DNA of 64,000 bases, taken from contig NZ_LT607733.1 in the NCBI RefSeq assembly GCF_900091445.1, forward strand, positions 5,979,001-6,043,000. The letters are read 5' to 3'. Each line of letters opens with the position of its first letter. The stretch's first letter is position 1. Origin of the DNA: Micromonospora echinofusca. GTDB lineage: Bacteria > Actinomycetota > Actinomycetes > Mycobacteriales > Micromonosporaceae. The notes beneath the pieces were generated by a model that saw nothing but the letters and a program-made list of their open reading frames with translations, was not told the DNA's origin and did not search any database. The position numbers were made by a program, and so were the translations under genes. Shown piece by piece: positions 1-64,000 of this stretch.

Positions 1-563
1 CGCGGGTCGAGCCCGCTGGACAGCAGCACCAGCCGGGCGGCGCCCCGGGCCACCACCCCGGACGGCCCGGCGAAGGGGCGCAGGTTCAGCAGCTCGCCGT
101 GCACGACGGCGGCCAGCACCAGCGGCGAGACCTTCGTGCCACCGGCGACGAGCCCGGCCAGCGCGTCCAGCCGGGCGGCGACGACCGGGTCCGCCACCGG
201 CCGGCCCAGCTCGGCCTCGCCGACGACGTCGCGGGCGGCGAGCACGTGCAGCCGGGCCAGCGCCTGCCGGGGCGCCTTCGGCCAGAGTTCAGACAGCCCG
301 GGCAGCGCCCCGGCGACCCGCAGCGCGCCCTGCACCACCGGCTCGGTCACGGTTCCGGCGCGTACCGCCTCGCGCTCGCGGGCGTACCCCTCCAGGGCGG
401 CGCTGGCCACCGCGGACCGGAGGCTGACCTCGGCCGCGACCTGGCCGCCGTGGCGGCGCAGCGCGCGGTGCCCCAGGGCCTGGTCGAACCGCTCGCGGGC
501 CCGCTCGACGGCGGAGGCGATGTCGGCGAGCGCGAGCAGCGGGGCGAGCGGGTCAGCGGTCAC
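1..563 (-). CDS. Fic/DOC-fold-like protein, degenerate, partial at window edge
   Basis: The reading frame opens at a GTG (561-563) and runs off the left edge without a stop, so the C-terminus is missing. About 187 residues are visible. An Ala/Leu-rich helical N-terminal half is followed by a segment reading HGELLNLRPFAGPSGVVAR. This aligns with the Fic active-site loop HPFxxGNGRxxR, but the catalytic His is Arg and the GNGR part is PSGV, so AMP-transferase activity is not expected. No transmembrane segment or signal peptide is visible. It is divergent from the acetyl-CoA synthetase gene, separated by about 250 bases. The Fic assignment rests on this one loop and is moderate; the role is unknown. 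Confidence 0.6.
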   Translation of the reverse strand, partial: MTADPLAPLLALADIASAVERARERFDQALGHRALRRHGGQVAAEVSLRSAVASAALEGYAREREAVRAGTVTEPVVQGALRVAGALPGLSELWPKAPRQALARLHVLAARDVVGEAELGRPVADPVVAARLDALAGLVAGGTKVSPLVLAAVVHGELLNLRPFAGPSGVVARGAARLVLLSSGLDP

Positions 564-817
564 CCCGTCACGCTATCGACTGCCCGGCGCGACCCGCCGG
601 CGAGCCGCCCGGAAGCGACCACCGCCACCCGCGGCCGGTCGGCCGGCGAGCCCTCCCGGACAAATGGCGTCGGCACGGCGGCCCGCGTCGCCGTCCGGCG
701 CGCGGTGGGGGCCGCTCGGCGCGCGTCGGCCGGACCGGCGGTCGCCCGCACCGGCCGCCACGACTAACCTCGTGCCCTAGAGAGACGCAGGTCACCTGAG
801 CGACGAGGGAGTACGGC

Positions 818-2782
<1,965 letters not shown>

Positions 2783-2796
2783 CACGCGTACGCCCC

Positions 2797-2830
2797 GATG
2801 GGTGACGGCCCGCGCGGGCCGTCACCCATC
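2797..2830 (+). terminator. Hairpin terminator after acs
   Basis: A perfect 17-bp inverted repeat (GATGGGTGACGGCCCGC and its complement, no unpaired centre) begins 14 bases after the acs stop. There is no long T tract, which is usual for high-GC actinobacteria. Confidence 0.75.
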
Positions 2831-3047
2831 GTCGTCTCTTACGCATGGGCAACCGGCCGGATGCGGGCTGTCACATCGGTCGGTCGGGTGAGCCGGGAGA
2901 AGCTGAACGGACACAGGCAGTCGTCGACCCCTGTCAATCGCCTGTTTTCTGATTTAGGTTCACGCAGGTCGGGTCGGTTCGATGGATGTCACATCGATGG
3001 AGGGCCGGCCGACTTCTTCCTCCCCCATGCCCGAGAAACGGAGCGGC

Positions 3048-5840
3048 ATGAACCAAAATCCGCAATCCGGGTCGCGTCGACGCCTGCTCGTCGCGCTGCC
3101 CGCCATCGCCCTCGCCGCCACGTCACTGACCGTGACCGGTGGCGCGGCGGCGGCGGAGCCCGGCCCCGCCCGAGCCACGATCGGCGCGGACGAGTACTAC
3201 ATCAACTACGCCGAGCCGGCCGTCCAGCCGGACAGCAGCGGCCGCGAGGTCAAGGGCAAGGGTGGTGTCTTCGCCCCGGCGGTCGAAGAGGCGCGCGCCT
3301 TCGACCGCAAGTACGCCCGCGGCAACCCCGTCGCGGCCGAGCAGCTCGCGAAGCACGAGGCCAAGGCGATCAAGACGGGCAAGAGCCCGCGGCAGATCAA
3401 GCAGGCCCCGAGCACCCAGACCGCCAAGCTGCTGACCCTGCTGGTGGAGTTCAACGACCAGGCCAACGACGACTTCACCGACGTCATGGTGCCCAGGACG
3501 GTCTTCGAGGACCGGAGCTGCGTCCTCGGTTCCGTGCAGAACGGGCCCCTGCACAACAAGATCCCCAACCCGGCGAACCTGCCGCACGAGGACAACAACT
3601 CGATGTGGGTGCCGGACTTCTCGCCCACCCACTACGACAAGATGCTCTACACCAAGGAGGGCATCACCGAGCGGGTCCGCCCGGACCTGACCGGGCCGGA
3701 CGGCAAGCCGGGCGTCAGCCTGGCCGGCCGGACCATGCACAACATGTACCTGGAGATGTCCAAGGGCGCGTACACGGTCGACGGGCAGGCCAGCCCGTGG
3801 ATCAAGGTGCCGCACTCCGAGGGCTGGTACGCGGCCTCGCGCTGCTTCCAGGACGAGAACGGCAACTGGGTCCCCGGGCGCCAGCAGTCGATGAACGGCC
3901 ACCCGGACAACCCGCAGGGCGCGGGCCGGCTCGCCACCGACGCGATCGACACCCTCGCGAAGACGGACCCGGACTTCCCGTGGGCCGACTACGACATCGA
4001 GGACCAGGGCGACCGCGACGGCGACGGCAACCTCTTCGAGCCGGACGGCGTGATTGACCACCTGGTGCTGGTGCACGCCGGACAGGGCAAGTCCCGCGGC
4101 GGCGGCGCCGAGGGCACGTACGCCATCTGGGCGCACTCGTCGTCGATCGCCGGCGGCTACACCATCCCCGGCACCGACCTGCAGGTCTCGAACTACATCG
4201 TGCAGCCGGAGGATGCCGGCGTCGGCGTCTTCGCCCACGAGTTCGGCCACGACCTGGGCCTGCCGGACCTCTACGACACCTCCGGCAACGCCGACTCCGA
4301 CGTCGACTTCTGGGACCTGATGGCCTCGGGCTCGCACTCGGGTGAGATCTTCCAGGCGCTGCCGACGCACATGGGCCTGTGGGACAAGTGGGTGCTCGGC
4401 TGGGCCGACCCGCTGACCCTCGCGCCCGGCTCCGACCCGCGTTCCGTGCAGCTCGGCCAGACCTCGCGGACCCCGCGCGGCACCAAGGACGGCATCAAGA
4501 TCGACCTGCCGGACAAGGTGATCACGCTGGCCACGCCGCACAGCGGCGCGAACATGTGGTACTCCGGCGCCGACCAGGACTGGGCGGACGTCAAGATCGC
4601 CCGTCAGGTGGCCGTGCCGGCGGCGGCCGACGCGAAGTTCTGGATGTGGAACAACTTCGTCATCGAGGCCGACTGGGACTACGGCTTCGTCGAGCTCTCC
4701 ACCGACGGCGGCACCACCTGGACCGAGCAGAAGGTCTACGACTCGACCGGCAAGCTCGTCACCACGAACGACGGCTACGCCGACCCGAACGGCCGGATGG
4801 TGGACTTCGGCAACAAGAAGTACGGCCTCACCGGTGACACCCACGGCTGGCGGCACGACTACGTGGACCTGTCGGCGTACGCCGGGCAGACCGTGCAGCT
4901 GCGGCTGCGCTACGCCACGGACGAGGCGTTCGCGGAGCGCGGCTGGTTCGCCGACGACTTCTCGGTGACCGGCGGTGGCGCCACCACGTGGAGCGACGAC
5001 GTCGAGGGCGGGGCCAACGGCTGGACGGCGACCGGCGGCACCTTCGTCGACACCACCGGCCAGGGCTGGCACATCGACACCGGCACCTCGACCCAGGCGC
5101 ACTACTACCTGGCCGAGTGGCGCAACTTCGACGGCTTCGACGAGGGCCTGAAGTACACCTACGACACGATCTACTCGCGCGACGCGTGGAAGGTGGACCG
5201 GGTCTCCTACAACGCGCCGGGCATGCTGGTCTGGTACCGCGACACGGAGCGGGGCGACGTCAACCACACCACGGCGCAGATGACCGCGCTGCCCAGCTAC
5301 GGCGCCAAGGGCGGTCTGCTGATCGTCGACTCGCACTTCGACCCGTACCGCCGCACGGGTGAGGCGGCCGTCAAGGACCCGTCGGTGCTGGACAACCTGC
5401 CCAGCCGCCCGCAGTCCGCGAACGCGGCCTTCTCGCTCAAGCCCACGTACCCCTTCAAGGAGTGCCTGGAGGCGGCGGACGAGCCGTACAGCGAGTACTG
5501 CACCAGCTTCGGCCCGCAGGCGCCGGTGCGGGGCTTCACCGACGCGAAGGGCTGGTACCCGGGCATCGAGATGCGCGACGGCTCGCCGTACGCGCGGGAC
5601 AACGACGCCTCCGTGGTCGTCCCGTCGAAGGGCAACGCGCCGTACACGACCCGGGTCACCAACCCGGACGGTACGCCGGCGACGTCCTACTACGGGGTCA
5701 CCCTGGGCGGCGGGGCGATCGTGCTGGGCACCGGCAACCCGGGTGACCAGGGCGTGTCCTACGGCGTCACCATCACCATCAAGCGCGCCGCGAGGGACAA
5801 CTCGTACGCGACCGTGCACGTCACGCCCGCGCGCAACTGA
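3048..5840 (+). CDS. Secreted M6-family (immune inhibitor A-type) metalloprotease 1
   Basis: 930 residues from the ATG at 3048. That start is chosen because GGAG lies just before it and a signal peptide follows directly (RRRLLVALPAIALAATSL, then an Ala-rich cleavage region); in-frame ATGs at 2982, 2997 and 3027 would put about 20 polar residues in front. After a short propeptide the catalytic domain contains the zinc motif HEFGHDLGLPD (His397, Glu398, His401) and an acidic loop (DRDGDGN) resembling a calcium site. The C-terminal half contains beta-sandwich segments (STDGGTTW) typical of immune inhibitor A proteins. It is predicted to be an exported peptidase. It is the first of three tandem paralogues with separate terminators. 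The substrate cannot be inferred. Confidence 0.88.
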   Translation: MNQNPQSGSRRRLLVALPAIALAATSLTVTGGAAAAEPGPARATIGADEYYINYAEPAVQPDSSGREVKGKGGVFAPAVEEARAFDRKYARGNPVAAEQLAKHEAKAIKTGKSPRQIKQAPSTQTAKLLTLLVEFNDQANDDFTDVMVPRTVFEDRSCVLGSVQNGPLHNKIPNPANLPHEDNNSMWVPDFSPTHYDKMLYTKEGITERVRPDLTGPDGKPGVSLAGRTMHNMYLEMSKGAYTVDGQASPWIKVPHSEGWYAASRCFQDENGNWVPGRQQSMNGHPDNPQGAGRLATDAIDTLAKTDPDFPWADYDIEDQGDRDGDGNLFEPDGVIDHLVLVHAGQGKSRGGGAEGTYAIWAHSSSIAGGYTIPGTDLQVSNYIVQPEDAGVGVFAHEFGHDLGLPDLYDTSGNADSDVDFWDLMASGSHSGEIFQALPTHMGLWDKWVLGWADPLTLAPGSDPRSVQLGQTSRTPRGTKDGIKIDLPDKVITLATPHSGANMWYSGADQDWADVKIARQVAVPAAADAKFWMWNNFVIEADWDYGFVELSTDGGTTWTEQKVYDSTGKLVTTNDGYADPNGRMVDFGNKKYGLTGDTHGWRHDYVDLSAYAGQTVQLRLRYATDEAFAERGWFADDFSVTGGGATTWSDDVEGGANGWTATGGTFVDTTGQGWHIDTGTSTQAHYYLAEWRNFDGFDEGLKYTYDTIYSRDAWKVDRVSYNAPGMLVWYRDTERGDVNHTTAQMTALPSYGAKGGLLIVDSHFDPYRRTGEAAVKDPSVLDNLPSRPQSANAAFSLKPTYPFKECLEAADEPYSEYCTSFGPQAPVRGFTDAKGWYPGIEMRDGSPYARDNDASVVVPSKGNAPYTTRVTNPDGTPATSYYGVTLGGGAIVLGTGNPGDQGVSYGVTITIKRAARDNSYATVHVTPARN

Positions 5841-5865
5841 CCCGAGGGTCGGCCGAGCGGTGACA

Positions 5866-5911
5866 GGCGGGGCCCGTCCGGGAGCACACTGCTCTCCGGG
5901 CGGGCCCCGCC
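5866..5911 (+). terminator. Hairpin terminator after M6 protease 1
   Basis: An imperfect inverted repeat of about 20 bp per arm (one bulge, one mismatch), with loop CACT, lies 25 bases past the stop codon. The arms are built on GGCGGGGCCCG and CGGGCCCCGCC. Confidence 0.65.
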
Positions 5912-6182
5912 CACGTGTTCGCGGAGGCCGCACTCCCGCGAGCCGGAGTCGAGCCGGCGGCCCGCCCCGTGACGGTTTCCCGGTTCCCAGCGCTCCCCTA
6001 AGGGGACCTCAGAATCACCGTCACCCACAGTGATCGTGGCCAAAACGTGACGTTAAAACGCGTCATCGGGGGACGGCTTTTGGGTCTCATTTATGCGCAT
6101 TTACGGGCCCAGACGTGCGTTCTCCAGCGTCAGTCGACCCGTGACAAGCACCCACGCGCTCTGTAATGGTGAGTCCCGCATC

Positions 6183-6218
6183 ACATGACGGGTGCGGCTC
6201 GTACCGCGCTCGTCATGT
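6183..6218 (+). promoter_or_regulatory. 5'-leader hairpin upstream of M6 protease 2
   Basis: ACATGACG and CGTCATGT form the base of a 15-bp stem; the inner part pairs with two G-U wobbles, around loop CTCGTA. It ends 11 bases before the ribosome-binding site, so it could be an RNA structure or a dyad operator. The position and dyad are seen; the function is inferred. Confidence 0.4.
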
Positions 6219-6244
6219 AACAGATCCACAAAGGAGGAGGACCT

Positions 6245-8551
6245 TTGAGGAGACGAGTCACAGCCGGTCTGGCCTCGGCCGCGGCCGCGCTGCTGGCGGC
6301 GGGAGTCGTGTCGGCGCCGGCCTCCGGCGCACCGGCCGCGGACCCGGCCCCCGGTTCCGACAAGGCGAAGCACGGCAGGGACAACCTCCCCGATCCGAAG
6401 TCGGATCAGCAGCGGGAGATCCGGAAGAAGGCCATCGCCGACCTGCTCTCCGGCAAGGCCAAGCTTCAGACACGCAACGGCTCGAAGGTCATCCAGGTCA
6501 AGGACGACCTGTTCGTCGAGTACCAGCAGGCACCGAAGACCGACCCCATCTTCACGATGCTGGTCGAGTTCGGCGATCAGACCGACCCCCGGACCGGTGG
6601 AGCTGCCGGCCCGGCGCACAACCAGATCGCCGAGCCGGACCGCAACTGGGACGGCAACTCGACCGACGACAACAGCACGCTGTGGCGGCCGGACTTCAAC
6701 CGGGCGCACTACCAGGACATGATGTTCGGTCCTGGCGAGTCGATGCGGGACTTCTACTACAAGCAGTCGGGCGGGCGCTACACCGTCAACGGTGACGTGA
6801 CCGAGTGGGTGCAGGTTCCGTTCAACGAGGCCCGCTACGGCAGCAACGCCATCCCCGAGTCCGACGGGTACTGGAACTTCGTCAAGGACACCGCCACCGC
6901 CTGGTACCAGTCCCAGGTCGCGGCTGGCAAGACGCCGGAGCAGATCAAGCAGTACCTGGCCCAGTTCGACATCTGGGACCGGTACGACTTCGACGGCGAC
7001 GGCGACTTCAACGAGCCCGACGGCTACATCGACCACTTCCAGGCGGTGCACGCGGGCGAGGGCGAGGAGGCCGGCGGCGGCGCCCAGGGAGAGGACGCCA
7101 TCTGGTCGCACCGGTGGGCGGCGTTCCCGAACCTGGCCGGCAGCGCCGGTCCGGACACGAACAAGGCCGGCGGTGTCCAGATCGGCGACACCGGCATGTG
7201 GATCCGTGACTACACCACGGAGCCGGAGAACGGTGGCCTGGGCGTGTTCGCCCACGAGTACGGCCACGACCTCGGCCTGCCGGACCTCTACGACACGGCC
7301 GGCGGCGACAACGGCGTGGGCTTCTGGAGCCTGATGTCCTCCGGTTCGTGGCTGAGCCGCGGCAAGGACGACATCGGGTCGACCCCGGGTTACATGGACC
7401 CGTGGTCGAAGCTCTACCTGGGCTGGCTGAACTACTCGGTGGTCGAGGAGAAGAGCGGCACCACCCGGGTCACGCTCGGCCCGGCCGGCGACAGCGACGG
7501 GCCGAAGGCCCAGGCGGTCGTGGTCAACCTGCCGGCGCAGACCCAGACCACCAGCTACAACACGCCGTTCGGCGGGTCGTACGAGTGGTGGGGCGGCAGC
7601 GCGGACGACCTGAACACCACGCTGACCCGTCAGCTCGACCTGACCGGTACGACGTCCGCGTCGATCACCGCCAAGGCCTGGTACGACATCGAAGAGGACT
7701 ACGACTACCTCTACGCCGAGGTGTCGACCGACGGCGGTGCCACCTGGACGGCGCTGAGCAACTCGTCGGTCGACGCCGGTGAGACCGGGGTCGACGGCTC
7801 GACCAGCGGCGCCTGGGTGGACCTGTCCTACGACCTGTCCGCGTACGCCGGGCAGGCCGTGCAGTTCCGCTACCGCTACCAGACCGACGGCGGCGTGCAC
7901 CTCGCCGGCGCCTTCCTGGACAACGTGTCGCTGATCAAGGGCGGCACCGTCGCCTGGACCGACGACGCCGAGACGCTGGCCGCCGAGTGGACCGCCAAGG
8001 GCTTCACCCGGATGACCGGCTCGGTGACCGACACGTACCCCCGCTTCTACATCGCGGAGAACCGGTCCTACGTCGGCTACGACGACACGCTGCGGACCGG
8101 CGGGTACAACTACGGGTTCAACAACACCCGCCCGAACTGGGTGGAGCGGTTCTCGAACCAGCCCGGCATGCTGGTCTGGTACGTGAACTACGCCTACGGC
8201 GACAACAACACCTCGGAGCACCCGGGCTACGGCCTGAACCTCCCGGTGGACGTCCGACCGAACAAGATCACCGTCGACGGCCAGGGCACCATCACCAACC
8301 GGCGCAACGGCTTCGACGCCACGTTCAGCCTGTACGCCAAGCCGGCGCAGACCTTCCACCTCAACGGTGTCCCGGTCACGCTTCCGGCGCTCGCCCCGCA
8401 GCCGGTCTTCTCCGACAGCGGGCCGAACAAGTACTGGACGGCCGGCAACCCCTGGAACTCGGTGAAGGTGGCCGGTTCCGGCACCCGGATCGAGATCCTT
8501 CAGCAGGGCACCAACCCGACCGACGACATGGTCGTCAAGGTCAGTAACTGA
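6245..8551 (+). CDS. Secreted M6-family (immune inhibitor A-type) metalloprotease 2
   Basis: 768 residues starting at a TTG. The start is fixed by a near-perfect Shine-Dalgarno sequence (AAAGGAGGAGG, 6230-6240) and by the signal peptide that follows directly (RRRVTAGLASAAAALLAAGV, cleavage near AAD). The zinc motif is HEYGHDLGLPD (His337, His341). An acidic DxDGD loop precedes EPDGYIDH, and both are shared with the flanking paralogues. The C-terminal region has the same STDGGATW beta-sandwich signature as protease 1. It is predicted to be an exported endopeptidase. It has its own leader and terminator, so it is probably transcribed separately despite the tandem order. Confidence 0.9.
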   Translation: MRRRVTAGLASAAAALLAAGVVSAPASGAPAADPAPGSDKAKHGRDNLPDPKSDQQREIRKKAIADLLSGKAKLQTRNGSKVIQVKDDLFVEYQQAPKTDPIFTMLVEFGDQTDPRTGGAAGPAHNQIAEPDRNWDGNSTDDNSTLWRPDFNRAHYQDMMFGPGESMRDFYYKQSGGRYTVNGDVTEWVQVPFNEARYGSNAIPESDGYWNFVKDTATAWYQSQVAAGKTPEQIKQYLAQFDIWDRYDFDGDGDFNEPDGYIDHFQAVHAGEGEEAGGGAQGEDAIWSHRWAAFPNLAGSAGPDTNKAGGVQIGDTGMWIRDYTTEPENGGLGVFAHEYGHDLGLPDLYDTAGGDNGVGFWSLMSSGSWLSRGKDDIGSTPGYMDPWSKLYLGWLNYSVVEEKSGTTRVTLGPAGDSDGPKAQAVVVNLPAQTQTTSYNTPFGGSYEWWGGSADDLNTTLTRQLDLTGTTSASITAKAWYDIEEDYDYLYAEVSTDGGATWTALSNSSVDAGETGVDGSTSGAWVDLSYDLSAYAGQAVQFRYRYQTDGGVHLAGAFLDNVSLIKGGTVAWTDDAETLAAEWTAKGFTRMTGSVTDTYPRFYIAENRSYVGYDDTLRTGGYNYGFNNTRPNWVERFSNQPGMLVWYVNYAYGDNNTSEHPGYGLNLPVDVRPNKITVDGQGTITNRRNGFDATFSLYAKPAQTFHLNGVPVTLPALAPQPVFSDSGPNKYWTAGNPWNSVKVAGSGTRIEILQQGTNPTDDMVVKVSN

Positions 8552-8567
8552 CGATCGGGGCACTCGT

Positions 8568-8597
8568 GGGGCCGGTGGCGGTGACGCCACCGGCCCC
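8568..8597 (+). terminator. Hairpin terminator after M6 protease 2
   Basis: A perfect 13-bp stem (GGGGCCGGTGGCG and its complement) with loop GTGA, followed by ACTTTTC. It starts 17 bases after the stop. Confidence 0.8.
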
Positions 8598-8785
8598 ACT
8601 TTTCGCGTACGCGATCACTCCTATCGAAAACCGTCTCTTTCTTCTCCGGGCCGGCCGTTCGCGCTGCTCACGGTGTCGGTGAACGGCCGGGATGTGACGG
8701 TGAAAAGCATTCCCAACAAAACTTTGCAACAAATCGACGCACGCGTCTTCCCACCGGTCACACGAGTGTCTATGTTCACCATTGG

Positions 8786-8834
8786 TCCCACTAGTGGGAT
8801 CGATCTCCACCGGCCCGTACCCCCGTTGGGCCGG
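8786..8834 (+). promoter_or_regulatory. Two dyads upstream of M6 protease 3
   Basis: A perfect 14-bp palindrome TCCCACTAGTGGGA (8786-8799) is followed by CCGGCCC-N11-GGGCCGG (8810-8834), ending 23 bases before the GTG start. They may be an operator and a leader hairpin. The function is inferred only from position. Confidence 0.35.
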
Positions 8835-8857
8835 TTCCCTCACACCGGAGGTACCAC

Positions 8858-11269
8858 GTGCGCAAAGTCGCAGTGGGTCTGCTCGGGCTTTCGCTGACCG
8901 CGACAGGACTGGCGTTCGGTTCGTCCGCCACCGCCGCGCCGCAGCCGAAGTTGCCGACGGCCGCTCCGTCGGTCGCCGAGCCAGCCCATGTCGACCACGA
9001 CCTGCCGAACCCGCTGGAGGAGAAGCGTCGCGCCCTGCGCCAGGAGGGGCTGAGCGACGTCCTCTCCGGCCGGGTCAAGCCGCAGAAGGTCAACGGCAGC
9101 ACGGTCGTCAAGGTCGGCAAGACCCAGGCCGAGGGGGCCAACGCCCGCTCGACCCGGGCCAACGCCGCCACCCAGACCGAGGACCAGTACGTCGAGCTCT
9201 CCCGGGAGAAGACGGACCGGATCTTCGTCATCCTGGCGGAGTTCGGCAACGAGCGGCACCCGAACTACCCGGACCAGGACACCGACCCGGACACCGCGGG
9301 TCCGACCCGGTTCGACGGGCCGCTGCACAACGAGATCCCCCAGCCCAACCGGGCGGTGGACAACTCCACGGTGTGGCAGGCGGACTACAACGCCGACTAC
9401 TACCGCAAGCTCTACTTCGGCACCAACCCCGGTGACGAGTCGGTGAAGCAGTACTTCGAGGCGCAGTCCTCGGGTCGCTACAGCGTCGACGGCACCGTCA
9501 CCGACTGGGTGAAGGTCCAGTACAACGAGGCCCGCTACGGCCGCTCCGGCGGCTACCCGTGCGCCTCGAACGTCTGCACCAACACCTGGGCGCTGGTCCG
9601 CGACGCCGCGAACCAGTGGGTCGCCGACCAGAAGGCCGCCGGCCGCACCGACGCCCAGATCGCCGCCGATCTCAAGGCGATGGACGAGTGGGACCGGTAC
9701 GACCACGACTCGGACGGCAACTTCAACGAGCCGGACGGCTACATCGACCACTTCCAGATCGTCCACTCGGGCGGCGACGAGGCGGACGGTGACCCGCACC
9801 AGGGCGAGGACGCCATCTGGAGCCACCGCTGGTACGCCTTCGCGTCCGACCAGGGTTCGACCGGCCCGGTCGGCAACCCGCTCGGCGGCACCCAGATCGG
9901 CAACACCGGCCTCTGGATCGGCGACTACACCATCCAGCCGGAGAACGGTGGCCGGAGCGTCTTCTACCACGAGTACGCCCACGACCTCGGTCTGCCGGAC
10001 GACTACAACGTCACCAGCGGTGGGGACAACAACAACGAGCACTGGACCCTGATGGCCCAGAGCCGGCTCGGCGCCAAGAACGACGCCGGCATCGGTGACC
10101 GGGGTGGCGACCTCGGCGCGTGGAACAAGCTCCAGCTCGGCTGGCTCGACTACGAGGTGGTCGTCGCGGGGCAGAAGCGGACCATGACCCTCGGCCCGCA
10201 GGAGTACAACAGCGACGAGGCGCAGGGCGTCGTCGTGGTGCTCCCGCAGCGGGACTACACGTTCGAGCACGGCGCCCCGTTCGAGGGCTCCAAGCAGTTC
10301 TTCTCGGGCAACCGGGACGACCTCAACAGCACGATGACCCGGACCCTGGACTTCACCGGGAAGTCGTCGGCGTCGCTGTCGATGAAGGGCCGCTACAACA
10401 TCGAGGCCGACTACGACTACCTGTTCTTCGAGGCGTCGCTGGACGGCGGCCAGTCCTGGGTGACCCTGCCCGGCACGGCCAACGGCCAGCCGCTGAAGGA
10501 GATCTCGGCCGGCCGCTACGCGCTGGACGGCAGCAGCGGCGGCGAGTGGGTCGACGTCGTCATCCCCATGGACGTGGCGGCGGGCAAGGTCGCGCAGTTC
10601 CGGCTGCGCTACCAGACCGACGGCGGCGTCTCCGAGGGTGGCTTCTACGGTGACGCGATCACCGTGACGGCCGACGGTCAGACCGTCCTCTCCGACGGCG
10701 CCGAGACCGGCGCCGCGGGCTGGACGCTCGCCGGTGGCTTCGAGACCGCCGAGGAGAGCTACACCAAGGCGTACGACAACTACTACATCGCGGGCACCCG
10801 GCAGTACATCTCGTACGACAAGTACCTGAAGACCGGCCCGTACTTCTTCGGCTACCAGAACACCCGCCCGGACTACGTGGACCACTACGCGTACCAGGAG
10901 GGTCTGCTGATCTCCTACTGGAACACCCGCTGGGCGGACAACGACACGTTCGCGCACCCGGGTGAGGGTCGCAACCTGATCATCGACGCGCACCCGCGGC
11001 CGATCTACAACCTGACCGGCCAGCCCTGGCGGGCCCGCGTCCAGGTCTACGACGCGCCGTTCAGCCTGAAGAAGGCCGACTCGTTCACGCTGCACCTCAA
11101 CAGCCAGCCGCAGTACATCCGTGGCCAGGCCGCGCAGCCGCTGTTCGACGACACCAAGCAGTACTGGTTCCCGGAGCTGCCGAACCACGGCGTCAAGCTC
11201 CCGGCCACCGGCACCAAGATCAAGGTTCTGGAGAAGGACGGCGTCTACACCAAGATCCGTATCTCCTGA
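8858..11269 (+). CDS. Secreted M6-family (immune inhibitor A-type) metalloprotease 3
   Basis: 803 residues from a GTG preceded by CGGAGGT. The signal peptide begins RKVAVGLLGLSLTATG and ends near ATAAP. The zinc motif is HEYAHDLGLPD (His371, Glu372, His375); Ala replaces the Gly inside HEFGH/HEYGH of the neighbours, which leaves the metal ligands intact. The DHDSDGNFNEPDGYIDH acidic loop and the beta-sandwich C-terminus match the other two. It is closest in layout to protease 2: both have a propeptide with LSGKAKLQ/LSGRVKPQ-type sequence. It is predicted to be exported. It is the last of three tandem copies. Confidence 0.9.
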   Translation: MRKVAVGLLGLSLTATGLAFGSSATAAPQPKLPTAAPSVAEPAHVDHDLPNPLEEKRRALRQEGLSDVLSGRVKPQKVNGSTVVKVGKTQAEGANARSTRANAATQTEDQYVELSREKTDRIFVILAEFGNERHPNYPDQDTDPDTAGPTRFDGPLHNEIPQPNRAVDNSTVWQADYNADYYRKLYFGTNPGDESVKQYFEAQSSGRYSVDGTVTDWVKVQYNEARYGRSGGYPCASNVCTNTWALVRDAANQWVADQKAAGRTDAQIAADLKAMDEWDRYDHDSDGNFNEPDGYIDHFQIVHSGGDEADGDPHQGEDAIWSHRWYAFASDQGSTGPVGNPLGGTQIGNTGLWIGDYTIQPENGGRSVFYHEYAHDLGLPDDYNVTSGGDNNNEHWTLMAQSRLGAKNDAGIGDRGGDLGAWNKLQLGWLDYEVVVAGQKRTMTLGPQEYNSDEAQGVVVVLPQRDYTFEHGAPFEGSKQFFSGNRDDLNSTMTRTLDFTGKSSASLSMKGRYNIEADYDYLFFEASLDGGQSWVTLPGTANGQPLKEISAGRYALDGSSGGEWVDVVIPMDVAAGKVAQFRLRYQTDGGVSEGGFYGDAITVTADGQTVLSDGAETGAAGWTLAGGFETAEESYTKAYDNYYIAGTRQYISYDKYLKTGPYFFGYQNTRPDYVDHYAYQEGLLISYWNTRWADNDTFAHPGEGRNLIIDAHPRPIYNLTGQPWRARVQVYDAPFSLKKADSFTLHLNSQPQYIRGQAAQPLFDDTKQYWFPELPNHGVKLPATGTKIKVLEKDGVYTKIRIS

Positions 11270-11297
11270 TCCACTGATCGCGCACCACCCGCACCAC

Positions 11298-11332
11298 GCG
11301 ATGCCCGGGCAGGTCACCTGCCCGGGCATCGC
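11298..11332 (+). terminator. Hairpin terminator after M6 protease 3
   Basis: A perfect 17-bp inverted repeat (arm GCGATGCCCGGGCAGGT) with a one-base centre begins 29 bases after the stop and is followed by CCTTTCC. Confidence 0.75.
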
Positions 11333-11389
11333 CCTTTCCACGTGCACCGGGGCGGGAACCGACGCGGCGCGCGGCGCGTCGGATGGGCC

Positions 11390-11932
11390 GTGACCCCCAC
11401 CATCCGTGCGACCCTGGGCACGCTCGGCCCCGGCGTCGCGCTCACGCTGGCGCTGTCCGGCTGCGCCGGGTCGCGGAACGGAGACGTCGTGTCCGCCGAG
11501 CAGACCCCCGGCGCCCCGTCGACCGGCGCGGCCGGTTCCGACCCGGCCGCCGGTTCCGCCGACGCCGCGCCGACCGCCGGCGCCACCGGTGCCGCCCCGT
11601 CCGCTCCGGGCCCGACATCCCCCTCCGGCCGGAGCACGCCGCCGCTGTCGGCGACCCGGCCACCCACCCTCGGTCCGCCGACGGCGCCGCCCAGGTGGCC
11701 CAGCGACCTGCGCATGGCCAACGTCCTGGCCGGGCGGATCACCCGGGGCGGCGCCGGCCCCTGCTACGGCCTGGTCACCGACGACGGCCGCGAGTACGCC
11801 CTGCACGGCCCCGACAAGGGCGCCTTCGCCACGGGTGCCTGGGTACGGGTGACCGTCGGCCCCGCCGACCCGACGGCGGACTGCGGCCCGGGCACCCCGG
11901 CCAGCATCGTGAAGATCGATCCGGTCGGCTGA
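11390..11932 (+). CDS. Putative lipoprotein
   Basis: About 180 residues if translation starts at the GTG at 11390. That start puts a hydrophobic segment directly before a lipobox (LALSGC); an in-frame ATG at 11342 would add 16 Arg-rich residues. After the predicted lipidated Cys comes a long Ala/Pro/Ser/Thr-rich linker (about residues 25-105). A compact C-terminal domain of about 75 residues follows, with two Cys that could form a disulfide (PCYGLV and DCGPG). It is probably anchored outside the membrane. The domain is not recognised and no function is proposed. Confidence 0.65.
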   Translation: MTPTIRATLGTLGPGVALTLALSGCAGSRNGDVVSAEQTPGAPSTGAAGSDPAAGSADAAPTAGATGAAPSAPGPTSPSGRSTPPLSATRPPTLGPPTAPPRWPSDLRMANVLAGRITRGGAGPCYGLVTDDGREYALHGPDKGAFATGAWVRVTVGPADPTADCGPGTPASIVKIDPVG

Positions 11933-12090
11933 CGGCCACCCCGCCCGCCCGTCCCTACGCGGCACGGCTGCGCCGCCACCCGCATCCCGACCGCTTGCAG
12001 ACGCCGGCCGGGTCGGGCCAGTGAGCGGTCCCGGCCACCCCGCGGGGTCGGCGACGGAACGGACCGGCGACGGGGACCTAGGCTGTCCCC

Positions 12091-13023
12091 ATGACCGAGC
12101 AGCGCGGCGGGCCCGTCGACGAGTCGTGCGTCCTCACCGAGGGGCCGTGGACGCACCGGTTCGTCGGCGCCAACGGCAGCCGCTTCCACGTCGTGGAGGC
12201 CGGCACGGGCCCGATGGTGCTCTTCCTGCACGGCTTCCCCGAGCACTGGTGGGCCTGGCACGAGATGCTGCCGGCCGTCGCCGACGCCGGCTTCCGGGCC
12301 GTCGCGGTCGACCTGCGCGGCTACGGCGCCAGCGACAAGCCGCCCCGGGGGTACGACGGCTACACCCTCGCGGCCGACGTCGCCGGGCTGATCCGGGCGC
12401 TCGGCGAACGCTCCGCCACCGTGGTCGGCACCGGTGTCGGGGGCATGATCGCGTGGACGGTGGCCTCGTTCCACCCGTCGCTGGTGCGCCGGCTGGTGGT
12501 GCTCGGCGCCCCCCACCCCCTGCGGCTCCGGGCCGCCATCTTCGCCGATCCGCGCGGGCAGTTCGCCGCCGCCACGCCCACCCTGAAGTTCCAGCTCCCC
12601 CGCTACGAGCACGTGCTGACCCGCGACGACTCGGCGGCCGTCGAGGAGATGCTGCGCCGCTGGGGCGGGCCGCGCTGGGTCGAGGGGCCGGGCTTCGAGG
12701 CGTACGCCCAGCGGTGCCGGGAGGCCATGCGCATCCCGCAGGCGGCGTTCTGCGCCCTGGAGGGCTACCGCTGGGCGTTCCGCTCGGTGCTCCGCCTGCA
12801 CGGCTACCGCTTCGTCCGGCTGATGCAGAAGCCGCTCGTCACGCCGACCCTCCAGCTGCACGGCGCGCTGGACGAGGCCTCCCTGCCGCGCACCGCCCAG
12901 GGCTCCGGCCGGTACGTGGTGGCGCCCTACGAGTGGCGGCTCCTGGACGACATCGGGCACTTCCCGCACGTGGAGGCCGGCGACCTGGTGTTGGGCGAGG
13001 TCCTGCGCTGGGCGAAGTCCTGA
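12091..13023 (+). CDS. Alpha/beta-hydrolase-fold protein lacking the nucleophile
   Basis: 310 residues with an epoxide-hydrolase-like layout: the oxyanion segment LHGFPEHWWAWHEM, the DLRGYGASDKP strand and helix, a cap domain, an HGALDE segment with the acid Asp, and GHFPH with the catalytic His (His290). The nucleophile elbow, normally G-x-(Ser/Asp)-x-G-G, reads GTGVGG at residues 113-118, so Gly115 occupies the nucleophile position. The fold assignment is firm, but ordinary ester or epoxide hydrolysis is not expected. It is convergent with the small gene at 13025; the two stops are one base apart. No signal peptide is visible. Confidence 0.85.
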   Translation: MTEQRGGPVDESCVLTEGPWTHRFVGANGSRFHVVEAGTGPMVLFLHGFPEHWWAWHEMLPAVADAGFRAVAVDLRGYGASDKPPRGYDGYTLAADVAGLIRALGERSATVVGTGVGGMIAWTVASFHPSLVRRLVVLGAPHPLRLRAAIFADPRGQFAAATPTLKFQLPRYEHVLTRDDSAAVEEMLRRWGGPRWVEGPGFEAYAQRCREAMRIPQAAFCALEGYRWAFRSVLRLHGYRFVRLMQKPLVTPTLQLHGALDEASLPRTAQGSGRYVVAPYEWRLLDDIGHFPHVEAGDLVLGEVLRWAKS

Positions 13024-13024
13024 G

Positions 13025-13390
13025 TCAGACCCGCTGCTCACGCAGGTCGGCGACCTCGGCGGCGGGCGCCCAGCCCTGGTAGACGCCGAAGTCGAAGACC
13101 TCCAGCCCCATCGCCCGGGCCACCGGCCAGCGTCCGCCCGTGTACTCCACCCGCAGCCAGCCGTCGTGCTCGCCGAGGACGATGAACGGCTGCCCCTGCC
13201 AGGTGCAGGTGGTCCGCACGTACGCCAGGTCGTCGAGCTCGGTGGCCGGCAGCACCCGGACGTAGCGGCCGGGGCGGATCTCCTCGAAGCCCTCGTCCGG
13301 CTCCGGCTGGTAGAGCCGGACGTCGTCGCCGTCCGGACTCGCCTGGTACTCCCGGCCCTTCCAGCGGGCCACGTAGCCGTCGCGCGTCAC
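13025..13390 (-). CDS. Conserved-looking hypothetical protein; possible immunity protein
   Basis: 121 residues from a GTG that overlaps the stop of the upstream 998-residue gene (GTGA), so the two are translationally coupled. The sequence is compact and rich in Tyr, Trp and acidic residues (GREYQASPDGDD, YVRTTCTWQGQPF, LRVEYTGGRWP, FDFGVYQGWAP), with no signal peptide or membrane segment. No family is recognised. Being a small acidic globular protein coupled 3' to a very large modular protein next to type VII secretion genes would suit an immunity protein, but that is inference from layout only. Confidence 0.75.
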   Translation of the reverse strand: MTRDGYVARWKGREYQASPDGDDVRLYQPEPDEGFEEIRPGRYVRVLPATELDDLAYVRTTCTWQGQPFIVLGEHDGWLRVEYTGGRWPVARAMGLEVFDFGVYQGWAPAAEVADLREQRV

Positions 13391-16383
13391 TGCTCACCGA
13401 CCTGTCGCCACCGCAGCGCGTCCGTGTCGAGGATGGCGACCACCCGTTCGGTGCCGTCCGCGCCGATCCGCCACAGCTGCGCGCCGTGCGGCAGCCGGGC
13501 GCTGTCCACCTTGAACTCCGCCACCACGTCGCTGCTCTCGCCCGGCGCAAATCCGTTGCCCCGGAACGGCGGGCGCTCGATGACCCAACCCTCCATGGCC
13601 CGCATGGCGGCCTCGTTCTGCCCGCCGTACGGGATGCGGTAGAGGCTCGGCCGGTGCGCGGGCCAGCGCAGCACGTAGATCTCCCCGGCGTCGCGGGCGA
13701 AGGGGGAGTCGGGGTAGCCGAGGCCGAGCGCGTCGTGCAGCTGGGCGGGGGTCGTGAGGTGGGCCAGCTCGCCGGCCCGGTGCACGAAGCCGGAGACCCG
13801 GTCGTAGCCCCGCTCCAGGTAGTACGCGAGCTGGCTGGGCGCGACCGCCTTCTGCATCACGATGGGGCGCGCCGGATCGGGCGCGGGCGGGGCGTAGCGG
13901 GGGCGGCTGACCGGCTCCTCGGCGGCAGGCGGCTCGGCCTCGGTCCCGGTGTCGTCGCCGAGGCCCACCTCGGCCGCCCAGTTGGCCAGCCCGACGATCT
14001 GCTCACCGGGCAGCTTCGCCCCGACCGGGGTGCCCGGGTTGACCGCGAACGACCAGGCCTCGTCCGGCCAGCGCCGGATCAACTGGACGAACCTGACCTC
14101 GATGGTCTCGACGGTCGCGTCGGTGTGGTCGGCCAGCCGCTCCGGCGAGGTGTGCACGACGACGAACGTCTCGCCGTCCAGTTCCTCCGTACGCCACACG
14201 AAGCCGGGCTCGCCGGGCCGGCTGCCCGGCGCGGAGTCGGCCGCGACCGGCAACAGCACGCGGGCCAGCAGCAGGGTCGACAGGAACGTGTCGGTGCTGC
14301 CGGCGCCGGCGGCGTCGAGGAGGTTCTCCTCGACCTCGTTGGCCGGCTGGAAGCCGACCGGCTCGGAACCGGCACCCGACGACCCGTCCGCGGTCCCGGT
14401 CAGAGGCGCAGTGACCGGCTCGTCGGCGATCGCCGGACCGGGCACCGGCGGCCCGACGTCGGGAACGCCGGCGTCGGGCCACGCCGCGTCGGCAGGCGAC
14501 TCGGGATCCAGGGAAACGGTCGGGTCCAGAGACACCGTCGCATCACCCGACGACACAACCGGCTGCGTCCGATCCAACGACACCGTCGGATCCAAAGACA
14601 CCGTCGCATCACCCGACGACACAACCGGCTGCGTCCGATCCAACGACACCGTCGGATCCAAAGACACCGTCGCATCCAGAGACGCGGTGGCGTCGCCGGA
14701 CCACGACGGGGCGGCGGACCGCACGGTGTCGGCGGGCGGCGACGGACGGGCGGGCGCCGTTGGTGCGGGCTCGGCGGTCACCGGTTCCCGGCGGCGCCGG
14801 ACCGGCTCGAACAGCGAGACGGTCTCTTCGGCGGGCGGGCCGGGCTCGGGGGCGGGCGGCCCGGTGAGGTCCCGCGACTCGATGATGGTGCCCTCGATGA
14901 CGATGGGCGTGAACCCCCGTCGGGAGGCGGGTGGCCCGGAGACCGGTTCCGCGTCCGCCACCGGCTCGGGCCCGACCGGTTCGGGGGTGGTCTGCCGGCG
15001 CGGCAGCGCCTGGGTGAGGTCCTCGGCCGGCTGCGGTCGGTCTGCGCCGTATCCCGGTGGCGGCGGCCCGGGGTCCGGGCCGGGAGCACGGAGGTCCCGG
15101 GTGGCGTCCTCGCCGGACCCGCGCGGCGGCAGCACCTGCGTGGCCTCGCCGCCGGGCATCGCGAAGGCCCGGGTGGGCTCGCCGCCGGGCGCCGTGAAGG
15201 CGTGGGTCGGCTCCCCGGCGGGCGCCGTGAAGGCGTGGGTCGGCTCCCCGGCGGGCGCCGTGAAGGCGTGGGTCGGCTCCCCGGCGGGCGCCGTGAAGGC
15301 GTGGGTCGGCTCCCCGGCGGGCGCCGTGAAGGCGTGGGTCGGCTCCCCGGCGGGCGCCGTGAAGGCGTGGGTCGGCTCGGCACCGGTCGGCGTGCTCGGG
15401 ATCGGGCGGGTCGGTTCCTCCGGCACCGGCTCGCCGAGCGGCCGGCGGCGGGGGAACGGCTGGCTGCCGGCCGCGAGGCGGGACGGCGGCACCGCCCGCT
15501 CGCCCGAGCGCAGCGCCTCCTGCCGGTGCGCGGCGGCACGGCCGGAGGCCGGCTCGAAGAACGACCGGTTGGGTCGCTCCGGGGCCTCCCCGGCCGGGCG
15601 GCCGTTGGTCCCCGGCGCCGGGTGGGCGTCGGGCGTCGGCAGGCCCCTCGGGCGCTCGGTGAGCGGCGAGGGACGCGGCAGCGGGACCCGCTCGGGGGCC
15701 GCCACGGCGTCGGTCCGCGCGGGTCCGCCGGCCGTCGGGTCGCCGCGCCGCGGATCGAGGTGTTCCGTCGGGAAGGCGGGCGGGCGGGCCGGCTCGGCCG
15801 GCGCAGGGACCCGGCCCGTACTCGACGCGGCCGTCGGCGCGGGCCGGAGCGTGCCGTTGGGCCGGGCCACGCCAGTGGTCGGCCCGACGTCCGGCCCGGG
15901 CGGCATGTCGTGACCGGCCGCCTGGGCCCGCGCCCGGGCGGCCGTCTCCACCCGTTCCAGCCGGGCCCGCGCGCCCATGGTGCGGCCGGGCAACCGGACG
16001 TCGCCCCGTGAGAGCTGGGCGACGAACCAGGCCGGCAGGTAGCCCTCGATGGGCAGCCCGGGGTTCACCGCCAGCCACCACTCGTGGTTGGGCCAGCCGT
16101 CGGCCAGGTCGGGGTACGAGACGCGCCGGACGGCGCCGCCGTTCTCGCCGAGGCAGGCGCGTACGGCCGCCCCGGAGGTGAACGCCAACACGTGGGTGCG
16201 GCCACCCGTGGTCCAGGTGCCCCAGCCCACCGGCGCCGTCCCCGCGAGCGCCTCGGCGGAGACCGGCAGCAGCAGTTCGGTCCGGGCCAGGACGCGGAAG
16301 TAGAGCTGCTGGTCGTTGGCGCGCAGCGCGTCCCGCATCGCCGCCTCGGCGTCGGTGGCCGGCTCCCACTCGGTCACGGCCAC
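13387..16383 (-). CDS. Large SseB-domain protein with tandem repeats and an unassigned C-terminal domain
   Basis: 998 residues. Residues 1-135 form an SseB-like domain (LARTELLLPVSAEAL, WWLAVNPGLPIEGYLP). A long Pro/Ala/Glu-rich, probably disordered stretch follows (about 140-675), with two tandem-repeat blocks: an 11-residue unit EPTHAFTAPAG (about 335-410) and a 22-residue unit around VSLDPTVSLDRTQP (about 563-624). A second SseB-like domain lies at about 676-807. The last 170 residues form a separate unassigned domain with RIPYGG and PPFRGNGFAPG motifs. No signal peptide is visible. It is divergent from the mycosin gene, so it is probably part of the type VII locus. Whether it is a regulator, scaffold or effector is unknown. 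Confidence 0.8.
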   Translation of the reverse strand: MAVTEWEPATDAEAAMRDALRANDQQLYFRVLARTELLLPVSAEALAGTAPVGWGTWTTGGRTHVLAFTSGAAVRACLGENGGAVRRVSYPDLADGWPNHEWWLAVNPGLPIEGYLPAWFVAQLSRGDVRLPGRTMGARARLERVETAARARAQAAGHDMPPGPDVGPTTGVARPNGTLRPAPTAASSTGRVPAPAEPARPPAFPTEHLDPRRGDPTAGGPARTDAVAAPERVPLPRPSPLTERPRGLPTPDAHPAPGTNGRPAGEAPERPNRSFFEPASGRAAAHRQEALRSGERAVPPSRLAAGSQPFPRRRPLGEPVPEEPTRPIPSTPTGAEPTHAFTAPAGEPTHAFTAPAGEPTHAFTAPAGEPTHAFTAPAGEPTHAFTAPAGEPTHAFTAPGGEPTRAFAMPGGEATQVLPPRGSGEDATRDLRAPGPDPGPPPPGYGADRPQPAEDLTQALPRRQTTPEPVGPEPVADAEPVSGPPASRRGFTPIVIEGTIIESRDLTGPPAPEPGPPAEETVSLFEPVRRRREPVTAEPAPTAPARPSPPADTVRSAAPSWSGDATASLDATVSLDPTVSLDRTQPVVSSGDATVSLDPTVSLDRTQPVVSSGDATVSLDPTVSLDPESPADAAWPDAGVPDVGPPVPGPAIADEPVTAPLTGTADGSSGAGSEPVGFQPANEVEENLLDAAGAGSTDTFLSTLLLARVLLPVAADSAPGSRPGEPGFVWRTEELDGETFVVVHTSPERLADHTDATVETIEVRFVQLIRRWPDEAWSFAVNPGTPVGAKLPGEQIVGLANWAAEVGLGDDTGTEAEPPAAEEPVSRPRYAPPAPDPARPIVMQKAVAPSQLAYYLERGYDRVSGFVHRAGELAHLTTPAQLHDALGLGYPDSPFARDAGEIYVLRWPAHRPSLYRIPYGGQNEAAMRAMEGWVIERPPFRGNGFAPGESSDVVAEFKVDSARLPHGAQLWRIGADGTERVVAILDTDALRWRQVGEQ
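14515..14695 (-). repeat. 66-bp in-frame tandem repeat (about 2.5 copies)
   Basis: The unit containing CCCGACGACACAACCGGCTG recurs exactly 66 bases apart, followed by a partial, more diverged copy. It encodes a 22-residue unit. It is visibly less GC-rich (CATCACCCGACGACACAACC) than the flanking coding sequence, and the copies are almost identical, suggesting recent duplication. Confidence 0.85.
15148..15378 (-). repeat. 33-bp in-frame tandem repeat (about 7 copies)
   Basis: A 33-base unit containing GGCTCCCCGGCGGGCGCCGT repeats with near-identity for five to six copies and then degrades at its left (C-terminal) end. It encodes EPTHAFTAPAG repeats. Copy identity at the DNA level suggests slippage-prone expansion. 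Confidence 0.9.
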
Positions 16384-16529
16384 CCCTCCTCCCGCGAACA
16401 GGCCATACGTATCGCGTACAACCTACAAGGTAAAAGCAAGATCACAATCGCTGGCCGGCGGCGGTGCGCCCATTGCCGCCGGAGGCGCTAACATCCCGTT
16501 CCGGAGTCGACACGATACGGAGGCGGTCG

Positions 16530-17809
16530 ATGTCCCGGTCCCCCGCGCGCCAGCTTCTCGCCGCCCTCGCGACGGCGTTGCTGACGGCCCTCCCGGCCAC
16601 CGCCGCGCCCGCCGGACGCCCGGCGGGACCCGCCCCCGGCCCGGTGCCGGCCGGCCGTTCCGCGCCCGCGCCGACCGCCGCGCGCGCGGCCCCCGGCTGC
16701 GCCTCCCCCTCGCCCCGGTCCGGCCGGTTTCCGCGCGTCCCTGGCCCCAGCAGCGGTACGCCCCGGAGCGCCTGGCGGCGCTCGCCACGGGCGCCGGGGT
16801 GACGGTCGCGGTGATCGACTCGGGCGTGGACCGACGGCACCCGCAACTGGCGGGCCGCGTACTCGACGGCACGGACCTGCTCGACGCCGGCGGCGACGGC
16901 AGCCGGGACTGCGCCGGTCACGGCACCGGTGTGGCGAGCATCATCGCCGCCGCCCCCCGCGACGGGGTGGCGTTCCACGGCCTGGCCCCCGGCACCCGGA
17001 TCCTGCCCGTACGGGTCAGCGAGCAGCAGGTGGTCGAGGGGCGGGAGTCGGGGCGCACGGTCAGCGCCGGGGACTTCGCCCGCGCCATCCGCTGGGCGGT
17101 GGACCACGACGCCGACGTGCTCAACCTCTCCGTCGTCCTGTACGCGGACGACCCGGCGGTGCGCGCCGCGATCGGCTATGCGGTCGACCGGGACGTGATC
17201 GTGGTGGCCGCCGCCGGCAACCTGCACGACGCCGGCGATCCCCGGCCCTACCCGGCCGCGTACGACGGGGTGCTCGGGGTGGGCGCGATCGGGGCGGACG
17301 GATCGCGCGCCCCGTTCTCCCAGACCGGCGCGTACGTCGACCTGGTCGCCCCGGGCAGCGACGTGCTGATGGCCGCCCCCGGTCAGGGCCACCACTGGGC
17401 CGAGGGCACCAGCTACGCGGCGCCCTTCGTGGCGGCCACCGCCGCGCTGCTGCGCGAGTACCGGCCGGAGCTGACCGCGGCGCAGGTGGCGCAGCGGATC
17501 GCGGCGACCGTCGATCCGGCCCCGGGCGACGGTCGGGGCGGCGGGTACGGCGCGGGGGTGCTGAACCCGTACCGGGCGGTCACGGAGACCGGGGGCGGGG
17601 TGCCGGAGCGGGTACGCCAGGTCACGGCGCTCGCGGACGACCGGGCCGAGCCGGCGGTGCTGGCGCAGCGGGCCCGCCGGGCGGCGGCCCGGGACCGGGC
17701 GTTGCTGGTGGCTGGGGTCAGCGGAGGGGTGGTGGCCCTGGCGGCGCTGCTGGCGCTGGTCGTGCCGCGCGGGGCGCGCCGCCGCTGGCGGCCGGCCGGA
17801 CCGGCCTGA
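16530..17809 (+). CDS. mycP: Mycosin (MycP), type VII secretion subtilisin-like protease; apparent frameshift near 16690
   Basis: A signal peptide (SRSPARQLLAALATALLTAL, from the ATG at 16530) lies in one frame. The catalytic domain lies in another frame from about 16694 on: VAVIDSGVD (Asp), GHGTGVAS (His), GTSYAAPFVA (Ser). It ends with a transmembrane helix and a basic tail (PRGARRRW), as in mycosins. The frames join without loss if one C is added to the five-C run at 16690-16694, giving AARAAPRLRLPLAP directly before the domain. As written, the protein is interrupted; a sequencing error, a real mutation or slippage are all possible. Mycosins are membrane-anchored outside the cell and are needed for ESX secretion. 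The gene is convergent with the WXG100 pair. Confidence 0.82.
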
Positions 17810-17925
17810 CCGGACCGGCGGTCGCGCCACGGCCCAGGTCGTCGGTGCGGTGGGTGGTTGCGCCGCCCCGGACGGCCGATGGTGGCGCCGACCGGCTCAC
17901 GGTCGACGCCACCACCGGGCGGGGC

Positions 17926-18219
17926 TCACTGGAACAGGCCGACGTTCTTCTTCTCCGTGTCGAGGTAGTCGGTGGCGGAGTCGTTCACCGCGAGCTTGAT
18001 GTCGCGCAGCATGGCCTGGAGGTCCTGCGAGGCGGAGCGCCAGCGGGCCTGGCGCTGCTCGTAGGCCTGGCGGGCCTCGCCGGACCAGCTCGCCACGAGC
18101 GGGGCGGCGTCCCGTTCGAGCTGCCCGAGTTGCGAGTCGAGCGCGTTCAGCGCCTTCTGGATGTCCGCGCCCGCCTGTTGCAGGGCGGCGAAGTTGACGA
18201 CGAGTACACCGTGGTCCAT
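17926..18219 (-). CDS. WXG100-family type VII secretion substrate (second gene of pair)
   Basis: 97 residues from the ATG at 18219, preceded by GGGAGGAG. The size, the all-helical composition and the central WSG turn (LVASWSGEARQAYEQRQ) are those of ESAT-6/CFP-10-like proteins, which form helical-hairpin dimers and are exported by ESX systems. It lies 26 bases downstream of another WXG100 gene, forming the usual two-gene operon. The C-terminal tail (YLDTEKKNVGLFQ) has a Yxxx(D/E)-like element (YLDTE) similar to secretion signals of this class. Confidence 0.88.
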   Translation of the reverse strand: MDHGVLVVNFAALQQAGADIQKALNALDSQLGQLERDAAPLVASWSGEARQAYEQRQARWRSASQDLQAMLRDIKLAVNDSATDYLDTEKKNVGLFQ

Positions 18220-18245
18220 CGGATGTCTCCTCCCCCGAGGCCGGG

Positions 18246-18578
18246 TCAGAGCGGCAGCTGGATGCCGCCGCGGTTGGTGGTGGACACGCGGCTGGCGGCC
18301 TCGGCGTCCGAGACGTCGTAGTGCTGGCCGGCCGTGCGGATGGCGCCGGCGGTCTCGCGCAGCGCCCGTTGCAGCGCCGCCTGGTCCTGTGCCCACTGCT
18401 GCTTGACCTGCTCGAACGAGCGCCCGCCAGCACCGCGCCAGGCCTGCTGCAACACCTCCAACTCGGCCATCAGGCTGCTCAGCATGGACTGCAGGGACTG
18501 GTCGACCTGCTCGAACTTCGCGGCGGTCTGCTGCATCACCGCTGCTTCCGCCTGGGTCTGGGACACCTGGGACGTCAC
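18246..18578 (-). CDS. WXG100-family type VII secretion substrate (first gene of pair)
   Basis: 110 residues, Gln-rich and helical, with the W-x-G turn as WRG (LQQAWRGAGGRSFEQVKQQW). It is the promoter-proximal member of the pair, which would normally form a heterodimer with the product of the gene at 17926. The C-terminus (HYDVSDAEAASRVS) carries a Y-x-x-x-D/E element (YDVSD). It is divergent from eccE, separated by about 240 bases that must hold both promoters. Confidence 0.88.
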   Translation of the reverse strand: MTSQVSQTQAEAAVMQQTAAKFEQVDQSLQSMLSSLMAELEVLQQAWRGAGGRSFEQVKQQWAQDQAALQRALRETAGAIRTAGQHYDVSDAEAASRVSTTNRGGIQLPL

Positions 18579-18822
18579 CTCGTCTCGTCGGTCGTGGCTG
18601 GCCGCCGGCGCGCCCGCCCATTGGGCCGCCGCTCGCGCCGCCCGGGCGTCGAGCGCGGCGGGCGCGGGGTCAGCAAACTCGTCGCTGACGGTAGCGGTCC
18701 GGTCGCGGTTCTGCTACCCCGTGGGCCTCCCCTGTGGACGACCGCGGCCCCCATCCCGTCGGGCGCTCCGCTTACGATGGGCGGCGTCGATGTCGCGGCG
18801 AGTGACCGGTCGAGGAGGCGCG

Positions 18823-20742
18823 GTGACGGTGACGACCGGCGCGGGTCCGCACCGGCCGGCCCCGGGCCCCGGTCCCGGTCCGGCCGCCCCGGCCCTCGTG
18901 CCGGCAGCGCCCGGCTCGGCTGGACCGCCCGGCCCGGGCGGCGTGGTGGCGGGCGCCCCTACCTCCCGCGTCGCCCCGCCGGCAGCGTGGATCCCGGCCG
19001 GCCGTCGCGGTGGCGCGGGTGTCCGGGCCGGTCAGGTCGTCGCCACGCAGGTGGCGGTGGCCGCCGTGGTGGCGGCTGCCGGTCGCGGGGTGCTGGCGAC
19101 GATGGCCGCCGTGGGGGTGGCCGCGCTGCTGCTGCCGGTGGCCTGGGTGCGGCTGCGGGGGCGGTGGCTCTTCGAGTGGCTGACCACCGGGCTCGGCTAC
19201 GCCACGCGTCGGCGCGCCCTGCCGCCGGCCGCCGGCCCGACGGCCCTGCTGGACCTGGTCGACCCGGGTGCGGTCGTCCGCCCCGCCGAGCTGGCCGGCG
19301 CGCCGGCCGCCGTGCTGGACGACGCCGCCGGCATGGTGGCCGTGCTGGAGGTCGGCGACCCGGCCGATCTGCTCGGCGACGCTCCCCGCGCGCTGCCCGT
19401 CCCGGCGTCGCTGCTGCCGGCCGCCGCGTCGGACGGTCCCCCGGTCCGGCTCCAGCTCCTGCTGACGGGCTCGCCGGCGCCGACGGTCGGCGCGGGTGGT
19501 GGCGCGGTCGCCACCTCGTACCGGCAGCTCACCGACGGGCGGCTCGCGGGCCGGGAGCGGGCCGTGCTCGCCGTGCGGGTGCTGCGCGCCGAGGGCTGGA
19601 CCGCGGAGGAGCTGCGGCGGGCGCTCTCCGGGACGGTGCGCCGGATCGCCCGCCGGATCGGGCCCGTCACCGCCCGCCCGCTGGGCGAGCACGCCACGCT
19701 GCGGGTGCTGGCGGAGCTGGCCCACCACGACGACCACCCCGCGCAGGAGACCTGGCAGGCGGTCCGGGCCGGCGACCTGCTCCAGACCACGTTCCGGCTG
19801 CGCCGCTGGCCCGACGCGCGTGGCGACGCCGGTCGGCGGCTGGTGTCCCGGCTGCTCGCGCTGCCCGCGACGGCGACCACCGTCTCGCTCGGCGTGGGGC
19901 CGTGGGCCGGCGCCGACCCCGCGTCGGCGCCGACCGAGCTGGCCGTACGACTGGCCGCCGCCACCCCGGCGGAGCTCTCGATCGCGGCGCAGGCGCTGCG
20001 CCGGCTGGTGGCCGAGGTGGGCGGCGAGGTGCACCGGCTCGACGGCGCGCAGCTCGACGGGCTGGCCGGCACGCTGCCGCTCGCGGCGGCGGGCGCGTCG
20101 GGTCCGGGTCCGGCGCCCGACGGCCTGGAGCTGGCCCTCGGCGAGGCGGGGCTGATGGTCGGCGCCAACCGGCACGGCGGCGCGGTGACCGTCCGGCTGT
20201 TCCGGCCGGAGAGCACCCGGGTGATGCTGGTCGGCGGGGTGCGCGCGGCGCAGCTGGTGGCGGTGCGGGCCATGGCGCTCGGCGCCCGGGTGGTGGTGCA
20301 GACCGCCCGCCCGCGCGCGTGGGAGCCGTTCGTCCGGGGCGTCGGCGCCCCCGGCACGATGATTCCGGTGGTGCCGCCCGGCCGTCCCGTGGGCGAGCCG
20401 GGTTCGCCGCTACGTCCGCTGCTGGTGGTGGTCGACGCCGGTGCCACGCCCGCCGAGACGGAGCCGGGCTCGGCGTGGCGGACGACGTTGCTCGTACGCG
20501 ACGAGCTGACCCCCGCCGACGCCGACGCGCTGGGCCGCGCCGACCTGGCCCTGCTGCAACCGCTCGACGCGGCCGAGGCCGCCGTGGCGGGCGGCGCGCT
20601 GGGGCTCGGCGCGTCGGCGGAGTGGCTGACCCGGATCCGGGACGACATGGTGGCGGTGGTCAACCGGCGGGCGTTGCGCTGGGCGCTGCTCTCCCCCACC
20701 CCGATCGAGTCGCAGCTGATCGGCCGCCCCTCCCGTCGATGA
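18823..20742 (+). CDS. eccE: Type VII secretion protein EccE
   Basis: 639 residues from the GTG at 18823. That start is chosen because GAGGAGG lies six bases ahead; ATG 18790 and GTG 18802 are in frame but poorly placed. A Pro/Gly/Ala-rich N-terminus of about 65 residues is followed by two closely spaced transmembrane helices (about 70-87 and 90-108) and a large soluble domain beginning LRGRWLFEWLTTGLGYATRRR, the layout of EccE, the peripheral membrane component of ESX secretion complexes. EccE is divergent in sequence, so the call rests on topology, this segment and the mycP/WXG100 neighbours. The other core genes are not within reach in this window. Confidence 0.8.
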   Translation: MTVTTGAGPHRPAPGPGPGPAAPALVPAAPGSAGPPGPGGVVAGAPTSRVAPPAAWIPAGRRGGAGVRAGQVVATQVAVAAVVAAAGRGVLATMAAVGVAALLLPVAWVRLRGRWLFEWLTTGLGYATRRRALPPAAGPTALLDLVDPGAVVRPAELAGAPAAVLDDAAGMVAVLEVGDPADLLGDAPRALPVPASLLPAAASDGPPVRLQLLLTGSPAPTVGAGGGAVATSYRQLTDGRLAGRERAVLAVRVLRAEGWTAEELRRALSGTVRRIARRIGPVTARPLGEHATLRVLAELAHHDDHPAQETWQAVRAGDLLQTTFRLRRWPDARGDAGRRLVSRLLALPATATTVSLGVGPWAGADPASAPTELAVRLAAATPAELSIAAQALRRLVAEVGGEVHRLDGAQLDGLAGTLPLAAAGASGPGPAPDGLELALGEAGLMVGANRHGGAVTVRLFRPESTRVMLVGGVRAAQLVAVRAMALGARVVVQTARPRAWEPFVRGVGAPGTMIPVVPPGRPVGEPGSPLRPLLVVVDAGATPAETEPGSAWRTTLLVRDELTPADADALGRADLALLQPLDAAEAAVAGGALGLGASAEWLTRIRDDMVAVVNRRALRWALLSPTPIESQLIGRPSRR

Positions 20743-20794
20743 GCGGCGATCTCGCGGCTTCCGCACGTTGTCCGTCCGTGGCACGATCCCGGCC

Positions 20795-21181
20795 ATGGGT
20801 TTCCTCAAAGGTCTGCTGATCCGGCTGGGCAGCACGGCGCTGGCCTTCTGGCTGGCCACGCTGCTCATCCCGGGCATCACCCTGGATTCGGCGTCCGCCA
20901 GCGAGACGGTCGTCACGCTGGTCCTCGTCGCGGTGATCTTCGGCGTGGTCAACGCGGTGCTCCAGCCGATCATCAAGACGGTCGGCTGCGGCTTCTACCT
21001 GCTGACCCTCGGGCTGATCGCGCTGGTGGTCAACGGGCTGTTGTTCCTGCTCACGAGCTGGATCGCCGACCAGGCCGGGCTGCCCTTCCACGTCGACGGC
21101 TTCTGGCCGGAGGCGGTGCTCGGCGCGCTGTTCGTCGGCATCGTGACCTGGATCCTCGGCGCCGTCCTCGACCGGGACTGA
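20795..21181 (+). CDS. Phage-holin-family (YvlD-like) small membrane protein
   Basis: 128 residues with four hydrophobic helices (LGSTALAFWLATLLIPGI, TVVTLVLVAVIFGVVNAVL, FYLLTLGLIALVVNGLLFLL, AVLGALFVGIVTWILGAVL) and the family signature VNAVLQPIIK. This is the chromosomal four-helix family labelled mycobacterial phage holin IV/YvlD; despite the name a lytic role is not established. The ATG at 20795 starts directly with the first amphipathic segment. There is no Shine-Dalgarno sequence, so the message may be leaderless. It stands 52 bases after eccE on the same strand. Confidence 0.85.
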   Translation: MGFLKGLLIRLGSTALAFWLATLLIPGITLDSASASETVVTLVLVAVIFGVVNAVLQPIIKTVGCGFYLLTLGLIALVVNGLLFLLTSWIADQAGLPFHVDGFWPEAVLGALFVGIVTWILGAVLDRD

Positions 21182-21283
21182 CGGGGCCGACCAGCGGCGG
21201 GCCGCGAACCAGGTGGGCGGGCCGCGACCAGAGGGCGGGAATTGGCCGCTGTCCGATGCGGGTGGCCGGGTTAGCGTCGCGGC

Positions 21284-21784
21284 ATGTTCACCCTGACCCG
21301 CGCCGACGGCTACCTGCTCAGCACCGACCCGGACCGAATCGACCTGGGCCTCGTGCACCACTGGCTCTCCACGGACGCGTACTGGGCGATCGGGCGGGAC
21401 CGGGAGACGGTGGCCCGGGCGTTCGCCGGGTCGGTGCCGTTCGGCGTCTACCGCCCCGGTGACGGCCGGCAGGTCGCGGTCGCCCGCGTGGTCACCGACG
21501 GGGCCACCTTCGGCTGGCTCTGCGACGTCTACGTCGATCCCGGTGAGCGCGGCCGGGGGCTGGGCACGTGGCTGGCCGGCGCGGTCCGCGACCACCTCGC
21601 CGCCCTGGGCGTACGCCGGATCCTGCTGGCCACCGCCGACGCCCACGCGGTGTACGCGAAGGTCGGGTTCGCCCCGATGACGGATCCGCACCGCTGGATG
21701 CAGCTCGACCAGCGGGAGCAGCCCGTGAGCCGGGTCACCGGCAAGGATCCGGACGGCCGGTCGCCCCTTACGGTGGACGCGTGA
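21284..21784 (+). CDS. GNAT-family N-acetyltransferase
   Basis: 166 residues. The acetyl-CoA-binding loop is DVYVDPGERGRGLGTWLAGAV (R/Q-x-x-G-x-G/A type). The C-terminal part ATADAHAVYAKVGFAPM is the usual GNAT beta6-beta7 hairpin. The substrate (amine of a small molecule or protein) cannot be told from sequence. Its stop overlaps the start of the next gene (GTGA), so it is coupled to the RarD-like transporter gene. Confidence 0.88.
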   Translation: MFTLTRADGYLLSTDPDRIDLGLVHHWLSTDAYWAIGRDRETVARAFAGSVPFGVYRPGDGRQVAVARVVTDGATFGWLCDVYVDPGERGRGLGTWLAGAVRDHLAALGVRRILLATADAHAVYAKVGFAPMTDPHRWMQLDQREQPVSRVTGKDPDGRSPLTVDA

Positions 21785-22710
21785 CGCCACTCCGCCTCGG
21801 CTACCTCTACGGCTTCATCGCGTACCTGCTCTGGGGGTTCTTCCCGCTCTACCTGCGGCTGCTGCGCCCGGCGGGGTCGATCGAGATCCTGGCCCACCGC
21901 ATCGTCTGGTCGGTGGTGTTCGTCGCCCTGCTGCTGGGTGCGCTGCGCAACGTCGGTTTCCTGCGGGCGCTGCTGCGCCGGCCCCGGGCGCTGGCCGGCA
22001 TCGGCGTCGCCGCCGCGCTGATCGCGGTGAACTGGGGCACCTACATCTACGGCGTGAACTCCGACCGGGTCGTGGAGACCGCCCTCGGCTACTTCATCAA
22101 CCCGCTGGTGGTGGTGCTGCTGGGCGTCACCGTGCTGCGCGAGCGGCTGCGCCCCACGCAGTGGGTGGCCCTCGGCATCGGCGGCCTGGCCGTGGCCGTG
22201 CTGACCGTCGACTACGGCCGGCTGCCCTACCTGGCGCTGGTCCTGGCGTTCAGCTTCGCCGGGTACGGCCTGGCCAAGAAGCAGCTCGGGCTGCCGGCCG
22301 CCGAAGGGCTCTTCGTCGAGTCGGCGGTGCTGGCGCTGCCCGCGCTGGCGTACCTGGGGTGGCTCACCGCCGTCGGCGACGGCACCTTCGGGCAGGTGTC
22401 GGTCGGGCACACCCTGCTGCTGGTGTCGGCCGGGGCGGCGACCGCGATCCCGCTGCTGCTCTTCGCCGGGGCGGCGAACCGGCTCCCGCTCACCGGCCTC
22501 GGCATGATCCAGTACCTCGCCCCGATCCTCCAGCTCGGCTGCGGGGTGCTGATCTTCCACGAGCCGATGCCGCCGGCCCGCCTCGCCGGCTTCGCGCTGG
22601 TCTGGGCCGCGCTCATCGTCTTCACCGTCGACGCCGTGCGCCACTCCCGCCGTACCCGCGCCGCGGCCCTCGCCGCCCGCCGGGCCGAGGCCGTCGCCGC
22701 GACCCGCTGA
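21781..22710 (+). CDS. rarD: RarD-family EamA transporter
   Basis: 309 residues with about ten predicted transmembrane helices, beginning GYLYGFIAYLLWGFFPLYL, the family hallmark of RarD proteins in the drug/metabolite transporter superfamily. NWGTYIYGVNSDRVVETALGYFINPLV is also characteristic (internal EamA repeat). The GTG start overlaps the preceding acetyltransferase stop. The transported substrate is not known for this family; the chloramphenicol link comes from the founding member only. Confidence 0.92.
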   Translation: MTPLRLGYLYGFIAYLLWGFFPLYLRLLRPAGSIEILAHRIVWSVVFVALLLGALRNVGFLRALLRRPRALAGIGVAAALIAVNWGTYIYGVNSDRVVETALGYFINPLVVVLLGVTVLRERLRPTQWVALGIGGLAVAVLTVDYGRLPYLALVLAFSFAGYGLAKKQLGLPAAEGLFVESAVLALPALAYLGWLTAVGDGTFGQVSVGHTLLLVSAGAATAIPLLLFAGAANRLPLTGLGMIQYLAPILQLGCGVLIFHEPMPPARLAGFALVWAALIVFTVDAVRHSRRTRAAALAARRAEAVAATR

Positions 22711-22726
22711 CCGACGCGCGGCGCGG

Positions 22727-23419
22727 TCAGCGGACGTCGTAGGCGAGGACGGGGGTGCCGTCGGCGCGCAGCAGTTCCAGCCGCACCAACTCCGCGTCGG
22801 TGAACCGGGTGGCGCCGGTGATCCGCAGGTCGTCGCCGGGCGCGGCGAGCCAGGACCCGATCTGCTCCGTCGCGCCGCCCGGGCCGTGCGCCACCAGCCG
22901 GAAGGCGTACGCCTTGGCGTAGCCGGCCTTCGCGTCGTACCCGCAGCGCATCCGCACCTCCGTGCCCCACTCGGTGCCGTTGAGGGCGATCTCGGCGTGC
23001 ACCGGCACCGTGCCGGCGACCGGCTGCATGGCGACCATCCGCACCTCGACCGGGGTCGGGGCGGTCGCCTCCCGGGGCAGCAGGACGGCGGTGCCGACGC
23101 CGACGAGCAGGGCCGCCACGGCCGCCGCGAGCGTGGTGAGGGCGTACCGGCGGCGGGTGGCCGAGCGGTCGCGGCGGCGGCGCTCCCGCGCGGCGGCGAG
23201 CAGTTCGGGCACCCGGGGGTTCTCCGGCGGCGGCAGGAACTGTTCCAGGCCGGCCGGGTCGAGGCGGCCGAGCAGGCCGGGCAGGACGGCGATCTCGGCG
23301 ACCGCCTGGCGGCAGGCGGCGCAGCCGGCGAGGTGCCGCTCGTAGGCCACCCGTTCGGCGGGAGCCAGCGCACCCAGCACGTACGCGCCGTCGTCGTGCG
23401 CGAACTCGCACCGGGTCAT
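22727..23419 (-). CDS. Zinc-finger anti-sigma factor
   Basis: 230 residues from the ATG at 23419. The N-terminal zinc-binding anti-sigma (ZAS) domain has His-x3-Cys-x2-Cys as RHLAGCAACRQ, with an upstream His (FAHDDGAYVLGAL). One transmembrane helix follows at about residues 95-118 (LTTLAAAVAALLVGVGTAVL), and then an extracytoplasmic domain of about 110 residues (RskA-like). It is predicted to sequester the sigma factor encoded just upstream. The genes overlap by four bases (ATGA), the usual sigma/anti-sigma coupling. Confidence 0.9.
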   Translation of the reverse strand: MTRCEFAHDDGAYVLGALAPAERVAYERHLAGCAACRQAVAEIAVLPGLLGRLDPAGLEQFLPPPENPRVPELLAAARERRRRDRSATRRRYALTTLAAAVAALLVGVGTAVLLPREATAPTPVEVRMVAMQPVAGTVPVHAEIALNGTEWGTEVRMRCGYDAKAGYAKAYAFRLVAHGPGGATEQIGSWLAAPGDDLRITGATRFTDAELVRLELLRADGTPVLAYDVR

Positions 23420-23931
23420 TCCGTCACCCCCATCTCGGCCAGGACCAACCGTAGTGAGCGCAGGGCGTAGTGGGTCCGGGACTTGACCGTGCCGGCCGGT
23501 ACGCCCAGCCGGGACGCCGCCTCCGCCACCGACCGCCCCTGGTAGAAGCACTCGACCAGCACCTCCCGGTGGGTGGGGCTGAGCCGGTTCAGCGCCTCGG
23601 CGACGGTCCACGCCTCCACCGCGCGTTCCGCCTCGTCCACGGCCTGGACGGGCTCGGGCAGCTCGTCGGTGAAGACCTCGCCGACCCGGGCGGAGCGGCG
23701 CCGCCAGGCGTCGATGGCCAGGTTGCGGGCGGTGGTGAAGAGCCAGGAACGGACCGAGCCGCGCGTCGGGTCGAGCGACTCCGGGTGCCGCCAGGCCCGC
23801 AGCAGCGTCTCCTGCACCAGGTCCTCGGCCCGTTGCCGGTCGCCGTTGACCAGCCGCAGGGCGTGCGCGTACAGCGCCTCCGCGTGCTCGTCGTGCAGCG
23901 CGCGGAGCAGTTGGGCGTCGTCGTCGCTGAT
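23416..23931 (-). CDS. ECF RNA polymerase sigma factor (start codon appears to be ATC)
   Basis: With initiation at the ATC at 23931-23929 the protein is 171 residues: region 2 (EALYAHALRLVNGDRQRAEDL, SWLFTTARNLAIDAWRRR), a linker, and region 4 with the HTH SVAEAASRLGVPAGTVKSR. The ATC is preceded by GAGGAG at a six-base spacing. No ATG, GTG or TTG exists in frame upstream before the first stop. The first standard start is the GTG at 23817, which would delete region 2.1 and part of 2.2. The family resembles SigK/SigL-type group ECFs. It is divergent from phoX and coupled to its anti-sigma factor. See the separate finding on the start. Confidence 0.87.
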   Translation of the reverse strand: MSDDDAQLLRALHDEHAEALYAHALRLVNGDRQRAEDLVQETLLRAWRHPESLDPTRGSVRSWLFTTARNLAIDAWRRRSARVGEVFTDELPEPVQAVDEAERAVEAWTVAEALNRLSPTHREVLVECFYQGRSVAEAASRLGVPAGTVKSRTHYALRSLRLVLAEMGVTE

Positions 23932-24003
23932 GGCGGTCTCCTCGCTGTCGACGCGAGTCCGGCGGTGGCGTTCGCCCGGGAATACGTGCCGCCGCCCCGA
24001 TCG

Positions 24004-24063
24004 GTTCAGCCGCAGGTCACCGTGGGATTCCCGGCCGAGGTGTTCACGCCCGGTTCACGCCGC
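24004..24063 (+). promoter_or_regulatory. PHO box (PhoP-binding direct repeats) upstream of phoX
   Basis: Two adjacent 11-base units, GTTCACGCCCG (24042-24052) and GTTCACGCCGC (24053-24063), match the actinobacterial PhoP direct-repeat pattern GTTCACC at the expected 11-base period. Weaker units lie at 24004 (GTTCAGCCGCA) and 24015 (GGTCACCGTGG). A possible -10 (TAGCGT) is at 24091-24096, which places the repeats over the -35 region, as in known Pho-activated promoters. Confidence 0.75.
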
Positions 24064-24160
24064 CGCCGACGGTCGCTCACCGCGCCCTCCTAGCGTCCGG
24101 CGGGTACGCACGCCAGCGGCTGGTCCGGCGTGCACCGACCCCCATCAGGAGGCTCCTTCC

Positions 24161-26272
24161 ATGAGCGACCGTCCCCGGCTGCTCCCGTTGCTGGGCGCCA
24201 CCCGCCACGGCAGCCGCGACGCCATGACCTGTCTCTACCGGTGTGGCAACGCGTGCGACCACCCGGTGCCGAACACCTCCGACAACGCGTACTTCGGGGA
24301 CGTGGTGAACGCGGAGGTCTCCCGGCGCGGCCTGGTCCGGGGCGGCGCGGTCGGCGCGCTGGTCCTCGGGTTCGGCGGCGCGGTGGCCGGTGCCGCCCCC
24401 GCCGCTGCCACCCCCGCCGCCCCCGTGGTCCCCGAGGCGGCCGGCTTCGCCCGCCCGGCCGGCGGCGTCGGCAACGGCGCGCTGACCTTCAAGCCGGTCC
24501 CGCCGAACACCCTGGACAGTCTCGTCGTGCCCAACGGGTACGACCACGCGGTCGTCATGCGCTGGGGTGACCCGGTCGTGCCGGGCGCCCCCGAGTTCGA
24601 CCTGCACGCCCAGACCGCCGCCGCCCAGGCCCGGCAGTTCGGCTACAACAACGACTTCGTCGGGGTGCTGCCGCTGGACGGACGTCGGCGCGCGCTGCTC
24701 GTGGTCAACCACGAGTACACCAACGAGGACCTGATGTTCCCCGGCTTCACGGGCCAGGACGCGCTGAGCGTCGAGCAGCTCCGGATCGCCATGGCCGCGC
24801 ACGGCATGTCCGTGGTGGAGCTGGAGCGGGTCGACGGCACCGGGCAGTGGCGGCCGGTCACCAAGGGCCGGCGGCCGTACAACCGGCGGGTCACGGCGCT
24901 GGCCACGAAGTTCGAGCTGACCGGGCCGGCCGCCGGTTCGGCGCACCTGCGGACGGCCGCCGACCCGAAGGGCCGTACGGTCGTCGGCACGCTGAACAAC
25001 TGTGCCGGCGGGGTGACCCCGTGGGGCACCGTGCTCTCCGGCGAGGAGAACTTCAACCAGTACTTCGTCGGCGGCGACGCGGTGGCCGAGGAGGTCAAGC
25101 CGAAGCTGGCCCGGTACGGCGTCACCACCACCACCCGTTACCCGAGCGGCAGCCGCAAGTGGGAGCGCGCCGACGAGCGGTTCGACCTGGCGAAGCACCC
25201 GAACGAGGCCAACCGGCACGGCTGGATCGTGGAGATCGACCCGTACGACCCGGAGAGCCGCCCGCGCAAGCACACCGCGCTGGGCCGGTTCAAGCACGAG
25301 GGCGCGAACGTCATCGTGGCGAGGAGCGGGCACGTGGTCGCGTACATGGGCGACGACGAGCGCTTCGACTACCTGTACAAGTTCGTCTCCGACAAGAAGT
25401 TCATGAAGGGCAACTCCTGGGTCGCCCGCCGGCACAACCTGACCCTGCTGGAGTCGGGCACCCTCTACGTCGCCAAGCTCGACGAGACCAGCGCCGGCGA
25501 GATCGACGGCTCCGGCCGGCTCCCGTCCGACGGCGCGTTCAACGGCCGGGGCCGGTGGATCAGGCTGGTCAGCGGCAACCGCTCGTACGTCGACGGGATG
25601 ACGGCCGCCGACGTGCTCACCTTCACCCGGCTGGCCGGCGACAAGGTCGGGGCGACCAAGATGGACCGCCCGGAGGACGTCGAGCCGAGCCTGCTCACCG
25701 GCAAGGTGTACGTGGCGCTGACCAACAACACCGACCGGGGCAAGGCCGGCAAGCCGGCCGCCGACGAGGCCAACCCGCGCAACCTCAACAAGCACGGCCA
25801 GGTGCTGGAGCTGGTCGAGGACCGTGGCGACAACGCGGGCGAGACCTTCGCCTGGTCGCTGCCCATCGTCGCCGGTGACCCGGCGGACCCGTCGACCTTC
25901 TTCGCCGGGTACGACAAGACGAAGGTCTCCCCGATCTCCTGCCCGGACAACGTGGCGTTCGACGCCACCGGGAACCTCTGGATCTCGACGGACGGCAACG
26001 CGCTGGGCAGCAACGACGGCCTCTTCGCCACGGCCGTCGAGGGGCCGAAACGGGGTCACCTGAAGCAGTTCCTCACCGTGCCGGTGGGCGCGGAGGCGTG
26101 CGGCCCGTTCATCACCGGGGACAACCGCTCGGTCTTCGTGGCGGTGCAGCACCCGGGCGAGCTGATCGGGGCGTCGGTCGAGAACCCGGCCTCGAACTGG
26201 CCGGACGGCGACTTCGCCAAGCCGGGCGTGGTGGTGGCCTGGCGCCTGGACGGCGGCCCGATCGGCAGCTGA
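24161..26272 (+). CDS. phoX: PhoX-family (DUF839) alkaline phosphatase, Tat-exported
   Basis: 703 residues from the ATG at 24161, 14 bases after the start of AGGAGG. The N-terminus is long: a conserved three-Cys segment (MTCLYRCGNACDHP) precedes a twin-arginine signal SRRGLVRGG (Arg55, Arg56) and a hydrophobic stretch ending AGAAPA. The catalytic body has the PhoX/DUF839 features VVNHEYTNEDLMFPG, GGVTPWGTVLSGEENF and RPEDVE, residues used in this family to bind calcium and iron. It releases phosphate from phosphomonoesters outside the cell. The PHO box upstream indicates phosphate-starvation control. It ends in a hairpin. Confidence 0.92.
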   Translation: MSDRPRLLPLLGATRHGSRDAMTCLYRCGNACDHPVPNTSDNAYFGDVVNAEVSRRGLVRGGAVGALVLGFGGAVAGAAPAAATPAAPVVPEAAGFARPAGGVGNGALTFKPVPPNTLDSLVVPNGYDHAVVMRWGDPVVPGAPEFDLHAQTAAAQARQFGYNNDFVGVLPLDGRRRALLVVNHEYTNEDLMFPGFTGQDALSVEQLRIAMAAHGMSVVELERVDGTGQWRPVTKGRRPYNRRVTALATKFELTGPAAGSAHLRTAADPKGRTVVGTLNNCAGGVTPWGTVLSGEENFNQYFVGGDAVAEEVKPKLARYGVTTTTRYPSGSRKWERADERFDLAKHPNEANRHGWIVEIDPYDPESRPRKHTALGRFKHEGANVIVARSGHVVAYMGDDERFDYLYKFVSDKKFMKGNSWVARRHNLTLLESGTLYVAKLDETSAGEIDGSGRLPSDGAFNGRGRWIRLVSGNRSYVDGMTAADVLTFTRLAGDKVGATKMDRPEDVEPSLLTGKVYVALTNNTDRGKAGKPAADEANPRNLNKHGQVLELVEDRGDNAGETFAWSLPIVAGDPADPSTFFAGYDKTKVSPISCPDNVAFDATGNLWISTDGNALGSNDGLFATAVEGPKRGHLKQFLTVPVGAEACGPFITGDNRSVFVAVQHPGELIGASVENPASNWPDGDFAKPGVVVAWRLDGGPIGS

Positions 26273-26304
26273 CCCCTCCTCGGGCGGTCCGGCGCTGGAC
26301 CGCC

Positions 26305-26342
26305 ACCGGGGCCCTCTCCCAGCCGGGGAGAGGGCCCCCGGT
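26305..26342 (+). terminator. Hairpin terminator after phoX
   Basis: A 16-bp stem with one bulged C (ACCGGGGCCCTCTCCC / GGGAGAGGGCCCCCGGT) and loop AGCCG, 32 bases after the stop. Confidence 0.7.
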
Positions 26343-26435
26343 CGTTGCGGCCCGACCCGACCGGCGCCGGGGCAGCAGCGGGACACGGAAGCGTGCCCCG
26401 GGGCCGCCCGCCCGGCCGGGGGCGGGCGGGCGGGC

Positions 26436-27218
26436 TCAGCTGTCGGCGACCAGGTTGTCGGCGATCGTCCGGGCGGCGGTGAGCAGCTTCGCCCGCACGA
26501 CTCGGGCGGAGGTCATCATCTCGCCGGCCGGCAGCGCGCAGGCCAGCACCACCCGGCGTTCCATGTCCTTGTCGGGGCTGACCAGCACCGCCGCGCAGGC
26601 CACGCCCTGCCGGAACTGCCCCAGCTCCAGCTGCATGCCCCGCCGGTCCCCGGCGGCCAGGTCGACCTCGAACGCCTCGGCGGTCGTCAGGGTCGCGGAG
26701 GTGAACGGGCGCATGCCGTAGTCGCGCAGGTAGCGGAAGCGTTGCTCGGCGGTCAGGGTGGCGAGCAGGGCCTTGCCGAGGGCGGTCGCGTGCGCGCCCT
26801 CGTCGAAGCCGGGCACCAGGTCCTCCAGGTACGGCGAGCGCGGGCCCTCGGCCACGGCCGTGACCGCCACCTGGCCGCCGACGAAGCGGCCGAGGTAGTG
26901 GCTGTAGCCGGTGTCCACGGCGGCCCGGCGCAGGCTCTCCCCGACCGACGGCGGCCCCCGGAACGCCGTGACCAGCTCGCGGTAGCGGTCGGCCACCTCC
27001 AGACCCACGATGTACGTGCCGTCCTCGCGCCGGATCACGTAGCCCTCGTAGGCGAGGGTACGGACCAGGTGATAGGTGGTCGCCACGGTCAGCTCGCAAC
27101 GCCGGGCGATCTGCTTGACGGTGAGCCCCTTCGGGGCGCGACCGACCGATTCGAGCACTCGTAGCGCGCGGGACACGCTCCGGATGAGGTCCGAAGGTTC
27201 CGCCAAGGGGTCGCGCAC
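26436..27218 (-). CDS. IclR-family transcriptional regulator
   Basis: 260 residues from the GTG at 27218, preceded by GGAGGT. The winged helix-turn-helix (about residues 10-70) contains KGLTVKQIARRCELTVATTYHLVRTL. The C-terminal effector domain has GFDEGAHATALGKALLATL and a late AGDRRGMQLELGQF segment, as in IclR proteins. The ligand is unknown. It is divergent from the MFS gene, and the shared 154-base gap contains a dyad, so it probably controls that transporter and itself. Confidence 0.9.
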   Translation of the reverse strand: MRDPLAEPSDLIRSVSRALRVLESVGRAPKGLTVKQIARRCELTVATTYHLVRTLAYEGYVIRREDGTYIVGLEVADRYRELVTAFRGPPSVGESLRRAAVDTGYSHYLGRFVGGQVAVTAVAEGPRSPYLEDLVPGFDEGAHATALGKALLATLTAEQRFRYLRDYGMRPFTSATLTTAEAFEVDLAAGDRRGMQLELGQFRQGVACAAVLVSPDKDMERRVVLACALPAGEMMTSARVVRAKLLTAARTIADNLVADS

Positions 27219-27305
27219 AACCACCTCCGCCGCCGGGGACTTACACCATATGAAAAACAGGCGCGGTGCGAAATGCCTGTTCGGGTGGAGGATGCCAGAT
27301 CGTCG

Positions 27306-27337
27306 TGAACGGCACGTGCCCCGACAGGCACGTTCCG
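27306..27337. promoter_or_regulatory. Imperfect dyad between the IclR regulator and MFS genes
   Basis: CGGCACGTGCC and GGCACGTTCCG are inverted around CCGAC with one mismatch. The left arm is itself palindromic (GGCACGTGCC). The position in the divergent gap makes it a candidate operator. Confidence 0.4.
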
Positions 27338-27372
27338 TGACGTAATCGCTGCTCGCGTAGGTTTGCCGGACC

Positions 27373-28554
27373 ATGACCGACACCGCGTTGCAGCCACCCC
27401 CGGGCCTCGCGCCGTCCCGCCCCGCCCGGGCGGTGACCGGGGCCGTCGCCGTCACCATCGCCTGTGTCCTGCCGGTCTTCCTACTCGGCGGCCTCGCCGT
27501 GCAGATGGGCGAGGACCTCGGATTCTCCCCGGCCGGCCTGGGCCTGGCCGTGTCGGTCTACTTCGGCGTCGGCGCGCTGGCCTCCGTGCCCTCCGGCGTC
27601 CTCGCCGAGCGGTACGGGCCGACCGTGGTGGCCCGTGCCGGCATCCTGCTCTCCGCCGCCTGCCTGCTGGCCGTGGCGGGGCTGGCCCGCTCGTACGCCG
27701 TCCTGCTCGGGCTGCTCGCGCTCGCCGGCACCGCCAACGCCCTCGGCCAGCTCGCCAGCAACGCCACCCTCGCCCGGCACGTGCCACCCCGCCGGCAGGG
27801 CCTGTCGTTCGGGGTGAAGCAGGCCGCCATCCCCGTCGCCACCCTGCTGGCCGGGGCGGCGGTGCCGACCGTGGCGCTGACGGCCGGCTGGCGCTGGGCG
27901 TTCGTGGCGGCTGCCGGCACGGCCCTGGCCGCGCTGCCGACCGTACCCGCGCGGGAGCCCCGCCCGGCGCGGACGGCCGCCCCCGCCCGCGCCGGCCGCG
28001 CCACCGCGGCCCTGGTGGTCGTGGGGGCCGCCGGGACCTTCGCCGCCGCCGCCGCGAACGCGCTCGGCACCTTCGTCGTCGACTCCGCCGCCGGCCGGGG
28101 GCTGTCCCCCGGGCTGGCCGGGCTGACCCTCACCCTGGGCAGCGCGGTCTGCGTCGCGGCCCGGGTCACCGTCGGCTGGCTCGCGGACCGCCGCGCCACC
28201 GGGCACGTCGCCCTCATCGCCGGCATGCTCATGGTCGGCGCGGCCGGGCTGGGCCTGCTGGCCGTGGCCGGGCCCGTGCCACTGGTGGCCGGCGTGCTGC
28301 TCGGCTTCGGCCTGGGCTGGGCGTGGCCGGGCCTGATGACCTTCGCGGTGGTCCGGCTGCACCCGCGGGCCCCGGCCGCCGCCACCTCGGTCACCCAGAC
28401 CGGGGTGTACGCGGGCGGCTGCCTCGGCCCGCTCGGCCTGGGTGCCGTGGCCGCGCACGCCGGCTACCCGACGATGTGGCTCGTGGCCGCCGCCTCGATG
28501 CTGCTGGCCGCCGCGCTGATGCTCACCGGCAGCCGGATGCTCGCCCGCCCCTAG
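27373..28554 (+). CDS. MFS transporter
   Basis: 393 residues with about twelve transmembrane helices. The loop 2-3 signature of the major facilitator superfamily is present as SGVLAERYGPTVVARAG. A second-half counterpart, GWLADRRATGH, marks the repeat. It is predicted to be an inner-membrane secondary transporter. The substrate is unknown; the divergent IclR regulator suggests a catabolic intermediate or aromatic compound, but that is only context. The ATG lies 154 bases from the IclR start. Confidence 0.9.
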   Translation: MTDTALQPPPGLAPSRPARAVTGAVAVTIACVLPVFLLGGLAVQMGEDLGFSPAGLGLAVSVYFGVGALASVPSGVLAERYGPTVVARAGILLSAACLLAVAGLARSYAVLLGLLALAGTANALGQLASNATLARHVPPRRQGLSFGVKQAAIPVATLLAGAAVPTVALTAGWRWAFVAAAGTALAALPTVPAREPRPARTAAPARAGRATAALVVVGAAGTFAAAAANALGTFVVDSAAGRGLSPGLAGLTLTLGSAVCVAARVTVGWLADRRATGHVALIAGMLMVGAAGLGLLAVAGPVPLVAGVLLGFGLGWAWPGLMTFAVVRLHPRAPAAATSVTQTGVYAGGCLGPLGLGAVAAHAGYPTMWLVAAASMLLAAALMLTGSRMLARP

Positions 28555-28624
28555 CGGGCGCGTCGGGCCGAACTACCCACGACCACGCGCACCCGGACGC
28601 CGGTCTGCCCGCTCGGCCGGCGCG

Positions 28625-29710
28625 TCAGCTGGTGCGGTCGGCGATGTAGTCGCAGAGCGATTCGAGGGCGCGGCGGGCCGGGCCCTGCGGGAGCGGCGAG
28701 AGCTGCTCCCGGGCCTCCTCGGCGTAGCTGCGGACCGTCTCCCGGGCCCGCTTCAGCGCCGGGCTCTCACGCAGCAGGCCGAGCGCCTCGGCGTGCAGGG
28801 CGTCGTCGGTCAGCGGGCCCGTCGCCAGGATCTCCCGCAGCCGCACGGACGCGGCGTCGGCGTCGTCTGAGGCGAGCGCGTAGAGCACCGGCAGGGTCGG
28901 CACGCCCTCGCGCAGGTCGGTGCCGGGCGTCTTGCCCGACTCCACCGACTCGGAGGCGATGTCGAGCAGGTCGTCGGAGAGCTGGAAGGCCACGCCGATC
29001 GTCTCGCCGTAGCCGGCCAGCGCCTCGGTGTGCTCGGGGGCGGCGCCGCCGAACATGCCGCCGAAGCGGGCCGAGGTGGCGATCAGCGAGCCGGTCTTGC
29101 CGGCGATCACGTCGAGGTAGTGGGCCACCGGGTCGTCGCCGGGGCGGGGGCCGACGGTCTCGGCGATCTGGCCGTGCACCAGCCGGGCGAAGGTGCGCGC
29201 CTGGAGGCGTACGGCCTCGATGCCCAGGTCGGCGGCGATGTCGGCGGCGCGGGCGAAGAGGTAGTCGCCAACGAGGATGGCGACCGAGTTGGTCCACCGG
29301 GAGTTGGCGCTCGGCGCCCCCCGGCGCACGTCGGCCTCGTCCATCACGTCGTCGTGGTAGAGCGTCGCCAGGTGGGTGAGCTCCATCACCACGGCGGCCG
29401 GCACGACCTGCGCGTTGGTCGGGTCGCCGAACTGCGCGCCCAGCGCGACCAGCAGCGGCCGGAACCGCTTGCCGCCGGCCTCCACGAGGTGCCGGGCAGC
29501 CTCCGTCACGAACGGGTCGGCGCTGGCCACGCTCGCGCGCAGCTCCGTCTCGACGCCCTCCAGCAGGCCCAGCACGGACGCCTCGACGCGGGGGTCGGCG
29601 AGATAGAGGCCGAGCGCGCCGAACTGACTCGTGCTCACCCTGGTCCGACGGCCGCCGGACCCGGGGGCACCTGAACGTTCGCCAGCCGGATTCACCACGC
29701 CATCAACCAT
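28625..29710 (-). CDS. Polyprenyl diphosphate synthase (probable menaquinone side chain)
   Basis: 361 residues. Both Asp-rich motifs of trans-prenyltransferases are present: first DDVMD (LATLYHDDVMDEAD) and second DDLLD (FQLSDDLLDIAS). GGKRFRP, which binds isopentenyl diphosphate, also matches. Small residues before the first motif suggest a long-chain (C35-C45) product. Downstream of nuoN in the same direction and near menaquinone genes, it most likely makes the quinone tail. The first 24 residues are non-conserved in character; a GTG at 29638 is an alternative start. A terminator separates it from nuoN. Confidence 0.92.
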   Translation of the reverse strand: MVDGVVNPAGERSGAPGSGGRRTRVSTSQFGALGLYLADPRVEASVLGLLEGVETELRASVASADPFVTEAARHLVEAGGKRFRPLLVALGAQFGDPTNAQVVPAAVVMELTHLATLYHDDVMDEADVRRGAPSANSRWTNSVAILVGDYLFARAADIAADLGIEAVRLQARTFARLVHGQIAETVGPRPGDDPVAHYLDVIAGKTGSLIATSARFGGMFGGAAPEHTEALAGYGETIGVAFQLSDDLLDIASESVESGKTPGTDLREGVPTLPVLYALASDDADAASVRLREILATGPLTDDALHAEALGLLRESPALKRARETVRSYAEEAREQLSPLPQGPARRALESLCDYIADRTS

Positions 29711-29749
29711 GCCACACCCCTCCGACCTGCCCGGGACGGGGGATACGGC

Positions 29750-29785
29750 GCGGGGGCCGGCACGCCGTGGCGTACCGGCCCCCGC
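29750..29785 (-). terminator. Terminator of the nuo operon
   Basis: A perfect 11-bp stem GCGGGGGCCGG / CCGGCCCCCGC with an inner 5-bp stem (ACGCC/GGCGT), 16 bases after the nuoN stop and before the polyprenyl synthase gene. Confidence 0.75.
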
Positions 29786-29800
29786 GGGCGTCAGCGTCGG

Positions 29801-31354
29801 TCATCTGACAAATTCGGCGGCGCCGCTGGCCAGGTCGAGCAGCGGCGCGGGCGCCACACCGAGCACCAGCGTGGCGAGCACGCCGATCATCAGCGCGGCC
29901 GAGGTCAGCCCGCCGGGCACGGCGACGGTCGGCGTCGACTCGCCGGGCTCGGAGAGCCACATCATCACCACGACCCGCAGGTACGGGAACGCCAGCACCA
30001 TGCTGGTCAGCACGCCGGCGATCACCAGCCACGCCTGCCCGCCGTCGAGCGCCGGGCCGAAGACCGCGAACTTGCTCGTGAAGCCGCTGGTCAGCGGGAT
30101 GCCGGCGAAGGCCAGCAGGATGAAGGTGAAGATGCCGGCGTAGAACGGCGAGCGCCGGCCCAGCCCTGCCCAGCGGGACAGGTGGGTGGCCTCCCCGTCG
30201 GCGTCGCGCACCAGGGTCACCACGGCGAACGCGGCGAGCACCGAGAAGCCGTACGCCACCAGGTAGAACATCGTCCCGGAGATGCCGTCGGCCCCCGGCG
30301 CCAGCACGCCGACCAGCAGGTAGCCGGCGTTGGCGATCGAGGAGTACGCCAGCAGCCGCTTGATGTCGGTCTGGGTGACCGTCAGCACCGCGCCGACCAG
30401 CATGGTCAGCACCGCCACCGCCCCGAGGACCGGGGTGAAGTCCCACCGGGCGCCGTCGAAGGCGACGTGGAACACCCGCAGCAGCGCGCCGAACGCGGCG
30501 ACCTTGGTGCAGGCGGCCATGAAGCCGGTGATCGGGGTCGGCGCGCCCTGGTAGACGTCCGGCGTCCAGACGTGGAAGGGGGCGGCGGCGGCCTTGAAGA
30601 GCAGGCCGATGGCGAGCAGCGCCATGCCGGCGAAGAGCAGCACCGGGCTGGCCGGCGAGTCCGTGACGGCGGCGTCGATGGTGGCGAAGTCGACACCGGC
30701 CTGCCGGCCCGGGGTGCCCGCCGTGAAGCCGTAGATCAGGGCCACGCCGAACAGGAAGAAGGCCGAGGCGTACGCGCCGAGCATGAAGTACTTCAGCGCG
30801 GCCTCCTGGCTCAGCAGCCGCCGGCGGCGGGCCAGGGCGCAGAGCAGGTACAGCGGCAGCGAGAAGACCTCGAGCGCGATGAACATGGTCAGCAGGTCGT
30901 TCGCCGCCACGAAGATCAGCATGCCGCCGATCGCGAACGTGGTCAGCGGGTAGACCTCGGTGAGGCCGTTCTTGCCCTCGGCCTGCCGCCGGTCGTCGGC
31001 CGACTCGGCGGTGACCGCGGCGTGGGCGACGAACGCCCCGCCCCGCTCCACCGAGCGCTCGCCGATGAGCAGCAGCGCCATCGCGGCGAGGACCAGGATC
31101 GCGCCCTGGAGGAAGAGCGTCGGCCCGTCCACGGCGATCGCCCCGCCGATGGTGATCTTCCGCTCGTCGGCCGCGAGCACCACCATGGTCAGCGCGGCGA
31201 GCACCGCCAGCAGGGCCAGCGTCAGCTGGACCACGTGCCGGAGCCGGCGGGGCACGAACGCCTCGACCAGCACGCCCAGCAGCGCGGCGCCCAGCATGAT
31301 CAGGGTAGGCGCGAGCGCCGCGTAGTCGATCGAGGGCAACTTGAGCTCAGTCAC
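29801..31354 (-). CDS. nuoN: NADH-quinone oxidoreductase subunit N
   Basis: 517 residues and about 14 transmembrane helices. This is an antiporter-like membrane subunit of complex I, with the central lysine helix segments LFKAAAAPFHVWTPDVYQGAPTP and TQTDIKRLLAYSSIANAGYLLVG typical of NuoN. It takes part in proton pumping in the membrane arm. The GTG start lies eight bases after GAAAGG, which is the end of a repeat element inserted between nuoM and nuoN. It is the last gene of the operon. Confidence 0.96.
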   Translation of the reverse strand: MTELKLPSIDYAALAPTLIMLGAALLGVLVEAFVPRRLRHVVQLTLALLAVLAALTMVVLAADERKITIGGAIAVDGPTLFLQGAILVLAAMALLLIGERSVERGGAFVAHAAVTAESADDRRQAEGKNGLTEVYPLTTFAIGGMLIFVAANDLLTMFIALEVFSLPLYLLCALARRRRLLSQEAALKYFMLGAYASAFFLFGVALIYGFTAGTPGRQAGVDFATIDAAVTDSPASPVLLFAGMALLAIGLLFKAAAAPFHVWTPDVYQGAPTPITGFMAACTKVAAFGALLRVFHVAFDGARWDFTPVLGAVAVLTMLVGAVLTVTQTDIKRLLAYSSIANAGYLLVGVLAPGADGISGTMFYLVAYGFSVLAAFAVVTLVRDADGEATHLSRWAGLGRRSPFYAGIFTFILLAFAGIPLTSGFTSKFAVFGPALDGGQAWLVIAGVLTSMVLAFPYLRVVVMMWLSEPGESTPTVAVPGGLTSAALMIGVLATLVLGVAPAPLLDLASGAAEFVR

Positions 31355-31403
31355 TGCGCAAACCTTTCGTTCGCGACTGCGGGGCCCACTCGCTCCGCTC
31401 GTT

Positions 31404-31531
31404 CACTCCTCGCGCTCACTCGGCCTCTTTCGATCGCGACTGCGGGGCTCGCAAGCTCACTCCTCGCGCTCACTCGGCCTCTTTCGATCGCGACTGCGGG
31501 GCTCGCAAGCTCACTCCTCGCGCTCACTTGG
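31404..31531 (-). repeat. 54-bp tandem repeat between nuoM and nuoN
   Basis: Two identical 54-base units (31404-31457, 31458-31511; core TCGCGACTGCGGGGCTCGC) and a partial third (31512-31531) that overlaps the nuoM stop. A diverged copy, 31367-31403, abuts on the nuoN side. Related copies occur at 40673-40735, 46491-46519 and, degenerate, at 42045-42085 and 57060-57094. Confidence 0.9.
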
Positions 31532-33059
31532 CCGCCTCCTGGACGGTGCCGCCCGAGGTCGGGGCTGGGTCGGTTCGGCCGACGTCCTGCATGGTCGCCT
31601 GCACGGCCGGGTTGATCACGTCGGTGACCGGCTTCGGGTAGAAGCCGAGCAGCACGATCAGCGCGATCAGCGGGGCGACCACGACCTTCTCGCGGAGGTT
31701 CAGGTCGCGCTTCATGCCGTCGATCTGGGTCAGCGCCGGGTTGAGCGTGCCCTGGGTGGTGCGCTGCACCATCCACAGCACGTACGCGGCGGCCAGGATG
31801 ATGCCGAGCGTCGCGATCACCGCGACCGGCTTGTTCACCGTGAACGTGCCGATCAGCACCAGGAACTCGGAGACGAACGGCGCGGTGCCGGGCAGCGCGA
31901 GCGACGCCAGGCCGGCGAAGAAGAGCACCCCGGCCAGGAGCGGCACCAGCTTGCCGGCGCCGCCGAAGTCACTGATCAGCGCCGAGCCCCGCCGGGCGAT
32001 GAGCATGCCCACCACCAGGAAGAGCAGGCCCGTGGCCAGGCCGTGGTTGACCATGTAGAGCACCGCGCCGGTGCCGGCCTGGGTGGTGAAGGCGAAGATG
32101 CCGACCCCGATGAAGCCGAAGTGCGCGATCGAGGTGTACGACACGAGCCGCTTGAGGTCGTTCTGGCCGACCGCCAGCAGCGCGGCGTAGATGATGCCGA
32201 TCACGCCCAGCGCCAGCGCCCACGGCGCGAACCACTTGGCCGCGTCCGGGAACAGCGGCAGGCAGTAGCGCAGGATGCCGAACGTGCCGACCTTGTCGAG
32301 CACGCCGACGAGCAGCGCCGCCGCCCCCGCCGGGGCCGCGCCACCGGCGTCCGGCAGCCAGGTGTGGAACGGGAAGAACGGCGCCTTGATCGCGAAGGCG
32401 AGGAAGAAGCCGAGGAACAGCCAGCGCTCCGTGCCGGTGGAGATGTCCACCTGGGACAGCGCCTGCCAGTCGAACGTCTTCCCGCCGACGACCCAGAGGC
32501 CGATCACCGCGGCGAGCATGAACAGGCCGCCGACCAGCGAGTAGAGGAAGAACTTCACCGCCGCGTACTGCCGCTGGTGGCCGCCGTAGCTGCCGATCAG
32601 GAAGTACATCGGCACCAGCATGACCTCGAAGAACACGTAGAACAGGAAGACGTCGGCGGCGGCGAAGACGCCGATCATCGTGCACTCGAGGACGAGCAGC
32701 AGGGCGAAGTAGACCGGCACCGACCGCTTGGACGACTCGGCGTCGTGCCACGACGCCAGGATCACCAGCGGTACGAGCACCGCGATGAGCATCAGCATCA
32801 CCAGCGCGATGCCGTCGGCGGCGAAGGTGAAGTTGACGCCCCAGTTCGGGATCCACGCGTAGGACTCGCGGAACTGGAAGCGGTCACCGCCGACCTTGAA
32901 GGTCACCCACATGACCACCGACAGCGCCAGCACCAGCAGCGACCAGCCGAGCGCCACCTGCTTGGCCAGCTCCGGCCGGCTGCGCGGCAGGAAGGCCACC
33001 ACCAGGGCGCCGACCAGCGGTGCCACGGTGAGCACCGAGAGGAACGGGAAGTCGGACAT
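31524..33059 (-). CDS. nuoM: NADH-quinone oxidoreductase subunit M
   Basis: 511 residues and about 14 transmembrane helices. Antiporter-like subunit with the Glu of helix 5 (YVFFEVMLVPMYFLIG) and the Lys/His segment LAFAIKAPFFPFHTWLPDAG that are characteristic of NuoM. The ATG start lies 64 bases after nuoL. The C-terminus (VQEAAK) ends inside the tandem repeat that precedes nuoN. Confidence 0.96.
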   Translation of the reverse strand: MSDFPFLSVLTVAPLVGALVVAFLPRSRPELAKQVALGWSLLVLALSVVMWVTFKVGGDRFQFRESYAWIPNWGVNFTFAADGIALVMLMLIAVLVPLVILASWHDAESSKRSVPVYFALLLVLECTMIGVFAAADVFLFYVFFEVMLVPMYFLIGSYGGHQRQYAAVKFFLYSLVGGLFMLAAVIGLWVVGGKTFDWQALSQVDISTGTERWLFLGFFLAFAIKAPFFPFHTWLPDAGGAAPAGAAALLVGVLDKVGTFGILRYCLPLFPDAAKWFAPWALALGVIGIIYAALLAVGQNDLKRLVSYTSIAHFGFIGVGIFAFTTQAGTGAVLYMVNHGLATGLLFLVVGMLIARRGSALISDFGGAGKLVPLLAGVLFFAGLASLALPGTAPFVSEFLVLIGTFTVNKPVAVIATLGIILAAAYVLWMVQRTTQGTLNPALTQIDGMKRDLNLREKVVVAPLIALIVLLGFYPKPVTDVINPAVQATMQDVGRTDPAPTSGGTVQEAAK

Positions 33060-33123
33060 TATGCGGCCTTACCTCCGTCGTCACTGCGCGGTCCGCCGGT
33101 GACGGCCGCCTGGAAGAGGTCGA

Positions 33124-35085
33124 TCACGTCAGCCACCCCGCCTCGACGGCCAGGAACGCCGCCAGGACCAGCAGCGCGCCGGTCAGGATCGAGGTGGCGT
33201 ACGACCGGACGAAGCCCGTCTGGAGCCGCCGGAGCCGGCCCGAGCAACCCCCGATGCCCGCCGCCAGACCGTTGACCAGCCCGTCGACGCCCCGGTTGTC
33301 CAGGTAGACCAGCGCCCGGGTGAGGAAGATGCCCGGCTTCTCGAAGACCGCCTCGTTGAACGCGTCGGTGTAGAGATTCTTCCGGGCGGCGGTGACCAGC
33401 ACGCCGGCCGGCTGCGGCGCGGTGGCCGTGCCGTTGCGGAAGAGGAACCAGGCCAGACCCGCGCCGAGGATGGTGATCAGGATCGACAGGATCGTGATCA
33501 CCGTGTGGGAGAGGACGCCGTGCGCCTCGCCGCCGGGCTCCTCCCCGAGCACGGGCGTCAACCAGGAGGCGACTCCGTCGTTCCAGGCCATCAGCCCACC
33601 GGCCACCACGGACCCGATCGCCAGGAGGATGAGCGGGATCGTCATCAGCTTCGGCGACTCGTGCGGGTGCTCGATGTCCTCCGTCCAGCGCTTCGGCCCG
33701 TGGAAGGTGAGCACGAAGAGCCGGGTCATGTAGAAGGCGGTCAGTCCGGCACCGAGCAGCGCCGCGCCGCCGAAGAGCCAGGCAGTCCAGCCCTCCCGCT
33801 CGAAGGCGCTCGCGATGATCGGCTCCTTCGAGAAGTAGCCGGAGAGCGGCGGGATGCCGATGATCGCCAGCCAGCCGGCCGCGAAGGTCAGCCACGTGAT
33901 CTTCATGTTCTTCGAGAGACCGCCGAATCGGCGGATGTCGACCTGGTCCTTCATGCCGTGCATGACCGAGCCGGCGCCGAGGAACATGTTGGCCTTGAAG
34001 AAGCCGTGCGCCAGCAGGTGGATGATCGCCAGCGCGTAGGCGCCTCCACCCAGGCCGACGCCGAGGAACATGTAGCCGATCTGGCTCACCGTCGACCAGG
34101 CCAGCACCCGCTTGATGTCGTCCTTGGCCGCGCCGATGACGCAGCCGATCAGCAGCGTCAGCGCACCGACGCTCACCACGACGAGCTGGAGCGTGGAGTT
34201 GGCCGAGAAGATCGGGTTCGACCGGGCGATCAGGTACACGCCGGCGGTGACCATGGTGGCGGCGTGGATGAGCGCCGACACCGGGGTCGGACCCTCCATC
34301 GCGTCCGGCAGCCACGCCTGGAGCGGGAACTGGCCGGACTTGCCGGTCGCGCCGAGCAGCAGCAGCAGGCCGAGCACCAGCACCGTGGTCGCGGTCAGCG
34401 AGCCGACCCCGTTGAAGACCTCGTCGTACTGGGTGGTGCCGAGGGTGGCGAACATGATGAAGATGCCGATGGCCAGGCCGGCGTCGCCGACCCGGTTCAT
34501 CAGGAACGCCTTCTTGCCGGCGGTGGCGGCGCTGGGCCGCTCGTACCAGAAGGAAATCAGCAGGTACGACGCCAGACCGACGCCCTCCCAGCCGAAGTAG
34601 AGCATCACGTAGTTGTTGCCGAGCACCAGCAGCAGCATGGCGGCGACGAACAGGTTGAAGTAGGCGAAGAAGCGCCTACGCCCCGCGTCGTGCGACATGT
34701 ACTCGACCGCGTAGAGGTGGATCAGGAAGCCCACCCCGGTGATCAGCAGCACGAAGACGGCGGCCAGCGGGTCGAAGAGCAGACCGAAGTCCACCCGCAG
34801 GTCGCCGACCGTGATGAAGTCCCACAGGCTCAGCTCGACCGACTTGTTCTCCAGCCCACGGAGCTGGAGGAAGTAGGTCAGGCCCAGCACGAACGCGGCG
34901 CCGATGGCGGCCACCCCGAGCCAGTGCCCCCAGCGGTCCGCCCGGCGGCCGAGCAGCAGCAGGACCACCGCGCTGACCAGCGGGATCGCCACCAGCAGCC
35001 AGACGCTGCCCAGCAGCCCGTCCGCCGTCGCGTAGGCGACGGTGCCCACCGGCTCAGCCGGGGCGTTCGTCAGAATCGTTCCCAC
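33124..35085 (-). CDS. nuoL: NADH-quinone oxidoreductase subunit L
   Basis: 653 residues. The largest antiporter-like subunit, with GWEGVGLASYLLISFWYERP, GKSGQFPLQAWLPDAMEGPTPVSALIHAATMVTAGVYL and DDIKRVLAWSTVSQIGYMFLGVG, all diagnostic of NuoL. The C-terminal part holds the long lateral helix region. Start is a GTG 11 bases after nuoK; the N-terminal 20 residues are not conserved, so an internal start is possible. Confidence 0.96.
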   Translation of the reverse strand: MGTILTNAPAEPVGTVAYATADGLLGSVWLLVAIPLVSAVVLLLLGRRADRWGHWLGVAAIGAAFVLGLTYFLQLRGLENKSVELSLWDFITVGDLRVDFGLLFDPLAAVFVLLITGVGFLIHLYAVEYMSHDAGRRRFFAYFNLFVAAMLLLVLGNNYVMLYFGWEGVGLASYLLISFWYERPSAATAGKKAFLMNRVGDAGLAIGIFIMFATLGTTQYDEVFNGVGSLTATTVLVLGLLLLLGATGKSGQFPLQAWLPDAMEGPTPVSALIHAATMVTAGVYLIARSNPIFSANSTLQLVVVSVGALTLLIGCVIGAAKDDIKRVLAWSTVSQIGYMFLGVGLGGGAYALAIIHLLAHGFFKANMFLGAGSVMHGMKDQVDIRRFGGLSKNMKITWLTFAAGWLAIIGIPPLSGYFSKEPIIASAFEREGWTAWLFGGAALLGAGLTAFYMTRLFVLTFHGPKRWTEDIEHPHESPKLMTIPLILLAIGSVVAGGLMAWNDGVASWLTPVLGEEPGGEAHGVLSHTVITILSILITILGAGLAWFLFRNGTATAPQPAGVLVTAARKNLYTDAFNEAVFEKPGIFLTRALVYLDNRGVDGLVNGLAAGIGGCSGRLRRLQTGFVRSYATSILTGALLVLAAFLAVEAGWLT

Positions 35086-35096
35086 CGCAGGACCCC

Positions 35097-35396
35097 TCAG
35101 TACTTCAGCAGGTTGGCGTCGTCGACGCTCGCGGAGCGCCGGGTCCGGAAGATCGCCATGATGATCGCGAGCCCGACCACGACCTCGGCCGCCGCCACCA
35201 CCATCACGAAGAACGCCATGATCTGTCCGTTGAGGTCACCGTTGATCCGGCTGAAGGTGACCAGGGTCAGGTTGGCCGCGTTGAGCATCAGCTCGACGCA
35301 CATGAACAGCACGATCGCGTTGCGCCGGATGAGCACGCCGACCGCGCCGATGGTGAACAGCACCGCGGCCAGTACCAGGTAGTAGTCGGGGGTCAT
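35097..35396 (-). CDS. nuoK: NADH-quinone oxidoreductase subunit K
   Basis: 99 residues and three transmembrane helices. The conserved Glu residues used in proton translocation are visible in [17 protein letters not shown] and [13 protein letters not shown]. The ATG overlaps the nuoJ stop (ATGA). The size matches the family (about 100 residues). Confidence 0.96.
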
Positions 35397-36163
35397 TTGT
35401 CCGTCCCCTTCAGGGTGGTCTCCTGGGCGGTCAGCTCGCGCACCGGCAGGATGTCCGGGGTGCTCCGATCGGTCAGCCGGCCGTCCGGCAGGCGGGCCGG
35501 GGTGGCCACGGAGGAGGAGGTCGCGTAGACACCCGGGCCGGGCTTCGGGCCCGGGTAGTTGCCCGGGGCGAAGCGCGCCCGCATCGTCTTCGGCTGGTCC
35601 AGCTTGTCTTCCTTGCGCCGCTCGATGTGAGCCAGCACCATCGCGCCGACCGCGGCCGTGATGAGCAGCGCCGAGGTCAGCTCGAAGGCGAAGACGTACT
35701 TGGTGAAGAGCAGCCGGGCGATGCCCTGCACGTTGCCCTCGGCGTTCGCCTGCTCCAGGCCCACCGCCGTGGTGCCCTCCAGCGCGCGCCACAGCCCGCC
35801 GCCGACCAGGCCGGCGAAGCCGAGCCCGAGCACCACCGCCGCCACCCGCTGGCCCCGCAGCGTCTCGATCAACGAGTCCGAGGCGTCGCGGCCGACCAGC
35901 ATCAGCACGAAGAGGAACAGCATCATGATGGCGCCGGTGTAGACGATGATCTGCACCATGCCGATAAACGGCCCGGCCTGGAGCACGTAGAACACGCCCA
36001 GGCAGAGCATCGTCAGCACCAGCCACAGGGCCGAGTGCACCGCGTTGCGCGCCGCGACCATGCCGATCGCGCCGATCAGCGCCAGCGGGGCCAGGATCCA
36101 GAAGGTCACCTGCTCCCCACCGGAGACCCCGCCCGCCGCGGCGAGCACCGTCTGCGTGGTCAT
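35393..36163 (-). CDS. nuoJ: NADH-quinone oxidoreductase subunit J
   Basis: 256 residues. Five transmembrane helices, with the signature [21 protein letters not shown], are followed by an extended C-terminal tail of about 80 residues (charged [12 protein letters not shown], then Pro-rich) beyond the Escherichia coli protein's length of about 184. It overlaps nuoI (start) and nuoK (stop) by four bases each. The tail probably lies in the cytoplasm. Confidence 0.95.
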
Positions 36164-36801
36164 GCTCCGTCTCCCTTGGCGGCCGCCGCCCGCTGGGCGT
36201 GCTGCTCGGCGCCGGGGAAGGTCACCCCGGGGTGTTCCTCCACCTGGTACCGGCCCGGGTTGTTGGCCGAGTGCTCCGCCCCGGCCGAGGTGCCCGGGTT
36301 GGTCAGCGCGCCGACGTAGTAGTCCTTCTCGCTGTCGCCCAGCCGCATCGGGTGCGGCGGCTGCTCCATGCCCGGCAGCAGCGGCGCGAGCAGCTGCTCC
36401 TTCGTGAAGATCAGATCCTGCCGGTTGTCCCGGGCCAGCTCGTACTCGTTGCTCATGGTGAGCGAACGGGTCGGGCAGGCCTCGATGCAGAGCCCGCAGA
36501 AGATGCAGCGGGCGTAGTTGATCTGGTAGATGCTGGCGTACCGCTCACCCGGCGAGAAGCGCTGCTCGTCGGTGTTGTCGCCGCCCTCGACGTAGATCGC
36601 GTCGGCCGGGCAGGCCCAGGCGCACAGCTCGCAGCCGATGCACTTCTCCAGCCCGTCCGGGTGCCGGTTGAGGATGTGCCGCCCGTGGTAGCGCGGCGCC
36701 GACACCGGCGGCTTGAACGGGTAGTCGGTGGTGATGACCTTCTTGAACATGTGCGAGAAGGTGACACCGAAGCCCTTGAACGTTCCGGTGATCGCGCCCA
36801 C
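36160..36801 (-). CDS. nuoI: NADH-quinone oxidoreductase subunit I
   Basis: 213 residues. Two ferredoxin-type 4Fe-4S motifs, [12 protein letters not shown] and [12 protein letters not shown], carry clusters N6a and N6b that pass electrons to NuoB. The C-terminal third (about 60 residues, Pro/Gly-rich) extends past the core. GTG start one base after nuoH. Confidence 0.97.
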
Positions 36802-36802
36802 G

Positions 36803-38158
36803 TCACACCTCCCTGGAGTCCGGGCCGGCGGCGATGTTGGCCGGTTCCCGCTCGGCGACCACGCGCCTCGTGCGCGGGCTCGGTGGTACCTGCAGGTCCA
36901 TCGGGGGCAGCGGGAAGCTGCCGTGCGGCCGGTCGTTGACCTGCTCCTGGACCGTCGGCTTCGGCTGCGGCTTGCGGCTCGGCCAGAGCAGCGTGGCGAG
37001 CAGCAGGATGCCGGCGGGGATGCCGACGGCGATCAGCTTGCCGCGCGAGTCCCAGTCCTCGATCGAGCGCAGGCCGGCCAGGACCATGATCCAGACCAGG
37101 TTGATCGGGAGCAGGACCTTCCAGCCGAAGCGCATGAACTGGTCGTAGCGCAGCCGGGGCAGGGTGCCCCGCAGCCAGACGAAGACGAACACCAGCATGA
37201 CGACCTTGCCGAAGAACCACAGCATCGGCCACCAGCCGGAGTTGGCGCCCGCCCAGAAGGCGGTGATCGGCCACGGCGCGTGCCAGCCACCGAGGAAGAG
37301 CGTCACGGTGAACGCCGACATCGTGACCATCGCGACGTACTCGCTGAGCATGAAGAGGGCGAACTTCAGCGAGCTGTACTCCGTCTGGAAGCCCGCCACC
37401 AGCTCCGACTCCGCCTCGGGCAGGTCGAACGGCGCCCGGTTCGTCTCACCGACGATCGCGATGAAGAACATGATGAAGCTGGGGAGCAGCAGGATCGCGT
37501 ACCAGCCGGGGGCCGGAAGCTCGAAGCCCCCGATGTTCAGCCGGGTGCCGTCGCCCTGGGCGGCGACGATCCCGCTGGTCGACATGGTGCCGGCGGTCAT
37601 GAAGACCGCGACGACGCTCAGGCCCATCGTGACCTCGTACGAGACCAGCTGGGCGGCGGAGCGCAGGCCGCCGAGCAGTGGGTACGTCGAGCCGCTGGCC
37701 CAGCCGCCGAGCACGATGCCGTACACGGCCAGCGAGGAGAAGGCCAACACCACCAGCACCGCCACCGACACGTCGGTGACCTGCAACGGCGTCCGGTGCC
37801 CGAAGATGCTGACCATCGGCCCGAACGGGATCACCGACAGCGCGGTGACCGCGCAGACCACCGAGATCACCGGGGCGAAGAAGTAGACGACCTTGTCGGC
37901 GGTCCTCGGGAGGATGTCCTCCTTGAAGGCCAGCTTCAGGCCGTCGGCGAGGGTCTGCAGCAGGCCGAACGGACCGGCCTGGTTGGGGCCGGGCCGCACC
38001 GCCATGCGGCCCACGACCCGGCGCTCGAACCAGACGCCGAGCAGCGTGGCCAGCACGGCGACGACGAACGCGAAGACGATCTTGCCGAGAACCAGCCACC
38101 AGGGGTCCCGGCCGAAGTCGGCCAGCGTCGGATCCTGGGCCAGGTAGACCGCGTTCAC
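36803..38158 (-). CDS. nuoH: NADH-quinone oxidoreductase subunit H
   Basis: 451 residues against about 325 in E. coli. Eight-helix core with [29 protein letters not shown] (quinone-chamber loop) and the acidic [16 protein letters not shown] segment. The extra length is mainly a C-terminal Pro/Arg-rich cytoplasmic tail of about 60 residues. The GTG start overlaps the nuoG stop. Confidence 0.96.
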
Positions 38159-40668
38159 TGCTGTACACCCCCTGCGTTGAGGAGCGGGCCCGGACGGTCC
38201 GCCGCGTCGGCGGCGACCGCGGCGGCGGAGATCCGCACGAACGCTCCGGACGTCGCGCCGAGGCTGCGTCGCACGGTCGAACCGGGCGAGTTGGTCGGCA
38301 GCCAGACGACGCCGTCCGGCATCTCGGTGATCGCCGCCGGCAGGGTCAACGCGCCGCGGTCGGTGCCCACCGTCACCGGATCGCCGTCGGCGACGCCGAG
38401 CGCCTCCGCGGTGCCCTTGCCCAGCCGGACCACCGGCGGGCGGGCGGTACCGGCGAGGTACTCGTCGCCGTCGGTCAGGCTGCCCAGGTCGATCAACTGG
38501 TGCCAGGTGGCGAGCACCGCCTCACCGGCCCCCGGCTCCCGGACCGTGGCCGGCGCCACCGACGGGGCGGCGGGGCGGTCCGTACGGGTGCGGGGCAGCG
38601 CGCCCAGCTCGCGGCGGACGCTGAGCACGTCGCCGGTGCCGAGCTGCACGTCGAGCTGCGCGGCGAGCGCGTCCAGCACGCGGCCGTCGGTCATCGCGGC
38701 GGTGTGCAGCACCGCCTCGAAGGTGCGCAGCCGGCCCTCCCAGTCCAGGAAGCTGCCGGCCTTCTCGGCCACCGGCGCCACGGGGAGGACGACGTCGGCC
38801 CGGCGGGCCACCGCGCTCATCCGCAGCTCCAGGCTCACCAGGAACGGCACCTCGTCCAGGGCCTTCTCGGCCAGCCGCGGGTCGGCCAGGTCGGCCGGGT
38901 CGACCCCGGCCACCACCAGCGCGCCGAGCTGACCGCCGGCGGCGGCGGCGAGGATGCCGTCGGTGTCGCGGCCGGCCTGGCTCGGGATCACCCCGGCGGG
39001 GATGTCCCACGCCTCACCCAGCTCGGCCCGCGCGGCCGGCTCGTTGACCAGGCGGCCACCGGGCAGCAGGTTGGGCAGGCAGCCCGCGTCGACCGCGCCG
39101 CGATCACCCGCGCGCCGCGGCACCCAGGCCAGCTTCGCACCGGTACGCCGGGCCACGTCGGCCGCCGCGGAGAGGCCGCCCGGCACGCTGGCCAGCCGCT
39201 CCCCGACGATCAGGATCGCGCCCTCGGCGCCGAGCGCCTCGGCGACGGTGGCGTGCTCGGCGAGCACGGTCGCCTCCTCGCCCGGCACCACCCGGGCCAG
39301 CTTGGCGCCGAGCTTCTCCAGGCCGCGGGTGGCGAACGGCGCGATCGCGTAGACCGTCAGCTTCTTCTTCAGGTACGCCTTGCGCAGCCGCAGGAAGAGG
39401 ATCGGGCACTCCTCCTCCGGCTCCAACCCGACCAGCACCACCGCCGGCGCCTTCTCGACGTCGGCGTACGTGACATCGGTGACTCCGGCGACCGAGCTGG
39501 CCAGGAAGTCCGTCTCCTCGCGGGAGACCGGCCGGGCCCGGAAGTCGATGTCGTTGGTGTTCAGCGCGACCCGGGCGAACTTCGCGTACGCGTAGGCGTC
39601 CTCGACGGTCAGCCGGCCGCCGGTGAGCACCGCCGTGCCGCGCCCACCTTCGCGCGCGGCGCGCAGGCCCTCGGCGGCGACGGTCAGCGCCTCGCTCCAC
39701 GCCGCCTCACGCAGCTCACCGGTCTGCGCGTCGCGGACCAGCGGGGTGGTGAGCCGGTCGAAGGCGCGGGTGTACTGGAAGCCCCACCGCCCCTTGTCGC
39801 AGTTCCACTCCTCGTTCACCGCCGGGTCGTCGCCGGCCAGCCGGCGCAGCACCTTGCCCCGCCGCCAGTCGGTGCGCTGGGCGCACCCCGCCGAGCAGTG
39901 CTCGCAGACGCTGGGGGTGGAGACCAGGTCGAACGGGCGGGCCCGGAACCGGTACTGGGTGCCGGTCAGCGCGCCGACCGGGCAGATCTGCACCGTGTTG
40001 CCGGAGAAGTACGAGTTAAAGGGCACGTCGCCGGAGTCGGCCTCGTCGGCGCCGGGGCAGCCCGCGCCCACGTCCACGCCGTAGTCCTCGTCCCGGTAGA
40101 TGTTGATCTCCTCGGCGGACGACCGGCCCATCAGGTCGATGAACTTGTCGCCGGCGATCTCCTCGGAGAACCGGGTGCAGCGCTGGCAGAGCACGCAGCG
40201 CTCGCGGTCGAGCAGCACCTGCGTGCTGATCGGCAGCGGCTTCGGGTACTCCCGCTTGTGCTCGTGGAACCGCGAGTCGGCGCGCCCGGTGGACATCGCC
40301 TGGTTCTGCAGCGGGCACTCGCCGCCCTTGTCGCACATCGGGCAGTCGAGCGGGTGGTTGAGCAGCAGCAGCTCCATGACCCCCTCCTGCGCCTTCTTGG
40401 CGACCGGGGAGGTGAGCTGGGTACGCACCACCATGCCGTCTGCGACGGTCTGGGTGCAGGAGGCGACGGGCTTGCGCTGCCCCTCCACCTCGACCAGGCA
40501 CTGCCGGCACGCGCCGGCCGGGGCCAGCAGCGGGTGGTCGCAGAACCGGGGGATCTCGGTGCCCAACTGCTCGGCGACCCGGATCAGCAGCGCCCCCTTG
40601 GGGGCGGTGACCTCGACGCCGTCGATGGTGAGCGTGACGGTCTCGGTCTGCTTCGCTACGTCGGTCAC
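38155..40668 (-). CDS. nuoG: NADH-quinone oxidoreductase subunit G
   Basis: 837 residues. The N-terminal 2Fe-2S ferredoxin domain ([20 protein letters not shown]) is followed by the His-Cys 4Fe-4S motif ([17 protein letters not shown]) and [15 protein letters not shown] molybdopterin-oxidoreductase-like domain comes next, with an additional motif [14 protein letters not shown]. It is a peripheral-arm electron carrier. Start is a GTG eight bases after GAAAGG, which is the end of a repeat copy lying between nuoF and nuoG. Confidence 0.96.
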
Positions 40669-40672
40669 AGTG

Positions 40673-40726
40673 CTTGCCTTTCGCTCGCGACTGCGGGGCT
40701 CGCTCCGCTCACTCCTCGCGCTCGCA

Positions 40727-40735
<9 letters not shown>
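40673..40735 (-). repeat. Copy of the nuo-operon repeat between nuoF and nuoG
   Basis: It shares the core TCGCGACTGCGGGGCTCGC and the flanking CTCACTCCTCGCGCTC with the tandem array at 31404-31531. Read on the minus strand, it overlaps the nuoF stop and ends in GAAAGG, the ribosome-binding site of nuoG. Confidence 0.85.
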
Positions 40736-42039
<1,304 letters not shown>

Positions 42040-42043
<4 letters not shown>

Positions 42044-43224
42044 TTCTGGACCCCCGTCTCGCTCGCGACGGCGGAGCCCGCGCCACCGGCGCTCGTCCCC
42101 GCCTCGGCTTCCTTGAGGTTGCGCTCCTGCGCCCCGGCATCGTCGCCGGCGGGCTTGCCGTCGCCGGCCGGCGCGTTGGCCGCCACGCCGGCGGCCTCCG
42201 CCTCCCGCGCGTCGCGGGGAGCCGGCGGGGCGCCGTCCACCGGAACCTTGGTGCCCGGGGCGTCCGGCACGGCGGTCGCCGCGTCGGGCTGCCGGGTCTC
42301 GGCCGTACGCACCTCGGGCGACTTGGCGTCCGGCGCCTTCACGTCGCGGGTGGTGCTGCCGGCCGCCTGCGCCGGGGTCGCCGGCTCGCCGGTGCCCGCG
42401 TTGCCGGCGGTAACCGGGCGCGCGGCGCCACCGTTCGACGGGGCCGGCGCGGTGCCGGCCGGCTTCGCGGCGGCCTTCGCCTCGGCGGTCTTGTCCGCCT
42501 CGCTGCGGGCCTTCGCCTCGGCGGCGGCCTTGTCGGCCTCGGCCTTGCTGCGGATCGGGGTGTTCGGGTCGAAGCCCGGCACCGAGATGCCGTGCTCCTG
42601 CGCCAGTCGCAGCCCCCGCAGGGTGGGCTCGCCCGGCCCGCCGTCGGCGACCGCGCCCTCCCGCTCGTCGGCGAAGCCGGCGAGCTGCACCGCCATCTCC
42701 TTGAGGGTGCAGAGCCGGGCGCCCCGGGTCGGCATCGGCCGGCCACCGGCGCGCAGCTCGTCGACCACGCCGCGCGCGGTCTGCGGGTCGACCCCGTCGA
42801 AGAAGTCGTAGTTGACGGTCATCACGGGCCCGTAGTCGCACGCCGCCAGGCACTCGGCGTGCTCCAGGGTGATCTTCCCGTCGGCGGTCGTCTCGTCGTG
42901 CCCCACGCCGAGGTGCTCGGCGAGGGTGTCGTAGACCTCCTGGCCGCCGAGCACGTTGCACATGGTGTTGGTGCAGACGCTCACCAGGTAGTCGCCGGTC
43001 GGCCGGCGCTTGTACATGGTGTAGAAGGTCGCGACCGCCCCGACCTGGGCCTTGTTGAGGCCCAGCACCTCGGCGCAGAACGCCACACCGGCCGGGGAGA
43101 CGTAGCCCTCCTCGGCCTGCACCAGGTGCAGCAGCGGCAGCAGCGCCGACCGGGACCGGTCGGCCGGGTAGCGGGCGATGATCTCCCGTGCCCGTTCGCG
43201 GGTCTCGTCAGTGAAAACACTCAT
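42040..43224 (-). CDS. nuoE: NADH-quinone oxidoreductase subunit E with a long C-terminal tail
   Basis: 394 residues, more than double the usual length of about 170-250. Residues 1-165 form the thioredoxin-like 2Fe-2S domain (N1a), with Cys pairs CTNTMC and CLAAC. A charged linker follows. From about residue 225 the protein is an Ala/Pro/Lys/Glu-rich low-complexity tail ending in [12 protein letters not shown]. The last codons coincide with a degenerate copy of the operon's repeat element. The ATG overlaps the nuoD stop. Confidence 0.95.
42045..42085 (-). repeat. Degenerate repeat copy inside the 3' end of nuoE
   Basis: On the minus strand it resembles the nuoF-nuoG repeat copy around the core CCGTCGCGAGCGAGA, but it is read through as coding sequence, supplying the last residues of NuoE before the GTGA junction with nuoF. 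Confidence 0.5.
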
Positions 43225-44546
43225 CGGTCACAACCACCCATCACAGGGTCCAGCGAGGCGCCGCCGGCGATCACGTCGGCGATCAGGCCGCCCTCGGCCA
43301 TCGCCGGGAGGGCCTGGAGGTTGACGAAGCTCGGCTCCCGGTAGTGCACCCGGTACGGCCGGGTGCCACCGTCGGAGACGGCGTGCACGCCCAGCTCGCC
43401 GCGGGGCGACTCGATGCCGACGTAGACCTGCCCCGGCGGCACCCGGAAGCCCTCGGTGACGAGCTTGAAGTGGTGGATCAGCGACTCCATCGACTGACCC
43501 ATGATCTTCGCGACGTGCTCCAGCGAGTTGCCCATGCCGTCGACGCCGATGGCGAGCTGCGCCGGCCAGGCAATCTTCTTGTCGGCCACCATCACCGGGC
43601 CCGGCCGGAGCCGGTCCAACGCCTGCTCGACGAGCTTGAGCGACTCCCGGATCTCGGCGAGCCGGACCAGGTAGCGGCCCCACACGTCGCCGTCGGTGTG
43701 CGTCGGCACGTCGAACTCGTACGTCTCGTAGCCGCAGTACGGCATGGTCTTGCGCAGGTCCCAGGCGAGGCCGGCGGAGCGCAGCACCGGGCCGGTCACG
43801 CCCAGCGCGAGGCAGCCCGTCACGTCGAGCACCGCGACGTTCTGCGTCCGCTCGAGCCAGATGGGCTGCCCGGAGAGGAGGTTCTCGTACTCCTTGAGCC
43901 GCTTCGGCATCAGCTTCAGGAACTCACGGATCTTGACGATCGCCTCGTCCGGCACGTCCTGCGCCACGCCGCCCGGGCGGACGTACGCGTGGTTCATCCG
44001 CAGGCCGGTGATGATCTCGAAGATCTCCAGCACGTACTCACGCTCGCGGAAGCCGTAGAGCATCATGTTGATCGCGCCCAGCTCCATGGCCGTGGTGGCC
44101 ACCCAGACCAGGTGCGAGGAGATCCGGTTCAGCTCCATCATGAGGACCCGGATGGTGTTCGCCCGCTCGGTGATCTGCTCGGAGATCCCGAGCAGCTTCT
44201 CCACCGCGAGCGCGTACCCGGTCTCGTTGAAGATCGGGGCGAGGTAGTCCATCCGGGTCACGAAGGTGCTGCCCTGGACCCAGTTGCGGTATTCGAGGTT
44301 CTTCTCGATGCCGGTGTGCAGGTAGCCGACGACCGAGCGGGCCTCGCGGACCGTCTCGCCCTCCAGCTCCAGGACCAGCCGGAGCACGCCGTGCGTCGAC
44401 GGGTGCTGCGGACCCATGTTGACGACGATGCGCTCGTCGTTGATCGGGTCGGTGCCCGAGACGACGCTGTCCCAGTCGCCACCGGTGACGGTGAAGACCT
44501 TGCCCTCGGTGGTGTCGCGCTCGCTGGCGTAGTTCGACGTGGTCAC
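43221..44546 (-). CDS. nuoD: NADH-quinone oxidoreductase subunit D
   Basis: 441 residues. Quinone-site features [22 protein letters not shown] and [19 protein letters not shown], and the NiFe-hydrogenase-like C-terminus ending DPVMGGCDR. It docks NuoB and NuoI in the peripheral arm. GTG start overlapping nuoC (GTGA) and ATGA overlap with nuoE. Confidence 0.97.
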
Positions 44547-45280
44547 TGGTAGGACCTCCTCCGGTCCGGCGGCGGGATCTCAGCGCCCTTGTACTCGACG
44601 GGCACGCCGCCGAGGGGGTAGTCCTTGCGCTGCGGGTGCCCCTCCCAGTCGTCCGGCATGAGGATCCGGGTCAGGTTGGGGTGACCGTCGAAGACGATGC
44701 CGAACATGTCGTACGCCTCGCGCTCCTGCCAGTCCGCCGTCGGGTAGACCGACGTGACGCTCGGCAGGTGCGGGTCCTCGGCGGAGACAGCGGCCTCCAG
44801 CCGCACCGTGCGGCGGTAGGTCATCGAGGTGAGCTGGTAGACGACGTGCAGGCGGCGGGCGTCGGCGCCGAGGTAGTCGACCCCGGACACCGAGGAGCAG
44901 AGCTCGAAGCGGAGCGCCATGTCGTCGCGCATCACCTGGCAGACCTCGGCGATCCGCTCGGGGCGGATGTGCAGCGTCAGCTCGCCCCGGTCGACCACGA
45001 CCTTCTCGATGGCGTCGGCGAAGTCCGGGTACGCCTCCTCCAGCGCGTCGCGGACCTCGTCGAAGTAGCCCCCGTACGGCCGGGGGGCGTCCTCGATGGT
45101 GCGGCGCTGGCGGACGAGGCCGCCGAAGCCGGACACGTCCCCGGAGCCCTGGTTGCCGAACATGCCCCGGCCGGCCGGGCTGGCCGGGGGGTACTCGGCG
45201 GGCGCGGTGCTGCTGGCACCGGCCGGCGTGACCGGCACCGGTACGCCGCCGTCGTCTTTCCTGTCCTGAGGCGCGGTCAC
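44543..45280 (-). CDS. nuoC: NADH-quinone oxidoreductase subunit C
   Basis: 245 residues. About 70 N-terminal residues are low-complexity (Pro/Ala/Gly-rich); the conserved domain then ends with [42 protein letters not shown], the complex I 30-kDa subunit signature. A separate subunit, not fused to NuoD. GTG start overlaps the nuoB stop. Confidence 0.97.
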
Positions 45281-45954
45281 TTCTGGACACCCCCGTGCTG
45301 CAGGTGGTTCTGGGCCTTCATCCAGTTCTCGATCCGCAGCTGCTCCTCGCGACCCTCACGGACCGCCTTGGTCCACTCGGCCCGCCGGGCCTTGTCGCTG
45401 CGGTACGACGACGGCATCGAGCCGTACGGGACGACCGGGACGTCGCCGCGGGCCTGGCGTGCCTCGAGCATCTTGCGGCCGTTCGGGCCGAGCGGCTCGT
45501 GCCCGATCTTCTCGCGCAGCTTGAGGACCGCGTCGATGAGCATCTCGGGCCGGGGCGGGCAGCCGGGCAGGTACATGTCGACCGGGACGATGTGGTCGAC
45601 GCCCTGCACGATGGCGTAGTTGTTGAACATGCCGCCGCTGCTGGCGCAGACGCCCATCGAGATGACCCAGCGGGGCTCCGCCATCTGGTCGTAGATCTGG
45701 CGCAGCACCGGGGCCATCTTCTGGCTGACCCGGCCGGCCACGATCATCAGGTCGGCCTGCCGGGGCGAGGCCCGGAAGACCTCCATGCCCCAGCGGCCCA
45801 TGTCGTAGTGCGGGCCACCCGCGGCCATCATCTCGATCGCGCAGCAGGCCAGGCCGAAGGTCGCACCCCAGACCGACGTCTTGCGCGACCAGTTGACCAG
45901 CTTCTCCACCGAGGTGAGCAGGACACCGGCGGGGAGCTTCTCCTCGATACCCAT
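45277..45954 (-). CDS. nuoB: NADH-quinone oxidoreductase subunit B
   Basis: 225 residues from the ATG at 45954. The four cysteines of cluster N2 are visible in [20 protein letters not shown] and [10 protein letters not shown]2 is the last electron carrier before the quinone. The C-terminus is extended past the core by about 50 residues and ends HGGVQK, the same GVQK ending as NuoE. Start is 14 bases after nuoA. Confidence 0.97.
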
Positions 45955-45968
45955 CTGAGGTTCCTCCC

Positions 45969-46334
45969 TCAGTCCCAGTCCAGGCCGCCGCGCCGCCAGA
46001 CGTAGGCGTATGCGACGAAGACCGCGACGATGAACAGGACCATCTCCACGAAGCCGAAGATCGGCAGGGCGTCGAAGGAGACCGCCCAGGGGTAGAGGAA
46101 GATGATCTCGATGTCGAAGACGATGAAGAGCATCGCCGTCAGGTAGAACTTGATCGGGAACCGGCCGCCGCCGACCGGCTGCGGGCTGGGCTCGATGCCG
46201 CACTCGTACGCCTCGAGCTTGGCCTTGTTGTAGCGCCGGGGACCGGCGAAGCGGGCAGCGGCCACGGAGAACAGCGCGAAGCCCGTGGCGAGGGCGAACA
46301 GCCCGATGATCGGTGCGTAAGGCGAGAGCGACAT
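45969..46334 (-). CDS. nuoA: NADH-quinone oxidoreductase subunit A
   Basis: 121 residues with three transmembrane helices. Conserved loop [45 protein letters not shown], containing the Cys used to report the active/deactive state in other complexes. First gene of the fourteen-gene operon; AGGAG precedes the ATG. Confidence 0.96.
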
Positions 46335-46371
46335 CGTTTTCTCCTGCTCGTCCTTCCCTGCCCCTGGTCCT

Positions 46372-46400
46372 TGTCAAAAATCACACTATTCACGTCCCTC
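46372..46400 (-). promoter_or_regulatory. AT-rich element in the nuo operon leader
   Basis: The region between nuoA and the upstream gene contains a locally AT-rich patch. On the minus strand it holds TGTGATTTTTGACA, an imperfect dyad reminiscent of the Rex half-sites TGTGA/TCACA but with a four-base rather than six-base centre, and TAGTGT, a possible -10. It is the obvious candidate region for the nuo promoter. Confidence 0.3.
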
Positions 46401-46490
46401 GCGACGGTTGTCGGCGGGGGTCGATCTCCCATGTCCGCGCCCGCGCCCGTCGCCGACCGTGGACGGGGCCGTCACACGCGTCTGCCTTCG

Positions 46491-46519
46491 TTCGCGACCG
46501 CGGGGGTTCGCACGATCAC
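46491..46519 (-). repeat. Partial repeat copy between the flavoprotein gene and nuoA
   Basis: TTCGTTCGCGACCGCGGGGG aligns with the repeat core found between nuoM and nuoN. It lies just after the stop of the gene at 46526, about 155 bases before nuoA. Confidence 0.6.
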
Positions 46520-46525
46520 TGAGAG

Positions 46526-47803
46526 CTACACGGCCGGCGCCACTCTCGTCATCGCGTTGATGACGCGGTCCATGGCGTCCCCGTCCCGGGGGTCGGTCAG
46601 GTTGGCCAGCAGCTTCAGCACGAAGCGCATCAGCATCGGGTGCGGCATGCCGTGCTTCGTGGCCATCCGCATGATCTCGGGACGGCCGATGAGCTTCACG
46701 AAGATGCCGCCGAGCCGGTAGTAGCCGCCGAAGCGGGCCTTCAGCTCCGTCGAGTACGCCGCCAGGGCCCGTTCCCGGTCCGCGCCGGCGGGGCGCGCGA
46801 GCGCCTGCACGGCGATCTCCGCGGCCAGCTCGCCGGACTCCATCGCGTACGCGATGCCCTCGCCGTTGAACGGGTTGACCATGCCGCCGGAGTCGCCGAC
46901 CAGCATCACGCCCCGGGTGTAGTGCGGCACCCGGTTGAAGCCCATGGGGAGCGCTGCGCCGAGGATCGGGCCCTCCGCGTTCGCCTCGTCGGTCATGCCC
47001 CAGTCGGCCGGCGTGTTGGCCAGCCAGTCGGTGAGCAGCCGACGGTAGTTGGTCTTGCCGAACGCGGACGACGAGTTGAGCACGCCGAGGCCGACGTTGA
47101 CCCGGCCGTCGCCCAGCCCGAAGATCCAGCCGTAGCCGGGCAGCAGGTTGTCGCCGCTGTCCTTGCTGCGCAGCTCCAGCCAGGACTCCAGGTAGTTGTC
47201 GTCGTGCTTGGCCGGCGAGCGGTAGTAACGCCGGACGGCGACGCCGATCGGCCGGTCCTCGCGCTTGGCCAGCCCGAGGGCGAGCGGGAAGCGGCCGGAG
47301 ACGCCGTCGGCGGCGACGACCAGCGGCGCGTGGAAGGTGGCGGGCTCCTTGCCGGGGCCGACCTCCGCCTCCACGCCGGTCACCCGGCCGTCGGGGCCCA
47401 GCACCGGGCCGGTGACGTTCACGCCGGTACGCAGCTTCGCGCCGGACTCGACGGCACGCCGGGCGAGCAGGTCGTCGAAGTCGAGCCGGGTGCGCACCAG
47501 GCCGTAGTTGGGGAAGCTCGCCAGGTCGGGCCAGTCCAGCTCCAGCCGGACGCCGCCGCCGATCACCCGCAGTCCGCGGTTGTGCAGCCAGCCCGCCTCG
47601 GGCGAGGTGTCCACGCCCATCCGGATCAGCTGTCGCACCGCGCGCGGGGTCAGCCCGTCGCCGCAGACCTTCTCCCGGGGGAACTCGGTCTTCTCCAGCA
47701 GCAGCACCCGTACGCCGTGCCGAGCCAGGTGGTACGCGGTAGCCGACCCACCGGGACCGGCGCCCACGACGATCACGTCGGCGTCATGTTCCACCGCGGT
47801 CAT
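46526..47803 (-). CDS. Geranylgeranyl-reductase-family flavoprotein (possible menaquinone side-chain reductase)
   Basis: 425 residues. The N-terminal FAD-binding motif is VIVVGAGPGGSATAYHLARHG. EKTEFPREKVCGDGLTPRAVR and LVGDSGGMVNPFNGEGIAYAMESG are family hallmarks. Members include MenJ, which saturates one isoprene unit of menaquinone in actinobacteria, and geranylgeranyl reductases of archaea and plants. Position between menG and the nuo operon supports the menaquinone role, but the substrate is inferred from context. Start ATG at 47803. Confidence 0.88.
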   Translation of the reverse strand: MTAVEHDADVIVVGAGPGGSATAYHLARHGVRVLLLEKTEFPREKVCGDGLTPRAVRQLIRMGVDTSPEAGWLHNRGLRVIGGGVRLELDWPDLASFPNYGLVRTRLDFDDLLARRAVESGAKLRTGVNVTGPVLGPDGRVTGVEAEVGPGKEPATFHAPLVVAADGVSGRFPLALGLAKREDRPIGVAVRRYYRSPAKHDDNYLESWLELRSKDSGDNLLPGYGWIFGLGDGRVNVGLGVLNSSSAFGKTNYRRLLTDWLANTPADWGMTDEANAEGPILGAALPMGFNRVPHYTRGVMLVGDSGGMVNPFNGEGIAYAMESGELAAEIAVQALARPAGADRERALAAYSTELKARFGGYYRLGGIFVKLIGRPEIMRMATKHGMPHPMLMRFVLKLLANLTDPRDGDAMDRVINAMTRVAPAV

Positions 47804-47952
47804 CCCGCGCCTCCTCCCGCATGCTCGTGAAATGCTTCACAAGCCAGACGGAGGGAGTCTATGACCGACGTCATGACCACGCCGGATCAGGGGTACCTAA
47901 GTTGCCCGGGACACGTCCGCCGAGGTCGGGGCCGGGGTGCCGGGGCGGGGCG

Positions 47953-48183
47953 TCAGCGCCGGGCGGCGGTCGCCCGGTCCAGGCCGGCGTCGTGCCGGAT
48001 CGTCTCCGGCAGGTGCTCGCGCAGCGCGCCGCCGGCCGCGCGGTCCAGGGCCGCCAGCACCTCGACCACCACCTGACGGACGTCGGCGGGATCCGCGCCG
48101 GCCAACTCCTTGAGCTGGGCGATGAGTTCGGCCGCGTCGTCGTCGGTGGCCTCCGCGCCGACCGCCTGGTCTGGTCCCGTCAT
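47953..48183 (-). CDS. Small hypothetical protein
   Basis: 76 residues from the ATG at 48183. It is acidic and Ala-rich with a predicted helical hairpin (ELIAQLKELAGADPADVRQVVVEVLAALDRA). No signal peptide, membrane helix or known motif. It sits between menG and the flavoprotein gene on the same strand. Codon third positions are GC-rich as in real genes here. No function is proposed. Confidence 0.6.
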   Translation of the reverse strand: MTGPDQAVGAEATDDDAAELIAQLKELAGADPADVRQVVVEVLAALDRAAGGALREHLPETIRHDAGLDRATAARR

Positions 48184-48248
48184 GGGGGCGAGCTTACGGA
48201 ACAAAGTAGAGCAAAAAGGGATACTTGCGGAAATCCGGCCGGATCGAC

Positions 48249-48959
48249 CTATTCGCGGACCGCGCGGTGCAGCGCCGCGATCCCGCCGCTCAGGTTGCGC
48301 CAGGCCACCCTGCCCCAGCCCGCCGCGCCGATCCGCGCGGCCAGGGCCGGCTGGTCGGGCCACGCCCGGATCGACTCGGCCAGGTAGACGTACGCGTCGG
48401 GGTTGCTGGAGACGGCACGCGCCACGCTCGGCAGCGAGCGCATCAGGTACGACAGGTAGACGGTGCGGAACGCCGGGTTCACCGGGGTGCTGAACTCGCA
48501 CACCACCAGCCGGCCGCCCGGCCTGGTGACCCGGGCCAGCTCCCGCAGGGCGGCGTCGGTGTCGTTCACGTTGCGCAGCGCGAACGAGATGGTCACCGCG
48601 TCGAAGCTGGCGTCGGCGAAGGGCAGCCGCAACGCGTCCCCGGCCAGCAGCGGCACCCGGGGGCGGGTGCGCTTGCCGACGCGCAGCATGCCCAGGGACA
48701 GGTCGGCGCCCACCGCGTACGCGCCCGACTGGGCCAGCTCCTCCGTGGAGACGCCGGTGCCGGCGCCCACGTCGAGCACCCGCTCACCCGGCCGCAGGTC
48801 GAGCGCGGCGCGGGTGGCCCGCCGCCAGAACCGGTCCTGCCCGAAGGAGAGGACGGTGTTGGTCAGGTCGTAGCGAGCCGCCACGCCGTCGAACATCGCG
48901 GCGACCTCGTGCGGCTGCTTGTCCAGGCTGGCGCGCTGGCCCTGCGGGGTACGGCTCAC
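48249..48959 (-). CDS. menG: Demethylmenaquinone methyltransferase
   Basis: 236 residues. SAM-binding motif I is [16 protein letters not shown], followed by [27 protein letters not shown], which is diagnostic for the UbiE/MenG family. It methylates demethylmenaquinone in the last step of menaquinone synthesis. GTG start. Its presence with mqnA and mqnC indicates the futalosine route rather than the classical men route upstream of this step. Confidence 0.95.
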
Positions 48960-49049
48960 CCCTCCACTCTGCCAGCCCCGCCCGCCGGGACGCCCGGTGG
49001 GTCGTCCCGGCGGCGCGGGCCGCTGCTCGACGCGCCGACGCCCGGGTAC

Positions 49050-49089
49050 GACGCGGGGGCGGGGCAGTCGCCCACCCCGCCCCCGCGTC
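49050..49089 (-). terminator. Hairpin after LPxTG protein 1
   Basis: A perfect 15-bp stem GACGCGGGGGCGGGG / CCCCGCCCCCGCGTC with a ten-base loop, beginning nine bases after the gene's stop on the minus strand. Confidence 0.75.
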
Positions 49090-49097
49090 GTCGTACG

Positions 49098-50345
49098 TCA
49101 GTCGGTCGACCTCTCGTCGCCGGGCGCCACCAGGACGACCTTGCGCCGCCGGGAGAGCAGCAGCAGCGCGCCGCCGGCCAGCAGCACGGCCGCGCCGATG
49201 CCGCCGATCAGCCCCGCCTGCACGCCGGTCACCGGCAGCCCTCCGTCGCCACCGCCACCGCCACCGGTGCCGGGGGTGGTGGTCGGGCCCGCCGTGGGTA
49301 CGCCGGTCGGGGTGGCCGTGGGCGCCACCGTCGGGGTCGGCGTCGGGGTCGGGCTCGGCTGCGCGGACAGGTCGACGAAGGCCTCGAAGATCGTGTGGTT
49401 GTCGCTGATGTCGACCTCGGAGAAGGCCTTCCGCTGCGCCTGGCCGGCCACCCGCGGCTCCTCCTCCGGCTCGCCCTCGGCGGCGTCCAGCCCGTACGCG
49501 AAGAGGTCGCCCTCGCGCAGCACCGGCTCGGTCACGTCGTCGCCCACCTTCACCGTCACGTCGGCGGTGTAGTACTGCCCCCGGCGGATGATCGCGCCGG
49601 CGTCCTCGCAGAACGCCTGCTCCTTGCCGAGGAACACCTGCTGGGCGCAGCCCTGCGGCAACGTCACGAAGCTCACACCGGGCGGGAGGGTGATGCCGTA
49701 GAAGACGCCGGTGGCGGGCCGGCTGCCGTCGTTGTAGACCGCCCAGTCCAGCGGGACGGTCTCGCCCCGGCGCACCGGCTCGAGGTCCGGCTCGTCGGCC
49801 ACCGCGCCGTTGACCACGACGCCTGCCTGGATGTCCTGCACCCAGGCGGTGAGGTCGTAGCCGGGCTTCGTCACGGTGACCGGCACGACGACCTTGTCGC
49901 GAACCTCGCCCCCGGGCGTCGCGGTGACGACGTGGACGACGAGCTTGCCGCCGTCGCCCCGGCCGCCCTTGCTGAACAGCGGAACGCCGAAGTCCTTGCT
50001 GGTGCCGGCGGGCAGGTCGCCGAGGGAGCACTGGTAGAGGTGGTTCTCGATGGCGCGGCAGCCCTCGGGCACCAGGAAGCCGACGCGCTTGTCCTTGAGC
50101 TGCCGGGTGTTCACCCGGTACGAGACGTCCTCCGCCGTGGCCGTGCCGGCGTTGGTGACGGTGAACTTGAACGGCTTGCTCCGGGCCGCGTCGACACCCT
50201 TCGCGAGCTGGGTGCTGATCGGACTCAGGGCGAGGTCCGGCCCGTCGGCGGCCTGGGCGGGAACGGCGACGGCGGTCAGGCCGCCCGCCGCGAGAAGTGC
50301 CACGGCACCGGCGCGGGCCAGGGCCGAGCGATGGAACAGGGTCAT
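49098..50345 (-). CDS. LPxTG-anchored cell-surface protein 1
   Basis: 415 residues. Signal peptide (RAGAVALLAAGGLTAVAVPAQA), two or three beta-rich DUF11/CARDB-like segments (FTVTNAGTATAEDVSYRV, AVYNDGSRPATGVFYGI), a Pro/Thr wall-spanning stretch (TPTPTPTVAPTATPT) and a sortase signal LPVTG before a hydrophobic helix and RRRK. The tail continues with VVLVAPGDERSTD, which is unusually long for a sorting signal and is conserved in the neighbouring paralogue. Predicted to be covalently attached to peptidoglycan by a sortase not present in this window. Confidence 0.88.
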   Translation of the reverse strand: MTLFHRSALARAGAVALLAAGGLTAVAVPAQAADGPDLALSPISTQLAKGVDAARSKPFKFTVTNAGTATAEDVSYRVNTRQLKDKRVGFLVPEGCRAIENHLYQCSLGDLPAGTSKDFGVPLFSKGGRGDGGKLVVHVVTATPGGEVRDKVVVPVTVTKPGYDLTAWVQDIQAGVVVNGAVADEPDLEPVRRGETVPLDWAVYNDGSRPATGVFYGITLPPGVSFVTLPQGCAQQVFLGKEQAFCEDAGAIIRRGQYYTADVTVKVGDDVTEPVLREGDLFAYGLDAAEGEPEEEPRVAGQAQRKAFSEVDISDNHTIFEAFVDLSAQPSPTPTPTPTVAPTATPTGVPTAGPTTTPGTGGGGGGDGGLPVTGVQAGLIGGIGAAVLLAGGALLLLSRRRKVVLVAPGDERSTD

Positions 50346-50484
50346 CGGTCCCCCGGGGGGTTAGGGAAGAAACGAATGGTTGCGGAACCCGGGCGGACGC
50401 TATCGGAGGTCGATGCGGCGCGCCAGCAGGGAGAACGTGTTTCGTCCGTCCGTCCGGCCGATCCGGACGGACGGCCCGACGCAC

Positions 50485-50520
50485 AGCGGGGGCGGGATGG
50501 TCACCCATCCCGCCCCCGCT
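50485..50520 (-). terminator. Hairpin after LPxTG protein 2
   Basis: A perfect 16-bp stem AGCGGGGGCGGGATGG and complement with loop TCAC, 48 bases after the stop of the gene at 50568 (minus strand). Confidence 0.75.
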
Positions 50521-50567
50521 GCCGTGCGTTATGTGAACGACCCTCGCGGGTCGATGGAGGACGACCG

Positions 50568-51770
50568 TCAGGCCGTCGGCTTCTCGTCGCCCGGGGTCAC
50601 CAGGACGACCCGGCGCCGCCGCGCCACCATGAACATGGCCGCGCCCGCGACCAGCACCACGCCGCCGATGCCGCCGATCAGCGTGGTCTGCGCGCCGGTG
50701 ACCGGCAGGCCGCCGTCGTCGTCACCGCCGCCCGCGCCGCCCTTGGCCGCGACGATCACGGCGTAGCCGTCGGAGTTGTCGGTGGCGTCCACGTCGGAGG
50801 CCTGCAGGCCGGTGACGTTCTCCGGCAGGGTGACCGCCGCCGTCCGCGCCCGGGTGGGCTCGGAGCCGACCGGCTCGACGCTGACCAGACCGCCCTTGAG
50901 GGCGCCCGGCTTCACGTCCGCCGCCACGTCGAACAGGTGGTAGAAGCCGTAGGCCGAGTAGAGCTTGTCCTCGGCGTTGGTGTCCTCGTCCTGCGGGATC
51001 AGCCCGAAGTTGGCGTAGGTGCAGGTGAAGGTGGACTTGTCGGCCGCATACTCGCAGCCGGGCTCCACCTCCGTCGGGGTGACGCCCTTGGGCAGCTTGA
51101 CGCTGATCTTCAGACCGGCCGCGGCCTTGTCACCCTGGTTGGTGATGAAGTAGGTCAGCGCAGAACGGCCGCCCGCGTGCAGGTCGCCGGAGTAGACCGG
51201 GTTCCCGTCGACGATCTTCACGCCCTGCTTGACGTCCTCGGCGACGACCGAGAGGTCCGGCCCGCTGGCGTCCGAGAAGTCCAGCGTGGCGGTCTTGGTG
51301 TTGTTCGCCGCGTTGGTGTCGTCCTTCGAGACGAGCTTGAAGGAGAGGGGCGCCTGGTAGGTGCCGGTGCCCTCGAACTTGAACAGGACGACCGGCAGGT
51401 CCGTGGTCTCGCCCGGGCCCGGCAGGCCCTTCTCCGTCGCGTAGCAGATGAACGCGGTCGGCTTCTCCCCGGCGAACTCCACGTCGCAGCCGTCCTCGAC
51501 GGCCGGCACGGCGGCGACCTTGTCGAAGTCGACCTTGGACACGTCCACCCGCACGGCCAGCTCGCTCGGGGTGTTCTTGCCGGTGTTGGTCACCTTGGCG
51601 TAGGCGAACTTGCCCTGCGCGTTGGCGGCGACCCGCGTGCCGGCCACCTCGATCGCGAGGTCCGTCTCGGTGCCCGAGGCCTGGGCCGGGCTACCGAAAG
51701 CGGTCAACGCGCCGGAGGCGAGCAGCGCGCCGGCGCCGATACGCGCCAGCGAACGGTTACGGAAGATCAT
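50568..51770 (-). CDS. LPxTG-anchored cell-surface protein 2
   Basis: 400 residues, paralogous to the gene at 49098. Signal peptide (RIGAGALLASGALTAFGSPAQAS), repeated beta-sandwich segments (AKVTNTGKNTPSELAVRV, YFITNQGDKAAAGLKISV), a Gly/Asp-rich spacer, then LPVTG, a hydrophobic helix, RRRR and the tail VVLVTPGDEKPTA. It lacks the Pro/Thr stalk of paralogue 1. Wall anchoring by sortase is predicted. Its own hairpin separates the two genes, so they may be expressed separately. Confidence 0.88.
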   Translation of the reverse strand: MIFRNRSLARIGAGALLASGALTAFGSPAQASGTETDLAIEVAGTRVAANAQGKFAYAKVTNTGKNTPSELAVRVDVSKVDFDKVAAVPAVEDGCDVEFAGEKPTAFICYATEKGLPGPGETTDLPVVLFKFEGTGTYQAPLSFKLVSKDDTNAANNTKTATLDFSDASGPDLSVVAEDVKQGVKIVDGNPVYSGDLHAGGRSALTYFITNQGDKAAAGLKISVKLPKGVTPTEVEPGCEYAADKSTFTCTYANFGLIPQDEDTNAEDKLYSAYGFYHLFDVAADVKPGALKGGLVSVEPVGSEPTRARTAAVTLPENVTGLQASDVDATDNSDGYAVIVAAKGGAGGGDDDGGLPVTGAQTTLIGGIGGVVLVAGAAMFMVARRRRVVLVTPGDEKPTA

Positions 51771-52115
51771 GGAAAGGGTCCCCCCGTTGGGGCGAAGGAA
51801 AGGTACGGCCGGGGACGTTAGCGGTAAGCGATCACGCTCGCCACCCCCAAGGTCGGGCGCGTTGAACAGCCAGGCTAAGAATCACTTAAGGAATGCCCGG
51901 ATTGATATGTCTTGCTGCCCAGGCCACCTCGCGGCCGACTCCGAACGGCAACCCAATCGAGATCAACGGTCCACGGGAATTCACCCGATCGGCCAGCCGG
52001 CGAGGCCGCCAATGATCACTCTCCGTACGGCGGCGCTCCACGCAGGGACCCGCGTACGACGGCACCCCACCGCCGGGGACGACGGTGGGGTGCCGGGGTC
52101 GTACGGGTGAGCGCG
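51771..52115. other. 345-base intergenic region
   Basis: It lies between LPxTG gene 2 (start 51770) and the 3' end of mqnC. The left third should hold the promoter of the LPxTG gene; an AT-richer patch at 51870-51910 is the only candidate. The right end holds the mqnC terminator. The middle (about 51910-52050) shows no open frame, repeat or dyad that stands out. Confidence 0.5.
52053..52105 (-). terminator. Hairpin terminator after mqnC
   Basis: A 12-bp inner stem GGCACCCCACCG / CGGTGGGGTGCC and an 8-bp outer stem (CGTACGAC/GTCGTACG) separated by a three-base bulge, 11 bases after the mqnC stop. Confidence 0.75.
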
Positions 52116-53306
52116 TCAGCGGACGTCGACCAGCGGCAGGGACTTCCCGGCGCCGCCGCCCGGTATGGCGATCGAGGAGAAGTGCGAGACCACCCGCTCG
52201 TCGGTCGGGTCGTCGGCCGGGGTGTGGTGCACGGCCAGCCGGTTGTAGAGGGTGTCGCGCTGGGCGGGGATCCGGTCCGCCGAGCGGATCATGCCGATCA
52301 GCTCGTGCAGGTTGGAGCGGTGCCGCGCGCCGGCGGAGGAGATGACGTTCTCCTCCAGCATGATCGAGCCGAGGTCGTCCACGCCCATGTGCAGGGCGAG
52401 TTGCCCGACGTCCTTGCCGGTGGTCAACCAGGACGCCTGCAGGTGCGGCACCGTCTCGAAGAAGAGCCGGGCCACCGCGACCAGCCGCAGGTACTCCAGC
52501 GTGGTCGCCTGCGTACGGCCCTTGAGGTGGTTGTTCTCCGGCTGGTACGTCCACGGGATGAACGCCCGGAAGCCCTTCGTGCGGTCCTGCACGTCGCGGA
52601 TCATCCGCAGGTGCTCGATCCGCTCGGCGGCGGTCTCGCCGGTGCCCATCATCATGGTGGCGGTCGACTCGACGCCCTGCCGGTGTGCCAGCTCCATGAC
52701 CTCCAGCCAGCGCTCGCCCGACTCCTTCAGCGGCGCGATGGCCTTGCGCGGGCGGGCGGGCAGCATCTCGGCGCCGGCGCCGGCGATCGAGTCCAGCCCG
52801 GCCGCCTTGATCCGGGCGATGGCCTCGTCGAGGCTGACACCGGAGACCTTGGCCATGTGCAGGATCTCGCTGGGGCCGATCGAGTGGATGGCGAGCTGCG
52901 GGTAGGCCTTCTTGACCGAGGAGAACAGCTCCTCGTAGTACTCCACGCCGTAGTCCGGGTGGTGCCCGCCCTGGAGCATGACCTGGGTGGCGCCCAACTC
53001 GACCGCCTCGCCGCAGCGGCGCAGGATCTCCTCGGTCGGGTGGGTCCAGCCCTCCCGGTGCTTCGGGGCCCGGTAGAACGCGCAGAACTTGCACGCCGTC
53101 ACGCAGACGTTGGTGTAGTTGATGTTGCGGTCGATCAGGTACGTGACGACGTTGTCCGGGTAGCGGCGTCGGCGTACCGCGTCGGCGGCCTCGCCCAGGG
53201 CGTGCAACGGCGCCTCGGTGTAGAGCAGCAGGGCCTCCTCGGGCGTGATCCGCCCGCCGTCCGCGCCACGCTGCAGGATGTCGTCGATCTCCCGGCTCAC
53301 ACTCAC
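52116..53306 (-). CDS. mqnC: Cyclic dehypoxanthinyl futalosine synthase
   Basis: 396 residues. Radical-SAM cluster motif CVTACKFC (Cys68, Cys72, Cys75), followed by FYRAPKHREGWTHPTEEIL and LQGGHHPDYGVEYYE, the MqnC pattern that distinguishes it from MqnE. It cyclises dehypoxanthine futalosine in the futalosine route to menaquinone. GTG start at 53306 (GTG 53300 is equally possible). mqnA is in this window, about 7 kb away on the same strand. Confidence 0.96.
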   Translation of the reverse strand: MSVSREIDDILQRGADGGRITPEEALLLYTEAPLHALGEAADAVRRRRYPDNVVTYLIDRNINYTNVCVTACKFCAFYRAPKHREGWTHPTEEILRRCGEAVELGATQVMLQGGHHPDYGVEYYEELFSSVKKAYPQLAIHSIGPSEILHMAKVSGVSLDEAIARIKAAGLDSIAGAGAEMLPARPRKAIAPLKESGERWLEVMELAHRQGVESTATMMMGTGETAAERIEHLRMIRDVQDRTKGFRAFIPWTYQPENNHLKGRTQATTLEYLRLVAVARLFFETVPHLQASWLTTGKDVGQLALHMGVDDLGSIMLEENVISSAGARHRSNLHELIGMIRSADRIPAQRDTLYNRLAVHHTPADDPTDERVVSHFSSIAIPGGGAGKSLPLVDVR

Positions 53307-53433
53307 CCCCCGAGCCTACGTCGCCCCGCCCCGGGGCCGCCCCGCCGGACTCCTGTCGGCCACGCCACAGGCTCCGCCCGGGCGGCGGCCCGAGGGACTT
53401 ACCCCTGCCGCATCGATCAACTAGCATCAATGG

Positions 53434-53604
53434 ATGATTTTCCCCGCGCCTTCGCCCGCACCTCCACCCCTACGTCGCCGGGCGCTGCTGGGCCTCGTAC
53501 CGCTCGGGGCCGCCGCTCTCGCCGTCGCCACGGTGGGCCGACCGGCACGCGCGGCCACCACGGCCCGGGCGCCGGAGTGTCTCGCCGACCTGACGGCGGC
53601 CTGA
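53434..53604 (+). CDS. Short signal-peptide-like ORF coupled to the amidase
   Basis: A 56-codon frame from the ATG at 53434: a Pro-rich start, RRR, a hydrophobic stretch LGLVPLGAAALAVATVG and ARAA, which looks like a complete (Tat-like) export signal, then ARAPECLADLTAA and TGA. The stop overlaps the ATG of the amidase (TGATG), so translation would pass directly on. It is either a leader peptide or the detached signal peptide of a frameshifted amidase. Confidence 0.45.
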   Translation: MIFPAPSPAPPPLRRRALLGLVPLGAAALAVATVGRPARAATTARAPECLADLTAA

Positions 53605-54368
53605 TGGCGACCGTCCCCTGGCTCGCCGACGTGCTCCGCGCCGCCGGCGTCACCGTGGTGGAGCACGGCAACTGGCTCGGCCGGGTCTCCGGCAGCTCGT
53701 TCGCCCCCATCGGCGTGCTCTGGCACCACACGGCGGCCACCTCCAGCGCCGGCAACCCGCACCCCGCGCTGAACATCTGCATCAACGGCCGCTCCGACCT
53801 GCCCGGACCGCTCTGCCAGGCCCTCGTCGACTACCACGGCGTCTTCCACGTCATCTCCGGCGGGCGGGCCAACCACGCCGGCGTGAGTCGCGGCAGCGGC
53901 CCCATCCCGGCCGGCGACGGCAACACCCTGATGATCGGCTGGGAGATCGACTACAACGGGGTCAACCAGGCCATGACCGGCGCCCAGTACAGCACCTCGG
54001 TGCTCGCCACCGCCGCCGTGCTGCGCCGGCTCGGCCGCGACGCCAGCCACGCCCGGGGGCACCGGGAGACCAGCACCAGCGGCAAGATCGACCCGTCGTT
54101 CATCGACCTGGACTCGATGCGTGCCGACGTGGCCCGCCAGCTCGCCGGCAACCCACCCCTCGACCTCACGGAGAACGACATGAAGCTCATCCAGTCACCC
54201 GGCCGCGGCATCGCCCTCGTCGGCCCCGGCTACTTCCGCCAGCTCCGCAACGACGAGGAGGTGCACGCCGCCGTCGCACTGGCCGGCAACCCGCTGGTCG
54301 GCAACGACCGCCAGTTCGACCTGTGGCGCAGCATCGCCTACGACGGCCAGGTCAAGGCCCCGAGCTGA
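53604..54368 (+). CDS. N-acetylmuramoyl-L-alanine amidase / PGRP-like protein
   Basis: 254 residues from the ATG at 53604. The amidase_2/PGRP zinc-site features are present: VLWHHTAAT (His41/His42), GRANHAG and GHRETSTSGKIDPSFID, with GWEIDYNG as the substrate-groove strand. The C-terminal 60 residues (LIQSPGRGIALVGPGYFRQL) look like a separate small module, similar to those in phage endolysin-like proteins. No signal peptide is in this frame. It cleaves the bond between muramic acid and the stem peptide. It ends at a shared terminator facing paaE. Confidence 0.85.
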   Translation: MATVPWLADVLRAAGVTVVEHGNWLGRVSGSSFAPIGVLWHHTAATSSAGNPHPALNICINGRSDLPGPLCQALVDYHGVFHVISGGRANHAGVSRGSGPIPAGDGNTLMIGWEIDYNGVNQAMTGAQYSTSVLATAAVLRRLGRDASHARGHRETSTSGKIDPSFIDLDSMRADVARQLAGNPPLDLTENDMKLIQSPGRGIALVGPGYFRQLRNDEEVHAAVALAGNPLVGNDRQFDLWRSIAYDGQVKAPS

Positions 54369-54380
54369 CCCTCACGCAAG

Positions 54381-54424
54381 GGGTCGGCGGGTGCGACGCG
54401 GTGCCTGCGCCGACCCGCCGACCC
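54381..54424. terminator. Bidirectional hairpin between the amidase and paaE
   Basis: A perfect 12-bp stem GGGTCGGCGGGT / ACCCGCCGACCC with a 20-base loop, between convergent genes. Confidence 0.7.
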
Positions 54425-54455
54425 GGCTGCGCCCGCCGAGCGGCGGGCGGACCGG

Positions 54456-55565
54456 TCAGGCGTCGTAGTCCACCGTGAGCCGGTCGGTCGTCGGGCTGGA
54501 CTGGCAGGTGAGCACGTAGCCTGCGGCCACCTCGTCCGGCTCCAGCGCGTAGTTGCGGGCCATCGTCACCGCGCCGTCGACCACCTTGGCCTTGCAGGTC
54601 GAGCAGACCCCACCCTTGCAGGCGTAGGGCAGCTCGCCGCGCACCTTCAGCGCCGCGTCCAGCACCCGCTCGTCGCGCCGCATCGTGAAGCGCGACGACC
54701 GGCCGTCCAGCAGGATGGTCACCTCGGCCCCACCCCCCGGCTCGTCGGCCGGACGTCGCGGCGGGGCCGGGGCCTCGGCGACGTGGAACAGCTCCGTGTG
54801 CACCGCCGACTCCGCCACGCCGCGCGCGGCGAGCACCTCCCGGGCGTCCACCACCATGTCGTACGGGCCGCAGAGGAACCACTCGTCGACGGCGTCGCCG
54901 GGCACGACGGTGTCCAGCAACCGGCCCAGCCGGTCGGCGTCGATCCGGCCGGAGAGCAACGGCGACTCGCCCTGCTCCCGGGAGAGCACGTGCACCAGGT
55001 GCAGCCGGGTCGGCCACCGGTCCTTCAGGTCGGCCAACTCCTCGGCGAACATCACGGTGTTCGCCGTGCGGTTGCCGTACACCAGGGTGAACGTGCTGGC
55101 CGGCTCGACGGCGAGCGCCGTCGCGACCAGCGCGAGCACCGGGGTGATGCCCGAGCCAGCGACCACCGCGCCGTAGTGGCGGGCCCGCTCCGGCGCGAAG
55201 GCCGTGGTGAAGTGCCCGAGCGGCGGCAGCACCTCGATCGTGTCGCCGCCGCGGAGCGCGCCGCAGGCGTACGCGGAGAAGGCACCACCCGGGATCTCCC
55301 GCACGCCGATCCGCAGCCGGCCGTGCCGGACCAGGTCGTCGGGCGTGGAGCAGATGGAGTACGACCGCCGCACGTCCTCGCCGGCGTCCGTGCTGCGCCG
55401 CACGGTGAGGTGCTGGCCGGCGGAGAACGCGAACGTCTCGCGCAGCTCCTCCGGCACGGCGAAGGTGACCGCCACGGCGTCGTCGGTGAGCCGGTCGACG
55501 GCGGCGACGGACAGCGGGTGGAAGACCGGCCGGCGACGGACCGGGCGGGTGATCGTGACAGTCAC
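54456..55565 (-). CDS. paaE: Phenylacetyl-CoA epoxidase reductase subunit
   Basis: 369 residues. FAD-binding ferredoxin-reductase domain (RRSYSICSTPDD, GSGITPVLAL, DEWFLCGPYDMV), then a C-terminal plant-type 2Fe-2S ferredoxin domain with CKGGVCSTCKAK and the distal Cys in YVLTCQ. It passes electrons from NADPH to the PaaABC oxygenase. ATGA/GTGA-type overlap with paaD. Last gene of the operon. Confidence 0.95.
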   Translation of the reverse strand: MTVTITRPVRRRPVFHPLSVAAVDRLTDDAVAVTFAVPEELRETFAFSAGQHLTVRRSTDAGEDVRRSYSICSTPDDLVRHGRLRIGVREIPGGAFSAYACGALRGGDTIEVLPPLGHFTTAFAPERARHYGAVVAGSGITPVLALVATALAVEPASTFTLVYGNRTANTVMFAEELADLKDRWPTRLHLVHVLSREQGESPLLSGRIDADRLGRLLDTVVPGDAVDEWFLCGPYDMVVDAREVLAARGVAESAVHTELFHVAEAPAPPRRPADEPGGGAEVTILLDGRSSRFTMRRDERVLDAALKVRGELPYACKGGVCSTCKAKVVDGAVTMARNYALEPDEVAAGYVLTCQSSPTTDRLTVDYDA

Positions 55566-56035
55566 AGCGCCTTCAGGTGGTCGAAGGGTTCACGGCAGGA
55601 ACGGCAGCGCCAGAGCGCCTTGCACGCGGTCGAGCCGAAGCGGCTGACCTGCTCGGTCTCGGGCGAGCCGCAGCGCGGGCAGCGGACGGCGAGGGTCAGC
55701 GGCACCACGTTGTCGGCGCGCGCGGGCGCCGGTGGGGCGATGCCGGCGGCGGCGAGCTTGGCCCGCCCGGCGTCGGAGATCCAGTCGGTGCTCCACGCCG
55801 GGCTGTAGACCGTCCGCACGTCGGCGTCGGGGCGGCCGACGGCGGCCAGCGCCCGCCGGATGTCGGTGCGGATCACGTCCATCGCCGGGCAGCCGGTGTA
55901 GGTGGGGGTGATGGTCACGACCACCCGGCCCGACGCCGGGTCCTCGTCGACCGCCCGCAGGATGCCGAGGTCGTCGATGGTGACCACCCGGATCTCCGGA
56001 TCCACCACCGCCGCCACGGCCTCCCGCGGTGTCAC
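55562..56035 (-). CDS. paaD: Phenylacetate degradation protein PaaD
   Basis: 157 residues. N-terminal DUF59/MIP18-type domain (VVDPEIRVVTIDDLGILR, TPTYTGCPAMDVIR) and a C-terminal zinc ribbon CPRCGSPETEQVSRFGSTACKALWRCRSCREPF. Thought to help assemble an iron cofactor or Fe-S cluster for the epoxidase. GTG start; overlaps paaE by four bases. Confidence 0.94.
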   Translation of the reverse strand: MTPREAVAAVVDPEIRVVTIDDLGILRAVDEDPASGRVVVTITPTYTGCPAMDVIRTDIRRALAAVGRPDADVRTVYSPAWSTDWISDAGRAKLAAAGIAPPAPARADNVVPLTLAVRCPRCGSPETEQVSRFGSTACKALWRCRSCREPFDHLKAL

Positions 56036-56051
56036 CGGTGCCGCCTCGCGC

Positions 56052-56777
56052 TCACCAGCGGGCCCCGGGGTGGGCGCGGTGCAGCACCTGCATCTCCGCG
56101 AGCAGGTAGGACAGGTGCTCGGTGTGCACGCCGTCCCGCCCGCCGGCCGGCGCCCAGCCGGACTCCGGCCGGGTCAGCGTGGCCTCGTCGAGCACGGCCG
56201 CGACCCGGGCGTCGAAGTCGGCCCGCAGGGTGGCCGGGTCGACCGGCGCCGCCGGGTCGGGGGCGAACAGCTCGTGGACGTACGGCCAGACCTGGTCGAC
56301 CGCCGCCTGCATGCGCCGGTGCGACTCCTCGGTGCCGTCACCGAGCCGCCGTACCCACGTCGACGCGTGGTCGAGGTGGTAGGCCGACTCCTTGCGGGCC
56401 TTGGCCCCGATCGCGGCCAGCCGCTCGTCGGCGCACCCGGCCAGCGCCGTGTAGAGGGGGAGCTGGTAGGCCGCGAGGAAGAGCAGCTTCGCCATGGTCA
56501 CCGCGAAGTCGCCGTTGGGCAGCTCCACCAGCAGGCAGTTGCGGAACTCGCGGTCGTCGCGGAGGAACGCCAGCGCGTCCTCGTCCCGGCCGGCGGCCTC
56601 CAGCTCGCCCGCGTACGACAGCAGGAGCCGGGCCGCGCCGAGCTGGTCGAGGGCGATGTTGGCCAGCGCGATGTCCTCTTCCATCTCGGGCGCGCGGGTG
56701 GTCCACTCGGCCAGCCGCTGCGCCGCGATCAGCGCGTCGTCGCCGAGCGCGAGAGCGAAGTCGAAGCGCCCGCTCAC
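56052..56777 (-). CDS. paaC: Phenylacetyl-CoA epoxidase structural subunit
   Basis: 241 residues from the GTG at 56777, overlapping the paaB stop. Ferritin-like helical protein with LGDDALIAAQRLAEWTTRAPEMEEDIALANIALDQLGAARLLL and KARKESAYHLDHA. It pairs with PaaA in the diiron oxygenase complex but does not provide the catalytic iron site. Confidence 0.95.
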   Translation of the reverse strand: MSGRFDFALALGDDALIAAQRLAEWTTRAPEMEEDIALANIALDQLGAARLLLSYAGELEAAGRDEDALAFLRDDREFRNCLLVELPNGDFAVTMAKLLFLAAYQLPLYTALAGCADERLAAIGAKARKESAYHLDHASTWVRRLGDGTEESHRRMQAAVDQVWPYVHELFAPDPAAPVDPATLRADFDARVAAVLDEATLTRPESGWAPAGGRDGVHTEHLSYLLAEMQVLHRAHPGARW

Positions 56778-57058
56778 AGGTGGGCCACCCCCTCCGGCAC
56801 GTCGTAGAAGGTGGGATGGCGGTAGACCTTGTCGGCCGCCGGGTCGAAGAAGGCGTCCTTCTCGTCGGGGCTGGACGCGGTGATCGCGGCGGCGGGCACC
56901 ACCCAGATCGAGACGCCCTCCTGGCGGCGGGTGTAGAGGTCCCGCGCGTTTCGCAGGGCCAGCTCGGCGTCGGGGGCGTGCAGGCTGCCGACGTGGGTGT
57001 GCGACAACCCGCGCCGCGCCCGCACGAAGACCTCCCACAAGGGCGAAGGACCGCTCAC
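56774..57058 (-). CDS. paaB: Phenylacetyl-CoA epoxidase subunit PaaB
   Basis: 94 residues from the GTG at 57058, matching the E. coli protein (about 95) with PLWEVFVRARRGLSHTHVGSLHAPDAELAL and VYRHPTFYDVPEGV. A GTG at 57094, overlapping the paaA stop (GTGA), would add [11 protein letters not shown], residues encoded by a repeat-like element, so the downstream start fits the family better. Small bridging subunit of the epoxidase complex. Confidence 0.92.
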   Translation of the reverse strand: MSGPSPLWEVFVRARRGLSHTHVGSLHAPDAELALRNARDLYTRRQEGVSIWVVPAAAITASSPDEKDAFFDPAADKVYRHPTFYDVPEGVAHL

Positions 57059-57090
57059 GCCGCGCTGGTCCGTCCGCTCGCTACGCTCGC

Positions 57091-58158
57091 TCACGCCGCC
57101 ACCTTCTCCTTCTGCTCCACCCGCTTGGCGGCGTACGCCGCGGCGGCCTCACGCACCCAGGCGCCGTCGGCGTGGGCGCGGCGACGGTGCTCCATCCGCT
57201 GCCGGTTGCACGGGCCGTTGCCCTTGATCACCCGCATCAGCTCGTCGTAGTCGGGCTGGGTGAAGTCGTACGACTGGCGCGACTCGTTCCAGCGCAGGTC
57301 CGGATCCGGGATGGTCAGGCCGAGGATCTCCGCCTGCTGCACGCACATGTCCACGAAGCGCTGGCGCAGCTCGTCGTTCGAGAAGCGCTTGATCTTCCAG
57401 GCCATGGACTGCGCCGAGTGGGTGGAGTCGGTGTCCGGCGGGCCGAACATCGCCAGCGACGGGTACCACCAGCGGTCGAGGGCGTCCTGCGCCATCGCCT
57501 TCTGCTCGGGCGTGCCGTGCGCGAGGGTGTGCAGGATCTCGTAGCCCTGCCGCTGGTGGAACGACTCCTCCTTGCAGACCCGGATCATCGCCCGCGCGTA
57601 CGGCCCGTAGGAGCAGCGGCAGAGCGGGACCTGGTTGACGATGGCGGCGCCGTCCACCAGCCAGCCGATCGCGCCCATGTCGGCCCAGGTCAGCGTGGGG
57701 TAGTTGAAGATCGAGCTGTACTTCTGCCGGCCGTTGAGCAGCAGCTCGACCAGCTCGTCGCGGCTGATCCCGAGGGTCTCGGCGGCGGCGTAGAGGTAGA
57801 GGCCGTGGCCGGCCTCGTCCTGCACCTTGGCCAGCAGGATCGCCTTGCGCTTGAGCGAGGGGGCGCGGCTGATCCAGTTGCCCTCCGGCTGCATGCCGAT
57901 GATCTCGGAGTGCGCGTGCTGCGCGATCTGCCGGATCAGCGTCTTGCGGTACGCCTCGGGCATCCAGTCGCGCGGCTCGATCTTCTGGTCGGCGTCGATG
58001 ACCTCGGCGAAGTACGCCTCGAGGTCCTCGTCCGGGCCGGGGGCGCCGCCCCGGCGGCCACGTGCGGCGGCCTCCCGCAGGGCCGCCTCCGCTGCCTCGA
58101 CCTCGCCGAGCAGGCCGCCGCCGGGTGCGTCCTCGGCGGAGAAGTCGTTGCCATACAT
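57091..58158 (-). CDS. paaA: Phenylacetyl-CoA epoxidase catalytic subunit
   Basis: 355 residues from the ATG at 58158. Diiron-oxygenase features: [17 protein letters not shown] and [13 protein letters not shown] supply Glu/His ligands, and [13 protein letters not shown] is family-specific. It epoxidises the ring of phenylacetyl-CoA. The in-frame ATG at 58221 would add 21 poorly conserved residues. First gene of paaABCDE. A dyad TGTTACA-N25-TGTAACA lies just upstream. paaK, paaF-J and paaZ are not in the window. Confidence 0.95.
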
Positions 58159-58517
58159 GGGGTCAAGTGTTACAGCTCGCCTCTCGGGACACCAGAGGGT
58201 GTAACAGGTTTCCGGAGACACTTTCAGCGCGGCCCGGCGGCTCCCGGCAGCCGGTCAAACTATGACTTGGGTCACTATGGAAAGGTGAATCCACCCAACA
58301 GCCGCATAGCGGCTCGATATCCCGCCTACTTGGCAAGTTGCCAGGTGTCGGGTTCTGGCGCCGCGCCGATCCGCACGTAGACTTCCCCCGTCACACCGAT
58401 CGGCTGCCGACGATCGCCCGAGAAACACGGAGGGCGCATCCCCCGCCTCGGCGAGCCGCCGATCCGTCCGACAACCAGCCGGGCCCCCCGGCCCTGACAT
58501 CTGGAGCTCATCCACTC
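58159..58517. other. 359-base divergent intergenic region (paaA / serine hydrolase 1)
   Basis: It contains TGTTACA-N25-TGTAACA next to paaA (58168-58206), AGCCGC-ATA-GCGGCT (58300-58314) and the palindrome TGGCAA-G-TTGCCA (58331-58343). The left two thirds are AT-richer than the flanks. It should carry the promoters of both directions. No coding frame and no clear riboswitch were recognised. Confidence 0.55.
58168..58206 (-). promoter_or_regulatory. Candidate operator upstream of paaA
   Basis: Inverted heptamers TGTTACA (58168-58174) and TGTAACA (58200-58206) are separated by 25 bases and lie directly before the paaA start. No match to a known PaaR consensus was seen. Confidence 0.35.
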
Positions 58518-59471
58518 ATGCGATCCCGCGTGACCCTGGTGCTCGCCGTCGTGGCGGTCCTCCTCGGTGGCGGCCTGCTCGTCCCGGCCGCGTACGCCCG
58601 ACTCGCCGGCGACGACTCCGCGAGCGGCGGAAGCGGTGGCGGAAGCGTCGCGGCGCCCGCGCCGGTCCCGCCCGCGCCGCCGACCCTGGCCGCCGGCCCG
58701 GTGGCGGTGGACTTCAAGGGCGAGTTCTTCTCGTGGGCCCTGATGGACCGGGAGACCGGCGAGATCTCCGGGTCGAAGAACCTGGCCTCGACCAGCTCCA
58801 CCGAGTCGATGATCAAGGCCTGGTTCGCGGCGGACTACCTCCGCCAGCTCGGCGACAAGCCGCTGCCGGCCGAGCGCAAGAAGCAGATCACCACCGCCAT
58901 CCGGGACAGCAACGACGACGCCGCCAACGCCCTGTACGGCGCGGTGGGCCGGGCCGCCACGATCAAGCGGATGATCAGCACCTGCGAACTCACCGACACC
59001 AAGCCGGGCAACGTGCCCGGCTACGTGGGCTGGTGGAGCTTCACCCGGATGTCCCCGCGCGACGCCGTCCGGCTCGGCGACTGCATCGCCGACGGCACGG
59101 CCGCCGGCCCCAAGTGGACGAAGCTCCTGCTGGACGAGATGAGCAAGGTCAGGGGCAGCACGGCCGCCAAGGACCAGAAGGCCCGGTCCGGCGGCGGCCG
59201 CTGGGGCATCATCGACGGCCTCCCCCCGTCGATCGTCAGCCAGGGCCCGGTCAGCATGAAGAACGGCTGGACGCCCCTCAACTACGACGGCAACTGGCAC
59301 GTCAGCTGCCTCGCCGTCACCGACAGGTGGAGCCTCGCGGTGATGCTCCGCTACCCGCAGAAGAGCGGCCTCACCTACGGCGCGCAGGTCTGCGCCTCGG
59401 TCGCCAGCCAGCTCGTGACCCCGCAGCCGGGCGCCGCTCTCAAGGTGCCGCAGCCCGTCGGGAAGCTCTGA
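58518..59471 (+). CDS. Secreted serine hydrolase (beta-lactamase fold) 1
   Basis: 317 residues. N-terminal hydrophobic export segment (RSRVTLVLAVVAVLLGGGLLV), a Gly/Ser/Pro linker, then a penicillin-binding-protein/beta-lactamase fold domain: SxxK as SMIK (Ser97, Lys100), SND (131-133) and KNG (248-250) in place of KTG. Two Cys (TCELTD, GDCIAD) may pair. Predicted periplasmic or surface serine hydrolase; class and substrate are not determined. The stop overlaps the ATG of the next gene (TGATG). Confidence 0.85.
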   Translation: MRSRVTLVLAVVAVLLGGGLLVPAAYARLAGDDSASGGSGGGSVAAPAPVPPAPPTLAAGPVAVDFKGEFFSWALMDRETGEISGSKNLASTSSTESMIKAWFAADYLRQLGDKPLPAERKKQITTAIRDSNDDAANALYGAVGRAATIKRMISTCELTDTKPGNVPGYVGWWSFTRMSPRDAVRLGDCIADGTAAGPKWTKLLLDEMSKVRGSTAAKDQKARSGGGRWGIIDGLPPSIVSQGPVSMKNGWTPLNYDGNWHVSCLAVTDRWSLAVMLRYPQKSGLTYGAQVCASVASQLVTPQPGAALKVPQPVGKL

Positions 59472-60418
59472 TGGCGCGGCAGCGTCGGGCCTCCGGGTCG
59501 GCCGACGCCTCCCCCGGCAAGCTGATCGTCATCGCGGTGGTCCTCATCGGCCTGGTGCTCGTCTCGCTCCGGTTGCTGCCGGGCTCGCCGTTCGAGTCCA
59601 CCGCCGCCGCGAAGTGGGGCACCCCCGCCGGCTCCGCCGAGCGCGCCACGACGGCTCCCAGCGACCGCAGCTCGCGGCCGTCCCCGTCGCCGACGCCGAG
59701 CCCCGCCCCGGAGCCGCTGCCGTTCGAGGCGAAGGACCTCGACCTGGACATCGAGGGCTGGTACTCCTGGAGTGTCCTCGACCGCCGCAACGGCGAGATC
59801 ATCGGCTCGGACAACATGGACGAGACCAGCACCACCGCGTCGCTGATCAAGGCGTGGATCGTCGCGGACTACCTGCGCCGCGCCGATGAGAAGGGCCAGA
59901 CCCCGAGCGCCGCCAAGCTCGCCGACGCCACGAAGATCATCCGGGACAGCGACAACACCCGGACCCAGCAGTTCTACAACGCGCTGGGCGGGTCCGCCTC
60001 GATCAAGCGGCTGCTCTCCAAGTGCGAGCTGACCGACAGCAGCGTCGCCAGCGACGGCGGCTGGAGCCGTACCGCCCTCTCCCCCCGGGACACCGCCCGG
60101 ATGGGCGCCTGCATCGCCGACGGCCGCGCCGCCGGGCCGCAGTGGACCAAGTGGCTGATCGGCGAGATGCGGCTCGTCCGGGGCGGCGGGGACTTCGGCA
60201 TCCGCAAGGCGTTCCCGGCCGCGGAGCGCAAGACCATCGCCATCAAGAACGGCTGGATCGACCGTACGCGCGAGCAGGAGATGCACATCAACTGCCTCGC
60301 CATCGGCGACACCTGGACGATGGGCGTGATGGTCCGCTACCCGATCGGCAAGGGCTACGAGTACGGCATGAAGAACTGCCAGAAGATCACCGAAGCCCTC
60401 CTGCGCCCCACCACCTAG
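59471..60418 (+). CDS. Membrane-anchored serine hydrolase (beta-lactamase fold) 2
   Basis: 315 residues, paralogous to the preceding gene. Signal anchor GKLIVIAVVLIGLVLVSLRLL, a Ser/Pro-rich spacer (SSRPSPSPTPSPAPEP), then the same domain with SLIK (Ser124, Lys127), SDN (160-162) and KNG (259-261). Cys residues align with paralogue 1 (KCELTD, GACIAD). The ATG overlaps the preceding TGA, so the two are coupled and may act together on the same wall substrate. Downstream is the convergent mqnA gene. Confidence 0.85.
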   Translation: MARQRRASGSADASPGKLIVIAVVLIGLVLVSLRLLPGSPFESTAAAKWGTPAGSAERATTAPSDRSSRPSPSPTPSPAPEPLPFEAKDLDLDIEGWYSWSVLDRRNGEIIGSDNMDETSTTASLIKAWIVADYLRRADEKGQTPSAAKLADATKIIRDSDNTRTQQFYNALGGSASIKRLLSKCELTDSSVASDGGWSRTALSPRDTARMGACIADGRAAGPQWTKWLIGEMRLVRGGGDFGIRKAFPAAERKTIAIKNGWIDRTREQEMHINCLAIGDTWTMGVMVRYPIGKGYEYGMKNCQKITEALLRPTT

Positions 60419-60448
60419 ACCCGGCCCCCGCCGGTTCGGTCGAAGGGC

Positions 60449-61333
<885 letters not shown>

Positions 61334-62653
61334 TCAGCGGGCCGGGGCGGGAGTGGCCAACCCCGCATCCGCCGCCGGCCCCTCCTCCCGCCCCTCGACC
61401 GGCCCGCCGTGCCCGGGTGCCCCCGATCCGGCTGGGGCGCCGGTCGCCCGGGCACGGCGGACGGACCGGACGACGACCGGCACGAACGCCGCCACCACCA
61501 GCAGGCCGGCCACGCCGGCGCCCGCGATCAGGGGGCGCGGCGCCAGCAGGGCCAGCAGGGCGCCCCCGATCAGGTAGCCGCCCATCGAGCCGCCCTGCAC
61601 CGCCGCGCCGTAGAGGGCGTACGCCCGGCCGCGCGACACCTCCGGCACGCGCCGGGCGGTGAGCAGGTTGGCGAAGACGTTCTCCCCGCCGTTCGCCGCG
61701 CCCGCGACCAGCCAGAGCGGGACCAGCAGCGCGGCCGTGGGCACGGCGGCGGCGACGATCACCGTCAGGCAGATGCCACCGAGCGTCGTCAGCACCCCGT
61801 ACACCAGGGCGGCGTCGTCGCTGAGGCGGTGGGCGAGCCGGGCGCAGAGCCAGCTGCCCGGCAGCATCCCCGCCATCCAGGCGGCACCGACCAACCCGTA
61901 CGTGGTGGGCGTGCCGCCCAGGGTCTCCCGGATGAAGAAGACCTCGATCACGTTGATGCCGCCCACGGCCGTGATGACCGCGGCCGTGCCGAGGACGACG
62001 ACCAGCAGCAGCGGGTCGCGACGCAGCCGCCACGCCGGGGCGCCCTCGACCCCGCGCGCGGGTGTGGCGGCGGCCCGTCGGCCGCCCCGGCGGGTGCGCA
62101 GCAGCAGCCCCGCGACCACCAGCGCGAGGTAGCTCCCAGCGTCGATGAGCAGCGGTACGCGCGTGCCGAACTGCCCGACCAGAAGCCCGGCGAGCACCGG
62201 GCCGGCCAGCGCGCCCAGGGTGCTGGCCGTCTGGCTGATCGCGCTGGCCCGGGGCAGGTCGGCGGGGCGCACCATCGCCGGCAGCAGGGCCGCCAGGCAG
62301 GGCTGGGTCACGGCGAGCCCGCAGGCGAGCAGCGCGACGAGCCCGACGATCAGGGCCGGGTGCTCGGCGAAGGCGAGCAGGGCGCAGACGCCGGCCTGCG
62401 CCAGGCCGGCGGTGACCAGCAGCGTACGGCTGTCCACCCGGTCGGCGAGCCGTCCGGTGAGCGGGGCGAGCACCACCAGCGGGAGGGTGGCCGCCAGCAG
62501 CAGTCCGGAGACGGCGAGGCCGCCGGCCCCGGCGGCCTGGAGCGCGAGCGCCAGGGCGGTGGCGGCGAGGAAGTCGCCGCACATCGAGGTGCCGCGCGCG
62601 CCGGCGGCGAGCCAGACGTCGGACCAGCGCGATCCGTCAGCCATGAAGGACAT
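61334..62653 (-). CDS. MFS transporter (exporter type)
   Basis: 439 residues from the ATG at 62653 (ATG 62644 and TTG 62689 are alternatives). About twelve helices, with the A-like motif LTGRLADRVDSRTLLVTAG and a second-half SWLCARLAHRLSDDAAL. The layout resembles actinobacterial drug and metabolite exporters. The ArsR-type regulator directly upstream on the same strand is 42 bases away and probably controls it. The C-terminal 45 residues are a Gly/Pro/Ala-rich tail. Confidence 0.88.
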   Translation of the reverse strand: MSFMADGSRWSDVWLAAGARGTSMCGDFLAATALALALQAAGAGGLAVSGLLLAATLPLVVLAPLTGRLADRVDSRTLLVTAGLAQAGVCALLAFAEHPALIVGLVALLACGLAVTQPCLAALLPAMVRPADLPRASAISQTASTLGALAGPVLAGLLVGQFGTRVPLLIDAGSYLALVVAGLLLRTRRGGRRAAATPARGVEGAPAWRLRRDPLLLVVVLGTAAVITAVGGINVIEVFFIRETLGGTPTTYGLVGAAWMAGMLPGSWLCARLAHRLSDDAALVYGVLTTLGGICLTVIVAAAVPTAALLVPLWLVAGAANGGENVFANLLTARRVPEVSRGRAYALYGAAVQGGSMGGYLIGGALLALLAPRPLIAGAGVAGLLVVAAFVPVVVRSVRRARATGAPAGSGAPGHGGPVEGREEGPAADAGLATPAPAR

Positions 62654-62695
62654 ACTTCGAAAATAATCCTTCACAACTGCGCGGGGCAACCCCTC

Positions 62696-63280
62696 CTACG
62701 CCAGCGGCACCGTCCGGTACTGCACCGCCACCGTGCGCGCCCCGGCCGGCGGATCGGCCTGCCGGTTGCGCTGCCGGTACGGCTCGAACAACGCGCTGAC
62801 CGCCTCGTTCAGCCCGGCCAGTTCGTCGGCGGTGAGCAGCAGCAGGGTGTCGCTGAACAACGCGACGTCGTACCACTCGGCGGGCTCGTCACCGGCGCGG
62901 CGCAACCAGTCCCGCGTCCGCTGCATGTCGCGGGCCGCGTGTGCCTCCACCAGCGCTTCCTCGGCGGCGCGCGCATCGGGGCCGGCGGAGCGACCCGCGT
63001 CGACCATCAGGCTCCGGCCGACCGTGCGCCACAGCCGCTCGCGCGCGTCCCCCCGGCTCGGCGCCTGCTCCACCAGGCCCGACTTCGCCAGCGCCCGGAG
63101 GTGGTAGCTGGTCGCGCTCGGCGACAGCCCGGCGACCTCCGCGCACTCGGTGGCGGTCGCGCCGCCCTCCACCACGCCCAGGTGTTCCATGATCGCGATT
63201 CGGGCCGGATGGGCCAGCGCCCGCATCACCTGCGGGTCGCTGACCGTCATCCGGCGCTGTTCGGGACGCGCCTCCGTCAT
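62696..63280 (-). CDS. ArsR-type winged-helix regulator
   Basis: 194 residues from the ATG at 63280 (ATG 63250 is possible). The N-terminal wHTH has VMRALAHPARIAIMEHLG and TATECAEVAGLSPSATSYHLRALAKSGLVEQAP, typical of ArsR-like regulators. It lacks the metal-binding Cys-x-Cys of arsenic/cadmium sensors. A C-terminal helical half of about 100 residues follows. Probable repressor of the MFS gene downstream in the same transcript. Confidence 0.88.
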   Translation of the reverse strand: MTEARPEQRRMTVSDPQVMRALAHPARIAIMEHLGVVEGGATATECAEVAGLSPSATSYHLRALAKSGLVEQAPSRGDARERLWRTVGRSLMVDAGRSAGPDARAAEEALVEAHAARDMQRTRDWLRRAGDEPAEWYDVALFSDTLLLLTADELAGLNEAVSALFEPYRQRNRQADPPAGARTVAVQYRTVPLA

Positions 63281-63507
63281 GCGCCCATGATTCCTGGTCG
63301 CCCGCCCGCGTGGGCCGCCGGCCGGGCAGTACCGGGGGTTCGCCCGGCGGCGGCGCCACGGGCGAAATCCGGTGGAGCGTGCCGCGCCGGGCGCGTAAAA
63401 TGTCAGGCCGCTGACGGCCATGGTGAGAGTGACCACCGCATCGGACGTCCCGCGCCGGGGGCCGGCCATCCGCCCGCCGGACACGCGAGCGATCGGCAGA
63501 TGACCCG

Positions 63508-64000
63508 ATGGGATCCACCGTGACCGCACTCGACCTCGACCTCGATGCCGACCTCGCCGCCGAGCGCCAGCACCTCGCCACCTCCCGGGCGGCCCTGGCC
63601 CAGATGCGGCAACGCGCCGAGGCCCTCTTCTCCACCGGCGACCAGGTGGCCGGCGACGCGTACGCGGCCGAGACGCTCGGGCGCACCCTGGCCCGCCGGG
63701 TCGCCGAACTCGCCGACGACCCCACCACGCCGCTCTTCTTCGGACGCCTCGACTTCGGCCCGGCGACCGGCGCCCCACCCGCCGACGACGACCGCCCCGG
63801 GGACCCCGACGACGGAACCGACGGGTGGCACGCGGACCACGCCGGACGGCGCTACCACGTCGGCCGGCGGCACGTCACCGACGACCGGGGCGAGCCGCTG
63901 GTGCTGGACTGGCGGGCGCCGGTCTCCCGGTCGTTCTACCGGGCGAGCGCCCGCGACCCGCAGGGCGTGGCGGTACGGCGCCGCTTCGGGTTCAGCAACG
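63508..64000 (+). CDS. HelD/HelR-like RNA polymerase-recycling ATPase, partial
   Basis: The N-terminal 164 residues are visible; the gene runs off the right edge. An amphipathic coiled-coil arm (LAAERQHLATSRAALAQMRQRAEAL) is followed by the segment FFGRLDF and by YHVGRRHVTDDRGEPLVLDWRAPVSRSFYRA and VAVRRRFGF, which are typical of the HelD/HelR family of superfamily 1-like motors that release stalled RNA polymerase. The helicase motifs lie beyond the window. A GTG at 63520 is an alternative start. A TAAAAT hexamer at 63396-63401 is a possible -10. Confidence 0.85.
   Translation, partial: MGSTVTALDLDLDADLAAERQHLATSRAALAQMRQRAEALFSTGDQVAGDAYAAETLGRTLARRVAELADDPTTPLFFGRLDFGPATGAPPADDDRPGDPDDGTDGWHADHAGRRYHVGRRHVTDDRGEPLVLDWRAPVSRSFYRASARDPQGVAVRRRFGFSN

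Follow-up and report, generated by a model that had tools for sequence, protein, structure and literature searches.

A conserved AUC codon as the predicted translation start of a SigL-type ECF sigma factor gene in Micromonospora, and its probable limitation by initiation factor IF3

The question raised by this locus of a soil bacterium is where translation of the gene for an ECF sigma factor, a stress-response regulator, begins if ATC stands at the place where a start codon is expected. In the window, by which we mean the whole 64,000-nucleotide stretch of the Micromonospora echinofusca genome that was analysed, a Shine-Dalgarno (SD) sequence GAGGAG is followed at a distance of six bases by ATC and the codons AGC GAC GAC. 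An earlier note on this DNA had described this arrangement, with which the sequence agrees, and had offered two readings of it: a real ATC start that would limit the sigma factor at the translation step, or else a sequencing error or a disabled gene. The features of the locus (window coordinates) are as follows:

23416..23931, minus strand: ECF sigma factor gene of the SigL type, 171 codons, read from ATC to TGA (23418-23416)
23929..23931, minus strand: predicted ATC start codon, assigned from the genus orthologues and the coding signal of codons 2-38
23938..23943, minus strand: SD sequence GAGGAG, its spacer ACCGCC (23937-23932) leaving six bases to ATC
23981..24008, minus strand: predicted SigL-type promoter TGAACC-N16-CGTATT, a motif match, probably autoregulatory
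22727..23419, minus strand: predicted anti-sigma gene (zf-HC2), its ATG overlapping the sigma stop codon as ATGA

The note had also stated that the frame upstream of ATC lacks ATG, GTG and TTG before a stop, and this holds over all 41 codons back to the preceding stop in the window genome. As it had further said, the frame read from ATC encodes region 2 of an ECF sigma factor, and the first standard codon downstream, GTG 23817, would cut into that region: it is codon 39, and a start there would cost 26 of the 68 residues of the Pfam domain Sigma70_r2 (residues 13-80). On the plus strand, a divergent gene at 24161-26272, which by eye looks like one for a PhoX-type phosphatase, has its intergenic region in common with the sigma promoter.

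The Pfam search of the sigma protein returned regions 2 and 4 (Sigma70_r4 at residues 113-161), and region 3 was not among its matches. The protein scored 232.3 bits against the NCBIfam model NF007227 (PRK09645), the cut-off of which is 202, and its best solved relative was M. tuberculosis SigL (6dv9; E 9.8e-44, residues 5-170 aligned on 11-176). By these profile and structure matches, 23416..23931 is a gene for a SigL-type ECF sigma factor. The product of 22727-23419 contains a zf-HC2 domain (E 1.6e-7) and reached 48.6 bits with the anti-sigma model NF052375, below the cut-off of 100. Its start overlaps the sigma stop in all 149 genus loci compared (ATGA in 140, GTGA in nine), and the domain together with the overlap fits an anti-sigma gene. 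In 149/149 loci the start of this gene is preceded by an SD-like match; two controls taken from the same coding sequence gave 0/149 and 109/149, and in view of these controls we gave up the idea of a separate ribosome-binding site for it.

To compare the start place across the genus, we used 160 Micromonospora genomes, in 149 of which an orthologue was found; all 149 were compared. The codon at the start place was ATC in 146 and GTC in three, and ATG, GTG or TTG in none; ATC was followed by AGC in 128 and by AGT in 12 of the 149 loci. Named Micromonospora records agree, with ATC in 22, but they come at least partly from the same assemblies and do not count as independent. An SD match of at least 4 nt lay 4-20 nt upstream of the codon in 149/149 loci, compared with 8/149 for a control stretch 29-45 nt upstream. 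The three GTC loci (L241, L256 and L285) all have an in-frame GTG 9 nt upstream, and in these the start may have shifted to that GTG, so that the old codon was free to change, or the GTC may itself serve as a start like that of sigR. No orthologue of comparable strength was found in 11 of the 160 genomes (G022, G028, G031, G036, G037, G058, G061, G066, G070, G149 and G154), of which seven are small (5.1-5.9 Mb) and four are assemblies of 590-990 contigs.

Upstream of the gene, the SigL-type motif matched once in the window and not at all in 100 shuffles of the window, and TGAACC-N15-17-CGTATTC occurs once in the whole genome. The motif resembles the SigL promoter, the consensus of which includes TGAACC. 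Within 200 bases upstream of the gene, TGAACC-N16/17-CGT was found in 143/149 genus loci and, with the stretch read backwards, in 0/149; when TGAACT was also allowed and the best match taken, the counts were 148/149 genus and 76/76 family loci. The −10 element begins with CGTA in 147/148 genus loci. The predicted promoter is thus of a kind that the sigma factor should itself recognise, and it is probably autoregulatory. With the transcription start taken as 10-14 nt past CGT, the predicted leader in the window would be about 40-45 nt long; it holds the SD sequence and no standard in-frame start. In an RNA structure prediction for the native sequence, the start codon had a mean unpaired probability of 0.72 and the SD stretch one of 0.37, with an overall value of 0.45.

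We consider it probable that translation of this SigL-type sigma factor begins at AUC and that this start makes it IF3-limited, holding the sigma factor below its anti-sigma factor. The AUC start and its conservation are read from the sequence comparison; IF3 control and low yield are suggested by analogy with infC and Streptomyces sigR. The sigma gene would be transcribed from the promoter that its own product should recognise, giving a short leader with a good SD sequence. The initiator tRNA would mispair at the third base of AUC, IF3 would reject many of the resulting complexes, and little sigma factor would be made per mRNA. Since translation of the overlapping anti-sigma gene would begin at a standard codon (ATG, in 9/149 loci GTG) and that of the sigma gene at AUC, the sigma factor could stay below the anti-sigma factor, and the positive feedback loop would lie idle until some signal released the sigma factor. 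An A directly after the start codon, as in ATC AGC, might help a weak codon.

It is possible, but rather unlikely, that the ATC start limits the yield as a fixed low setting under the anti-sigma factor, with no signal passing through IF3. Such a setting would fit the sequence data as well; the discrimination of IF3 against AUC, which is general knowledge from infC, speaks against it. The work on Streptomyces sigR bears on both sides: enhanced translation of SigR from its GTC start under oxidative stress could not be demonstrated, as a fixed setting would have it, whereas weakened IF3 led to a constitutive SigR response, and the level and fidelity of IF3 did alter the SigR level (Feeney et al. 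2017, PMC5472188, cited here and below from the part of its text available to us).

We regard it as very improbable that translation begins further upstream and that ATC is an internal isoleucine codon, even though the window frame is open before it. A standard in-frame codon lies somewhere upstream in 86/149 loci, in a scan that ran back to an in-frame stop or to the end of the fetched DNA, and there is none in the other 63, the window genome included; no upstream start is common to the genus, which answers the check on homologues that the earlier note had proposed, as does the absence of ATG from the start place. The commonest such codon, 63 nt before ATC in 47/149 loci (45 GTG and 2 ATG), would favour an upstream start, but in 47/47 it falls within the predicted promoter spacer, 9 nt before CGT. 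It would not be transcribed from the predicted promoter, but could serve in a longer transcript made from a different one. Within the predicted leader, a standard in-frame start is found in nine of the 149 loci: six have GTG at 9 nt, one has ATG at 6 nt and two have ATG at 45 nt upstream. The DNA just ahead of ATC does not resemble coding sequence. Its length, counted from the −10 element, ranges from 47 to 79 nt and takes in all three frames (86, 39 and 23 loci out of 148). In-frame stops stand inside the predicted leader of six genus loci, with no standard start between stop and ATC: in L243 a TGA precedes ATC by 9 nt, and in five more loci a stop precedes it by 39 nt. In L090, from a near genus, an in-frame TAG lies 27 nt before ATC, again with no standard start between, so that both L243 and L090 would need another rare codon.

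A start at GTG 23817, giving a truncated or inactive sigma factor, with ATC as the mark of a dead gene, is hardly credible. In its favour, this GTG is the first standard downstream codon in the window and in 97/149 genus loci; against it, only 131/148 loci have GTG as codon 39, and in the 52 loci outside those 97 the earliest standard codon falls at one of 11 different positions. Codons 2-38 evolve as protein, with 1.84, 0.62 and 8.92 parsimony changes at positions 1, 2 and 3, respectively (148 loci; L055, which loses register towards its end, was left out), and this concentration of changes at the third position indicates that the codons ahead of GTG 23817 are translated. The first 162 codons are free of stops in 149/149 orthologues, which speaks against a dead gene.

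For a sequencing or assembly error of ATG, which has nothing in its favour beyond the oddity of the codon, the chance is negligible, since ATC in 146 of 149 species genomes and the absence of ATG exclude a misread base. As general readings, the upstream start, the downstream GTG start, the dead gene and the sequencing error were each rejected by the comparison; of the options in the earlier note, the real ATC start is the one that the conserved codon and open frame bear out, and the error or disabled gene is the one that the relatives contradict.

The third base of the ATC codon showed no change in the parsimony count, whereas at the 32 C-majority fourfold sites of the sigma gene the changes to or from G numbered between 3 and 25, with a mean of 11.2. 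If ATG were neutral here, several species would be expected to have it; none does, which argues for selection against the stronger start, and ATG seems to be selected against at this place, by a count that uses few sites and a one-gene tree. We rejected the constancy of the third base as a proof of the start, because the internal Ile73 codon (one third-base change) and other C/T third bases of the gene (mean 6.5 changes, some with 0 or 1) also vary little. Since an isoleucine ATC is little variable in a GC-rich genome, its constancy tells only against ATG.

Outside the genus, 76 family loci were aligned, and the codon at the start place was TTG in 31, GTG in 16, ATG in three, ATC in 12 and ATT in one; in the remaining 13 the aligned column holds no start codon, standard or rare, and is, by this alignment, not the start. 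Distant genera have mostly TTG or GTG, and a standard start at the aligned place in these genera, like the SD match in all the genus loci, speaks for ATC as the start. We dropped the idea that their TTG is a weak start, because TTG at the sigR start gave more SigR than ATG or GTG in Streptomyces (PMC5472188, available part). In the near-genus locus L102, ATCAGCGACCAGGAC lies three codons further up, part of it repeated, with no standard start between; the ATC of this locus sits three codons further up than in the other loci.

In a family tree of 270 leaves, built from this one short gene, there are three switches between a standard and a non-standard start label, and the one linked to L102 is very probably an alignment artefact. 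The tree may reflect one origin of ATC with losses or two origins, and fits both alike, because the smallest clade containing all 163 non-standard leaves, with 182 leaves, has a support of 0.60.

A second gene above the NF007227 cut-off is present in genus genomes (e.g. G000:C1:4566368-4566880, L372). Among 20 genus loci of this gene (L372-L391), the aligned N-terminal place holds GTG in 16; GTG is absent from it in L372, L379, L380 and L388, the last of which has CTG. As this gene passes the same cut-off, the gene with ATC may or may not be the one-to-one orthologue of M. tuberculosis sigL.

Among the known systems close to this one is SigL/RslA of M. tuberculosis, to which the locus is similar in its best structural match, SigL, in the adjoining zinc-finger anti-sigma gene and in the promoter. 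The two differ within the −10 motif, where CGT is followed by A in Micromonospora, whereas M. tuberculosis SigL prefers CGTG (PMC6372665, from the part of the text available). In that same part, we saw no non-standard start for M. tuberculosis SigL. Among open-licence papers in PMC, taken by their titles and the beginnings of their abstracts, no report of a non-standard start was found for a SigL-type gene or in Micromonospora.

Rare AUU and AUC starts are familiar from infC, the comparison that the earlier note had drawn, and it proves apt: in Micromonospora, infC starts with ATC AGC behind an SD sequence (GGAGG CCCC ATC AGC in 12/12 loci, L314-L325), the same six bases as in the sigma gene, and in other families its start was ATC in seven and ATT in one of eight loci. 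The difference is that infC does not encode a sigma factor. In infC the rare start lets IF3 feed back on its own production (PMC5472188, available part).

The nearest parallel, to which the earlier note had not referred and which lends the best support to a limit at the translation step, is Streptomyces sigR. As given in the available part of PMC5472188, the GTC start of sigR is repressed by IF3, which holds SigR below its anti-sigma factor; changing GTC to a standard codon led to overproduction of SigR and a constitutive regulon; and the start was GTC in 32/34 Streptomyces sigR genes and GTT in two. For sigR counterparts of other genera, the authors report no evidence for a GTC start. At their 5' end, ten Micromonospora sigR loci have the standard codons GTG and TTG, and thus the rare start in this genus is probably not on sigR. 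Both systems have an ECF sigma gene with a non-standard start behind a good SD sequence, kept across a genus, followed by an anti-sigma gene with an ATGA overlap, and both are autoregulated, in Micromonospora by prediction. They differ in the sigma factor, the codon and the genus: SigR, GTC and Streptomyces there, a SigL-type factor, ATC and Micromonospora here. Streptomyces sigR is also transcribed from a second promoter and yields a longer isoform that starts at an upstream ATG (same source, part available), with no genus-wide counterpart seen in the 149 Micromonospora loci. The ribosome-binding site of the Streptomyces anti-sigma gene has been demonstrated according to that text, whereas the Micromonospora gene has an SD-like match of a kind common in one control. 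Likewise, the effect of IF3 was demonstrated for sigR and is suggested by analogy for the Micromonospora gene.

ECF sigma genes with a rare start that is sensitive to IF3 are known from sigR, and the present case would differ in its sigma factor, codon and genus. We lean towards the view that IF3 control of ECF sigma factors arose more than once, on sigR with GTC in Streptomyces and on a SigL-type gene with ATC AGC in Micromonospora and near genera. If this is true, IF3 would be a recurrent translational governor of the balance between sigma and anti-sigma factors, and rare starts would be expected to lie hidden in other sigma genes too; genes that start with codons other than ATG, GTG and TTG are easily missed or mis-started in annotation, as sigR and infC illustrate (PMC5472188, part available). 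A rare start place kept in the genomes of 149 species, with mostly TTG or GTG in distant relatives, would offer a natural experiment on the translational control of a sigma factor, and as a second case beside Streptomyces sigR it lets one ask why sigma/anti-sigma pairs would fall under IF3.
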